A stretch of DNA of 64,000 bases, from positions 33,666,958 to 33,730,957 of the forward strand of contig NC_134842.1 in the NCBI RefSeq assembly GCF_965363235.1, written 5' to 3'. Below, in pieces: positions 1 to 64,000 of this stretch (positions are counted from its first letter, which is position 1; each line of letters begins with the position of its first letter). The DNA is from Mytilus galloprovincialis. Taxonomy: Eukaryota > Mollusca > Bivalvia > Mytilida > Mytilidae. The notes beneath the pieces are model-generated. The model made no database searches and was not told the DNA's origin. It saw only the letters and a program-made list of their open reading frames with translations. The position numbers were made by a program, and so were the translations under genes.

Positions 1-72
1 TTGGTTAACACATGTTAGAACGGAAATGACAAGAGAAATGCATATATAAGGAGTATATAGGTATGAAAACGA
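1..72 (+). promoter_or_regulatory. TATA-bearing module 1 of the array
   Basis: A module with an ATTGG-type start, ACACATGTTAGAA, a GAAATG block, TATATAA at 43-49 and AAGGAGTAT. It recurs at 106-180 and 1401-1480 and in all array copies (for example 6204-6277, 14091-14162 and 15491-15575). It looks like a duplicated core promoter, but no transcript start can be proven. Confidence 0.35.
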
Positions 73-105
73 ATTTATATAAGTAAATTTTTAAATTACG
101 CCTTA

Positions 106-218
106 CTATGATTTGATAACACATGTAAACACTGAAATGACAAGTGAAATTCACATATAAGGAGTATTCGTATGAAAACTAATGTATAATACTAAATCTT
201 TGAATTACGCTTAAAGGT
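106..218 (+). promoter_or_regulatory. TATA-bearing module 2 followed by a splice-donor-like site
   Basis: TATAA lies at 156-160 in the same context as the other modules. About 57 bp downstream is AAAG followed by GTAAGC at 217, a good donor sequence. TATA, a short exon-sized gap and a donor would fit a 5' untranslated first exon. The next exon is not identified. Confidence 0.3.
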
Positions 219-288
219 AAGCCTTAAATTATCAGCTATATTGAAACAACCAACTAGAAAAAAAGTGCTAAGTAATACTTGGACGAGT

Positions 289-486
289 CCCAATTATAAA
301 GACCGTTGGTTTTCCTGTTTATAGTGTTTTAAACTAGTAATTTCAGGGCCATGTATAGCTTGCTGTTCGTATTGATCCAAGGGTCCGTGTTGAAGGCCAT
401 ATTTTGACCTATGATGTTTTACTTTTCAACAAATTGTGACTTGGATGATTAGTTGTCTCATTAGCACTCATACCACATCTTTTTAT
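289..486 (+). repeat. Mussel dispersed repeat R1
   Basis: Starts near GACCGTTGGTTTTCC and ends near CATACCACATCTTT. I recognise this wording from many mussel loci. The same copy is at 14379-14576 in leader copy 2. Other members are at 13725-13910, 32040-32270, 40988-41170 and 43166-43352. Confidence 0.7.
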
Positions 487-887
487 ATCTGTTTTACTGA
501 CGATGATAATGCATAAAAAAACAGTATAATCTTATCTTTTAAAAATTAAATGTATTTTGTGAGTCTTGTATGATTTTTAATTTGGGTGCATTTATATGTT
601 TTAGAGCTAAGTATGACGTCCATTTTCAATAAACTAGTACACAATGCTACGCTTGAAAACGACCTGGATAAGGAATAAAGAAACAAGATATCCTTCCGTG
701 GCATTTTCAGGAAACATTTAAAATCGATGCAGTATCCGTACTCTTTACGATTATAGGGTAACTGCATGTAGACTATTTTGTTCAATTAAAAGAGTGCATT
801 CAATTTATTTTTTACATCTTGATAGTTATTGAAATATTATGATTCAGTGATGGGAAAATAGTTTTTGACGATGACATTTCCCCCCAG

Positions 888-1245
888 ATAGCTATCGCAA
901 GATCTCATTATATTTAGTGTGTCATTTTGACTTATCACAAAATGTAGTTACATATCCTAAAACCGAACATGTATGTGAACAAAATTGCTTAGAAGACCAA
1001 CAAAAACGATGCACACTTAAGGACCTGTTCATATTTGATTCAATACCTTTACAAATTTAGGAATAATAGATGTGAAACATGTTTATGTACTGGAATTGCC
1101 TTTATTAATATTGACGAAACAGGATTTCATCTTTTCTGATGTGGAATTTGCTGTTTATCATGTTGATGGATATCAATTTTTGAAAAATACAAAGTCTGAA
1201 ATATGTACGAAATTGTCAAAAATAAGAGACATATTGGAAATGTAG
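888..1245 (+). pseudogene. Possible decayed terminal exon, two overlapping frames
   Basis: A pyrimidine-rich run ending CCCCCAG at 881-887 precedes an open frame of 57 residues to a TAG at 1058. It includes the stretch CEQNCLEDQQKRC. In a different frame, 1039-1245 encodes a second protein-like stretch (DVKHVYVLELP at its start, KIRDILEM at its end). One indel near 1055 would join them. In the three copies of the second frame I see two base changes, both third-position and silent (AAA/AAG, TTG/TTA). Two changes are too few to claim selection. The family is not recognised, and it could still be chance. Confidence 0.25.
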
Positions 1246-1400
1246 TTGGATTTATTGCTATAGGATATGTTTATTAATTTCCACTGAAGATGTTCGCTGA
1301 ATATTAAGCAAAAAATTTAAACATGTTAAAAGACACGACGAATATCACCTCAAGAATTTTAATATAAGGAAGCACGTGTACATGAAGCTTACAATATTTT

Positions 1401-1530
1401 CGTCTACTTTGATTGGATAATATATTCCACAAGTTAGATACAGGAGAAATGCATATATAAGGAGTATTCGTCGGAAAACTAAGATTTATGTCTATATTCT
1501 AAATTATGCCCAATGACTAAATAAAAAGGT
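1401..1530 (+). promoter_or_regulatory. TATA-bearing module 3 followed by a splice-donor-like site
   Basis: Contains TTTGATTGGATAA, ATGCATATATAA (TATATAA at 1454-1460) and AAGGAGTATTCGT. AAAAAG followed by GTAAGA at 1529 gives the same TATA-to-donor layout as module 2, at about 70 bp. The layout is repeated in unit copies 2 and 3. Confidence 0.3.
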
Positions 1531-2689
1531 AAGACTCTATACTACATTATTACAATCTGCTAGACAAAAGTGCAAAGTAATACATGGACTAGTCGAAATT
1601 ATTTATCTTTGTATTTTAATTACACATGTAAGGCATGGCGTTGTCAGTTTATTTTCGATCAATGAGTTTGACAGTCCCTCTGGTATCTTTCGCCCCTCTT
1701 TTAAAGATGTTGCTTTTAAATGGTTACATCTCTTAGCTACAAATACAAAACTAATATTTACGATAGATATTTACCATTTATAAACAATCATATTTCGATG
1801 CGAGACATATCAAAACGGGAGCGAGCAATTAAAGGATAGGATTTTAAATAGATTGAATAAACATATACAACATCGGTTCTTCCAATGCGTAAATGTATCT
1901 TAAGGGGGCTCCTGGGTATAAATCTATTTTTTTTCTAATATGGGATTTTGCTATACTTTTTTTATAAATGAACTTTATCATATACTTAAATGAAAAATGA
2001 AATAAAAAAATGGGGTCACCGTTCATTTAAGCTCACAATCTGCCTCTTGAAGAAGCATACATTTTTGTTAATGTCCTTTTTTTCTGTTAAACTAATAGGA
2101 GAAATAGAGGTAATATCGAAATAGAAAATAACCTAATTCCAGAAATCGCTTAAATTTTACAATTATGCAGCTTATTTGATAACAATAATAAAAAATATAG
2201 GTCACCGATGAGTCAAAAAAGATATTTTAAATTTAATGCCAAAAAAATGGCATTTTTGCAATAAAGGGAGATAATTTGGAGCTTTTTCAATGATATAAAC
2301 ATTTTAAAAGTCATCTGGGGACAAACCGGAACAATGTTTTGGGTTGATTTTTGTACCATATCATAAAGTAATAACTAATAGTGTAATAAATAAAATTTGT
2401 AATAAAAAAATAAAGGTTTAATTTTTTGCTGAAAGTTTTGTACCCACGAGCCATATTAAAACTTATAATAAGATGCTTTTATTTTAAAATGATACAGCAG
2501 ATAAATCAAAAATTTAATCAACAATAGCAAACAAAAAACCCCAAACAACACAAAAATAAAAACAAAACAAAAACAAAGCAAAACAAAATAAAACAATTAA
2601 GGATCAAAACAAGTTTAATTGAGTGTTTGTTAGGTGTTTAAAGCCCTTTCTAAAAATTTTACGCTTTTTGTTGCTATCAGTTTGCATGG

Positions 2690-2880
2690 TAGAGGAAGCC
2701 AGATTGTCCGGATAGACCCATCGGATTTTGGTTTTGAAACTGTCAATCTTTAACAATTCAGGTTGGAGTCAAACGCACCTGCAACGCGTAGGGGGCTAAC
2801 TCTTACTCCGTGTGTTGTCATTAAAAGCTAGTGATTTTGTAGATTTACTACACTTTGAACACTCGAAATACTATAAACGA
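2690..2880 (+). repeat. Possible decayed SINE-like repeat in unit A
   Basis: Stretches such as GTCAAACGCACCTGC and GCTAGTGATTTTGTAG resemble the second half of the SINE-like repeat at 54975-55245, strongly diverged. Copies follow in the other units (near 7490 and 16785). Confidence 0.35.
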
Positions 2881-3494
2881 AAACGAATTATTAAGAACAT
2901 GACATAACGAATTTTGACCATTGTAATTCAACCTTTTGGGATAACAAATAAATGAAATCACGATAAACGCTGTGACTTTAGTGTGATTTTCTAGTGCATT
3001 GACAATGATTTGGTAAGCTGTTGGTCATATAGACCGACTAACATGTTTAGTTACCAGTTAAAGCTCATTATAACTATATCTACATGTATAGTGTAACTCA
3101 TTGTTTTTAAAAAGAACTAACATGAAGGCATATTGACATTTTAGCAGGGTATGTATTTCTGTTGCAATTCAATGTTCATATCATACTTAATCAATTGATA
3201 GAGATTGCAGAATGTTTGTCGATACATTCGATTTTAGTAGTAAGGAAAAATAAGTTTTGTTTTCATTAAAAAATGTATCCTATTTCAAAATTACTTATAC
3301 TGATCTTGCCACGTGAACGTACAGTTATCTCTGCGTTGATCATAGACAATGATAAATAGCTTGCAGGTTTGAATCTTTATTGTGACTAGTCCAAAACATT
3401 GTCAGCTGATTTTTAGCTTTTTTTAGGTAGGGGTGTTACGCAATCGCAATTATGTAAGAGAAGAATTCAGCGCCCAGAAATATAGTTAATCCAC

Positions 3495-3730
3495 ATTGTT
3501 TGGTACCTGTCTCAAGTCAGGAGCCTATTGTTCAGTGGTTGTCGTTTGCTGCAGTCCGTCCTATTTTTTGTTTTCGTTTATTGTTAAGTCATAATTTATG
3601 CCGTGAGTTTTTCTCTTTGAAAAATATCTAATTCTTTCACGATTTTGTTTTAATATAACTGAGTAAAGCTGACAATGCAATATGGGTTTTGCTTATTGTT
3701 AACGCTGGTACGTATACGGTTGCATATATG
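3495..3730 (+). repeat. Decayed R1-type repeat inside unit A
   Basis: Contains AAGTCAGGAGCCTATTGTTC, then a diverged form of the 'GCTGACAATGCAATATGGG' stretch seen in R1. Equivalent copies lie in unit copies 2 and 3 (about 8292-8526 and 17587-17819). Confidence 0.55.
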
Positions 3731-3741
3731 TTCTTCTATCC

Positions 3742-4845
3742 ACATCAAGTATTCAATTCATCAATTTGTTAAATAGATAAGATGTATCGAAATATGAAAT
3801 TTAATTCCATGACGCCTAGAAAATTCATCTGATGTCAGACACATTCACCCGAAAGCAATTTATTGAACCAAAAGTACTAAACATCCTTTTTTCCACAGGA
3901 TTACATTTGTTTGTACTTTTGTCATCGTAACACGCCTTGGTCTTCCGTTATTGGAAGAAAATTACAGTTTTATTTTATAGTAGTTTGCCTGTTTTATTTC
4001 TTTTAGATGTTAGACATCTACTTCAGTTATTTTTGATGTTCCAATGACCACTTATAGGACAAGTGTCCATGTAAAACACAATACAATGAAATTTATTATA
4101 TTTGTAGATACTACTATGTCATTGCAAACTGCCAATTCCCATAATTTATGGAAGTGTCTTTGGTAATTTAGATGAAGGGTGTCCCCTTTAAAGCAATAAC
4201 GTTTTACTGGTTTAATTCTGTGAAAAAAAATTTTGTTTTTGCATTGTTCTGAAAATCATCATCTTCGACAAATTATTTTCACTAAATCGACTAATTGAAC
4301 TCAAATTTAAAAAAGAAAAATCTAACAGACAGTCAGAAATTTAAATCTAAACTTGCAATTTAAGATACAATTAGCCTTTATGCCAAACCTTTATCGTAAC
4401 AAACCTTTAATTTTATTCGGAAAAGATGCTGATACGTTTCATACTATCAATTATATCACAACTATGCTGTAGAATTTCTAATGCTTAAATCATTATCATT
4501 TGTGATTGTATGGTATATTTGTATGCAAAAAAGAGGCGAATTGCTTTCCCCCACATCAATTTGTCAAATTAAAATAATAACAATTAAATAGATAAAATGT
4601 ATCTAAAAATAACTTTTATTTTCTTGACACCTAGAAAGGTCATCTTGTGTCAGAAATAATTACCCAAAAGCAAGTTATTTGACCAAAGCTCCAATAGTCC
4701 ATTTCACCACAGGTGATTTTGTTTGTACATTTACCCGAAAACATCTTATTTGACTTAAAGGTTCAGTATACGTATATTTATTAACCACAGGGTTACATTT
4801 GTTTTTACTTCTGTCATCATAACATGCCTTGGTCTTCCGTTATCA
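3742..4845 (+). repeat. Internal diverged direct repeat in unit A
   Basis: 3742-3955 and 4551-4845 share the order: AAATAGATAA, TGACGCCTAGAAA or TGACACCTAGAAA, a TCAGA block, GGTTACATTTGTTT-like text, and CGCCTTGGTCTTCCGTTAT. The two halves are about 0.8 kb apart. A third, poorer fragment lies outside the array at about 20090-20160. Confidence 0.7.
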
Positions 4846-5433
4846 AAAGTACTAACACATGTCATGCTGTGGTTCAATGAACTATCGTAGCTTTGGTCAA
4901 ACGAATTGTTTTCGGGTAAATGTGTCGGTTATAAGTTGACCTTTTTAATTGCCATAACATTAAATTTCGTATTTTAATAAAATTATCTATTCATTTTTCT
5001 AATAACAGACAAACATGAACTGCAGTATTTCTTACGACGACAATCATCGATTTCGAAACTTAAATGTGTACATGTGTAACAAAATCAAACATGTCAATTT
5101 CAGCATGCATGTTAAGTGTATGTCAAGTTCAGTTCAAAATTCTGTAGCGTAGGACAACTCGTACACTTCTGTTTCAAATTGTACAATGTTTTGTTATTTG
5201 TTTTTACTATTGAAATTAGTTGTAATGTTAAAATAGATAATTATCCACCTTGAGCGATGTAGAATTGTTAACCATTCGAGATTCTTTTTTGCGAACCCGT
5301 CTTCAGCTAGCTGTGATTTAAATATTAAAACGCGGGCCTCCAGGAATTTTAAAACGAAAATAATGCAAAAAAATGTATGTTTTATGCGTCTTTAAAAGCA
5401 CAAACAATATACAGAACTAATAACAGGATAAAG

Positions 5434-5737
5434 ACAATAACTGTTTAGTGTCTTTAAATATCATCTGTTGTTGTACTCGACTCGAAACAGGAGTAATAGC
5501 TCGATAAAGCTCACGTTACACCTGTTTCTTTTTTTCTTTCTTTTTTTTAAATAATATCTTTATTGCCCTTTTCTTTGCTGTTGTTACAAATTACTCGACC
5601 TACAGCTGTTGGCCGAGTATCCCTGTGAACTAGTCACTGGATAGCCAGGGAATTTATGCAGTGAATTCATATTTATAGATAGTTTCTTAGCCTCGTACAC
5701 ATACAGCTGATATTTAAAGACACTAAACAGTTATTGC
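5434..5737. mobile_element. Inverted-repeat (MITE-like) element in unit A
   Basis: Inverted arms of 34 bp at 5434-5467 and 5704-5737 carry AATAACTGTTTAGTGTCTTT and its complement, with two mismatches. The inside has no coding capacity. Copies of the element sit at 10227-10530 and 19518-19830 by virtue of the array. No target duplication was identified. Confidence 0.65.
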
Positions 5738-5859
5738 CTATACAAAACGTTTTAAAAAACATGAAAAAAAACATTTTATTTCACGACAACAAGCGAATTC
5801 CAATTGCGTCCGTTAAATTCATTCACAAATGTTGTAAAATAAGGACCATTATCATGTTG

Positions 5860-6042
5860 ATAATAGATGTGAAACATGTTTATGTACTGGAATTGCCTTT
5901 ATTAATATTGACGAAGCAGGATTTCATCTTTTCTGATGTGGAATTTGCTGTTTATCATGTTGATGGATATCAATTTTTGAAAAATACAAAGTCTGAAATA
6001 TGTACGAAATTGTCAAAAATAAGAGACATATTGGAAATGTAG
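5860..6042 (+). pseudogene. Array copy of the DVKHVYVLELP frame across the tandem junction
   Basis: Because copies 1 and 2 abut, the end of unit copy 1 (from 5734) reads in frame into this stretch and gives a 102-residue ORF ending at 6042. The joined ORF is a product of the duplication junction. The part from 5860 on is shared with 1065-1245 and 15155-15335. There is no recognisable domain. Confidence 0.2.
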
Positions 6043-9000
6043 TTGGATTTATTGCTATAGGATATGTTTATTAATTTCCACTGAAGATGTTCGCTGAATA
6101 TTAAGCAAAAAATTTAAACATGTTAAAAGACACGACGAATATCACCTCAAGAATTTTAATATAAGGAAGCACGTGTACATGAAGCTTACAATATTTTTGT
6201 CTACTTTGATTGGATAATATATTCCACAAGTTAGATACAGGAGAAATGCATATATAAGGAGTATTCGTCGGAAAACTAAGATTTATGTCTATATTCTAAA
6301 TTATGCCCAATGACTAAATAAAAAGGTAAGACTCTATACTACATTATTACAATCTGCTAGACAAAAGTGCAAAGTAATACATGGACTAGTCGAAATTATT
6401 TATCTTTGTATTTTAATTACACATGTTAGACATGGCGTTGTCAGTTTATTTTCGATCAATGAGTTTGACTGTCCCTCTGGTATCTTTCGCCCCTCTTTTA
6501 AAGATGTTGCTTTTAAATGGTTACATCTCTTAGCTACAAATACAAAACTAATATTTACGATAGATATTTACCATTTATAAACAATCATATTTCGATGCGA
6601 GACATATCAAAACGGGAGCGAGCAATTAAAGGATAGGATTTTAAATAGATTGAATAAACATATACAACATCGGTTCTTCCAATGCGTAAATGTATCTTAA
6701 GGGAGCTCCTGGGTATAAATCTATTTTTTTTCTAATATAGGATTTTGCTATACTTTTTTTATAAATGAACTTTATCATATACTTAAATGAAAAATGAAAT
6801 AAAAAAATGGGGTCACCGTTCATTTAAGCTCACAATCTGCCTCTTGAAGAAGCATACATTTTTGTTAATGTCCTTTTTTTCTGTTAAACTAATAGGAGAA
6901 ATAGAGGTAATATCGAAATAGAAAATAACCTAATTCCAGAAATCGCTTAAATTTTACAATTATGCAGCTTATTTGATAACAATAATAAAAAATATAGGTC
7001 ACCGATGAGTCAAAAAAGATATTTTAAATTTAATGCCAAAAAAATGGCATTTTTGCAATAAAGGGAGATAATTTGGAGCTTTTTCAATGATATAAACATT
7101 TTAAAAGTCATCTGGGGACAAACCGGAACAATGTTTTGGGTTGATTTTTGTACCATATCATAAAGTAATAACTAATAGTGTAATAAATAAAATTTGTAAT
7201 AAAAAAATAAAGGTTTAATTTTTTGCTGAAAGTTTTGTACCCACGAGCCATATTAAAACTTATAATAAGATGCTTTTATTTTAAAATGATACAGCAGATA
7301 AATCAAAAATTTAATCAACAATAGCAAACAAAAAACCCCAAACAACACAAAAATAAAAACAAAACAAAAACAAAGCAAAACAAAATAAAACAATTAAGGA
7401 TCAAAACAAGTTTAATTGAGTGTTTGTTAGGTGTTTAAAGCCCTTTCTAAAAATTTTACGCTTTTTGTTGCTATCAGTTTGCATGGTAGAGGAAGCCAGA
7501 TTGTCCGGATAGACCCATCGGATTTTGGTTTTGAAACTGTCAATCTTTAACAATTCAGGTTGAAGTCAAACGCACCTGCAACGCGTAGGGGGCTAACTCT
7601 TACTCCGTGTGTTGTCATTAAAAGCTAGTGATTTTGTAGATTTACTACACTTTGAACACTCGAAATACTATAAACGAAAACGAATTATTAAGACCATGAC
7701 ATAACGAATTTTGACCATTGTAATTCAACCTTTTGGGATAACAAATAAATGAAATCACGATAAACGCTGTGACTTTAGTGTGATTTTCTAGTGCATTGAC
7801 AATGATTTGGTAAGCTGTTGGTCATATAGACCGACTAACATGTTTAGTTACCAGTTAAAGCTCATTATAACTATATCTACATGTATAGTGTAACTCATTG
7901 TTTTTAAAAAGAACTAACATGAAGGCATGACATTTTAGCAGGGTATGTATTTCTGTTGCAATTCAATGTTCATATCATACTTAATCAATTGATAGAGATT
8001 GCAGAATGTTTGTCGATACATTCGATTTTAGTAGTAAGGAAAAATAAGTTTTGTTTTCATTAAAAAATGTATCCTATTTCAAAATTACTTATACTGATCT
8101 TGCCACGTGAACGTACAGTTATCTCTGCGTTGATCATAGACAATGATAAATAGCTTGCAGGTTTGAATCTTTATTGTGACTAGTCCAAAACATTGTCAGC
8201 TGATTTTTAGCTTTTTTTAGGTAGGGGTGTTACGCAATCGCAATTATGTAAGAGAAGAATTCAGCGCCCAGAAATATAGTTAATCCACATTGTTTGGTAC
8301 CTGTCTCAAGTCAGGAGCATATTGTTCAGTGGTTGTCGTTTGCTGCAGTCCGTCCTATTTTTTGTTTTCGTTTATTGTTAAGTCATAATTTATGCCGTGA
8401 GTTTTTCTCTTTGAAAAATGTCTAATTCTTTCACGATTTTGTTTTAATATAACTGAGTAAAGCTGACAATGCAATATGGGTTTTGCTTATTGTTAACGCT
8501 GGTACGTATACGGTTGCATATATGTTCTTCTATCCACATCAAGTATTCAATTCATCAATTTGTTAAATAGATAAGATGTATCGAAATATGAAATTTAATT
8601 CCATGACGCCTAGAAAATTCATCTGATGTCAGACACCTTCACCCGAAAGCAATTTATTGAACCAAAAGTACTAAACATCCTTTTTTCCACAGGATTACAT
8701 TTGTTTGTACTTTTGTCATCGTAACACGCCTTGGTCTTCCGTTATTGGAAGAAAATTACAGTTTTATTTTATAGTAGTTTGCCTGTTTTATTTCTTTTAG
8801 ATGTTAGACATCTACTTCAGTTATTTTTGATGTTCCAATGACCACTTATAGGACAAGTGTCCATGTAAAACACAATACAATGAAATTTATTATATTTGTA
8901 GATACTACTATGTCATTGCAAACTGCCAATTCCCATAATTTATGGAAGTGTCTTTGGTAATTTAGATGAAGGGTGTCCCTTTAAAGCAATAACGTTTTAC

Positions 9001-10652
9001 TGGTTTAATTCTGTGAAAAAAAAATTTGTTTTTGCATTGTTCTGAAAATCATCATCTTCGACAAATTATTTTCACTAAATCGACTAATTGAACTCAAATT
9101 TAAAAAAGAAAAACTAACAGACAGTCAGAAATTTAAATCTAAACTTGCAATTTAAGATACAATTAGCCTTTATGCCAAACCTTTATCGTAACAAACCTTT
9201 AATTTTATTCGGAAAAGATGCTGATACGTTTCATACTATCAATTATATCACAACTATGCTGTAGAATTTCTAATGCTTAAATCATTATCATTTGTGATTG
9301 TATGGTATATTTGTATGCAAAAAAGAGGCGAATTGCTTTCCCCCACATCAATTTGTCAAATTAAAATAATAACAATTAAATAGATAAAATGTATCTAAAA
9401 ATAACTTTTATTTTCTTGACACCTAGAAAGGTCATCTTGTGTCAGAAATAATTACCCAAAAGCAAGTTATTTGACCAAAGCTCCAATAGTCCATTTCACC
9501 ACAGGTGATTTTGTTTGTACATTTACCCGAAAACATCTTATTTGACTTAAAGGTTCAGTATACGTATATTTATTAACCACAGGGTTACATTTGTTTTTAC
9601 TTCTGTCATCATAACATGCCTTGGTCTTCCGTTATCAAAAGTACTAACACATGTCATGCTGTGGTTCAATGAACTATCGTAGCTTTGGTCAAACGAATTG
9701 TTTTCGGGTAAATGTGTCGGTTATAAGTTGACCTTTTTAATTGCCATAACATTAAATTTCGTATTTTAATAAAATTATCTATTCATTTTTCTAATAACAG
9801 ACAAACATGAACTGCAGTATTTCTTACGACGACAATCATCGATTTCGAAACTTAAATGTGTACATGTGTAACAAAATCAAACATGTCAATTTCAGCATGC
9901 ATGTTAAGTGTATGTCAAGTTCAGTTCAAAATTCTGTAGCGTAGGACAACTCGTACACTTCTGTTTCAAATTGTACAATGTTTTGTTATTTGTTTTTACT
10001 ATTGAAATTAGTTGTAATGTTAAAATAGATAATTATCCACCTTGAGCGATGTAGAATTGTTAACCATTCGAGATTCTTTTTTTGCGAACCCGTCTTCAGC
10101 TAGCTGTGATTTAAATATTAAAACGCGGGCCTCCAGGAATTTTAAAACGAAAATAATGCAAAAAAATGTATGTTTTATGCGTCTTTAAAAGCACAAACAA
10201 TATACAGAACTAATTACAGGATAAAGACAATAACTGTTTAGTGTCTTTAAATATCATCTGTTGTTGTACTCGACTCGAAACAGGAGTAATAGCTCGATAA
10301 AGCTCGCGTTACACCTGTTTCTTTTTTTCTTTTTTTTTTTTAAATAATATCTTTATTGCCCTTTTCTTTGCTGTTGTTACAAATTACTCGAACTACAGCT
10401 GTTGGCCGAGTATCCCTGTGAACTAGTCACTGGATAGCCAGGGAATTTATGCAGTGAATTCATATTTATAGATAGTTTCTTAGCCTCGTACACATACAGC
10501 TGATATTTAAAGACACTAAACAGTTATTGCCTATACAAAACGTTTTAAAAAACATGAAAAAAAACATTTTATTTCACGACAACAAGCGAATTCCAATTGC
10601 GTCCGTTAAATTCATTCACAAATGTTGTAAAATAAGGACCATTATCATGTTG
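5860..10652. repeat. 4.8 kb tandem unit A, copy 2
   Basis: Direct tandem copy of 1063-5859, 4793 bp long. Differences include a 3 bp deletion near 7927 and changes in A and T run lengths. It ends at 10652 and is followed by a 35 bp tail (10653-10687) that also follows copy 3 (19944-19978). The tail therefore belongs to the older duplicated segment. Confidence 0.95.
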
Positions 10653-10969
10653 ATTTTTTGATTTTGATATTTGGATTTATTTAATTAAAGTAAATAAATA
10701 GGTTTTAACAAAGTAAAAGTAATATACCACTGCAAATTGTTAAACAATTTATAGAAAATTAACACCTTGAAAAAACCTGCGTTTTGACCTACACAGGAAA
10801 ATTGTCATAACGTATACTTGTTCGTCCGTGTGTATAAAATCTTCCGTTTAGGAATACGAAGCTTTTCTTTAAATATCAATAAAATATATCTAACACTCGG
10901 GGAGAATATCAACAATTAAAGTACAGGTGTAAGAACAGAATTTAAGGAGAAATGAAATATTTTTGATGT

Positions 10970-11238
10970 TCATAGTTCATTAATTCTGTATGAATAAGAT
11001 TTGATAGTAAAAATTAGTTCCTTATAATTAACAATAATTTTGTCAACAGAGTTATTAACTGAATCATTACTACCTAAGTGTATAATAATATGAGAATAGT
11101 TAGCTAAACATATTTTCTACCTTTAATCATGTTTCTTAAAGAATTTATCCTGGCTCCTCCTATTGCGACCAAATCCATGCAAAATATGTCATCCAAATAT
11201 TTCCCTATAGAGTCTGTAAATACCAAAACCTTTCTTTC
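10970..11238 (-). pseudogene. Decayed SGNH-hydrolase-like fragment, retroelement-type
   Basis: Read on the minus strand, one frame gives KVLVFTDSIGKYLDDIF and continues to an in-frame TAG. A neighbouring frame resumes with NYSHIIIHLGSNDSVNNSVD and ends at TGA (10970). TDSIG fits the SGNH block I (GDSI) and HLGSND fits the GxND block. Such esterase-like domains occur in ORF1 of some invertebrate LINEs, and similar free-standing copies are common in mollusc repeats. A frameshift near 11120 separates the two halves, so it is not functional as it stands. A host lipase/esterase pseudogene is the alternative. Confidence 0.6.
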
Positions 11239-11239
11239 A

Positions 11240-12157
11240 CAACTTCTGAAAGACAAAATTTGCCATGTTTCTTACTACAATTTTTTTTAATATATTTTGT
11301 AACTGAATCAGATCGCTAGGCACGTGAGAACAAAAGGCATAAGTCACACCACCCCTCCTAAAACTGTTATGAATATAAATTAGGATCTCTCCCTGTCTTC
11401 AGAATAACAGATTTCAGTTTTTTATGGAACTGTGCATCAGTGAAAAAAAAGCAATGCGTAAGTGATTATATGGCTACTTAATAAAACGGTTGCTAGGCAA
11501 CCTTCCTTTCACTGGAACCAAAAAAAAACCTTGTTTTGCCTAGTTTCTAAACAAAGGCTATCAATGAACTATATATAAACTTATTCATGAAAGGGGCTAA
11601 AAACGCCCTTTATCATACCTTGTCCTTTGAGGCCTAAACGAAAAAAAAAACGTAAATCCTTTCATTTTACGTTTATACAGGCTCCAATCTTCACCTTATT
11701 CTGGAACAGTAGTACAATTTTACCAATAGAAAGACACAATAAAAGTTAATATATCAGCTCAATAATGTGAGATATATGGTTAGAGATGGTAGTGTTATGA
11801 CAAGACTTCTAAACTGACCATGTGAGGCAAAAATGTTATTGTTTTTATTTATAGGCATTTAGTAAGATGTGGACTGGAGACAAAACAGAATTGGATACTA
11901 TATAGAATATTGTATATTGGAATGATTAACTACTAAACTCTTCATAGTTTTCTAAATGCTTTTTATTTGTTATCAGAATAGTTTCAAGCAGGTTCTTGAA
12001 ATCATGTCACACAATATATACATAGGGTCTTGTTTTCAAATTCTTAAAAAATTGTAACAAGGTAGGGGGTATAAAATGTACTATAAAAGATATAGTATAT
12101 ACTTTGTAATACAGCTTTTTAACCAACCACGCCTCTTTTGGGGAGAAAGGAAGAATC
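11240..12157. other. Spacer without recognisable genes
   Basis: AT-rich. Contains the X-box palindrome and an inverted motif around ACGTAAATCC/TTTTACGTTTATAC (11640-11680). I find no coding signal. Confidence 0.5.
11488..11502. promoter_or_regulatory. X-box-like 15 bp palindrome
   Basis: GGTTGCTAGGCAACC is a perfect inverted repeat that closely matches the RFX-factor X-box. It stands in spacer DNA with no gene beside it, so a regulatory role is only possible. Confidence 0.35.
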
Positions 12158-12440
12158 ACAAAAGTACTGAACTCCTAGGAAAATTCAAAAAGGAAATTCC
12201 CCAATCAAATGTCAAAATCAAAAGCTTAAACACATCAAACGAATGGATAACAACAGACATATTCCTGACTTGGTACAGGCATTTTCTTATGTAGATAATG
12301 GTGGGATTTTTATTTAAGTAAACCTCTCACTTGTATGATTGTCGCATAAAATTCCATTATATTCACAACGACTTGTGAACAAAACAAACAGATATAATAG
12401 GTAAAAATGTCAAATTATAGGTACAATAGTCAACATTGTG
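12158..12440 (+). repeat. Mussel dispersed repeat R2, plus orientation
   Basis: Runs from AAAGTACTGAACTCC through ACACATCAAACGAATGGATA and TTCCTGACTTGGTACAGGCA to AATGTCAAA. This is a frequent mussel repeat. Other members are at 27792-28060, 29218-29315, 44868-44915, 45655-45785 and 54497-54600 (+), and 23885-24110, 24235-24545, 46490-46780 and 55800-55975 (-). The ORF at 12076-12294 is only its chance reading. Confidence 0.7.
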
Positions 12441-13383
12441 TTATAAACTATATCACGAAAAAAACAAACAAATATGTAACAAAGGAACATAAAAAGGCAT
12501 ATAGACAAATATGAACGACAAAAATTTGACCGTAACCTTGCCTGATTTTGTAAGTGCCGGCACCGAACAAGGAGTTTTTTTATAATTCAATGGTTGTCTT
12601 TTATTGCTGTATGCCATGTTTGTTTTTTGCGAATTATTTTGTACAGTTTGTGCTTGTGTTAAGATATTGCACAAATCTCCAAAGTTAGGGAGGGTGAGGA
12701 AACCTTAAAGTCTAAATGTGCATGCCCCAAATTAGGAACCTGTAATTTATAAGTTGATGTGTGTTGTTGTTAGCTATATTTGCTCTTTGTTTTTTTAGTT
12801 GAACACAAATCAAGTTTTTTTGCAATATGGTATGCGTTGTATAAATCAAAGAAGGCCGTACGGTTACAAATAGACTTAACATTTGTTCATTCTTTTTGAG
12901 AATGACATCATTGGAAACCTTACAACATATACAAATTCTCTCATTTTTATATTTATCTACAGATAGACCAAAAGCACTAACAATACTTAGCCACAAGACA
13001 ACAACAAAAAAAACCGCAAAAACAACCCACAAAAAATACAAAAAAAAACAAAACACAAAAAGCGGTTTAAAGAAGTATTTCTAGGACTCTGGAAATCAAC
13101 ATATCATCATTTTTTCTTATTACAATCTTATAATGGTATGCAAAGTATTTGGTGATAGTTTTGAACTGATTTAAAGTAATTTTTGACATCGAAATAGTCA
13201 TAACGTTCAGTGGAATAATATAATTTTTGAAGATATTGAACAAAAGATGTCGTTACGTAATGATATACACATCTGCATTAAAAGCTAAAACTCAGATTAC
13301 CCTTTTTTAATTGTTTGCTGAAAGTTAGCGTTGATAAAAGTTTTACACAATAAGGATAGTTAGTTCTTATTAATCAAAAGTCA
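12441..13383. other. Low-complexity spacer with repeat debris
   Basis: Includes an A/C-rich run (12990-13060), short pieces of mussel dispersed repeats (near 12540-12670 and 12718-12745) and no convincing exon. The ORFs on both strands here are low in complexity. Confidence 0.45.
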
Positions 13384-13579
13384 TACTGTGGATTCATTAT
13401 TATTTGTTGGATACCAATTTTCGTGCATTTCGTGATTACATGGGAACCACAAATTCCAATTTTTAACGATTTACAACTTTTAAATAGAAACGTATGCAAA
13501 CTTTGGCAAAACAACGGAATCAAATATCTACGAAAATGAAAATTTTCGATAAACCACGAAAATGGATGAATATACAGTA
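13384..13579. mobile_element. 196 bp MITE with TACTGT(G/A)(G/T)ATTCAT termini
   Basis: The left end TACTGTGGATTCAT and the right end (complement TACTGTATATTCAT) form terminal inverted repeats. Inner inverted stretches such as CCAATTTTCGTG and CGAAAATTTTC continue the symmetry. The element is non-coding. Confidence 0.6.
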
Positions 13580-13724
13580 TTAGTATTTATTTGGACAAGT
13601 ATGTAATAACTATACAATTGTATATTTGATACTTATCACAGCCAAAAATTTATGCGAAAGAAGTGATGATAAGACAAACATTAATATTGCAAAGAGAATT
13701 AGACAAAAATATTTTTTTTTATAA

Positions 13725-13910
13725 AGATTAGACCGTTGGTTTTCCCGTTTGAATGGTTTTACACTAGTAATGTTTGGGGCCATTTATAGCTTGCTGATCG
13801 GTGTGAGCCTAGGCTCCGTGTTGAAGACCGCACCTTGACCTATAATGGTTTACTTTTATAAATTGTGACTGGAGAGTTGTATCATTGGCACTCATACCTC
13901 ATCTTTATTT
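13725..13910 (+). repeat. Mussel dispersed repeat R1
   Basis: GACCGTTGGTTTTCCCG through GAGTTGTATCATTGGCACT. It is a separate insertion from the R1 copy inside the leader. Confidence 0.7.
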
Positions 13911-14090
13911 ATCCACAGAATGCGTTAATTCAAATAGAGTCTATCATTGCTGTAGGTTATTTTGATTATGCCATTATAAGATGGTTGTCGGATTTTTAGC
14001 TTAGAGTTAAGTACAGGACAAATATCACCTTGAGTGGTTTCATATAGAAGAACGTGTATTTGAAGCTTATAAAGTATTCGTCTACTTTGA

Positions 14091-15152
14091 TTGGTTAGCA
14101 CATGTTAGAACGGAAATGACAAGAGAAATGCATATATAAGGAGTATATAGGTATGAAAACGAATTTATATAAGTAAATTTTTAAATTACGCCTTACTATG
14201 ATTTGATAACACATGTAAACACTGAAATGACAAGTGAAATTCACATATAAGGAGTATTCGTATGAAAACTAATGTATAATACTAAATCTTTGAATTACGC
14301 TTAAAGGTAAGCCTTAAATTATCAGCTATATTGAAACAACCAACTAGAAAAAAAGTGCTAAGTAATACTTGGACGAGTCCCAATTATAAAGACCGTTGGT
14401 TTTCCTGTTTATAGTGTTTTAAACTAGTAATTTCAGGGCCATGTATAGCTTGCTGTTCGTATTGATCCAAGGGTCCGTGTTGAAGGCCATATTTTGACCT
14501 ATGATGTTTTACTTTTCAACAAATTGTGACTTGGATGATTAGTTGTCTCATTAGCACTCATACCACATCTTTTTATATCTGTTTTACTGACGATGATAAT
14601 GCATAAAAAAACAGTATAATCTTATCTTTTAAAAATTAAATGTATTTTGTGAGTCTTGTATGATTTTTAATTTGGGTGCATTTATATGTTTTAGAGCTAA
14701 GTATGACGTCCATTTTCAATAAACTAGTACACAATGCTACGCTTGAAAACGACCTGGATAAGGAATAAAGAAACAAGATATCCTTCCGTGGCATTTTCAG
14801 GAAACATTTAAAATCGATGCAGTATCCGTACTCTTTACGATTATAGGGTAACTGCATGTAGACTATTTTGTTCAATTAAAAGAGTGCATTCAATTTATTT
14901 TTTACATCTTGATAGTTATTGAAATATTATGATTCAGTGATGGGAAAATAGTTTTTGACGATGACATTTCCCCCCAGATAGCTATCGCAAGATCTCATTA
15001 TATTTAGTGTGTCATTTTGACTTATCACAAAATGTAGTTACATATCCTAAAACCGAACATGTATGTGAACAAAATTGCTTAGAAGACCAACAAAAACGAT
15101 GCACACTTAAGGACCTGTTCATATTTGATTCAATACCTTTACAAATTTAGGA
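14091..15152. repeat. Leader segment L, copy 2
   Basis: Copy of 1-1062, followed directly by unit A copy 3 in the same order as at the left end. The only difference at the start is a single base (TTGGTTAGCA for TTGGTTAACA). The 170 bp before it (13921-14090) is a diverged relative of 1240-1410 inside unit A, so older rounds of duplication are also visible. Confidence 0.9.
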
Positions 15153-18100
15153 ATAATAGATGTGAAACATGTTTATGTACTGGAATTGCCTTTATTAATA
15201 TTGACGAAACAGGATTTCATCTTTTCTGATGTGGAATTTGCTGTTTATCATGTTGATGGATATCAATTTTTGAAAAATACAAAGTCTGAAATATGTACGA
15301 AATTGTCAAAAATAAGAGACATATTAGAAATGTAGTTGGATTTATTGCTATAGGATATGTTTATTGATTTCCACTGAAGATGTTCGCTGAATATTAAGCA
15401 AAAAAATTTAAACATGTTAAAAGACACGACGAATATCACCTCAAGAATTTTAATATAAGGAAGCACGTGTACATGAAGCTTACAATATTTTCGTCTACTT
15501 TGATTGGATAATATATTCCACAAGTTAGATACATGAGAAATGCATATATAAGGAGTATTCGTCGGAAAACTAAGATTTATGTCTATATTCTAAATTATGC
15601 CCAATGACTAAATAAAAAGGTAAGACTCTATACTACATTATTACAATCTGCTAGACAAAAGTGCAAAGTAATACATGGACTAGTCGAAATTATTTATCTT
15701 TGTATTTTAATTACACATGTTAGGCATGGCGTTGTCAGTTTATTTTCGATCAATGAGTTTGACTGTCCCTCTGGTATCTTTCGCCCCTCTTTTAAAGATG
15801 TTGCTTTTAAATGGTTACATCTCTTAGCTACAAATACAAAACTAATATTTACGATAGATATTTACCATTTATAAACAATCATATTTCGATGCGAGACATA
15901 TCAAAACGGGAGCGAGCAATTAAAGGATAGGATTTTAAATAGATTGAATAAACATATACAACATCGGTTCTTCCAATGCGTAAATGTATCTTAAGGGGGC
16001 TCCTGGGTATAAATCTATTTTTTTTCTAATATAGGATTTTGCTATACTTTTTTTATAAATGAACTTTATCATATACTTAAATGAAAAATGAAATAAAAAA
16101 ATGGGGTCACCGTTCATTTAAGCTCACAATCTGCCTCTTGAAGAAGCATACATTTTTGTTAATGTCCTTTTTTTCTGTTAAACTAATAGGAGAAATAGAG
16201 GTAATATCGAAATAGAAAATAAGCTAATTCCAGAAATCGCTTAAATTTTACAATTATGCAGCTTATTTGATAACAATAATAAAAAATATAGGTCACCGAT
16301 GAGTCAAAAAAGATATTTTAAATTTAATGCCAAAAAAATGGCATTTTTGCAATAAAGGGAGATAATTTGGAGCTTTTTCAATGATATAAACATTTTAAAA
16401 GTCATCTGGGGACAAACCGGAACAATGTTTTGGGTTGATTTTTGTACCATATCATAAAGTAATAACTAATAGTGTAATAAATAAAATTTGTAATAAAAAA
16501 ATAAAGGTTTAATTTTTTGCTGAAAGTTTTGTACCCACGAGCCATATTAAAACTTATAATAAGATGCTTTTATTTCAAAATGATACAGCAGATAAATCAA
16601 AAATTTAATCAACAATAGCAAACAAAAACCCAAACAACACAAAAATAAAAACAAAACAAAAACAAAGCAAAACAAAATAAAACAATTAAGGATCAAAACA
16701 AGTTTAATTGAGTGTTTGTTAGGTGTTTAAAGCCCTTTCTAAAAATTTTACGCTTTTTGTTGCTATCAGTTTGCATGGTAGAGGAAGCCAGATTGTCCGG
16801 ATAGACCCATCGGATTTTGGTTTTGAAACTGTCAATCTTTAACAATTCAGGTTGGAGTCAAACGCACCTGCAACGCGTAGGGGCTAACTCTTACTCCGTG
16901 TGTTGTCATTAAAAGCTAGTGATTTTGTAGATTTACTACACTTTGAACACTCGAAATACTATAAACGAAAACGAATTATTAAGAACATGACATAACGAAT
17001 TTTGACCATTGTAATTCAACCTTTTGGGATAACAAATAAATGAAATCACGATAAACGCTGTGACTTTAGTGTGATTTTCTAGTGCATTGACAATGATTTG
17101 GTAAGCTGTTGGTCATATAGACCGACTAACATGTTTAGTTACCATTTAAAGCTCATTATAACTATATCTACATGTATAGTGTAACTCATTGTTTTTAAAA
17201 AGAACTAACATGAAGGCATGACATTTTAGCAGGGTATGTATTTCTGTTGCAATTCAATGTTCATATCATACTTAATCAATTGATAGAGATTGCAGAATGT
17301 TTGTCGATACATTCGATTTTAGTAGTAAGGAAAAATAAGTTTTGTTTTCATTAAAAAATGTATCCTATTTCAAAATTACTTATACTGATCTTGCCACGTG
17401 AACGTACAGTTATCTCTGCGTTGATCATAGACAATGATAAATAGCTTGCAGGTTTGAATCTTTATTGTGCTAGTCCAAAACATTGTCAGCTGATTTTTAG
17501 CTTTTTTTAGGTAGGGGTGTTACGCAATCGCAATTATGTAAGAGAAGAATTCAGCGCCCAGAAATATAGTTAATCCACATTGTTTGGTACCTGTCTCAAG
17601 TCAGGAGCCTATTGTTCAGTGGTTGTTGTTTGCTGCAGTCCGTCTTATTTTTTGTTTTCGTTTATTGTTAAGTCATAATTTATGCCGTGAGTTTTTCTCT
17701 TTGAAAAATGTCTAATTCTTTCACGATTTTGTTTTAATATAACTGAGTAAAGCTGACAATGCAATATGGGTTTTGCTTATTGTTAACGCTGGTACGTATA
17801 CGGTTGCATATATGTTCTTCTATCCACATCAAGTATTCAATTCATCAATTTGTTAAATAGATAAGATGTATCGAAATATGAAATTTAATTCCATGACGCC
17901 TAGAAAATTCATCTGATGTCAGACACATTAATCCGAAAGCAATTTATTGAACCAAAAGTACTAAACATCCTTTTTTCCACAGGATTACATTTGTTTGTAC
18001 TTTTGTCATCGTAACACGCCTTGGTCTTCCGTTATTGGAAGAAAATTACAGTTTTATTTTATAGTAGTTTGCCTGTTTTATTTCTTTTAGATGTTAGACA

Positions 18101-19943
18101 TCTACTTCAGTTATTTTTGATGTTCCAATGACCACTTATAGGACAAGTGTCCATGTAAAACACAATACAATGAAATTTATTATATTTGTAGATACTACTA
18201 TGTCATTGCAAACTGCCAATTCCCATAATTTATGGAAGTGTCTTTGGTAATTTAGATGAAGGGTGTCCCCTTTAAAGCAATAACGTTTTACTGGTTTAAT
18301 TCTGTGAAAAAAAATTTTGTTTTTGCATTGTTCTGAAAATCATCATCTTCGACAAATTATTTTCACTAAATCGACTAATTGAACTCAAATTTAAAAAAGA
18401 AAAACTAACAGACAGTCAGAAATTTAAATCTAAACTTGCAATTTAAGATACAATTAGCCTTTATGCCAAACCTTTATCGTAACAAACCTTTAATTTTATT
18501 CGGAAAAGATGCTGATACGTTTCATACTATCAATTATATCACAACTATGCTGTAGAATTTCTAATGCTTAAATCATTATCATTTGTGATTGTATGGTATA
18601 TTTGTATGCAAAAAAGAGGCGAATTGCTTTCCCCCACATCAATTTGTCAAATTAAAATAATAACAATTAAATAGATAAAATGTATCTAAAAATAACTTTT
18701 ATTTTCTTGACACCTAGAAAGGTCATCTTGTGTCAGAAATAATTACCCAAAAGCAAGTTATTTGACCAAAGCTCCAATAGTCCATTTCACCACAGGTGAT
18801 TTTGTTTGTACATTTACCCGAAAACATCTTATTTGACTTAAAGGTTCAGTATACGTATATTTATTAACCACAGGGTTACATTTGTTTTTACTTCTGTCAT
18901 CATAACATGCCTTGGTCTTCCGTTATCAAAAGTACTAACACATGTCATGCTGTGGTTCAATGAACTATCGTAGCTTTGGTCAAACGAATTGTTTTCGGGT
19001 AAATGTGTCGGTTATAAGTTGACCTTTTTAATTGCCATAACATTAAATTTCGTATTTTAATAAAATTATCTATTCATTTTTCTAATAACAGACAAACATG
19101 AACTGCAGTATTTCTTACGACGACAATCATCGATTTCGAAACTTAAATGTGTACATGTGTAACAAAATCAAACATGTCAATTTCAGCATGCATGTTAAGT
19201 GTATGTCAAGTTCAGTTCAAAATTCTGTAGCGTAGGACAACTCGTACACTTCTGTTTCAAATTGTACAATGTTTTGTTATTTGTTTTTACTATTGAAATT
19301 AGTTGTAATGTTAAAATAGATAATTATCCACCTTGAGCGATGTAGAATTGTTAACCATTCGAGATTCTTTTTTTGCGAACCCGTCTTCAGCTAGCTGTGA
19401 TTTAAATATTAAAACGCGGGCCTCCAGGAATTTTAAAACGAAAATAATGCAAAAAAATGTATGTTTTATGCGTCTTTAAAAGCACAAACAATATACAGAA
19501 CTAATTACAGGATAAAGACAATAACTGTTTAGTGTCTTTAAATATCATCTGTTGTTGTACTCGACTCGAAACAGGAGTAATAGCTCGATAAAGCTCACGT
19601 TACACCTGTTTCTTTTTTTCTTTTTTTTTTTAAATAATATCTTTATTGCCCTTTTCTTTGCTGTTGTTACAAATTACTCGACCTACAGCTGTTGGCCGAG
19701 TATCCCTGTGAACTAGTCACTGGATAGCCAGGGAATTTATGCAGTGAATTCATATTTATAGATAGTTTCTTAGCCTCGTACACATACAGCTGATATTTAA
19801 AGACACTAAATAGTTATTGCCTATACAAAACGTTTTAAAAAACATGAAAAAAAAACATTTTATTTCACGACAACAAGCGAATTCCAATTGCGTCCGTTAA
19901 ATTCATTTACAAATGTTGTAAAATAAGGACCATTATCATGTTG
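15153..19943. repeat. 4.8 kb unit A, copy 3 (single)
   Basis: Third copy, 4791 bp, following leader copy 2. Here the unit is single rather than tandem. Either one copy was lost by recombination or the left array gained one. Homology to the left array stops at 19978. Confidence 0.95.
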
Positions 19944-19978
19944 ATTTTTTGATTTTGATATTTGGATTTATTTAATTA

Positions 19979-21159
19979 TTACTATGAATAGTCCGAATCA
20001 TTTCAAACTGATTCCTATATGATTTAAGTTGTTAAGTTACATCACTGCCTTCTGCCAAAGGAATTCAAACTATCAACTGATATTCCTTTCACCAAAGGGT
20101 TACAATGTACACGTGATTGTACTTCCGTTATCATAACATGTCGACGACTTTTGTCTTCAGAGGAAGAGTACTCATAGATAATAGACTGATTTTTGATATG
20201 TCACAAGTCTGTTCCAATTTTTGGTTAGAAAAAGGTTTATGTGACTACGTTGCCAAACTATTTAAACATCCGAAACTTGTTGCTAATAAAAAAAAATGAA
20301 AAAAAGGTGCGGCAATGCAGTATAATGTGTGTAAAAATCAAGGATTTATTTCTGTTTGGGTAAAATGTTTAAAAAATATCCATACCTGCCTCTTTATTTT
20401 GACTTTTCCTACGAATGGCAGCTGAAATTCCTTGCGCTATCACGTTCTTAAATTTCCATGATTTACGAACAGTTGTAAACAACGTTCTAACTTGTTTACG
20501 TTTAGTACAACGGTCAAATATTTTAGCACTTCTGACATTTGATTTTCAAGACTGATACGTGATCTTTTATGAAGGGCGTGTGCATTTATGATGATGAAAT
20601 ATAATGTTGCCTAGTTTGACCGTTTTATTATTGTTTTACCTTTTTATAATTGTATCTTTCATAAAAAAAAGTATGCATTAGACAAGTGCTTTTCTAAAGG
20701 TTTTTAGAATTTAAATCAACAACAAAAAAGAGGAGTTTATAAACTGAGTTTATGGATAGAGTAAAGCAAGCCAGTGATATGTTAATTTACAACCTGTTTA
20801 TCCATAGTGTATAAAGGGGGATTAACACCACCACTAGTTTGTTTCAAATTCCTTATTCCTCTTACATTTTGGAATTTTGTAAGTTGGGAAATAATAAACG
20901 TTAAATCTGTGCTGCAAAAAATTTAAGGTAGTTTTATAAATTTTTCTTCAATTTTTAATTGAACTATGAATGTAATATATATACAAGTGTTATTGTTTAG
21001 CATTTTGGTAACTTTATGTTAATAATATTTGCTCCAAAACACGTGATTATCGAATTGTGATTTATCCACCGTACATTTATATATAATACTCTGTGTATAA
21101 AATAGGTGCAAGTTATGTCATTTTTATTAACATTACAATAAAATTGCGAGGTTTGGCTA
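19979..21159. other. Spacer between the array and the methyltransferase-like gene
   Basis: Apart from a diverged fragment (20090-20160) of the unit A internal repeat, I see only AT-rich unique DNA. The short ORF at 20117-20299 falls on that fragment and is not taken as a gene. Confidence 0.5.
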
Positions 21160-21415
21160 GCCACAAAACCAGGTTCAACCCATCATTTTTTTCTTAAAAT
21201 GTCCTGTACCAAGTTAGGAAAATGGCTATTGTTATATTATAGTTCGTATCTGTGTGTGTGTTACATTTTAGTGTTGTGTTTCGGTTGTGTCGTAGTTCTC
21301 CTCTTATATTTGATCTGTTTCCCTCAGTTTTAGCATGTAACCCAGATTTGTTTTTTTCTCAATCAACTTATGAATTTTGAACAGCTGTATACTACTGTTG
21401 CCTTTAGTTATGGAC
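21160..21415 (+). repeat. Mussel dispersed repeat R5
   Basis: CCTGTACCAAGTTAGGAAAA through TTACATTTTAGTGTTGTG to TATACTACTGTTGCCTTTAG is a known mussel repeat. A fragment of the same family lies at 54803-54870. Confidence 0.6.
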
Positions 21416-21584
21416 ATTTTATTATAACATGCGACACAGCATTACATGTTAGGTAACATTTTCTGATTTTTATAATGATTTAAAAAATATAATTATAACG
21501 AATCGGTATAGTCTTTTCGAAATTTAAACAACACAAAAGTTCAGGAAAACAAACAGATATTTTAATATAGCAGCCCTTTTTTAT

Positions 21585-21690
21585 AATTGTATATGTATAT
21601 ACACATACGTTTGTTTATATATAAATCCATGAATGAATGTATGTATATATGTTTGTATGCACGTACGTATGTAATGTGTGTGTGTTCCTG
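21585..21690. repeat. Degenerate ATGT-type microsatellite
   Basis: Imperfect runs of TATG/TGTATG/GTATGT units just upstream of the methyltransferase-like gene, ending in a short GT run. Confidence 0.6.
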
Positions 21691-21753
21691 TTCTCTTTCG
21701 GTGATTGATTTTACTGTTTTATATTATAGATTGAAAAGAACAACCTACATGAC

Positions 21754-23222
21754 ATGATGGCGTTAAATAAGAAAGGATGGGCGAGACCTATATCAATTGC
21801 CATAGTAACAATATTAGTAACCATTTTGGTACTTAACGTTATGTCAATCAAATCGGAACCTAATCTATATAATGACAAACTGGAGGCTCCTTCCAATGAT
21901 AACGAAAGCATCGACAAATTTGTCTTTGCCAGAAACCAACTGTCATACAAATTGAACATTGCCAGGAGAGAAATTGGGAAATTGGAATGTGAGGTAATAA
22001 TTTTAAAACTGTTATAGACAGAAAATATTTGCAATTACTGTACATTTTTATGTGTTGGAATGGCATGCGATATTCAAGTCCTGGTATGGCAATAACAACT
22101 TTTAACAGTAAAAGGTCCATATTTTGACATGTAACTATTTTAGTGCGATGTACAAAAAATAACTATCTTTACGTCTGTTCAAAGTTAAAAACAACAAAAC
22201 ACAATTCACAAAACACAACCAAAATAAATCAAACACATGAAAGCATGCGCGACTCAAAGCTTTACAAATGGATATAATAAGTCATTACAAACAATTGAAA
22301 TTCCCAATATATATTTATCTAGTACGCATCATTTTCTGGAAGTAAAATTCCTATTCATAATAAAAATAAAACTATTGGACTACTACAATCAAATTTAGCC
22401 ATTGTAAATGTAAAATGTGTATTATAATAATTTTCTAGTATATATGTAGTCTTGCAAATTTAATATTATTTAAAATATTAAGGGGAAAGCATAATTTAAG
22501 TATATGATTAACACAGATATGGTAGATTATTTAAGAAGAACAACAGGTTTGACTAATTTCTATTACAAGATTACTTCGTTCGTTTATTCTAGATGTCAAA
22601 AGGAAAAAAAATTACAAGTAACCATGGAGGGTGGTGCAAAGATGCTAGCACTGAAACCGGTGGCCAACATCTAACAGATAAAGTATTTGTTCCTCACCTG
22701 TCCTCTTTTCTCAAAGACAAAACAGTGGGGAGTTTCGGAGATGGTCCTGGAGCATACAAACGTGAAATCACAAAACTACAAGAAGTTCGTTTGTATGACG
22801 CTTATGACGGTGCCCCGTATTCGGAGGAAAACAGTAAAGGCACTGTTAAATTTCTTGATTTAACAATACCTCAGTATGGAATTCCTGTTTATGATTGGAT
22901 TATTTCGTTAGAAGTGGCAGAACATATCCCTCAGGAGTTTGAGTCAATTTATTTAGACAATATCTTTCGACATGCAAAAGAAGGAATTATTTTAAGCTGG
23001 GCAATACCAGGTCAAGGTGGACTACAACATGTTAATAATAAACCATTAGAATATGTCATACAAGTAATGGAGAAAAATGGTTTCGTCAGAAACGATAATT
23101 TATCAAAGAAGTTGCAGAAGGCAGCCACATTTCGATGGCTTAAAAGAAATATCAATGTATATCTGAGGACAAATTATAGTACATTCGGTTCTGAGAAAAG
23201 ACTTGTGCAGTGGTTTAGTTGA
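21754..23222 (+). CDS. Membrane-anchored methyltransferase-like protein, two exons
   Basis: Exon 1 is 21754-21993 and exon 2 is 22593-23222. The intron (21994-22592) runs from GAG|GTAATA to TTCTAG|ATG and is phase 0, giving 289 residues. Residues about 12-31 form one hydrophobic segment after basic residues, so the protein is probably type II (Golgi or ER lumen). Residues about 58-80 could form a short coiled coil. The catalytic part resembles SAM-dependent methyltransferases widespread in molluscs and other invertebrates: GGWC at 92-95, a glycine loop SFGDGPGAY at 127-135, YDGAP at 151-155, DLTIPQYG at 169-176, SLEVAEHIP at 185-193 and SWAIPGQGG at 215-223. The loop has P where many relatives have another residue. 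The substrate is unknown. TATTATAG at 21722-21729 may be the acceptor of an upstream untranslated exon. Exon 2 alone begins with ATG, so a soluble isoform is possible. Confidence 0.88.
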
Positions 23223-23640
23223 AAAAAAAACATTGTCTTTGATACATCAGACTTATTTTTTTCTCCAATTGATGCCTATACTTTGAGAAACTTAAATGAT
23301 GTCCTTTATCTTAACACCTTATCAAGTTTCATATCGATGACCAACACTGGCATAATTTGAAAATTATAAATTTGCCCAATCTTGGCAGCAATTTACCAAC
23401 TTCATTTGCATATCGGACACACATTTCCTAACTCATTCGATATCCCAGAGGTTGCGGCTGCTACTCAGACTTTATGAAACGTCACCAGTGTCTGAGCAGA
23501 AAGTTGATGAACCATGGTTAGTCAAAGAATATCTAGTTCTTTTTCTAAAAAAAGTTAACCAACAGATACATAGACCTTGTTGATAGATATAAATTTAAAA
23601 TATAATACTGGATGGTCTTGAAGTATAGATTCTAGGTATT
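23223..23640. other. 3' flank of the methyltransferase-like gene
   Basis: AT-rich. No AATAAA signal was found close to the stop codon, and there are no other features. Confidence 0.5.
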
Positions 23641-23884
23641 CACGTTGTGTGTCATCTCGTGTAAATGTTTGCTTTCTATTTCTAGTCTTCATAATTTCGT
23701 CTATCCTTTTGGCTTTGATTGGTATTCATACATCCTGCCATTGTGTTATTGTGTTATGTTTTGTATTCTTGTCTTTCATTTTTGCTTATTTATTTTGTCT
23801 TTATAGTGTCTTAATTACATATTTTGTTGTTGAAATAGTTGTTACTTTTTTATATGGATCAAGATTAAAATACAATGTTGGCTG

Positions 23885-24110
23885 CGGTATCCTAATTTGT
23901 TGCATTTGACATTATGTCAGTTTGTTTTGCTCAAATATTGTGAATGTTATAGAAATATTTACGACTGTCATACACATGAGAAGTTTAGCTTACTATAAAA
24001 CCATCATTTAGGTCCACTATTTTTACATAAGGAAAAGTCAAGTTAATGCTATTCATTTGATGTGTTTGAGCCTTTTATTTTGTTATCTGATATGTTTGAT
24101 TTTTTCTTCA
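23885..24110 (-). repeat. Mussel dispersed repeat R2, minus orientation, diverged
   Basis: Reads CTAATTTGTTGCATTTGACA, then ACGACTGTCATACACATGA, then CATTTGATGTGTTTGAGCC. It is an older copy just before another at 24235. The ORF at 23649-23909 overlaps its edge and is not a gene. Confidence 0.6.
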
Positions 24111-24234
24111 GAATATTTTCGTTTTGATATTCTACTTTTAAAGTTCTTAGTGTTGTGACATTGGTTTTATGAATACAGAAAGCATCCAGGAAGTCAGAAC
24201 AAAGGACATTTAAGATGATAACACAATGTTGTCT

Positions 24235-24545
24235 GCTGTACCCCTATTTTTGACATTTTTACCTATTGTGTCTGTTTGTTTTGTTCATGCATCGGTGACA
24301 ATATAATGGAATTTGATGCGACTGTCATACAAGTGATAGGTTTAGCTAGCTATAAAACCAGGTTCAATCCACCATTTTTCACATAAGAAAATGCCTGTAC
24401 CAAGTCAGGAATATGACAGTTGTTATCCATTCGTTTGATGTGTTTGAACTTTCGGTTTTGCCATTTGATTGGGGAATTTCCTTTTGGAATTTTCCTTGGA
24501 GTTCAGTATTTTTGTGATTTTACTTTTTTTTCGAATTTTCCTTTG
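24235..24545 (-). repeat. Mussel dispersed repeat R2, minus orientation
   Basis: A well preserved copy, including GATGCGACTGTCATACAAGT, AAAACCAGGTTCAATCCACC and TTTCCTTGGAGTTCAGTATT. Confidence 0.75.
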
Positions 24546-24553
24546 TTTTAACC

Positions 24554-24769
24554 TACTGTAAACCATTTAATTTTAGCGAACAGTTTAGTTTCGTAACTTT
24601 CGCGAGTAGAAAAATATCGCGAATATAAATCGCCTCAAATTTGTAAATCTGTTTTTTTGCCGTACTTGACCACATCAAGTAAACTTGAGAATCGCGAAAT
24701 TAAAATGCTACGAAAAAAGACTAACAAGGGCTAAACGCAAAATTAAATATCAACGTAAATAAGTTAGTA
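24554..24769. mobile_element. MITE-like element with TCGCGA-rich body
   Basis: About 216 bp. The ends TACTGTAAACCATTTAATTT and (complement) ACTAACTTATTTACGTTGAT are roughly inverted. Inside are several CGCGA words (for example TTTCGCGAG, AATCGCGAAATT). It is similar in style to non-coding elements common in molluscs. Confidence 0.45.
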
Positions 24770-25439
24770 TATTCAATAAGATCTTGGACACGTTCTATTT
24801 TCAAATTTAATAAAACCATTCTTTCTATACAAGATTCATTATCTGAATATATTGATTTTATGCTTTTTTGTTTATGCATCATGAAAAAATCCTATTTGAC
24901 ATTTGTAAAGCTGTATTGATTCCATTGATATTATTCAGTTTTCCTTTTTGCGGGGGAAACCATTCTTTATATCTAATCAGTTTAGCTGTGTTTGTTTGGG
25001 GGTTTTTTTGTAAAGGAAGATCCCCTGAGTACTAGTAAATCGTACGTGTTTCCATTGTTACATTACTATGAATATTCTTAAAAGGTATAGGCACATACAC
25101 ATTTGTGTACCCTGTTTACTATTCGACCATAATAGACTAAAAACGAGTTTCACTTTTTAAACAGATTATATGACGATTAGTTAATCCATTGTTGCAAAAA
25201 AGGGACATGATGAGAGATAAATAAGGTTTGTATTCAAAAAAATTAATAACACCTCCTTTAAAACAAGCCAAACTATATCACAGTTTAACTTCACCGGGCT
25301 TGATTATGTTAATCACAGTATAAAGAAGTCATTTTAGAAATAATAAAGCAATTTATTACGTAAATGCCAAATTAAGATTGTTCCAAAGCTAATTTATGCA
25401 TTTTTTTTCAAAGTTCACAAATTGTATCATGGAATTGTG

Positions 25440-25960
25440 ATTGTATAGACTACAGTATATTTTCGGTCTTGACAAGTAAGAAGGTAAATGAATTCCAGCC
25501 TTACTACGAGGGAGGAGATGTAGCGGATTTTTTCGTTTCATTTTCCAATCCAATATTTATATCGTCTGTGTTCCTGATAATGTACAAGGATATCCAATGT
25601 TCACAGGATACATTTTCTATATCATGCTTTAGGGTCTGTGTTTTGAACAACTTTATTATTTGCCCTAAGGATACATGTATCACTTAAACTAGAATCGTAT
25701 TCACTAAAGTTTATAAATACTAAAATAAGAAGGTCTGGTATGATTGCCAATGAGACACCTATCATAAAACAAATGACAAATTTACAACTTAAGGTCACTA
25801 TACGACCTTTCACAATTAGTAAAACCTATACTACCATCTTCACTTCTGTAATTGGTTTTATTCAATACAGCTAATTGTCCAAAGGTTATTTATATGATTG
25901 TCAAAATAATTGTAACACCACAAATATATGAATAACCAGTTTGTCTTTTATTTAACAAGA
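25440..25960 (+). repeat. Diverged duplicated block, copy 1
   Basis: Matches 27255-27680 in order: CTTGAC(A/G)AGTA, a GCGGA/GCAGAT block, TATATCGTCTGTGTTCC, GTACAAGG, GGATACATGTAT, TTGTCCAAA(A/G)GTTAT and ACACCACAAATATA. Copy 1 is interrupted at about 25728-25830 by an R4-type repeat. Confidence 0.65.
25728..25830 (+). repeat. Mussel dispersed repeat R4 fragment
   Basis: GGTCTGGTATGATTGCCAAT and GAGACACCTATCATAAAACA match the R4 family (GTGGTATGATTGCCAATGAG type). It is inserted within duplicated block copy 1. Confidence 0.55.
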
Positions 25961-26221
25961 TAATCTTTTAGCCAAACTTGTGTTAAATTTTCCTTCCTTA
26001 GTAACGAGAACGAAATTTTGATATTACATTTATTGTTCATCCCGTTTTCATCTTTCTTTATGTATACAGTTTAAATCACTCTGTGGTTTCTAGTCAATAT
26101 TATTAGAAAGTTCTGTCGGCAACGTTTTAATTTAATTGTATAATAGTATGGTGCCACTACTTAGTTGTCATTGTATCTAGCTCATGGTACATGTTTATCT
26201 ATAGAATCGTAGTGTTGGTCT

Positions 26222-26503
26222 TTAATTGGCTTTGTCCTCAATTAATGATGCCGAGGGGCAAACCTCTCTGAAAGAAGTATCATCTGTTCTAAACATTGGA
26301 GTTGACACCATTTTGTATACAAAGAACATAGTTAGTGGAATTAAAACCAGAACCTTCGCCCCTCTGTTTGGCTTATCATGATTTATGTTTTTGATATATT
26401 TACAGTTGTAAATATTGCTATTCCATGAAGATCTAAGAACATAACCCAACTGATAAACGTACCCCATTATGAAAAACCTGTTCTTTTTCAATTCCCCATT
26501 CAT
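26222..26503 (-). CDS. Unrecognised 93-residue ORF with one membrane segment
   Basis: Starts at ATG 26503 and ends at TAA 26222. Residues about 49-64 (AKVLVLIPLTMFFVYK) are hydrophobic after a basic stretch (HDKPNRG), and the tail is acidic. The layout resembles a type II membrane anchor or an exon of one. GAGAG|GTTTGC inside it could be a weak splice donor. There is no second copy in the window and no domain that I recognise. A chance ORF or a repeat-derived ORF cannot be excluded. Confidence 0.22.
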   Translation of the reverse strand: MNGELKKNRFFIMGYVYQLGYVLRSSWNSNIYNCKYIKNINHDKPNRGAKVLVLIPLTMFFVYKMVSTPMFRTDDTSFREVCPSASLIEDKAN

Positions 26504-26635
26504 GTATCCAAAGGTATTTGTTTAATCACTATCATTGTTCTTCAAATCCTTCAATCCGAACAATTCATGTGCGACCCAGTGACAAGCCATTTATACTTTT
26601 TTTTGCCCACCTTGAAATATCTTGACTGTCCACAC

Positions 26636-26656
26636 AAAAAAAAAAAAAAAAAAAAT
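26636..26656. repeat. Poly-A tract
   Basis: About 20 consecutive A. No target duplication or retroelement tail could be defined beside it. Confidence 0.9.
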
Positions 26657-27254
26657 CAGTAATTAATGTCACATGGGTCAAGATCTTTAATTGTTTTTAC
26701 ATAGGCGGTAATGGTAACGTTTTTTCCTCAACTCAGTCCGTATCGTAAACTTGGATATGTATGATAGTTCGTTTCGAAGCTGTGACATTTTCACATATGT
26801 GGTTAAATTTTCGGGTTACGAAGTGAGATTACTTTTTCCGTATATAAGCATACCCCGAACATCCTTTTGTGATGCGGCTCCTTGTGGTAAAATATCCCCT
26901 TTTAACACAATAAGTTCTTTGAAAATTTAATACTTTAAACACATTTAATAGCTCTATAGTTTTTACACATTTATTCTATGTTCCTCTACTTTCCTAATCA
27001 CCACAAATGGTTAAGTTCAGTCATTTGCAAAAAATAGAAACATGTCCAATATCACTACACAGAGATATTTTCTTTACACGTGACTTTTTAGTTCCTCGTT
27101 TGGAGGCGCATTAGGGATTTTGTCCCACATACGTTTTTATACTCCTTTGTGTTGGATTAATGCACTACGTCAATCCAATTTTAGAATGTTTCAAAAGTTC
27201 AAAAAGTATAGAAAGTTTCAAAAATTGTCACACGTGCAGGTGATCGTCATATAT
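26657..27254. other. Spacer without recognisable features
   Basis: AT-rich unique DNA. I see no coding signal on either strand. Confidence 0.5.
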
Positions 27255-27680
27255 GTTCGGACTTGACGAGTATGCATTCTGGTGGTGAATAAATTCCCGC
27301 CTTTTCACAAGGGCGGAGAACTAGCAGATATTTCTTTTATTTATATATCGTCTGTGTTCCAGTTATAGTACAAGGGTATTTAATTGTCCACATGATACCT
27401 TTACTAGCAAATTTTAGGTTCCGTGTTTCTTACAAGGTTAAATGTATCATTAGACCTCAGGATACATGTATAAATTCCACTTGAATACTTGAGTTAGTCA
27501 ATGTTAACTTCTGTTAACATTTCATTTACCATACGACATATTGTCCAAAAGTTATGTTCATTGTTGTCAAACTTAATGTTACACCACAAATATAGTAAAA
27601 TTATTACTTTTTTGTCTTGTGGGTTATTATATCTACTAGTCCATATTGTTTACCTATATCTCAGTACCACAACCAATTAC
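27255..27680 (+). repeat. Diverged duplicated block, copy 2
   Basis: Partner of 25440-25960, lying about 1.8 kb downstream and lacking the R4 insertion. It carries the same GTCTGTGTTCC and GGATACATGTAT landmarks. Confidence 0.65.
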
Positions 27681-27791
27681 ATATGAGACAGGTTTCTTTT
27701 TCTTTCTTTCTCAGCAACATAGCAATTTAACCGCTTATGTTGTGTAAAATACTCAACCTATACGATATTTATAAAGGTAAACAAGTAAACA

Positions 27792-28060
27792 TACTGAACT
27801 CCAAGGGAAATTCAAAACGGAAAGTCCTTTGTCAACAGGAAAAATCTAAAGCTCTAACTCATTAAACGAATCGAAACAACTGTCATAGTTCTGACTTTGT
27901 CCATGCCTTTCCTCGTCTATGGTGGACTTAACCTGGCTTTCTACCTAATTAAACTTCTCACTACTAAGAACGTCGCATAAAATTGCATTATAATGACAAG
28001 AAACAATGAGAAAAACAAACAGATGTACTAGTCAAAAAGCCAAAACTTGTGGTAAAGTAG
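27792..28060 (+). repeat. Mussel dispersed repeat R2, plus orientation
   Basis: From TACTGAACTCCAAGGG through TTAAACGAATCGAAACAACT and TAAAATTGCATTATAATGAC. Moderately diverged. Confidence 0.65.
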
Positions 28061-28289
28061 TCAATATTGTTTTATACCCTTAATAACTTTAGAAACAAAT
28101 AATTATTTCCACAAAGAAAAAAATGGCATATAGACATTCTTTAATTTAAGTAAAAATGCTCACAGGCCTCAGCATTTGACTTTTTATTTAGTCTTGGCAA
28201 CGTTAGAAAATATAGAGCTGCGCTATGAGCGCATGATACGAACGTCGCTTTTAAAGAATAAAGTTCCATAACTTTAGAAATCTGAAAGC

Positions 28290-28311
28290 AACTATATATA
28301 TATATATATAT
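28290..28311. repeat. Short (TA)n microsatellite
   Basis: About ten TA units. Confidence 0.85.
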
Positions 28312-28544
28312 TGAATTTAAACACGTGCGTCGTCTGTTTTTGTAGAACTTTTCTCGGCATTCTGTGAATAAAATGCGTTGTACGTCATTAAAAAACGTGT
28401 TCTCCGAGAATTGGAAACACGAAGATTTGCAATGGATTGGTTAATGATCTATTTAAGACATTTTGAGTATAAAGTTAACAAACAATTATATTGGCTGAAT
28501 AATAGTCTGATAAATTACACATTCCCGTATATTAGGTATTGTAA

Positions 28545-29170
28545 GGTAGCACTCCACAGTTAGGTGTGTAGTTTCGCATTTTGGCCCATGTGAAGTTTTC
28601 AAATAGGATAGCCAGTGTAGAATAAAATTATTTTTTGGGATAGCTGAAGATTAAAATAGCCTTCATAGTCGGTTTATAGGAACAACAAGATTATGTACTG
28701 TTTGTTATATGGGCTGTTTTCTGTATGACAGTCCGTATTTTTGTATCCATACAAAATATTGGTCCGGCAATTATTGTGATGATTTTTTCCAACTTTGCGA
28801 TTCAATTTTACGAAAAAATGAGGTTAAAGACATCCATTTTTTATATGATCATTTTGGACATTACTATCAACAGTTTCTGAAAAGGTATCACTCACAGGCA
28901 TTGGAATTCTAGTTTGAACCAAATTTTAGGGGTTTGCAATATTTTATGGTAAATAAATGCAGAATGTTGCCATGGATACATAAAAAAGGAATTATATTTT
29001 ACCATTTTAACTTATAGAAATCAAATCTATAGAAGATACCGATTACATACATGTGCACAATCATAACACAAACAGTTAGGTAAATGTATCAGAAAGCCAG
29101 GAATAGAAGATGATAAAACATTTTTTGTTTCAATTTTAATGTTTTTTTTTTCTAATTGTGGAGTGCTACC
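28545..29170. mobile_element. 626 bp DNA transposon, PIF/Harbinger-like ends
   Basis: The left end GGTAGCACTCCACAGTTAG and the complement of the right end GGTAGCACTCCACAATTAG are 19 bp inverted repeats with one mismatch. TAA stands immediately outside both ends (28542-28544 and 29171-29173). A 3 bp TAA/TTA duplication is typical of PIF/Harbinger elements. The inside holds only a 67-residue ORF (28709-28912, plus) with no transposase signature, so the element is probably non-autonomous. Confidence 0.75.
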
Positions 29171-29217
29171 TAAAGTGTGCTAAAAGTAAACAGTCCCTTT
29201 ACAAATGGTAAAATTAA

Positions 29218-29315
29218 AAACTCCAACACATCAAACGAATTGAAATCAAGTGTCATATTCCTGACTTGATAATGACATTTCATTGGATAGAAAGTTGTGG
29301 ATTAAAGCAGGTCGG
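29218..29315 (+). repeat. R2 repeat fragment
   Basis: CTCCAACACATCAAACGAAT followed by TCATATTCCTGACTTG is the middle of the R2 family only. Confidence 0.6.
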
Positions 29316-29439
29316 TCAATATAAAGAAGAATTCAGTGCTTAAATAAATGTTATTTTTTATATAGTTTTTTTTTTGTCATGTGTTGTCACATTTTTTATA
29401 ACCATCTATGCTGATATGGAGAGGATGTAATGGTATAGG

Positions 29440-30990
29440 GTCGAAACATTTGGTGAAGGTTGGAACCATCTGAAGAAATCAAAGTACTGGCAGGGAGCAA
29501 CAGAGATTCAGAGATGAAGGAAGATTAACAGCTAAATGACATATGACAGCAGAAAAGCAGAATGCCATCATCTGTCAAACACACCATTTCTTTTGAGAAA
29601 CCAGTGACCATGTCGAAAGGCTGATGAAGACTAGGAAAGACCAGATACGCTTGCAAGACATCTGACAGTCGGGGACATACTGGCAAGGGCACTCAGGATC
29701 AGCTACCCTCAGTGTGGTTTCTATGAGGAAAACTCAGCGACAGCTAAGACACAGAATTATGAAGTACATCCTTAGACTCTTTCGATGGGGAGAGATTGAG
29801 AGGTGTTACCAGATATATTAAACGACAACGACCAAGAATTGTAAACAGACAACGACACTAATGGTGCAAAGGACTTTGACAGGAGAGAAAGTAGATGATA
29901 AATACCATTGTAGAAAGATCTACAAGAACAAAAAAGGCTTATTAATTCATCAGTCACGGTCTTGATGCAGTCGCACACATATATTTGGAGAGACGTCTGA
30001 TAAACCTAGCCAGGACACAAACCAAAGTGCAAGGAATCTTTCAGCATCAGTATCATCCTACAACAGCGGCCAAAGCTTGAATTGTGTTGAGTACATCCAC
30101 AGCAAAAGAGACATCACATCGAAAAGAAAGGTACCACTGGGGCCTAATGCAGAGATCTAAACGATGATTCAGGAGTAATTCTGGAAACATCACTTCAACA
30201 ATGTGTTAAGTGGAGGAAAGAAATACGTCTGACTATTCTAGTTTATTACATTGTGGGAAGAAATTTGTAGTTAAGGTGAGAAAAGAAAAGAAAAGAAGTC
30301 AAGCCGACGCCACACAAGAGAGAACAGAAAATTAAAACGCTAATGAAGGAGCTCAAAGCCTTAACAGGCGGTAGGAGATAAAAGCAATTATATCAGTTAA
30401 CCAAAGCTTGTCTGACAGACAGTATTAGAAATGAATTAAGAAGAAAACAGTAACAACGTCATCCCATATTCAACCAAGATGGATAAATTTTGTAGAGGAA
30501 GAGCTAGTCTCGTGAGCCAGGACGAAACTTAAGCTAAAAAAGTCAATATCAATGATCCCGAGAAGGGGTAGTCTACAACAAAGTTCCAGTTTAGGCCCAA
30601 ATGGGACGAAATATCAACAATCGTAGATAACCGTATTAAGTGCCTTCATAAATGGGTTGATGACACCATAAAGACGACAACTGCGTGAAGACAGCAGAAA
30701 CAAGGGTTGCAGAATGACTTATGAAGGTAGACAAGAGTAGATTGTCTGGGAAGTATAAGGCTTGGATATAACAACATCGGTTGCTGTCAAGACTGATATG
30801 AATTCCTTATGGTCTTTGAAATGACAACAACAACGGTCAAAGCCGTAGAAAGAAAGATAAACTGTCCCTCAGAAGATGGCTAGAAGAATAACCACGTTTT
30901 ACAGCCATAAGTCTTTAAGGTCGATCATCACAAATCTGGGTACCTATGATATAAACTTTTGAGGTGTACAAGGTATCAAAGAGCTTGATA
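29440..30990 (+). pseudogene. Decayed non-LTR retroelement-type coding region
   Basis: Less AT-rich than its surroundings and shattered by stops. One frame reads KIYKNKKGLLIHQS (near 29917-29958), close to the zinc-knuckle GLxIHQ stretch upstream of reverse transcriptase in some invertebrate LINE ORFs. Another frame near 30301-30360 reads HKREQKIKTLMKELKALTGG, like the basic linker in the same proteins. No RT catalytic motif was recovered. All frames contain stops, so it is dead. The assignment rests on these two stretches only. Confidence 0.42.
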
Positions 30991-31193
30991 AGCCCTTGAG
31001 AGACAATGGTGTTTCTTTCTTTTCTAATCAAAGAGTGGGCATAATCTTTGCCCCCTCCCTATCCCTATGATTCTGCCATTGAAGCCAATTGATCAAATAA
31101 TATTCGTGCACAAACTTTGTCGTTTAAAACTATGAAAAAGAATGTGTTCTTTTTTCCTTGGAACTTTTTATGTTATTCAGTGTACAATGTGAA

Positions 31194-31560
31194 ATAAAAT
31201 TGAGAATGGAAATGGGGAATGTGCCAAAGAGACAACAACCTGACCATAGAGCAGACAACAGCAGAAGGTCACCAACAGGTCTTCAATGCAACGAGAAATT
31301 CTCGCACCCGGAGGCGTCCTTCAGCTGGCCCCTATACAAATATATACTGGTTCAGTGATAATGAACCCCATACTAAACTCCAAATTGTACACAAGAAACT
31401 AAAGTTAAAATAATACAAGACTAACAGAGGCCAGAGGCCCTGACTTGGGACAGGCGCAAACATGCGGCGAGGTTAAACATGTTTGTGAGATCTCAACCCT
31501 CCTGAGTGAATCTGTTGTATTTGAGAAAATCCCATACCGTAAAGTTGGCTATCAGAGGCC
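31194..31560 (+). repeat. Mussel dispersed repeat R3, plus orientation
   Basis: TTGAGAATGGAAATGGGGAA, GACAACAACCTGACC, CTTCAATGCAACGAGAAATT and GGCCAGAGGCCCTGACTTGG are hallmarks of a very common mussel repeat. ORFs at 31158-31358, 31219-31413 and 31445-31630 are chance readings. Other members are at 33836-34098 (+), 38965-39085 and 48010-48145 (-). Confidence 0.8.
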
Positions 31561-32039
31561 CCAGAATACAAAAAATAACGGTATAATTTATAACAAAAGA
31601 ATTTACTACAAACACATACTACAAACATGAACAAACGACAACCACAGAACTATAGGTTCCTTAATACGGAGGGCAAATTAAGAATGTGGCAGGGTGTAAT
31701 GTAAGTTATAGTGCAGACTAAATATTAACAAAAATATCTATCTTATTTTACCTTAATTTACATCACTCAGAAAAAATTTCCATTGTACACAGAAGAACAG
31801 AAAATTATACAAGCAAACAGAAACACCTTCTTTTTCATATTCTTCGATGTAACGATGGCATTGCTTGCCTTTCTTTCTCTGCGTATTTTGTGTTGATATA
31901 ATGAGACATGCCTTTTTAACTGAGTTTGATAATTTGTTCATAGATTGTACTATTACGTTTTTGTCCCAGGATTGGGATAGGGTTGAGCTCCAGTAAACAT
32001 GTTTATTCCTACCATATACTGTATGTCATTTCCGAAGTA

Positions 32040-32270
32040 GGGAGCTTGTAATTCAGATGCTGTATATAATATTTGTATTTTGTTAATCTTACATAATTCA
32101 GGCTGTTAGTTTTCTCGTTTGAATTATTTTACATTTTTCATGCTATGAAGAATGGGTTTTGTGCGTTGTTGGAGCCCGTACTGTGACCTTCAATTGTTAC
32201 TTTTTATGGCATTGTGTCACTGGTGAAAAGTTGTCCCAATGGCAATGGTACCACATCTTCCTATTTTTAT
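32040..32270 (+). repeat. Mussel dispersed repeat R1
   Basis: Starts near GGGAGCTTGTAATTCAGATG, passes through GTTAGTTTTCTCGTTTGAAT and ends near GGTACCACATCTTCCTA. Confidence 0.7.
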
Positions 32271-32279
32271 GAAGGTATA

Positions 32280-33137
32280 CAATCAGTTTATTAGTACAGC
32301 CAAAACAATGGCTAATCATCATGTGGATTGATTTAAACAAACAAACTTAAAAGAAAACAAGAAACAAGAAATACAAGAAAATAGTCACTACAACTTTGTG
32401 GCTAACAACTTTATTGTAAAACAAATTAACAGTTCATGGCATATGACTTTGTTGCTGCCCTACATATACCAGCAGTAAGTAAGTAAGAATATTAATTATG
32501 ACACAGTAAAAAAAACGTATTTGAAAATGAGGATGCACGGAAGTTCTCCTTCTTTAAATATTTGTTGCCACCTTAAACCAATTAGCTCTCCAATGTCGAA
32601 GTCTTGTCGGATCGTAAGGCAATAAGTACCTTTTTTAGTTATGAAATGTGTATATTCTAGTATTTGAGCCTCATATATACATAAAATGCGAAGTTGGTGG
32701 AATATATCAACCAAAGATGCAAACAACCAAAATACAATTGGATCAATATATATGTTAATAAAAGTATTACTTTTTGTCTGTTACTTTGGCCGTTAGAACT
32801 TTTCAAAACTCTTAACTCTTTTTAAGTCAAAATAAAAATAGAAAATTGTCTGTTAATAGAAAAAAAATTGTATAATTGTCACCAAATGCAATTAAAAAAT
32901 CAACAAAAAAAAGTTTCTAAAAAAACAAATAAGCATAGGTTAGCTCAAAATCAACCAGTTTATATCTAATTAGGTATTTAAAAAACATACATAAAAAAAG
33001 ATATCATTTCAAAGCAAACAATGTATACATGTACCATTAGGTTTTCTTTTGTGTGATATCTCGAACAGTTTATAATGAACATTATACTAAGCTATGTAAC
33101 ATAAAGTTAAGATATAGTAGTGTTTTGTATAGCGCTA
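32280..33137. other. Region 3' to the microexon gene
   Basis: Probably contains the 3' untranslated region of the minus-strand gene ending at 33138. A clear AATAAA was not found close to the stop; a TATAAA variant lies near 33068 on the minus strand. The minus-strand ORF at 32496-32726 (76 residues) has no recognisable motif and is left uncalled. Confidence 0.4.
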
Positions 33138-36100
33138 TTACACTCTTGGAGGTCCTTGTGGTTCAGATTGATGTTCTTCGCCCTGTGGACGTGGTTGATG
33201 AGTATTTGGTCCCGGCTGGTGTCGTCCCTTAAACATCTGTATGGTATATGAAAGAAAGCAAAATATTCAAATTTATTAAATAGTATAAGAATTATTTATT
33301 TAAAAAAAAAAATACATTGTGTTTGCAGAATATATAGTAATTTATTTTATATTACAAATGGACTCCAGCTACACATTCAAAGTAAACCTCACACAAAATA
33401 AGGGTCTTAAATATAGACACTTTTGATTTGTATCCTTTTAGATTTGTATATGATTTGCTTTAATCACTTTTCGTGTCGAGTCTTCCTGATGTTAATGACA
33501 GATAACTGATATTTTTGTTAAATAAATTCACAAGTTTTAACTTATTTTTTTTCTAACCTATACGGGAATAGATTGCCTAAGCCGTATTTTGGCACTTTTC
33601 TTCTGAATTTTCGATTTTTCATTCCCTTCAATGTCATTTTTGATTTGGCCTTTCGACTGTTCTGATTTGAGCGCCACTGATGGAACGCGCATCTTGGGTA
33701 CACAACTATATACTTCTGGTATCTTTGATAAATTTTATTCATATTTTGGATGATTTAGAGCTGCATATATTGTAGGAACACCTGTCTATTATCGAAGACA
33801 GCTGCCTGGTGCTTTTTTTATTTTTTTTTTATTAAAATTGAGAATGGAAATGGGGAATGTGCCAAAGAGACAACAACCCGACCCGCACAGAGCAGACAAC
33901 AGCAGAAGGTCACCAACAGGTCTTCAATGCAACGAGAAACTCTCGCACCCGGAGGCGTTCCTCAGCTGACCCCTAAACAAATATATACTGGTTCAGTGAT
34001 AATGAACACCATACCAAACTCCAAATTGTACACAAGAAACTAAAAGTTAAAATAATACAAGACTAAAAAAGGCCAGAGGCTCCTGACTTGGGATATTTGT
34101 GTCTTTAGGTTAATGACGTCTATCATACATCTCCGTAAAATCAAACTGATAAAATTATTCAGAAGCATATATTATGCACAAGTAAAAGTTTTTTTTATCT
34201 TTTTTTAAAGATGGTATTAGTATGTATATGACGTATCCGTATCTTTAATAATCAAATAAATTTCAAAACATCATGTATATCTGAAATATAATACTCACAT
34301 TATATAGAATGCCAGCTCGGTTTTGCGAATTGTCTGGGGCTTTAGTTTGATCTTCACCCTAAAAGAAGTCGGAAAACAAATAGGAGCGTACATTATATAT
34401 ATATATAAGGCTTCTTAAAATAACAAAGTTTACAGGCGGAAACCCGGTTGAAATAGAACAAAAGAATCGAAGCTCTTTGTTAGAGAAGGCGATAAATGCT
34501 TACTGTAATGTTTACTATAGTAACAAAAAAAAAAAAAAAAATAAAAGTTAATAGAAACAAATCAAATGACAATTTTCTTCTCAATTACGAAGTGTTCTAT
34601 TATAAAAACACCATTTGCATAAGGTTTCAATTTATCTATTACATAATTAAGCAGAACAATTAAATATCAAGTCGACGACATGGGTATCTATCAAGTTGGA
34701 TACAGTAAATACATAACCTCCGATTTTTTTGAAAAAATTACCACGGACGGAGAACATATCAATCTAATAGTTCAGTAATTTTCGTGTCTGCCCTTCCATT
34801 ATGTGACTCAAGAAAAAATTCTAAAAAAATGGGTAACAATTGTATCGAAAAGAGAAAATCGAGTGCACCTTTTTATGTTAGGGCGTGTTTGAGTTGAATA
34901 TTTTGTCTAGAAAACGTACAAAGCAAGAATATTTGATACATCATCTCGCTTCAGATTCTATCATTTTTATATATCAAACCTACAGGTTGACCTTATTACA
35001 TACAAAAATCACAGTACTAAAAGATGAAATATATGGGTCAAGTGAAATACCTATCTTATGAATCATAAAAACAGAGTAGGTGTGTTCAAATAGCTATTTT
35101 TTTTTTACTAAAAGTACTTGACGACAGTCTTTCAAGTTGGATGATGAAAATGCATATCTTCGAAAAAAAAAAAAATTGTGTGTGATAACTAAAGGTTTAT
35201 AGTCTTCAACCACTAAAAAAATCTAGTCTGCCCTTCCACGAAATATTTAATTATAATTTTTTTAAATGTTTATGAATTTTCAAAAATTCCACCTGACAAC
35301 CGATTAGACAATAGTTTTAAGTTGAATCAATGCAGATACGATCATTAACTGATGCTCATTAGCTAGTAGATACATTTGTCTTTTAAAATACAACTTACAT
35401 ATAAGGATCGTAATGGTGCTATGCGGACAAATTTATCGGTTTTCAAGAGCAAAATTGACAGCGCGTCATCCCTACAATGGCTTCCATTTATACGATTGTA
35501 AAAATGAACTGGCGTAATGGGGAGATAATTTTGACGAAGTAGAATCCTGACTGTAAACATACAAAAAATGTTCAGTGTTATTACAATGTTTAAAAGCATT
35601 TTCCTATGTGTAACTTTCACCGACGCACAAACCACACATTTTTGGAATGAAAAAAAAATACGACTTGCCATACAGATATATCAATTTATTTCATGTTTTG
35701 TCCAGAATTCAAAATATGGTACTATGTTAAGCTTGCTGGGATAAAGAGAACATTTAAGGAATGACTGTAATATTTTTTTCTGTCTATGAAGAAATAACAT
35801 AAAAAATTTGGTGCACACTGAATAACGCGCGTAGCGGGTTATTTAACAGTGTGCACCACATTTTTTATGTTATTTCGAATAGACAGAAAAATTTTTACAG
35901 TCATTTCTTATAATTTAATTCTAAATTCCATTTTAAACCGTAGAAAACCATGAAAAAACGTTGATGACGTCACGGTCACATGACTAAATTTTGTCTATGG
36001 GCTCATAACAAAATAACGTCAGCCAATCAGAAGACGCGTTACATCCAAAATTAAATTATTTCCTATTAAATGCAACTAACATTTTTATAATGTCAGCAGC

Positions 36101-39100
36101 TGTGTGATTTAATCTGCCAAATATTAAGTTACTTACAGTCTCTACTTCAACTTTATGCCAATCCGTTTCTTCTACGTGATCACGTGGCAACTGCAACAAA
36201 ATTAAAACATTCATCAATTAAATGGTTTTTTTATCTTACACTTTTACTATTGATTTATATATGCCTAATTGGTATAATAAATTTGTAGTATAGTTCCGGA
36301 GTGTAAGTTTTTTTTAAACTAGCCAATCTGAATCAAAGACTGATTGTAGCAGCAATTTGATTTATGCGACCAAAAGTGAACATTTTGTAGAAGAGATCCG
36401 TTCGTTTGGTTATACTGACAATTTGCATTGTAGTTCGAGATACAAAAAAAAAAGACAAACATGTGATTATCTGAAGGGTTTCAAGTGATCTGAATCCATG
36501 CTTTCCTTACCAGTAATCCTGATGAACATTAATCAGCACGGAGATCGTCTATAAGGATAGTCCAATCCCCAATCCCCAAATGATTCAAAACATTTCGGTT
36601 TAATGTTTTAGAGGATAAAATTTGAAATTCTAATATGACGTGCTTCTTTTTCTTTGTGAACAAACCCATGCTCTAGATCCAATAAAATTTGTTTGCACAT
36701 GTGTATATTGACTTTTTCAGAATAATGAATTTGATCAAATTATCATGCACTTAATATATTTCCTTAACTTTAAAACACTTTCAAACTCTTAAATGGTGCA
36801 CATGATGTTTCTTATTCATTTATTATGACTGTAATGTGTTGCATTCCAAAATTGACATATTTGACCTAGATACGACAAACGTTCATGCTGGCTGTTCAAA
36901 CTCCTCTCTCTGAAAAATCACAGTGACAGCCGTTTGCTTCTTTAAAAACAAAAAAGGGAGGTTCATGGAAGAGCCTACACAAACGCTTTTACACTTATAC
37001 TTATCGGACATAGAAATTACCTTAATATTGTCCTATTCAGAATCGTAATAATTGATGCAAGCTATACTTTATTGTAGTTTTAACATGGGTAGGCATTATA
37101 TTCGTGTTATTTTAGCCCTCACTATCGCTAGGGCAAAAATAATCACGAATATAATACCTACCCATATTAAAACTACAATAAAGTATAGCTTGCATCAATT
37201 ATATCTTAAATAAGTCAAAGATACATTTAGCCTCTAGTGATTGGAAACAAATAACTAATATTTGTACGGAACTTGATACTTTTTTTCTGAAACATTTCCT
37301 GATGAATGGACAAAAATTTTCAGGGAATATGTTATAAAAAACAACAATGGAGAACTATGTACCAAAGATCCCGATAAATTTGCAACCCAATCAGTACTTA
37401 ATTAAGAAACTTTGTAAGGGTTTTTACAAAATAAACCACTTAAAGTTTCAAAAATTGAAAACTTTGTTCATTTTGGATTTGGAGTAACGGACCTCCTTAC
37501 AAAAGGAATCTTAATGGTTAATTGCATATCTAATTTTGTTTTACATACTTGTGTGTTCTTTGATCGTATTTCAGCTGATCCTCCCTGGAGGGGAATATAC
37601 TCTCCACGCTCATCTGTAATACGATATTATTGTTTTGTAATAATTCATTTTTGGGATTGATTGGCAACATTTTTATGTTTACTGGGCAAATGTTTATATT
37701 TCCGAGTCATGCTTTAGGATTGTTAATTTGTCTGTGAGGCCTTGTTGTGTTTTCTATTTTCAAGAGTTTTGTGTGTTTTTGAAATTAAATGTGAATTCCA
37801 CAGCAGAATTATATCAATTTTACCCTATCATTGGTAGGTGAACTCATTGACAACAACATTTGTCAAAGAACACAAAGCTCAGTCGCCATAACAGCAGTTG
37901 CTTTTACAATACATGTATTCCCTTTTATGTATAAAAATATGATTGTTAAGATTTGTTATTGCCTGTAATTAATCATCAGTAAATTTGAAAGAAAACTAGA
38001 TGGTAATTCTAATTTAAATTAAGGTTGAAAATACAGACTGGATTTAGATATCAGTTATTAGACAATTTGATTATCTTAGATTGTGTTGTTCTGTTGCTTG
38101 GTTGCTGTCGATGTTTAAACATCGTGTCTCTTTGTGTTTACATGATGAAGATATGCTTATAATAAATTGTTTAGAAACTTACTGACTAATCCCAAGGGTC
38201 CTCTGGGGTCGGAAACTGAAAAAAAAAAATAACATCGGTAAAATTTGAATCGTCTACATTGTGAACTAGATTTGTGGATGCCATTTTATTTCATTTCGAC
38301 GAATTACATCATAACAGATATAGATTGTAAGTATTAATCATTTGACTATAATCTTTTTTTTTATATACACCCGACCTAAAAACGCAGAAAAAGATAACTT
38401 CTTTAACAGATATATTAAAATTTTATTACATATGCATACAAAGTTATTGATAACTAGTTTTCACCTTTTTTTGGTTTCTAGAAACCAAAGGGATAATAAG
38501 TTGTAAATGCATGACCTTTTGACATTGAAGACTGCAATGTCAGAATTTTTACGGTGTGCGTTTGTAACGATAAATATATCCATACTCACATATATGCTTT
38601 GCATTTGCCTCTTCTATGTTATCAACTAGAACGAAAACAAATTAAACTTTATTGACAAGAAGAAAAACATTAAAAAAAAACAGCCTGTATGTTGAATAAA
38701 TACAATGGGATGCAGGTGAGCAAACAATACAGGTACTTTGACAGTACTTTATAAGATTACAAATCGTTTTTTTTTTTCATTTTTACACGAATATATACCC
38801 CCTTTTTACTTTCATCGACCAACTTTGCGTACGTTCAATAATCTTAAGTCTATTGGAATTAGTGTTAATGTGCTTAAAGTTAAACAAGTAATGCATATAA
38901 ATCACCTGGAATAAGATGATTTCAAAAAATTGATAAAATATTTGAATTAAAATGCAAAACTGCCAGAATCAAACTCCGGGTGCGGGAATTTCTCGCTGCA
39001 TTGAATACCTGTTGGTGATCTTCTGTTGTTGTCTGTTCTATGGTCGGGTTGTTGTCGCTTTGACACGTTTCCCATTTACATTCTCAATTTAACATTCAAT

Positions 39101-42031
39101 GAGAGATAACTCAATCATGTAACCATCTACGGTTGGAAATATTCAAGAAAGGCAAAGAACAATCAAGAGAAATGCATTACACCATCTACATGTATTTTCT
39201 TCAATGTTTTCTTTATCTAAATTTAAAATTCTTAAATGACTATTTTTCATTGTTTATACTTCTGGCCAAAAATGGGATTCAAATATGTACACATTATTTT
39301 GAAAGTTACATACCTTGCACGAGTTGACCAAAATCTGAAATAGACGAAACAAATATTGTTATTGATTTTATTTCTCATTCAATCCACCAATTTCTTAAAC
39401 ATTAAAGATGATAGACTTTTTAACTTTTATGAACTTTTGGTTCTCTATGCTCTTCAATTTTGTTCTTTATTTGACCTTTTAATTGTTTTTATTCGAGCGT
39501 CACTAATGAGTCTTTTGTAGACAAACTTACTTGTCTGACGTAAATACTAAATTTCAATCATGATTTATATTTTTTATCTACGATTTTGACTCTCCCTCTG
39601 GTATTTTTCGTCCCTCTTTTATGATGAGTTCATTTACATCGTATGATATCTTTTTTTTCATACTTGTAAAGCATTTGAAATATAAGAATTAGGAGATGTG
39701 GTATGGTTGTAAATCAGACAACTATTCACTAAAGTAAAAATGAAGAGGATGTATTTATATTAAGCAGTTCTAGGCAAACGTACGGCCTTTTACAATGAGA
39801 AAAACCCATCCTGTATATTCGGCTATATAAATGGCCGCGACATGAACAATATGATGCATTCATTGAAGAAAACCAACGGCTTAATTAATACTTAAAAAAA
39901 AATCAAAAAATAATTATGACAGACATGAACAAACGACAACTACTGAAGTATAGGCTCCAGACTTGGAATGGCAGATAAAGAATGTGGAGGATTAAAAAAA
40001 AAAAACATGAAATACATACTACATGCATATGTATTGTAACAGAAAGTAAATATTTACCTGGGTTTGGCGGGAAAATCAGTTGAGAACCAGGGGTCCCAAT
40101 ACTTCCAGGAGCACCTCCATGTGGCTGTAAATCTAAATTTTAAATGGTAATAATATAATCTGACAAAGTGTGGTACAACTCTTATTAGTTTGTTAAATGA
40201 TACCTACAACTAATGACAAAGATGTCATTCCAAATTCCAAGAAATTATTATTTTTTTAAAAACTGTTCACACGAACAAATATTACGAAAAGAATAAAGAC
40301 AAAATTAGTTCCTTTGATTAAAACGTTTGAAAAGTAGGAAAGCTTTTCGTGTTAACTTAGTATTTAATCAATAAGCGTCGAAATCAGAATTTAACCATCT
40401 ACTTACGTGGAGCGCTTCCTGGTGGACCAGCGCCATTACAACCTGTTAAATACAAAACAACGCTATTAAAGATAGAATTGATTTTTATAATCAAAATACA
40501 TACATTAATTTTGTAGCTTGTAGCATACTGGTAGCAGTGACTAGTTTTGTTAAAATTTAATAGTAGGTTATTTACAGCAGTAAGTATGTTAATATAAATA
40601 GTTAGATTTGATTTTCAGACACCATTGCTTTGTGCAGTTTGTCAAATATAATACTAGTAATTTCTATGACTTTGTCTTCAAAAGCATACGTTTCAGTTTC
40701 TTTCCAAAATTTTAACTTCGATGATAAAAAAAAATATATGCACATGATTACATGTTTCAATTTACTCGAATGCATTGTTTTTATTGGTTTTTTTTTTTTT
40801 TTTTTTTTTTTTATAATATTGCTTTGTTTTGTAGTAATTGTTTTAACTTTACACGAATACGATTAATATTATGTTCTTCTATGCTTGAATCTAGAAAAGC
40901 TGTGAACTAATGGTACGCCAAAACTTTACTATAACTTGCTTTAAAATGAGTGTAACTAGTATACATATTTTTTTTGTTGCATAAATTAGGCCGTTATTTT
41001 TCTCGTTTGAATTGTTTTACATCAATTTGTCAATTCGGGGCCTTTAATAGCTGACTATGCGGTATGGGTTTTGCTCATTGTTGAAGACCGTACGGTGACC
41101 TATAATTTCTGTGTCATTTTGGTCTCTTGTGGAGAAATGTCTCATTAGCAATCATACCACATCTTCTTTTTTTTTTTTTTACATATGTATAACAACTTGT
41201 CTTGGAACTAAATCATATATACTGGAAACCAATACTTACTTATTCCATTAACCAGCTGTAAAGATAATAAAAAAATGCAGTGTTACAGTTGATTAACTTC
41301 TAGTCTTTTGTAATTTCATCAGTAGGACTTTGAAACCTACGCGATGGTACTAAGCATATGTTGTATCCTTGTATATACATGTACATCAATGACATTAAAA
41401 TAATTTAGATGTATTTTGTAATATTTATTGTACCAATTTACGATGACTGTATTAGATTAAAAATAAAGGTAAAAACAATACTAGAATATAACAAAGAAAT
41501 ACAAACTGATAGGATATATACACCTTGCCACGAACAAAGCTCGAACTTGCAGCCTCCGAGTTAACAGGTTATATTTACTGCAGATTATCTTCTACAATAT
41601 AAGATAACTCGACCACAGAAGCCCCATGCAAATAAACGTTTAAACGAAGACAATAACAAGGTTGATAAGACATCCCAACTGGCTCGGGTACGTACACAAT
41701 GTTTGGTGGTGTTAATCCAAGTTTACGTGCGTACAAGCCTCTCATTTTCCGTATTTCGACAAATGTTCTAAAAATAAAACTCCGTGCATTCCAGCTACCA
41801 ACAGAATGTCCACTAGCTTGAACCGAAAATTGAAAGACGGCACATAATTTGCAAAGCAGTTTTAAAATGCGCTCTGTTCTACACGAAAGTAGCTGATAAC
41901 AACCGATGTTGGTTAACTATAGTCATATGAGAAACTGATCAGAAACAACGAATTTTTTCATCTTACATACAAAACCAAAACTAAATAATTATACTTACAA
42001 ATAAGAGAGAGATAATAGATCCAAATAACAT
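33138..42031 (-). CDS. Secreted protein of 175 residues from eleven microexons
   Basis: Exons in transcript order: 41999-42031, 41240-41255, 40407-40442, 40058-40132, 39314-39334, 38590-38625, 38183-38215, 37549-37613, 36137-36190, 34298-34357, 33138-33236 (33, 16, 36, 75, 21, 36, 33, 65, 54, 60 and 99 nt; 528 nt with TAA). Every intron starts GT and ends AG, mostly GTAAGT or GTGAGT or GTATGT, and the frame stays open across all ten joins. Introns 2-7 are phase 1; introns 1 and 8-10 are phase 0. The start MLFGSIISLLFLVNGISC is a signal peptide. The mature part is hydrophilic, Gly/Pro-rich early (GAGPPGSAP, GGAPGSIGTPGS) and Pro/Gln-rich at the end (HQPGPNTHQPRPQG), without membrane segments and with no cysteine after position 18. 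It looks disordered. The exon 4 acceptor was chosen at ATTTAG because only that keeps frame; another AG lies 8 nt further on. The family is not recognised. The layout is like schistosome microexon genes. Confidence 0.85.
33836..34098 (+). repeat. Mussel dispersed repeat R3 in intron 10
   Basis: ATTGAGAATGGAAATGGGGA to GGCCAGAGGCTCCTGACTTG. It lies antisense within the last intron of the microexon gene. Confidence 0.8.
34526..34543. repeat. Poly-A tract in intron 10 region
   Basis: A run of about 17 A. Confidence 0.85.
35757..36062. mobile_element. Hairpin element with CRE and CCAAT motifs (intron 9)
   Basis: 35757-35909 is a near-perfect palindrome with arms of about 70-75 nt (GGTGCACACTG against CAGTGTGCACC near the centre). 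The centre GCGCGTAGCG lies between AATAAC and GTTATT. Downstream are GATGACGTCACGGTCACATG (CRE-like), then AACGTCAGCCAATCAGAAG (CCAAT). The half from 35858 on is repeated at 58153-58354, so it belongs to a mobile family. Confidence 0.7.
37048..37203. repeat. Near-perfect hairpin, 155 bp (intron 8)
   Basis: The arms run ATAATTGATGCAAGC on the left and GCTTGCATCAATTAT on the right, pairing inward through GGGTAGG/CCTACCC and TTTTAGCCC/GGGCAAAA. The centre is TCACTATCGCTA. It would form a very stable stem in RNA or single-stranded DNA. Confidence 0.85.
38965..39085 (-). repeat. Mussel dispersed repeat R3, minus orientation (intron 5)
   Basis: GGGTGCGGGAATTTCTCGCT, TTGGTGATCTTCTGTTGTTG and TTTGACACGTTTCCCATTT. 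Confidence 0.7.
39690..39805 (+). repeat. Mussel dispersed repeat R4 (intron 4)
   Basis: GGAGATGTGGTATGGTTGTA through CAACTATTCACTAAAGT to AACGTACGGCCTTTTACAAT. Confidence 0.6.
40785..40812. repeat. Poly-T tract
   Basis: Uninterrupted T run of about 26. The ORF at 40630-40866 crosses it and is not coding. Confidence 0.9.
40988..41170 (+). repeat. Mussel dispersed repeat R1 (intron 2)
   Basis: GGCCGTTATTTTTCTCGTTT, GACTATGCGGTATGGG, GACCGTACGGTGACCT and CAATCATACCACATCTTCTT. Confidence 0.8.
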
Positions 42032-42100
42032 CTTCTATATTGCTCACTGACAAAACAATGCCAAAGATAAGATGACAGAGTTAAGGAGAGTTGAACCTGT

Positions 42101-42108
42101 TATTTATA
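42101..42108 (-). promoter_or_regulatory. TATA box of the microexon gene
   Basis: On the minus strand this reads TATAAATA, 70 bp before the ATG at 42031. That leaves room for a short 5' untranslated leader starting near 42075. The start context is GAAGATGT. Confidence 0.7.
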
Positions 42109-42109
42109 C

Positions 42110-43165
42110 TATTTTGAATTAGTACAATGTATGTTCTACTATGTTCTGGATGTTATGCAAATAAATACTTGTACAATGACTTCAAAATCTACTTCCTTCC
42201 TGAAATGGGTTGAAATAAGTAAGTGTCACAGAGATTTGTCAGAAAGGCACGAAAAGGGGACATTGTGTAACAAATATGTGCATTGATTATTTATCTCTTA
42301 ATTTTTTGTTAGTTTTATATTGTAATTTTTAAAACGCGTATTTCGTTTATATAATATTATCATTTATAAATAATTACATGTTTAAAACAATTGACATGAA
42401 ATTCATCATCGTTGGTATAGAATTTTCTGGTACTTAAACTTTTAACAACATAAAAATATATGTCAAGTGTGTATGAACTAAGAGGTTACGAATTTCAATA
42501 ACTTAATGAGGGAAGTGACCACTTAAAATGCTTATGTACTGTTTTACTGTTTGACAGATGACGATATTTCAATTATCTTCTGAACTACTCATTCATAAGG
42601 CTAATTACGTAATAATACGTAGTTGTTTAGCTACACTGCCTGTTTGTTTTTATTTGTCATTTCAATTATCTTCTTAAATACTCATTCATTAGGGTGTATA
42701 ACGTAATTATATGCGTAATTATGTTTAACCACAGTTGCAAAATATGTTTGTATTTGTCATAGAAATATCGAGATCTTTTAAATAAACCTGGTGCATGTGA
42801 ATTCAAATAACAACTTTTTTTCTTAGTCTATAACATCAAACTGTACGCCGGTCTCGACTTCAACTATTGACTGAGCGTATAGAAAGATCCTCATTTGAAC
42901 ATAACCCACCTTCAGTAAACCAAATTTGAAAAAAGGAACAATGGGTCTGCGGGATGTACACATACGATTACATATTCGACCAAAACAGGGATGTTCTAGA
43001 GAGTAGCCAAAGCTATAGGGAAAATTGTAGGAACAGGTGGTATCTCCATGAATCCAGAAAATATTAAAACGGTAAATGATTTACCGAAACCGAATAGAAC
43101 AAAGAGCTTGAATTATTTATTGGGTTTACACATTACCGTATGAAGCATACATGTAAAATTAAATA
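42110..43165. other. Upstream region of the microexon gene
   Basis: AT-rich. CATTTCAATTATCTTCT(G/T)A(A/C) occurs twice, near 42567 and 42659, each followed by ACTCATTCAT and an ACGTAAT block. This is a short direct duplication of about 92 bp spacing. No coding signal was found. Confidence 0.45.
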
Positions 43166-43352
43166 AGGCCGTTAGTTTTCTTGTTTGAATTGTTTTACAT
43201 TGTCTTATCGGGGCCTTTTATAGCTCACTATGCGGTATGAGCTTTGTTCATTGTTGAAGGCCGTATGGTGACCTATAGTTGTTAATGTCTGTGTTATTTT
43301 GGTTTTTTGTGGATAGTTGTCTCATTGGCAATCATACCACATCTTCTTTTTT
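43166..43352 (+). repeat. Mussel dispersed repeat R1
   Basis: A well preserved member: GGCCGTTAGTTTTCTTGTTT, TTATCGGGGCCTTTTATAGC and ATAGTTGTCTCATTGGCAAT. Confidence 0.8.
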
Positions 43353-44216
43353 ATATGTATGTATGCTGAAATAGTAGAAACCCTACCAAGATTGGAATAT
43401 GTCCAGTATGTCTGTGCCTTTTTAATTATGTATGAAGAAATAACGTTCATTACCTTACAATTTAAGCCGTCACTGGCTTGTACACCACTCAATTAACTTC
43501 ATGTTGAACTTGTAACTTGACAGTTTGATCATTTCGAGCAGAGGAAAAGCATTCCTTTGAACTGCAGGATGATCATGATGGTTACATTGACGATCATATA
43601 TTTAATGATGATTAGCAGTCTGCATGGATAGAACAAGCACATGGTATTTCGTTTTGAACGGTCTCAACAGAATGATGAAATGTTTCTGAACATCTTGTTG
43701 ACTACGTACGATCAACGAAGCCAATTTACTATCTTTCACTGGAAAGAAACTTTTATAAGATTCTTGAAAACAAAACTTCAAACAAAGAAACCATATTCAT
43801 GATATCTTCTGTCCATTTGCAGCATATACTTTTTTTTACATTTGTAGTTTTTGGCTTTGTTTATTTATTTAGAAAATCTCATTACTTTCCAAATGATTTG
43901 TATCTTTATAAACGTATCAAAAAAAGGAGCATAATGGTTACTGAATCTTATTTCCAGTTAGAAAAACTCGAGCATAAAGCCAACGTTACTACAAATTATG
44001 GAACGAGGAGTCAGTGCACTAATTCAATACTGATAACCTTTAAGAAATAATCTGAGATATAGATATGTTGATTTGCCCAACAAGAATGGAGGCAGCAGGG
44101 AAAAAGTGTCTTAGACCAAACAACAAATAATAGAAGCAACAGGTACAGGTACATGTTTATTACATAGAATAACTAAATCTAGAAAATAGGTATCACCTGT
44201 ATCTGTTGTTATACAC

Positions 44217-44218
<2 letters not shown>
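43353..44218. other. Spacer with one unsupported ORF
   Basis: The ORF at 43799-44050 (plus, 83 residues) begins with a hydrophobic stretch (ILFFTFVVFGFVYLF) but has no other sign of being a gene. I see nothing else. Confidence 0.35.

Positions 44219-44249
<31 letters not shown>
44219..44249. repeat. (AT)n microsatellite
   Basis: About 15 AT units. Confidence 0.95.
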
Positions 44250-44253
<4 letters not shown>

Positions 44254-44259
44254 GTCTGA

Positions 44260-44480
44260 ATAGTAGTCAACGATTTTCCCCACGAGGGCGCTGGATCGTT
44301 ACGAGTAACGATACATGTACACAATAAATAAATTATATAAACGCCTAAAAAACTCCAAATACAAAAAAAGGTAACTATAAATGTAATTATTTAGAAATAT
44401 TTCGGATAACAGATATCCTTCGTCAGTCAGATTCTGATGTTAAATGAATCATCTTAAAGTCTTCTTAGATTAAACTTTTA
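44260..44480. repeat. Probable dispersed repeat end
   Basis: ATTTCGGATAACAGATATCC and TTCGTCAGTCAGATTCTGAT are wording I associate with dispersed elements in bivalves. AACGAT..GTTACGAGTAACGA lies just upstream. The class is not determined. Confidence 0.35.
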
Positions 44481-44867
44481 CTAAATCTTGAAATTTATAC
44501 AATAAAAAAGTCAAACATATATATATAATTTAAATCGTTCAAGGCAATGTGCTTTTACAGCTCATCCAGTGTACTAGACGATTTACATTGTTATGGTTCT
44601 AATGGGGTCGATGCATATAGACTATAAATCCAAAGCTCGGAATTATAAATTTAATATTTCTCCGTTCTTGTTGATGGAGAATATACATTTCCATCTTATT
44701 GAGCTACACATTGTGAACTACTATCTGTAGCTCCAAACACATCCGAGACTTCTCAATAACTGTTGAATGATAAAATATGAAAACTCTGAACAAGATTCAA
44801 TATATCTTCTGAAGACATATCCAAAACTATCAATAGAAACACTAGACAACGGTACAAAACCGAATAA

Positions 44868-44915
44868 CAAAATACTGAGCGCCAAGGCAAATTCAAAAAG
44901 GCAAAGTCCATAAAA
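44868..44915 (+). repeat. R2 repeat fragment
   Basis: AAATACTGAGCGCCAAGG through AATTCAAAAAGGCAAAGTCC is the start of the family only. Confidence 0.5.
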
Positions 44916-45036
44916 AGAGATGATTTAAGCATAATAAAAAAATATGCTTAATTCAATATTTCTGATCTCAGCTGATTCCGCGTTATGGATTTGACCATAT
45001 TTTTTTTCTTACCTGTTTCATTAAAAGTAAAATTAA

Positions 45037-45196
45037 GAAATAATTCATGGGGGCTTGAATATATCGTTATTTTACCACGGGTTGGCCCTTTATGACAAAT
45101 ATTTTACCCTGAGCGATAGCGAGGGGTAAAATATCGGCATAAAGGGACAACCCGTGGTAAAATTTAGATATATTCAAGCCCCCATGAATTATTTCG
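45037..45196. repeat. Near-perfect hairpin, 160 bp
   Basis: The arms begin GAAATAATTCATGGGGGC and end GCCCCCATGAATTATTTC, passing through TTTTACCACGGGTTG and CAACCCGTGGTAAAA. The innermost part is TTTTACCC, then the loop TGAGCGATAGCGA, then GGGGTAAAA. Downstream to 45650 are TATGACGTCGTG, CATATGACGTGGG, CCAACCAAT and GGACGTCATG. TTTTACCACGGGTGTG recurs at 45608, so the element may extend to there. Confidence 0.85.
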
Positions 45197-45654
45197 ATTC
45201 TGATAAGACAAATATAGCAATTGCTTTGGTCCAAAGCTCACTAGATGGAGGCAAATATTTGCCGTTCCCATAAATTAACCCACTTTAAGATTGGCGGTAA
45301 AGAACGGAGCAAACAGATTTAGTGACATGCTCAAACTATTTACAATAATATATTTAGATAGATTTGGATGAATTTTAATGATAATTTACTTATATATCTT
45401 CTATGTATATAAAAAAGGGCTTATACCACATTTTAGTATTGTTTGTTTACGTTTCATTCTGGTGATGATTTTCGGTATCAGAAGCGTGTATTTTCCCGAA
45501 AAATGCTTAAACTATTACGTTATCATTCTATGACGTCGTGTACTCCATCCATAAACAATCATATGACGTGGGAGTACAATTAGAACAGCCCAACCAATAT
45601 ATTCATATTTTACCACGGGTGTGTACTCAAAGCGTTTGAAGGACGTCATGTTAG

Positions 45655-45785
45655 AATAACAAATATACCGAACTCCAAGGAAAATTTAAAACGGAAAGTC
45701 CGTAATTAAACGGCAAAATCATAAGCTCAAACACATCCAACGAATTGATAGCAACTTTAATATCCCTGACTTTGTACATATGCGT
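45655..45785 (+). repeat. Mussel dispersed repeat R2, plus orientation
   Basis: AACAAATATACCGAACTCCA through CTCAAACACATCCAACGAAT to CCCTGACTTTGTACATA. Confidence 0.65.
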
Positions 45786-46065
45786 ATTTTTATAAGGAAA
45801 ACTCAGGTTGATACCAAACTACATCCTCAGTGACTGATATTCAATACTAATAAATGTATGTGAAGAAATTGTAAACACTATTTTTAAAATCATGCCAATA
45901 TCTACATCCTTATTTGAAAGTTATTTTCTTGAGTTATCGAACTTACAACACAAAGTTATGTAAATATGTGATATAGATAGACGGAATGTTAAAAGTCTGG
46001 GCGCTACATAAAAAACTCAGGCCCAACAAGTATTTCCTTTCGTTTCTATAAGCTATAAAGCTGTA

Positions 46066-46330
46066 TATATAGATATAGGAAGATGTGGTGTGAGTGCCAA
46101 TAAGACAACTCTCCATCCAAATAAAATAAACATGTGAAAGCTCTCCCACAGGCAAACAACCAATAACTGAAAATATAAGGGAATACACTACAAGCACAGG
46201 GACACATTCTACTGCATCCACACAGCACGAGTAACAAACCCTGCATTAGATATATATAGGAAGATGTGGTGTGAGCGCCAATGAGACAACTCTCCATCCA
46301 AATAAAATAAACATGTGAAATGATCCTATT
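46066..46330. repeat. R4-type repeat with a 180 bp partial tandem duplication
   Basis: GGAAGATGTGGTGTGAG(T/C)GC followed by CAACTCTCCATCCAAATAAA occurs at 46078 and again at 46259. The minus-strand ORFs 45943-46221 and 46046-46435 are readings of this repeat. Confidence 0.75.
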
Positions 46331-46489
46331 TAAGTTGTTAATTTGTATTGTTGGGGATCTCTTTCTATATAAATAAATAGTATTAAATGTATACACAGAG
46401 ATGCTGGCATTTTTTGCCACTTTTTGGAATGTCAATTACATCAATGAGGTACATGTACAATTCACGGGTGTAATATAGCAATCGGTAAA

Positions 46490-46780
46490 CATCTATATGC
46501 ATATTTTACCGATTATGTCTGATTTGTTCACGCATCGTTGTAAAAGTAACGGATTTTGATGCGACTGTCATAAAAGTGAGAGATTTAGCGCTATAAAACC
46601 AGGTTTAATCCACCATTTTCTACATTTGAAAACGCCTATACCAAGACAGGAATGTTACAGTTGTTGTCTATTCGTTTGATGTGTTTTATCCTTTAACATG
46701 TTTTATTTTGCCATTTGACCAGGAACTTTCCGTTTTGAATTTTCCTCGGAGTTCAGTATTTTTTTTATTTTACTTGTATA
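46490..46780 (-). repeat. Mussel dispersed repeat R2, minus orientation
   Basis: CGATTATGTCTGATTTGTTC, GATGCGACTGTCATAAAAGT and TTTTCCTCGGAGTTCAGTAT. Confidence 0.7.
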
Positions 46781-46931
46781 TATCAATGGATCATTAATAA
46801 TTTGCTAAGATGTCTGTAAAACCGTTTTTTTTTGTTGTTTTGAGAATATGACGGACGATAGTTTTTGGTTTATTTCTAAAGATATCATAGGTTGATTGTC
46901 TGATACATGTACCAGCAGTTTGGAAAATGTT

Positions 46932-47054
46932 TCAATGGGTAATGGTTTTCCTATGAAATACATAAATGGGAAGTTGTTTTATGTTTTGGAGGTGAAGAGG
47001 CAACACCCGTACCGTTGCAGATGATAACACCACAAGAAATATAATAGTCATCAT
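46932..47054 (-). CDS. Possible small secreted peptide, 40 residues
   Basis: From ATG 47054 the frame begins MMTIIFLVVLSSATVRV, which has the shape of a signal peptide, and ends at TGA 46932 after a short polar tail (LPLHLQNIKQLP at its start). ACG|GTACGG just after the hydrophobic part could instead be a splice donor, making this a first exon. The family is not known, and ORFs of this size arise by chance. Confidence 0.22.
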   Translation of the reverse strand: MMTIIFLVVLSSATVRVLPLHLQNIKQLPIYVFHRKTITH

Positions 47055-47756
47055 TTTTTCAACATTTGAATCTGTTGAAAATTTATATAACTTAATTGCA
47101 AAAGAAAATTTGATTTTCATTGGAAACATACCTCCTGAGGTAACGGGCTGGAATTTAAGTAGTTACATTTGCGGGAACGATGTTGCAGTTTTGAGAAGTT
47201 GACCGTCCTTCTGCTGTATGCTAGTATGCTCTGTGTTTTCTATGTTTAACGTATACACCAATTCACATGTTAATACTAATAACATCGGACAGTTGGGGGA
47301 ATATTTATATTCTAAATGTGACGATCAAGTACAAATAAGATAATACATATCACATCTTAAAATATGCAAATGATACTTGGCACTGTATGTTAACACACAC
47401 AAACATAATCATCTGAAACACTTGACATATTTATTAATTTGTTCTCGATTCGTTATTCTTGCCTATACATTTAACATTTAAATATATATGTATCATTATT
47501 TGCTATTGGTTTCTAGAGGTGTTTACATATGTGTGTTGCTTGGCAAGACTAAAACAGTTGTAAGATCTTTGAATATAATCAACCATCATCTGCGAAAATA
47601 CTCTTTCAATGTATATCCTCACCTTGTATGTTTGTGCTCTTGTAAAGGTTAATTTTCTTCGTGTCAATCTGATGGATACGGTTTCGCATAACGTTTACAG
47701 TTTATTCTAATGTTTTCCTTTTACTCTATGGTTTAGCGATCCGAAATTTTAAATAA

Positions 47757-47875
47757 AGGTTAGGAGATACTGTACGATTCCAAATGAGACAACTATCCAC
47801 CAAAGTTCAAATGAAATGGATGTAAGCTCTCATAGACAACCGTACGACTTTAAACAAAAAAAAAGACAGTACGTG
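47757..47875 (+). repeat. Mussel dispersed repeat R4
   Basis: GGAGATACTGTACGATTCCA, GAGACAACTATCCACCAAAG and CATAGACAACCGTACG. Confidence 0.7.
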
Positions 47876-48009
47876 TTACTGTAAATATACATCCCAAAAT
47901 GATCTTGGACTACTTGCAGCTACAAAATACTAGTTAAAAGCCAATAACAGCTTAACCATACTGTTTGGACACATTAAAGCTTTGTATAGTTTTGTTCTGC
48001 GAAATTTTT

Positions 48010-48145
48010 GCCAAGAGAGTGCATAATTCGGGTGCGGGAGTTTCTCACAGCATTGAAGACATTTTGGTGACCTTCTGCTGTTGTCTCCACTATGGTCGGG
48101 TTGTTGTGTCTTTGACACATTCCCCATTTCCAGTCTCAATTTTAT
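48010..48145 (-). repeat. Mussel dispersed repeat R3, minus orientation
   Basis: TTCGGGTGCGGGAGTTTCTC, GACCTTCTGCTGTTGTCTCC and GACACATTCCCCATTTCC. The overlapping ORFs (47930-48139, 47965-48147) are its readings. Confidence 0.75.
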
Positions 48146-49518
48146 GATGCATTGAAGTCATTAAAGGTTCACCAAATGCAAAGTTAACATTTGTTTTATT
48201 TACAACCAATAACTTTGCATTATTTCGTTCTATTTTGCTACAAGTGGACTATTCTTATAGCTATAAGAAGGTTGGTTTTGCAGAGTAAATAAATGTGACA
48301 GTACGATCTGCCATCGGATCATTATTTAGCTTTCATAACCATGAGGGTATCAATTGCAAAATGGTAAATAGAAGATGTTCTTTAAATTTATTGACACAAA
48401 GACATTTATCTACTAGTTGGTAGATGACATGAATATAGGCAACTAAATTTAACGGAAGTCCTTCAGAAATGAAAAAATCCCATACCGTATACTCAGTATG
48501 CTATAAAAGGTAAAGATAAAAGAACAAATTGAGAAAATTTTCAAACAAAAAACCAGCGGGATGATTTATGACTAAGCATTGAACACTATTTTCCGTATAA
48601 TTATTTTTTAAAATATAGATATGATTTTCATAGAAGTTAATGGCTTTAGGAAATTGATAGCTAAAAATAGGCGACAAGCGCAGAATTATACGGATTCCAT
48701 ATAAAATTAAGTGATAATAGTATCAAATGTTGGTAAATACTTCAAGGACGTTTGAACAACTTGGAAATATGTAATTGATGAATGAGATGTAACAATGTTT
48801 CACTTTTGTAATTTTAGATACTGAAATCACAGGATGAACACTTTTACTTAATAAATGCATATTGAAAAGATGTTACATTAATTGATAATGAGAAAAAATC
48901 ACAAAAAGAACCATAACTGAACAATAAAAAATAAAATAAAGGAGAACAACGTTGAATCTTAATAAAAGAAGAATAAACAACATTGTTATTCACATAACTA
49001 AATACAAAAAGACATAATAAATATGAAAAATGAATGAACTACCCATGCAAACTGACTAAAACTGGAATATTAACTGCACAGATCGATTGACTGAAAGAAT
49101 AAGTGACAAGTTGTAACAGGACAATCGGTACAATGCCAAGAAAGTTTACATGTACTGTGAAGCAACTAAATCGTTTAATATTAGATGTAAATAAATAAAT
49201 TATTGAAAAAAAATGAGCAAGGTCTGTGTTCATGCAATAATCTTTGTTTTAGAGTTACAAAGATGTGGGCAGTAATTGTAAATTGTGAAACTGTGAAATG
49301 TAGAAAACAAAACAAAACAAAAGCAAAATAAATAAGTCAAAGTAGGATAATACATAGCTTGAATTTCAGACAAAAATTGAATAATGCGCAGTGATATTGA
49401 CTAAACTAATCTATAGAATATACTAGACAGAAATTTGTAAACTCGACTTAAGTTTCAATTTACGAGTGTAGAAGTGAGAAACATATTTATATTCTCTATG
49501 TTTTAGATTCTGGTAATA
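48146..49518. other. Spacer without recognisable genes
   Basis: AT-rich unique DNA with A-rich tracts (48890-49010). The minus ORF 49039-49233 is low in complexity. I see no exon-like stretch. Confidence 0.45.
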
Positions 49519-50661
49519 TGGGGACGAAGTCCCCTATTATAGTAGAAAAATAAAAAAAAAAAAAATCGGGAAATTTTCATTGTACTAATGAACCCCAAAT
49601 CGTTCAAACTTTTTTTGTCGCTTTTTTCAATTCCCGCATTTGCGCAGAACGCAGAAATCTACTTCCTTCTTCCGGTCTCGTTGTCGTGAGACTTTGAGTA
49701 GTCTAGTTTAGTTTAAACATATTTTATTGTTCAAAACAAATGGATTAGACGCAAGTTTTCCAACTTAGTTCTGTCTTCTCCATAATATACATGAATATAC
49801 ATTATATTTATATAGCACATTACATAAATTTGTATTTTTCTAATAAGCATGAAGGCATGAAAAATAATTAAATAAATCAGAACTATTGTTATTATAATAT
49901 TTATACACAAAAAATAATAGAAATAGCTCAATGGATATCAAACGTTCTTATTTTGAATAATCAAACACACCCAAACGATCGGTCTAAAGGGAAAACACCT
50001 ACTGCTACTAGTGTGTTTTTCAATGACTTTCTATAATATTTACCTGTATAAGTTGTAAAAGTAACATGCAATATTGTGAATATATATAATTGTGATACGG
50101 ACATTAAATTCTGACGTTAAAAATGCGGATAAAGGGATGACAAGAACATAGATTTAATGTAAGTATCGTTTTTGTATTAACTTCAATAATTGAAATCCAT
50201 TGAGGCGAAACATTATGTTAACCGTTATGAACAACAAATCGATCATTCGAACAATGCATCGTCTGTACTGTAAACTAGTAAATAAAACAATAACCAGCAA
50301 GGTTGTTATCAGAGTGAGAAACGTTGAGTTTCTTTTATATATTTATGTACAGCAGAAAATATTACAAAATTGTCTTTTGTATCTAAGTTGTCATTACCAA
50401 ACAATAACAAATCGATTGTAACAGGAATGTCTACGTGTAGTCTAGTAAAATATAGGAACTCAAGGAACACAATATCAATATTTCATTTTTTTAATAATTC
50501 TTTGTCTTTGATACGAGTTGACGTTACCTGATGCATTGCGTTTCTTTGTTAACATTGAACATGACGTCATATCTTAAATAACGTCACAAGTAAAATCCCT
50601 AACAACAGAACCAAAATCGGAAACGTTACGGTATTTCCGTTTCATACAGACTTCGTCCCCA
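49519..50661. mobile_element. 1143 bp inverted-repeat element, TGGGGACGAAGT ends
   Basis: TGGGGACGAAGT at 49519-49530 is matched by its exact complement ACTTCGTCCCCA at 50650-50661. The left end is itself a hairpin (GGGGAC-GAA-GTCCCC). Inside are TGACGTCA (about 50562-50569) and AACGTCACA (near 50580) by the right end, and no transposase. It is probably a non-autonomous DNA transposon. The target duplication is unclear, and a GGTAAT stands a few bases outside each end. Confidence 0.6.
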
Positions 50662-51026
50662 TTCACAGGTAATGCCTGCCTCATATTACTATAGTTATGA
50701 AAATATATGCAAGTGACACCCTTTACTATTGCAACCATTTGTCAATTGTTTTTGTGTAAATCTCATGTGTAAAAACTAGTTACCTATGGATATAAATAAT
50801 AAAAAAAATATGTTTACAAATCTGCAAGCAAACCGGAAATATGAGTATTTAAAAATTAAACCAAATACGTAGGAAACGTATATTTTCCGGAAAATAAGTA
50901 TGAAATAAAAAGAGACAGATTGTCAACCCAAGGTTCACATTTGTGTTGTAAACAAAAAATAATGATAAATGAACCGGAATTATTATAGCATTAAACACAT
51001 TTTTTCTAGAGGTTATTGATGTGTAA

Positions 51027-51100
51027 ACTCGGGTGATTAACTCACAAACTGAATAAAAGTCCGAAGACTTTTATTCAGTTTATGAGTTAATCACATGAGC
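51027..51100. repeat. Near-perfect hairpin, about 70 bp
   Basis: GTGATTAACTCACAAACTGA pairs with TCAGTTTATGAGTTAATCAC around the centre AAAGTCCGAAGACTTT. It sits at the end of the KIAA1958/Crypton-like pseudogene exon, and that exon's stop codon (51091-51093) falls within its right arm. Confidence 0.85.
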
Positions 51101-52310
51101 GTTGATGATTCCTGTGCGTGCTCTTCTGGCATTTTTAGAGCCCTTTTGGATATATTTTGAGGTTGAGCCTCAGCATAAAATTGCCTCAAACTGCTATTAA
51201 GACTATCTACAGACACTGTCTGAAAGTCCAAAGTGCTTGCCAGTCTTTCAGATCACCAAGCTGAAAAGTAATAATGTACAAATATAGTTTTATTACAAAA
51301 AAGTTCATCTGCATATGTTTATTTTTATCTACGATATATAATATTCACACGAGAAGATATTTTTTTAGGTTACTTTTGTTGTTTGGTTGCTGTCTAATTA
51401 ACCTATTTGTATAGAATAGATGGGGCATCTCCTTTCATTCATATTTTCTAAAATATATCTTTGTTCGGTTGCATTTCATTAATTAAGTCATATAAAACAT
51501 TGAGTACACCTGGAATCTCAAGTTTTTATTTTTTTTACCCATGGTCAATTGGCGTAAACAATGACATTGAAAAGAATCGGTTCTTACTGTAAGGTAATAA
51601 TACAAGTATTGTGTCCGTGATATAACTAGGAATTGATGGGTAAAGAGCACAAATTAGAAAGTTGTCTTTTTAAAGTATTTTTTTCTGTCGTCAGGTAATA
51701 AACATTGAAATGTATAAGGTTAATATTATATCATGTTGTGTTAATTCATATTTAATGTTTATTTTATCTCGTGGTAATTCAAGTCGAGATTGAGTTGAAT
51801 CCACTCCTTTCTGGGAAATGGTCAAGTTTTGATTTATATTGACTGTCAAAACGGATCATTGCCTGGGTAGGTTTGGTGGAAAAACAACAGAAAATTCTAC
51901 CACGGATTTTGATTTATCAAGTCTTACCATTAAAGACTCCAACTCCCCATTTTGTATTCTTTTTGGTTGAGGCACTGTATTGATTTTGCTCTATTTGAAG
52001 CAAGGTGTCTTTGTCTAGATTTTTAAATCTTCTTGATGTATTTTCTGAGTCCTGTATTGGTGCAGGTTCTTGATTATGTTGTTGGGAAATCAACTGTTTC
52101 AGCAGAAGTCGTGCTAGGTACTGGTAGGGTTTGATCATTGTTGATGCTTGTAACAGCATGAAGTAGCATTTCATCAAAACCTTCAACTTCTTGGTGCATT
52201 ATTTCAAATAGTTCAACAACTTCGGCATTCATTTCTTCTGGCAGTTGCAATTCGAAAGTTATTGGCAGATCTGGCAACGTAGATATGTCAAAATCCGCAT
52301 CAAGTTTACA
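51091..52310 (-). pseudogene. Broken KIAA1958/Crypton-like gene
   Basis: Exon A (about 52310-51928) reads LPITFELQLPEEMNAEVVE in one frame, then after a frameshift near 52080 reads QDSENTSRRFKNLDKD and KNTKWGVGVFN, ending AATG|GTAAGA. Exon B (51260-51091, acceptor CTTTTCAG) continues in the matching phase with LASTLDFQTVSVDSLNSSLR, QFYAEAQPQNISKRAL and MPEEHAQE. The pattern R-F-x-N-L...NT-x-x-x-T/K-W...FYAEA is that of the N-terminal SAM-like domain in KIAA1958/ZMYM-type proteins, thought to derive from Crypton tyrosine recombinases. The second codon of exon B is TGA (51253-51255), and the sequence ends in a hairpin. The catalytic core is absent. It is most likely a dead copy, although the good splice sites suggest it was once a host-style gene. 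Confidence 0.7.
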
Positions 52311-52489
52311 GTACAGATTTTAGCAGACGATTTTTTCAGATGAATGGAAGGTCATGTGATTTCCGTATTTTTTAACAATTAAATAAATGGTTTAAAGCTG
52401 TAATTATGAACTCTGTTTTATTAAATTTTTACTACAACTATAAAATATAAATTAATTTAAGCCCGGTTATGTTTAAACGATTGCCGTTC

Positions 52490-52620
52490 GCCGATTTTGA
52501 GCCGCCATATTGTTTACATTAGTTACAAAAGTAGTTCCGGCAACCCAGTCTATCGAATTGTAAACCGAGAATAGAAAGTGGAATTGACCAATCACAGTTA
52601 ACTATATAGAGATATGCAAA
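52490..52620. promoter_or_regulatory. Promoter-like cluster of factor motifs
   Basis: Contains GCCGCCATATTG (a strong YY1-type match), GACCAATCACAG (CCAAT) and ATATGCAAATCAT (octamer) within about 130 bp. It lies upstream of the minus-strand KIAA1958/Crypton-like exons, so it may be their old promoter. Confidence 0.35.
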
Positions 52621-52667
52621 TCATATAAGAATTATATAAATATACATATTTAAAACAAATATTGAAA

Positions 52668-53094
52668 TCATGTTATGTTCAAAGTGATTTTTCTCAGTTT
52701 TTTGGCTGTGTCGTCAAATATTTCGAACCGATGTCTAGTTCCTTCCTCGTCTGATCCATATACATGACCATTAAAATACCACGAGCTTATAATATTGTCA
52801 TGTTGGTACAGTCTATTTAGGAGACCCTGGTTGAGTTTTGTAATATCATCACCAATTCTAACTTTGAGTGTTTCGTTTATACTCTTCTTTTTACGCAGAA
52901 GTGTAATTTTGGTATCCATTTCTAAGAAATTTTATGAGAATTGGTCTTTGACTCCCTTCTTTCCCTGGTATTCTATGCATTGCAACAATTTCAGACGGGT
53001 TGATATCTAATTTGACTTTGTTCTTTAGTTCGTTAAGAAGAGAATGTGGTAGGTCATTCGATTTTCTGGCAATTGGTATCTTTTCAAATTTTTC
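52668..53094 (-). pseudogene. LINE ORF1-like fragment with frameshift
   Basis: On the minus strand from 53094, one frame reads ELKNKVKLDINPSEIVAMHR and IPGKEGSQRPILIKFLRN, then stops at 52891. The overlapping frame 52919-52668 continues with KVRIGDDITKLNQGLLNRL and SSWYFNGHVYGSDEEGTRHR. The pattern AHRIPG/KxGxxRPIxxKF followed by a region with (I)SAWYFNGxVYG is that of ORF1 proteins of L1-like non-LTR retrotransposons (RRM-like domain and C-terminal domain). A one-base shift near 52905 breaks it. No ORF2 follows in the window. Confidence 0.7.
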
Positions 53095-53099
53095 TTACT

Positions 53100-54490
53100 T
53101 GAGTATTGTTCATTCCAGTTACCAAGCCGAACACTTTCAGTTGCTTTCCTGCTGTTAGATGATTGACAAACAAATGTTTAGATGATGCGCCTCGTTTTCG
53201 TTTTACTGTTTGTTTTAGGTGCGTAATTATATAGCTTTGGCTGTACCAACTAGAGTCTCAATGTTGCAAAACACATTTTCTGTTCATATCTGACCTTTTT
53301 CTATTAGTAGGACTAATATGTTCTCAGTTATGAAGCCAATACACCAATCAATGTTAATGTTCTCTCTTGTGACATACCTGAAGCTATAGAAGAGTTCATT
53401 GATCATAAAAAAATGTTATAATGATGACATTGAATACTACTCAAATAATGCATTCCACATCAGATAAACTTCTTATTTTATTGAAATAATCAACAATCGT
53501 GCTGATAATGTAAAACTCATTGATACTGATATGAGAGTGCATATGTACTTTCAAGCAATCATTAGATTATATTGTGCATGTTGCACTAACAAATTACGAA
53601 AAAACGATAAGTGAATTTCGATTAAAGCATTTTCATTTAACACATTTTGGCAAACCATTCGCTACAATATACTCTACATAGGTTTCACTTGGGAATTTGT
53701 AGATAAACAAAACAAAATATTTATGAATATCAAACTTCTCCCAAAAGAGACTTGATTTATTAAACAGTTGTCTTTACAAATTGAAACCTTTGTATAGTTT
53801 TTTTTATGTTCTGATTAATATTTTAGAACGAAGGTCCATTATACATGTTATTAAAAAAATGTCCATTAAATGCTACAAAAGTTGTCTGTATTACTTTGAT
53901 TGATTACTAGCCAGTGTTTTCATGTTGCTAATGGTCATCTGTTCTCATAATCCTTCTTATTAATGTGTTGTGGGTTGAGCTATAAGCAACGACCCGTGTA
54001 ACCCTGACTAGAATAGAGTTTTTGCCACTGATGTTTCAATTGGCTCTTAAAACCATGGGAGTACTACTCGCCAAATAATAAATAATAATAACAAAAAAAA
54101 TGTGGTGTTGCCTTTCAGACAACAATCAACCAGAGTCCAAAATGACGTGGGTGTATGTAGCTTGAATTTATTGAACAGGCTCCAACAATGATTAAACCAA
54201 TACCATATAATTTGAATGATATAAATTGATATATGATATAAAAACGATTCAAACTTGAAAACCATTGAGCTAATTTATGACAGAACACTTCGAAATTGTG
54301 TCCGAATTATTATTTTCCAATACATAAATACAGGTTTCATAGATATAAATGGTTTCGTGTCATTTATTGCTAAAAATAGGCTTCGAACGTCGAATAATAC
54401 AAACTTGATAATGCTATCAACTGTTCGCAAACACCGCATGATCTTGTAACGAACTTGAAAATATGTAATTGGTGTATGCGAACAAATATT
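53100..54490. other. Spacer without recognisable genes
   Basis: AT-rich. Small ORFs at 54047-54265, 54255-54449 and 54275-54499 have no protein-like features. I see no splice-linked exons here. Confidence 0.45.
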
Positions 54491-54496
54491 TACAAA

Positions 54497-54600
54497 CATA
54501 CCAAGGTAAATTCAAAACGGGAGAAGTCCATGAATCTAAAAAAAAATTAAACGTTTGACCATATCAACCTACAGAACGTACGGAAAACAACTGTCATATG
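54497..54600 (+). repeat. R2 repeat fragment
   Basis: ACCAAGGTAAATTCAAAACG followed by GAAAACAACTGTCATATG. Poorly conserved. Confidence 0.5.
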
Positions 54601-54802
54601 TTTTTAGAAAAAAATACAGATATTATAAAAACAAAATGTGGGTATCACTATGCTTTGATTGTTGATATTTCAGCTACGGAAACAAAACACAAAATGAACA
54701 CTATTCAATAAATCCTTATTAAAAAGATGGTACATTATAAAATAATAAAACAGAAAATTAAAAACTTGGCAATAATAATAATCATACAGAAAAACGACTT
54801 CA

Positions 54803-54870
54803 ACTCACCATTTTTTCTTAAAATGTCCTGTACCAAATCAGGAATATGGCAATTGTTTTCAAATAGTTCG
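54803..54870 (+). repeat. R5 repeat fragment
   Basis: TTCTTAAAATGTCCTGTACC and AAATCAGGAATATGGCAAT match the family at 21160-21415. Confidence 0.6.
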
Positions 54871-54974
54871 TTTCAATGTATGTAGGTGTTTGTCTATGTT
54901 GCACTTAGTGTAAGGAACATTTGAATTAAACGATTATGCACGTATTTTTTTTTTAAATCATTTAGATCGTTAAG

Positions 54975-55245
54975 GAAAGATTGATTGATTGTTGGTGCTT
55001 TAACGCCACTTTTTAGCGCCACTTATGGGCTATTTCGTGGCGGCCAGTTTTTATAGGTGGAGGAAGTCGTAGTGCCCGGAGAAAACCACCGACCTTCGAT
55101 GGGAAAACGGACTATCCTAGACAATTAAGATTGGAGTAGAGAGCACCTGCACTCGCTTGGTTCGAACTCACAACCTCAGTGTTGATTGGCTACTGACAAT
55201 ATTAGTAATACTACATAGACTACTTGGCCACCTAGATCCCGCGTT
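54975..55245 (+). repeat. Mollusc SINE-like dispersed repeat
   Basis: GATTGATTGATTGTTGGTGC, TATTTCGTGGCGGCCAGTTT, GTGCCCGGAGAAAACCACCG, ACCTGCACTCGCTTGG and TTGGCCACCTAGATCC form the order of a repeat common in bivalves and other molluscs. TGGTTCGAACTC within it resembles a pol III B box. I take this as a repeat, not a tRNA gene. The ORF at 55157-55414 is its reading. Confidence 0.7.
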
Positions 55246-55799
55246 AAGGAAGAAACAAATGCGCTGTCATAGTGAAGTCAAAGTTGTACATGTACATAGT
55301 GTAGCAATGTTTGTTTTGCTTGTTAAACATATAATTAGCATATTTTTTTCTTGTGTTAAACACTTCGATCTGATCGATTATTTATTTATGTTATTACAGG
55401 AATTGTTTTTTTAAGATACAGTCGTTATTACATACCAATGCCAAACAGTGCCGTGTACAAAATCTTCAAATTTAACGGTCTATTACACGTCAAAAGTATG
55501 CGAAATTGTTCTTATGTGTTAATCAATATTTTTATTGTGGAAAAAGAGATTATCAGCCTTTGCACCAATCAAAAATATGAATGGACAATTGTTGCGTATG
55601 GACGACTACGTCGTCTTTCTATATTACTTGGGACAATGACTTAAATACGATATACATTGTATAAAAAGAACATATAGGTTTTCTGATTAAAATATGCAAA
55701 CCTCGGCCGGATGATCATATTTCAAGCAGTTCTAAATAACAGCAAAGACCATTTGTAATACAAAACAGATCTTTTTGTATTGAATACGACATATAAGGC

Positions 55800-55975
55800 C
55801 TAAGGTGTAATCCAACATTTTCTTCTACATAATAAAATGGCTGTACCAAGACAGGAATATGACAGTTGTTATCCATTCGTTTGATGTCCAAGAGCTTTTG
55901 ATTTTGACATTTGCTTATGGACTTTCCATTTAAAATATTTCCCGGAATTTGGTATTTTTGTTATTTTACTGCTTA
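55800..55975 (-). repeat. Mussel dispersed repeat R2, minus orientation
   Basis: TAATCCAACATTTTCTTCTA, CAAGACAGGAATATGACAGT and TTATCCATTCGTTTGATGTC. Confidence 0.7.
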
Positions 55976-56391
55976 TATTTTAAAAAAAATATACTGTTTA
56001 CTAGTATTATTTTTCATCATATGTTTTCAGTAGGACATTAAAAATATTTTCCCACTTAGCTAGTTTCCGGACTAATGAAATGTCAATTTAAAATAAGATT
56101 ATGTATACAGCTTTTTATAAACACATGAACATGATGAAGTCGACACATTATAATAAAGTCTGTCATAGCCTTGCACCAATACATTTAAATATACCTATAA
56201 TTATGTGTCTGCTGAAACATCCAAGCTGATTGCAGAAGAAAATAATTCGATCAATAATGTACAGTACTTTGAAATTTTCCCTGTACACAGACGTGATACA
56301 CACATCATATTTATTATTTTTAGAAAATTCATGCTTAAGATTTGTGTTATTTCATGTGACCTTAACCGAGTATTGACTACTTAAACCGCAT

Positions 56392-56538
56392 GTGCAGGAA
56401 ACTTATTTTCACTTTACCTGTATTAAAATGGGGATGCCAAAACAGATTTGTAGAGGGATTACAAAATGGAAAAATTTCCTTATTGTGTTTTTAGTACCAT
56501 TAATTCTTCTTCCTATTGTAACAACCATTGATACAAAA
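56392..56538 (+). CDS. Candidate first coding exon with a membrane segment, SLC13-like look
   Basis: The probable start is the inner ATG at 56428 (MGMPKQICRGITKWKNF), followed by the hydrophobic stretch LIVFLVPLILLPIVTTIDTK and a donor AAA|GTAAGT at 56539, phase 0. A basic start and a LxxFLVPLxLLPxV segment resemble the N-terminus of SLC13-type sodium/dicarboxylate transporters. The expected second SLC13 exon is not found in the 7.5 kb that follow. A phase-0 exon at 61132-61248 could be joined to it, but that gives a short two-helix protein. The call is tentative. Confidence 0.35.
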
Positions 56539-56689
56539 GTAAGTACGTTAGTTCGATCTTTTATCTTTATTTATTTTCTTTAAATAACTATTGAGTTTTA
56601 TATATAGCATATATATTTTACTTCGCAATACATAGCAGGTAAAATTGCACGTATTGTTCAAACGAATTTAAAACTTGACATTATATCTC

Positions 56690-57540
56690 GTAAACATTAT
56701 AAAAACATCGTCCTTGTTTTTAATGTATTGAACTTTAAGACTGTAAACATGTGCTTTCCCCGACGTACTATACAAGGAGTGGCTTTATCATCTCTGATCT
56801 AAGAATAATTCATTTTTGAAAGTGTAAATAAAAGGAATATCAGTGATAAAATTAGCAGTTGAATGTATAAAAATACTTTACACATAAATCGATTATTGAT
56901 TGCAATGTTATGGCGATTCAAGGCTTTGCTTCGGTCAGACTCCTTATTATTGCTTATTGATTGTTCTCATCGTCACATGCAGGAAATTTTTAAAATGACT
57001 ATCTATTGCAATCAGTACATACATGACATATCAATACTGAATTCACAAAAGACTAAATTAAAAGAATCGTCATTGATAAATCGTTATGGATGCATTGAAA
57101 TTGTAGACACTTCAGTCTGATAAATAAGTCAGTATGCTGATGTATATTTTATACGTAAAAATCTATATGTTTATATATACCATGTATATCAATCAATGAA
57201 CACGTAATATTGTAAACATTGTTAAAAAAGTTTTATGTATATGATATCATATTATGATAGCATAAACTCACTTTGTAGAGGAAAGTGTTTTAATTTACAA
57301 AATATGTTATCTACTACATATACTAACCACATTTTAATCTTTATCATTTGTAACTTCGATAAATAGTCACTTGAGTTAAAAAGATTAATAAGTACAGAAT
57401 GTAATACGTCTTATTTTTAGATGACGAGAAAAAGGTTAAGGTGACATGTCAGGTCCCATGTTAAGAAATGGTACGAAAAGTACACATACATGTATAAGTA
57501 AAATTGGTTAAAGAGACCTGAAACGGAAAGTAGGGTGTTT
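56690..57540 (+). repeat. Duplicated block, copy 1
   Basis: Matches 58540-60110. Landmarks are TTTTTAATGTATTGAACT, GAATGTATAAAAATACTTTA, GGCTTTGCTTCGGTCAGACT, ATGATATCATATTATGATAG and the AATGTAATACGTCTTATTTT stretch. An 85-residue ORF (56863-57120) survives in part in copy 2. Confidence 0.85.
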
Positions 57541-58152
57541 GATTATCTTCTGGTTAAAAATAGACAAAAGAGGAAACTTTGGATGCTACATGATCGTAAA
57601 ACTACTCCAGTTTACAAAAATACGATTAAAAAAGATTTTTCTGCTGTAATGTAAGGCATGGTTTTTTGGTAATTTAAGACTATGGTTTTTTTTTAAATTA
57701 TTTCAAATATAAAGATGTATAGTGTAGTTTAAAAAAGGATTATTTTTCTATTAAGCATAGAGGTAAACGGCATATCCGATATCTTTGTTATAAGAGTGAT
57801 TGATTGTTTAAGAAATGAAAAACTTTCGTACTCATTTTGTGAATTAACTCATACATAATAGTCGACGGCATCATTAAAATTAAACAGTTTATGGATATTC
57901 CAGTTTTCATGTATGTCGTGGATTCCATCATTTTTTTAGTTTGATATAAATAGACCATTGATTAATGTTTAAAAAAAAGTATCGAAAGGAAAAGATCAGA
58001 TAAAGATAGAACAAAATCTAAGTTTATCGTTCACTGTGCTTCCGTATTACCTCCAAGTCTATTTACAATTGTTTTACTCGCGTAGTGGTATAAACCATAT
58101 GTGGATTCTTAAAAATTCTAAAGAACTTCTGGATAATTTTAAATCTCGGTCT

Positions 58153-58354
58153 ACATTTTTTATGTTATTTCGAATAGACAGAAAATATATTACAGTCTTT
58201 TCTTATAATTTAATTCTAAATTTCATTTTAAACCGTAGAAAACCATGAAAAAACGTTGATGACGTCACGGTCACATGACTAAATTATGTATATGGGCTGA
58301 TAAAAAAATAACGTCAGCCAATCAGAAGACGTGTTACATCCAAAATTAAATTAT
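58153..58354. mobile_element. Half copy of the 35757-36062 hairpin element
   Basis: Follows 35858-36060 closely, with the CRE (GATGACGTCACGGTCACATG) and CCAAT parts, but lacks the left arm and centre. The ORF at 58036-58248 runs through it and is not a gene. Confidence 0.8.
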
Positions 58355-59016
58355 ATTAAAATACACCCATTAGATGTGCCAATACGTTTGAAAATAGAGA
58401 ACGGAACTAAGAAAGAAAGGAATACATTACAGTAACAGTAACTTCTGAATTGTGTTGAGGACTTGCCACGTTGGAGTTGCGTGCAATAAATCAGAGGTAT
58501 ATTTTCTGAGGAAAATTTTTAAACCTTACTGAGATAATATCTTGTAAACATTATTAAAACATCGTACTTGTTTTTAATGTATTGAACTATAAGACTATAA
58601 ACATGTGCTTTCCCGAAGTTCTTTACATGGGAGTGGCTTTATCACCCGTGTTCTAAGAATAATTCATTATTGAAAGTGTAAATTAAAGGAATATCACAGT
58701 GATAAGAATAAGCAGTTGAATGTATAAAAATACTTTACACACAAATAGTTTATTGATTGTGATGGCGATTCAAGGCTTTGCTTCGGTCAGACTCCTTATT
58801 ATTGCTTATTGATTGTTGTCATCGTCACATGCAGGAAATCATCTATTGCAATCAGTACATACATGACATATCAATACTGAATTCACAAAAGACTAAATTA
58901 AAAGAATCGTCATTGATAAATCGTTATGGATGCATTGAAATTGTCGACACTTCAGTCTGATAAATAAGTCAGTATGCTGATGTATATTTGATACGTAAAA
59001 ATATATATGTTTATAT

Positions 59017-59460
59017 ATTACGGATTACAAATGTGTCGAGGTTTGTGATTGGATAACAACACAGAGATGTCAGTATATATTCAGGAAACTGCCGGGGTAT
59101 ATACGACGTTTTTATCCCCAATTGGAACCTCAAAAACGTCATCATAACACCGGTTACTATGTGACGTAGTCAAAAGCTATCAGACTGTCAGAGGCTCACA
59201 GAGGGAAAATAATGACGTGCTTCAGTCAATAATACATTTTTGATACAAAATCACGCATTTTACACTTTTAATACTTAAATTTAATGTTAAAAGTGTTATT
59301 ATAAAATATTACATACACGATAAAATTATGTTCACAGCAAATTAGAAAATCCTTCACGTATGCCGAACATATCAGGTTGGGTTTTTCAATATATATATGA
59401 CAGTGTTGTCAACAAATACCTGCACTGGAAAATAACATTAAGTCAGGGGTAATCCGTAAT
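59017..59460. mobile_element. 444 bp MITE with ATTACGGATTAC ends
   Basis: ATTACGGATTAC at the left and GTAATCCGTAAT at the right are exact inverted repeats, flanked by TATA-type sequence. Inside are TTGTGATTGGATAA (inverted CCAAT), ACGTCATCATAAC, ATGTGACGTAGTC and AATGACGTGC. It is inserted in duplicated block copy 2 and absent from copy 1, so it is younger than that duplication. Confidence 0.75.
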
Positions 59461-59469
59461 ATATGTGTA

Positions 59470-59600
59470 ATTCAGGTCTCAGAAAGGGTATATACTGTGA
59501 CATTCCCGGCTCAGGGCTTATATCCCCTTCGCCTTCGGCTCAGGGGATATAAACTCTAAGCCGGGAATGTCACAGTATATACCCTGTCTGAGACCTGAAT
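59470..59600. repeat. Near-perfect hairpin, 131 bp
   Basis: ATTCAGGTCTCAGAAAGGGT pairs with ACCCTGTCTGAGACCTGAAT. The arms continue through ACTGTGACATTCCCGGC. The innermost pairing is ATATCCCC with GGGGATAT around TTCGCCTTCGGCTCA. It lies 9 bp from the end of the 444 bp MITE. Confidence 0.9.
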
Positions 59601-61012
59601 AACATATAATATACCATGTATATCAATCAATGAACCTGTAATACTATGAACATTGTTAAAAACGTTTTATGCATATGATATCATATTATGATAGCATTTA
59701 ATCACTTTGTGAAGGAAAGTGTGTTTTATGTATAAAATCTGACATCTACTGCATATACCAACCAATGAACCCGTAATATTGAGAAAACGTACAACAAAAC
59801 GTGTATATCACATGATATCATATTATGATAGCATAAACTCACTTTGTAGAGGAAAGTGTTTTAATTTACAAAATATGTTATCTACTGCATATACCAACCA
59901 CATTTTAATCTTTATCATTTGTAACTTCGATAAATAGTCACTTGAGTTAACAAGATTAATAAGTACAAAATGTAATACGTCTTATTTTTAGATGACGAGA
60001 GAAAGCTTAAGGTTACAAGTTAGGTCCCATATCAGGAATTGGTACGAAAAGTACAAATATATGTATAATTGGTTAAGGAGACCTGTAATGAAAAATAGGG
60101 TATATTTACAATACCTAACGTTTTTTATATTGTGAAAGATTTTAGATGTAAAGGTTGTATTGTGCAGTTAAATAAGGAAGTATTATGAAATTAGGCATAG
60201 AAGTACAAAAAATGCAAATAGGTTATCAATTATATGAGTTATTGATTAATTGTGCAAGATGTGAAAATTGTTCGTACTCGTCAATTCAAAAAATGTCATT
60301 TTAGAGAATTAAATCTTACACAAAAGTCCAAGGCATAATTAAAATTCAACAGTCTTCGAATGTTATACTCATTTCAGTTTTCATTCGTGTCGTGGATTCC
60401 ATTTTTTACTTTTGATATACATAGTACATTGATTGATGTATAAAAAAAGTATCGAAAGGAAAAGATTAAATAAAGATGGAACAAAATCTATGTTTATCGT
60501 ACACTGTGCATCCGTATTACCTTCAAATCTATCTTCATCTGTCAATAATAGTTAATCATAGATCAATTCAATCATGTCATGATGTATAGAGAAAAGCTTC
60601 AAAATTAATGTACACCCAATAGATATGCCACAACGTTTGCACATTGAGAACGGATGGGACACTTTACACTAATAATAACTTACATGCATGCAATAAATCA
60701 GAGTTGTTTGGTGTTTTTTTCGGAAGAAACAACACACGAACATGTAACTTTAGGTAACTTGTTTTTCAGAAACAAATTCTTCTGTCATTCAAAATAATTT
60801 CAATTTTATGTAGCCTGTTAGTCGAAATATCAATTCGTATATAATTTAAAACTAACATATATGAGGTATACGAACTACTAAGGTTTAAAGTTTATAGATG
60901 ACATCTCTATATATACAAATGCAATTTCCTTCAATAATTCTTTAAAAGTGTTCCTTATCAGTTTATAAATATTGCATCTACCAATTGTTGCAAATATATC
61001 ATTACGACTTAC

Positions 61013-61081
61013 AATAATTATCATCTACGCTAGCCAATTGTTACTGCATCGTTACCCATAGCTAGCGAAGATGAATAATTA
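61013..61081. repeat. Interrupted hairpin with CGCTAGC arms
   Basis: AATAATTATCATCTACGCTAGC and GCTAGCGAAGATGAATAATT pair, with one indel and one mismatch, across a loop of about 26 nt. It ends 50 bp before the candidate exon at 61132. Confidence 0.6.
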
Positions 61082-61131
61082 CTAACAAATTTAAAAAATA
61101 ACCTTGTAATACATTTTGTTTAAATTTTCAG

Positions 61132-61248
61132 TTTCTAAAGAAAGTAATAGAACCAAAGCTAAAATTGTCTTTTCTCGGACTGTTTGTTTGTTCTGGTTTT
61201 TTTTTATTGGTCGCAAACTTTTTGTACTACTGTCGTCCCATTGTTTGA
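61132..61248 (+). CDS. Candidate terminal exon with a membrane segment
   Basis: After the acceptor AAATTTTCAG, a phase-0 frame of 38 residues runs FLKKVIEPKLKLSFLG, then a hydrophobic stretch (LFVCSGFFLLVANFLYYC), then TGA. It could follow the exon ending at 56538 (intron of about 4.6 kb) or an exon that I did not recognise. It has no known family. Confidence 0.3.
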   Translation, partial: FLKKVIEPKLKLSFLGLFVCSGFFLLVANFLYYCRPIV

Positions 61249-62139
61249 CTGGAGCGTACCTTGTGGAAATCGATGTCCCCGCGTAACATACTAGAAATTG
61301 GAATAGTTATAAACAATTGCACAACTCTTTCTATGGATACACTCTGCTGACAGAAATATCTGTCACAATAATAGCTATTGAATACAATTGAAAATAGATT
61401 TAAAAACATAAGTGTCTCATTTTATTATGAATCAGCTGAAATTACAAAATATGTGTTTGCAACCATATATATTCACATATACTGTTAGATCGGTCTTATA
61501 TACATCATAAACTATCAGATTATAATTTACAACATCACTAAATGAAAAACCCAATTCTATTTTAAATTGTCAAAGTTATTTTATTTTTGTAACTTAGATA
61601 AACGATACGGCAAGTACTTTGGACAAACGTTTTGTCAGTTTCTCTATCTTACATTTAAAAAAAAATTACATATCGAATTCCAAACTGTGATGATACTATT
61701 ATATTACATATAAAACAAAAACCTCTCGAGAAACCTCTACGTGGTTCTCCCTCAGGGTTCTCCCAGCAGAGAACAACATGTTTCAACCCGTTATTTCTTG
61801 ATACACAAATGATATTTATTATATACATAGGATACTTTTTTTATAAGTTTAATCAAATGAGACCGTTGACTTGTCACGGGTTGTTTTACTAAGAGATTAC
61901 ATAACAAACTATAAAACTAAACGTAGATAATATTCAATTGGATTTTTGAATAAGGAATTAAATGTTTATGAGGTCTCAAACAATAGAAAATTGTAAATAC
62001 CCATTTATTAATAAGTTTACAATGAATGTTTTTGTTTGTGCACATTTCCGTCAATGGGTTAAGGACCTTGAACAAACTGTGTGTACCTACATGTATGTTA
62101 CGCTTAATATCTAATAGGATTTTGCATAAATATTTTTTT
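61249..62139. other. Spacer without recognisable genes
   Basis: AT-rich. CCTCTCGAGAAACCTCTACG and AGGGTTCTCCCAGCAGAGAA (61724-61777) form a short GC-richer island with no clear role. I see no coding signal. Confidence 0.45.
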
Positions 62140-62142
62140 TTA

Positions 62143-63458
62143 GGCCACACCAAATTAATTAATAGTTCTTTGAGATTTTACCCCAAAAAAATGGGGCGAG
62201 CGAGCGAAATTTAAATTTATATTTTTAAATTCTTCGCCTCAAATTTTGAAGAAATATGGAGCGAGCGATATTTTTTTTCTCTCAATTTTTATATCTTTTA
62301 CCTAAAAGAAGCAACTGAATTTTCAACTCACTTAATTGAAAGGGGACATAATTTGATATAATTAAATTATCTCCCTTTTTATATGTATTTCAACTTTCTG
62401 CATTCTTTTTCATTTTGTTTTGTTGTTTGTATAATTAACACTGCACAAATATACACTTTTGAACATATTTTTTTATGCATGAACTTTATATGGATATCTG
62501 CTTTTAATATGCACTGCTTTCATCTGTAGTATATGCACCGTCTGGTCCTTAGACACCCTCTGTAGTATGCTAGCTAGCTTCTTGTAACATAACTGCATGG
62601 TGTGTGTTTTGTGTTTATGCATATGGATCACTAACCAGTCAATCCAAGCACAGTGGAAACTGGGGGTTCTAGCTAGTGCTACTTTACAATTAAATATCAG
62701 ATCAATGTCTGAGGCCCAATCAATGATATCAGAGTAAAGTCTTTGTGGCCCAGTGAGCTGTTTCCCAGACAAGGGGACAGGTTTATCAGGCATGTGTACA
62801 TGTAACTCATTTTGTGAGCTCATGAGTACCGAAAATGCATTAATTCCACTTGGTTTTGAATTTGATGCATCTTTAGTAGCAGTAGATCCATCATCAATTG
62901 TGAACTGCACATATTTAAAGTTTAGGTCATTACATATTGACCATACCATATTTTCGTCAGATATTTCGATACTAGAATCATCGAAACTGTTCGACTTACT
63001 TATTTGTATGGTTTTAATATTAATAATCTCACTTTGTGCATCGCTACATCGTTCAATGGCTTCTTGATATAGTTCCCTGAATGTCCGACATTTTGTTTGT
63101 GTTGCCGTATTTTTTAATATGTATGCCTTGTTGTTATTTTTGTCTGAATGTTTCACCACAGAAACAATCAGCACGTTTTCCATCTTTGCAACTTTTTTGA
63201 TCAGAATCAAAAATATGCTTGACAAATGACAAACACTGCATATTTTCAAACGCTTAATTGATAAAGATTTTTTTTTAATACCGGAATCGAGTTCGTCGAA
63301 AATGCGGATTTATTTTCGACGTGCGGGAATTTTATTTTTATTTTTATTTTTTGGTTTTGGCAGGTGAGGTGCGGGAAATTTATTTTTATTTTTTTATTTT
63401 AATTTCGGCAATTTAGGTGCGGGTTTTCCAAAGAACTACTAATTAATTTGGTGTGGCC
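62143..63458. mobile_element. 1316 bp DNA transposon, PIF/Harbinger-like ends, carrying an ORF
   Basis: The left end GGCCACACCAAATTAATTAA and the complement of the right end GGCCACACCAAATTAATTAG continue to about 30 bp of inverted repeat with one mismatch. TTA stands outside both ends (62140-62142 and 63459-63461), the 3 bp duplication expected for PIF/Harbinger elements. Sub-terminal DNA is rich in GCGAGCGA (left) and GTGCGGG (right) words. It carries one intact minus-strand ORF that does not look like a transposase. Confidence 0.8.
62473..63183 (-). CDS. Intact unknown ORF inside the 1316 bp transposon, 236 residues
   Basis: The start chosen is ATG 63183 (AAGATGG context; MENVLIVSVVKHSDKNN). 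An upstream in-frame ATG at 63249 would give 258 residues with a Cys/hydrophobic lead and a weaker context. It ends at TGA 62473. The first half is polar and Ser-rich (SKSNSFDDSSIEISDENMVW). Around residues 110-160 it reads SGINAFSVLMSSQNELHVHM and LTGPQRLYSDIIDWASDID. The tail is basic. I see no DDE triad, Myb-like helix set or zinc finger. It may be a captured host fragment or an accessory transposon protein. Remaining open in an otherwise decayed region suggests recent insertion or use. Confidence 0.6.
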   Translation of the reverse strand: MENVLIVSVVKHSDKNNNKAYILKNTATQTKCRTFRELYQEAIERCSDAQSEIINIKTIQISKSNSFDDSSIEISDENMVWSICNDLNFKYVQFTIDDGSTATKDASNSKPSGINAFSVLMSSQNELHVHMPDKPVPLSGKQLTGPQRLYSDIIDWASDIDLIFNCKVALARTPSFHCAWIDWLVIHMHKHKTHTMQLCYKKLASILQRVSKDQTVHILQMKAVHIKSRYPYKVHA

Positions 63459-63590
63459 TTATATAGAAATAAAAAAAAATAAAAAAAAATTGAATACGGA
63501 CACATTTGAAGTTTTAGAAGTTCATAAATTCTGAGAATTAACAAAAAAGTTACGTTTAACAGTCTAACGGTCTATACAAATATTGGACAG

Positions 63591-63789
63591 TAACCCGAAG
63601 ACAAATGTATCAAACAGTTATCTAGAGGGCAACATACAGGCTTCCTCAAAAGACATGACTCATTGTGTCTATACGATATTTGAAACTAAATCATCTCTCG
63701 AGTCTGTCGAAACTGTAACTAAATTAAACACAATAACGGGAAACATTTTGATACACGAGAACTGTTTTACTAGTGACTTTAAAAAGTAA
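63591..63789 (+). CDS. Candidate terminal exon, unknown family
   Basis: After GGACAG at 63585-63590 a frame of 65 residues runs to TAA 63789, including SNSYLEGNIQASSKDMTH and NTITGNILIHENCFTSDFKK. Its composition is more protein-like than its neighbours, but the pyrimidine tract before the acceptor is poor and no partner exon is identified in the window. Confidence 0.25.
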
Positions 63790-64000
63790 TATGAAAATGT
63801 GGCAGGTGTTTAAACTAGTTTTTTGAAATCTCAATTTTCCACCTTTTCAAATCAATAAGGTTGCTCGAGATTTAAATTGTGGATTTATGTTTAACGATGA
63901 TTCATGGTTGAAATTATTTGTTTGTAAAATGTGAATAGTCTCACTTTATAATAAGATATGACTCATTGTAAAGACTAATAATGTGAACGTGCAAAGTGCA
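63790..64000. other. Right end of window, nothing recognised
   Basis: AT-rich DNA, no features. Confidence 0.5.

Follow-up and report, generated by a model that had tools for sequence, protein, structure and literature searches.

The analysed window is a 64,000-nucleotide stretch of Mytilus galloprovincialis DNA, and all positions below refer to it. Its minus strand carries, between 33138 and 42031, a gene of eleven exons, each present once at the coordinates listed below. All ten introns are of the GT-AG type and measure 274 to 1778 nt, giving a gene span of 8.9 kb. The joined coding sequence of 528 nt consists of 175 codons followed by TAA and contains no internal stop. An earlier note, made from the sequence alone, had proposed this structure; its coordinates, ten GT-AG introns and single 175-residue frame are reproduced to the base, as are its largest exon of 99 nt and its shortest of 16 nt.

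42101..42108, minus strand: possible TATA box TATAAATA, 70 nt before the ATG (8-mer pattern)
41999..42031, minus strand: exon 1, 33 nt; contains the ATG and the hydrophobic stretch of the likely signal peptide, followed by a phase-0 intron
41240..41255, minus strand: exon 2, 16-nt microexon; likely end of the signal peptide; asymmetric, phase 0 to 1
40407..40442, minus strand: exon 3, 36 nt; symmetric 1-1; CNGAGPPGSAP
40058..40132, minus strand: exon 4, 75 nt; symmetric 1-1; Gly/Pro tract LQPHGGAPGSIGTPGSQLIFPPNP; acceptor TTTAG
39314..39334, minus strand: exon 5, 21-nt microexon; symmetric 1-1; DFGQLVQ
38590..38625, minus strand: exon 6, 36 nt; symmetric 1-1; VDNIEEANAKHI
38183..38215, minus strand: exon 7, 33 nt; symmetric 1-1; FSDPRGPLGLV
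37549..37613, minus strand: exon 8, 65 nt; asymmetric, phase 1 to 0; NERGEYIPLQGGSAEIRSKNTQ, with the S-x-E site common to all four proteins compared below
36137..36190, minus strand: exon 9, 54 nt; symmetric 0-0; variable linker
34299..34358, minus strand: exon 10, 60 nt; symmetric 0-0; last part of the linker plus seven of the nine residues of the RAGILYNMF motif
33138..33236, minus strand: exon 11, 99 nt; Gln/Pro/Gly tail, closed by the TAA stop
32410..32415, minus strand: nearest AATAAA downstream of the stop, at +722; possible polyadenylation signal (pattern match only)

The exons had all been described as microexons. Cut-offs of 30 nt and 51 nt are in use for this class: two of the eleven exons fall at or below the first, for which the term is appropriate, and it does not suit the rest, even though six of the eleven are no longer than 51 nt. 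Introns 1, 8, 9 and 10 are in phase 0 and introns 2 to 7 in phase 1; therefore, seven of the nine internal exons are symmetric. The probability of seven or more symmetric exons is ~0.015 under general intron-phase frequencies, which makes the enrichment a weak hint.

The introns contain hairpins and dispersed repeats. A hairpin in intron 8 (37048-37202) has 66-nt arms that are 92% complementary, with 23 nt between them, and is at a guess a fold-back or MITE-like element. A second hairpin with 30-nt arms (35791-35876, intron 9) overlaps a 202-nt repeat at 35858-36059, a dispersed element that recurs at 58153-58354 with 95% identity, while 33886-34051 in intron 10 is shared with 31245-31410 (93%). 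Repeats are also found elsewhere in the window. Between 1063 and 19854, a unit of ~4.8 kb occurs three times at spacings of ~4.8 and 9.3 kb; its copies are gapless and 89-100% identical in 12 of the 13 three-copy families, and in the other family one copy is 74% identical. The stretch 1-300 likewise recurs exactly at 14091-14390, and these copies reflect a duplication that is either recent and segmental or introduced by the assembly. In addition, two direct-repeat pairs lie within 57001-60068 (57241/59812, 94%; 57001/58841, 98%), and a 159-nt inverted repeat pair (12146-12304 and 24369-24527) is 90% complementary over a distance of 12 kb.

Among 5.77 billion proteins searched, three clusters match the window protein. 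The first (P0001) is represented by an 'uncharacterized protein' of Mytilus edulis, 175 aa, from a 93.9-Mb contig, with 97% identity to the window protein. The second (P0002) is an 'unnamed protein product' of Mytilus coruscus, 173 aa, with 90-91% identity. The third (P0003) is an ENA protein of 198 aa with 53% identity, read continuously over 198 codons on a 997-nt contig. Since a contig of this length could not hold an 8.9-kb gene together with its introns, P0003 probably derives from cDNA. The alignment covers all ten junctions and is free of gaps between the window and M. edulis proteins, which differ by six substitutions in 175 residues, three of them in the signal peptide; the M. coruscus protein is two residues shorter, in the tail. 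These two predicted proteins are probable orthologues. The gene had been called hidden, but it is already present, without a function, in the public protein sets of M. edulis and M. coruscus.

No further homologues were found in a four-sequence profile search or in a search with P0003 alone, both at E up to 10. The homologue searches reach proteins that share 5-residue words and have 0.55-1.75 times the query length, and distant relatives may be missed. The matches listed by tblastn, where all rows for the three homologues were covered, include no second copy of the gene in the window, and those away from the exons have E values of at least 1.6. The family is uncharacterized, lacks a known domain and so far comprises Mytilus and one further relative, P0003.

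The junctions were tested one intron at a time against alternative GT-AG pairs that lie within 60 nt and preserve an open frame; these number 0 to 12 per intron (0 for intron 1). For introns 2-10, no alternative equals the fit of the given pair to the M. edulis protein. Against P0003, three alternatives for intron 9, in the variable linker, fit equally well or one point better. The exon-4 acceptor TTTAG is the weaker of two sites and lies upstream of a nearby TTACAG, which was rejected as it breaks the frame. TTTAG agrees with the M. edulis and M. coruscus proteins, and its pair outscores the four in-frame alternatives tried. An open stretch near 35.5 kb, noticed by eye, might have served as an alternative last exon; the three homologues carry the sequence of exons 10-11 instead.

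It had been argued that ten consecutive frame-compatible joins are very unlikely to arise by chance. To assess this, we scored GT and AG sites with general splice-site weights and chained them by a dynamic programme. At a threshold of -3.5, low enough to include all twenty splice sites of the gene (the lowest scores -3.2), a complete in-frame chain of at least 10 introns was obtained in 40/40 dinucleotide shuffles, and 29 of the 40 reached the score of 48.5 that belongs to the chain of the earlier note. Ten frame-compatible joins therefore prove little on their own, and the argument does not hold. The best chain of the region itself scores 93.5 with 25 introns at this threshold and was reached by one shuffle in 40. 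At the stricter thresholds of 0.5 and 2, which leave out some of the gene's own sites, the real best was reached by 0/40 shuffles in each case, and thus the real splice signals are enriched; a score of 48.5 was reached by 3/40 and 0/40 shuffles, respectively. The best chain at a threshold of 3.0 differs from the eleven-exon structure: it has three introns, and the two have in common exon 5 together with the donor sites of exons 3 and 4.

A chance chain of splice-like sites at a locus without a gene would account for the intron number and score seen at the lenient threshold. This explanation is refuted by the homologues, three public proteins that align over their full length and across all ten junctions, and we consider its probability negligible. 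Because these proteins match end to end and the junctions are unique with respect to the M. edulis protein, the sequence comparison makes it virtually certain that this is a real gene with the splicing given above.

A TATA box 70 bp upstream had been proposed, and TATAAATA does end 70 nt from the ATG, but it adds little: the window contains 22 copies, whereas 100 shuffles contain 14.75 on average and 22 or more in four cases. Its position upstream of the ATG is weak evidence because of this copy number. An Rfam scan at gathering thresholds and a tRNA scan gave no lead, and neither did a bacterial promoter scan, a method unsuited to this DNA.

The N terminus of the protein is hydrophobic, with a Kyte-Doolittle 9-residue maximum of 2.87 compared with 0.63 in the rest of the protein, and the same feature is seen in all four proteins. 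Judged by this hydrophobicity, a signal peptide of ~18 residues, ending near Cys18, is likely. Cys18 is the single cysteine and lies at the signal-peptide end, leaving a cysteine-free mature part of ~157 residues that contains 13.4% Pro, 12.7% Gly, 8.3% Gln and 5.1% His. P0003, with 2.2% His, lacks the enrichment in this residue. No N-glycosylation sequon is present in the mature protein, one S-x-E site occurs in all four proteins, and dibasic sites are absent from the three Mytilus proteins, with three in P0003.

All four proteins fall on the disordered side of the charge-hydropathy plot. AlphaFold2, run on the M. edulis protein, gave a mean pLDDT of 37.3 and a pTM of 0.15, with no residue at or above 70; as the alignment holds three sequences, this low confidence may reflect its shallowness instead of disorder. 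Together, composition, charge-hydropathy and pLDDT fit a mature protein that is probably largely disordered. The earlier note's signal peptide, in the form of a signal-peptide-like N terminus predicted from hydropathy, and its Gly/Pro-rich, apparently disordered product are thus borne out. So is its remark that it recognised no family for the protein: 0 Pfam-A families match at E up to 1. No PDB chain matches the sequence at E up to 1, and none of four words of the protein sequence occurs in the text of open-licence PubMed Central papers.

Other open frames of the window were also compared with Pfam. In 10 of the 25 window ORFs of at least 90 codons, three sub-threshold matches and none above the cut-off were obtained. 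A 278-codon open frame at 62473-63309 (minus strand) gave a sub-threshold alpha-kinase match (E 0.0073, 16.9 bits; cut-off 21.3). The region 21730-23222 (plus strand) contains an open stretch of 95 codons that includes a membrane-anchor-like segment, followed in this list by an open frame of 209 codons that looks methyltransferase-like to us; neither matches Pfam.

Comparison with P0003 divides the protein into two modules. The conserved Gly/Pro core (residues 19-104) coincides with exons 3-8, which are entered through phase-1 introns. The variable linker (105-136), the RA(G/S)ILYNMF motif (137-145) and the Gln/Pro-rich tail correspond to exons 9-11, each preceded by a phase-0 intron. Of the signal-peptide residues, 6/18 are identical in P0003, compared with 60/86 in the core, 7/32 in the linker, 8/9 in RAGILYNMF and 16/30 in the tail. 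By exon, similarity to P0003 is weak in exons 1 (3/11), 2 (2/5), 5 (3/7), 9 (5/18) and 10 (7/20), so that this homologue lends these five exons weak support; the corresponding values for the M. edulis protein are 4/5 in exon 2, 18/18 in exon 9 and 20/20 in exon 10. Exon 4 is matched by P0003 in tblastn with E 1.3e-9. The core is better conserved than a simple spacer would require; this points to specific binding or signalling and counts against the matrix reading given below.

P0003 has the same module order as the window protein and is homologous to it over the full length. It is 23 residues longer, owing to a duplicated C-terminal unit and small insertions. In its tail, the unit (H/Y)QPSPVGQQPGP(H/Q)GPP is present as two copies of 18 residues each, where the Mytilus tail is shorter. 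Three of the five internal indel events lie within one residue of an exon junction, with some uncertainty in the placement of the alignment. At the exon 3-4 junction, P0003 reads LDLQ, with one extra residue, where Mytilus has HLQ. The last intron bases before exon 4 in the window, read in the same frame, would also give LDLQ, although the window lacks an AG there. We infer that a three-base shift of the splice acceptor is the simplest account. As for the short symmetric exons, they are probably a trace of how the gene grew, with exons gained in frame and splice sites sliding, and not a splicing switch.

Several systems of secreted proteins encoded by short exons offer a comparison. Schistosome micro-exon genes (MEGs) give rise to variant proteins through alternative splicing. 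As set out in PMC5825161, ~80% of their coding region lies in symmetric exons of 6-36 bp. In the mussel gene, 175 of 528 nt lie in exons of at most 36 nt, even with the first exon and the asymmetric exon 2 included, and MEG membership was rejected on exon size. A signal peptide is among the defining features of MEGs, and dN/dS is higher in their mature part than in the signal peptide, according to PMC4350168. The mussel gene shares with MEGs the probably secreted product and several short symmetric exons. It differs in its conserved mature core, and no isoforms were seen at the level of the proteins compared.

With aphid bicycle genes, the mussel gene has in common a probably secreted product and short internal exons, a run of which is in one phase. 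Bicycle genes are recognised by a gene-structure classifier with a cut-off of 0.72 (PMC9168663). We applied the printed coefficients as a logistic model, taking exons that start at codon position 2 as their phase 2, and obtained 4.7e-5 for the mussel gene from this classifier trained on an aphid genome. The CYC motif is absent from the mussel protein, whose single cysteine is at position 18, and membership was rejected on both grounds.

Vertebrate secretory calcium-binding phosphoproteins (SCPPs) typically show disorder, small exons and S-x-E sites. The mussel gene recalls them in its probably secreted product, its frame-preserving exons and its one conserved S-x-E. Virtually all introns of SCPP genes are in phase 0, as stated in PMC6732285; the mussel gene has 4/10 introns in phase 0 and six in phase 1, and membership was rejected. 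The gene thus resembles all three systems in probable secretion and many short exons and is not shown to be a member of any. No open-licence PubMed Central paper on bivalve, mollusc or Mytilus microexon genes was found by title.

Our main reading is that this is a genuine, spliced and conserved Mytilus gene for a small, secreted, disordered protein, restricted to its lineage and most likely a component of the extracellular matrix, to which we assign a probability of roughly 50%. For mollusc shell formation, a class of secreted families that are lineage-specific and carry repetitive low-complexity domains has been described (PMC4897951). The mussel protein resembles those of the shell matrix and mantle secretome in having few relatives, in being probably secreted and Gly/Pro/Gln-rich, and in its apparent disorder. 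It differs from mollusc low-complexity secreted proteins, in a comparison by sequence, in that its core is not a simple repeat. The signal peptide would send the protein into the secretory pathway, where the mature part would stay largely unfolded; the conserved motifs and core would bind partners, and the flexible low-complexity tail, variable in length, would space or cross-link. Taken alone, a matrix role in shell, byssus or mucus, suggested by composition, is tentative and somewhat short of an even chance, and the role may be an ordinary structural one.

Among other roles, the protein could be a secreted precursor of a neuropeptide, hormone or antimicrobial peptide, with the RA(G/S)ILYNMF segment or the core being cut out of it. 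This fits the signal-peptide-like N terminus, the small size and the two conserved islands that flank a variable linker, with RAGILYNMF all but identical in P0003. Processing sites are not conserved, however: the dibasic sites are confined to P0003, and no amidation site is shared, with GR after MFK in Mytilus and RR after MFN in P0003. In addition, the mature protein is free of cysteine. We consider such a precursor unlikely, and a neuropeptide precursor was rejected as first choice in view of the missing conserved dibasic or amidation site. A reproductive protein, acting in gamete recognition or seminal fluid, is somewhat less probable again. While the small number of relatives found and the lengthened tail of P0003 are compatible with it, the level of identity among the Mytilus proteins does not suggest fast reproductive evolution, and half of the differences from M. 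edulis fall in the signal peptide.

It is also conceivable, at low odds slightly below those of a reproductive role, that the gene works like a micro-exon gene, its short symmetric exons being skipped to yield a variant secreted pool at the interface with microbes, parasites or the environment. The excess of symmetric exons and a probably secreted, disordered product agree with this. Against it stand the small share of coding sequence in exons of at most 36 nt and the absence of an exon-skipped form among the three cluster representatives, at the protein level. Protein identity to P0003, used as a proxy for the MEG dN/dS trend, shows the reverse of that trend for the core, which is better conserved than the signal peptide, but not for the linker. 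The bolder version, in which a free-living mollusc independently evolved a micro-exon secreted design and frame-neutral short exons are skipped or slid by three bases to make variant disordered proteins, is the least probable of these roles by a small step. The extra residue of P0003 exactly at the exon 3-4 junction, with its LDLQ reading, is one hint towards it.

The matrix reading is the one we prefer. The finding alone reveals no new mechanism. It does provide a gene whose longest exon is 99 nt and which was recovered exactly from raw sequence by way of its splice sites, and a mussel protein that is worth placing in mantle, foot or haemocyte biology.
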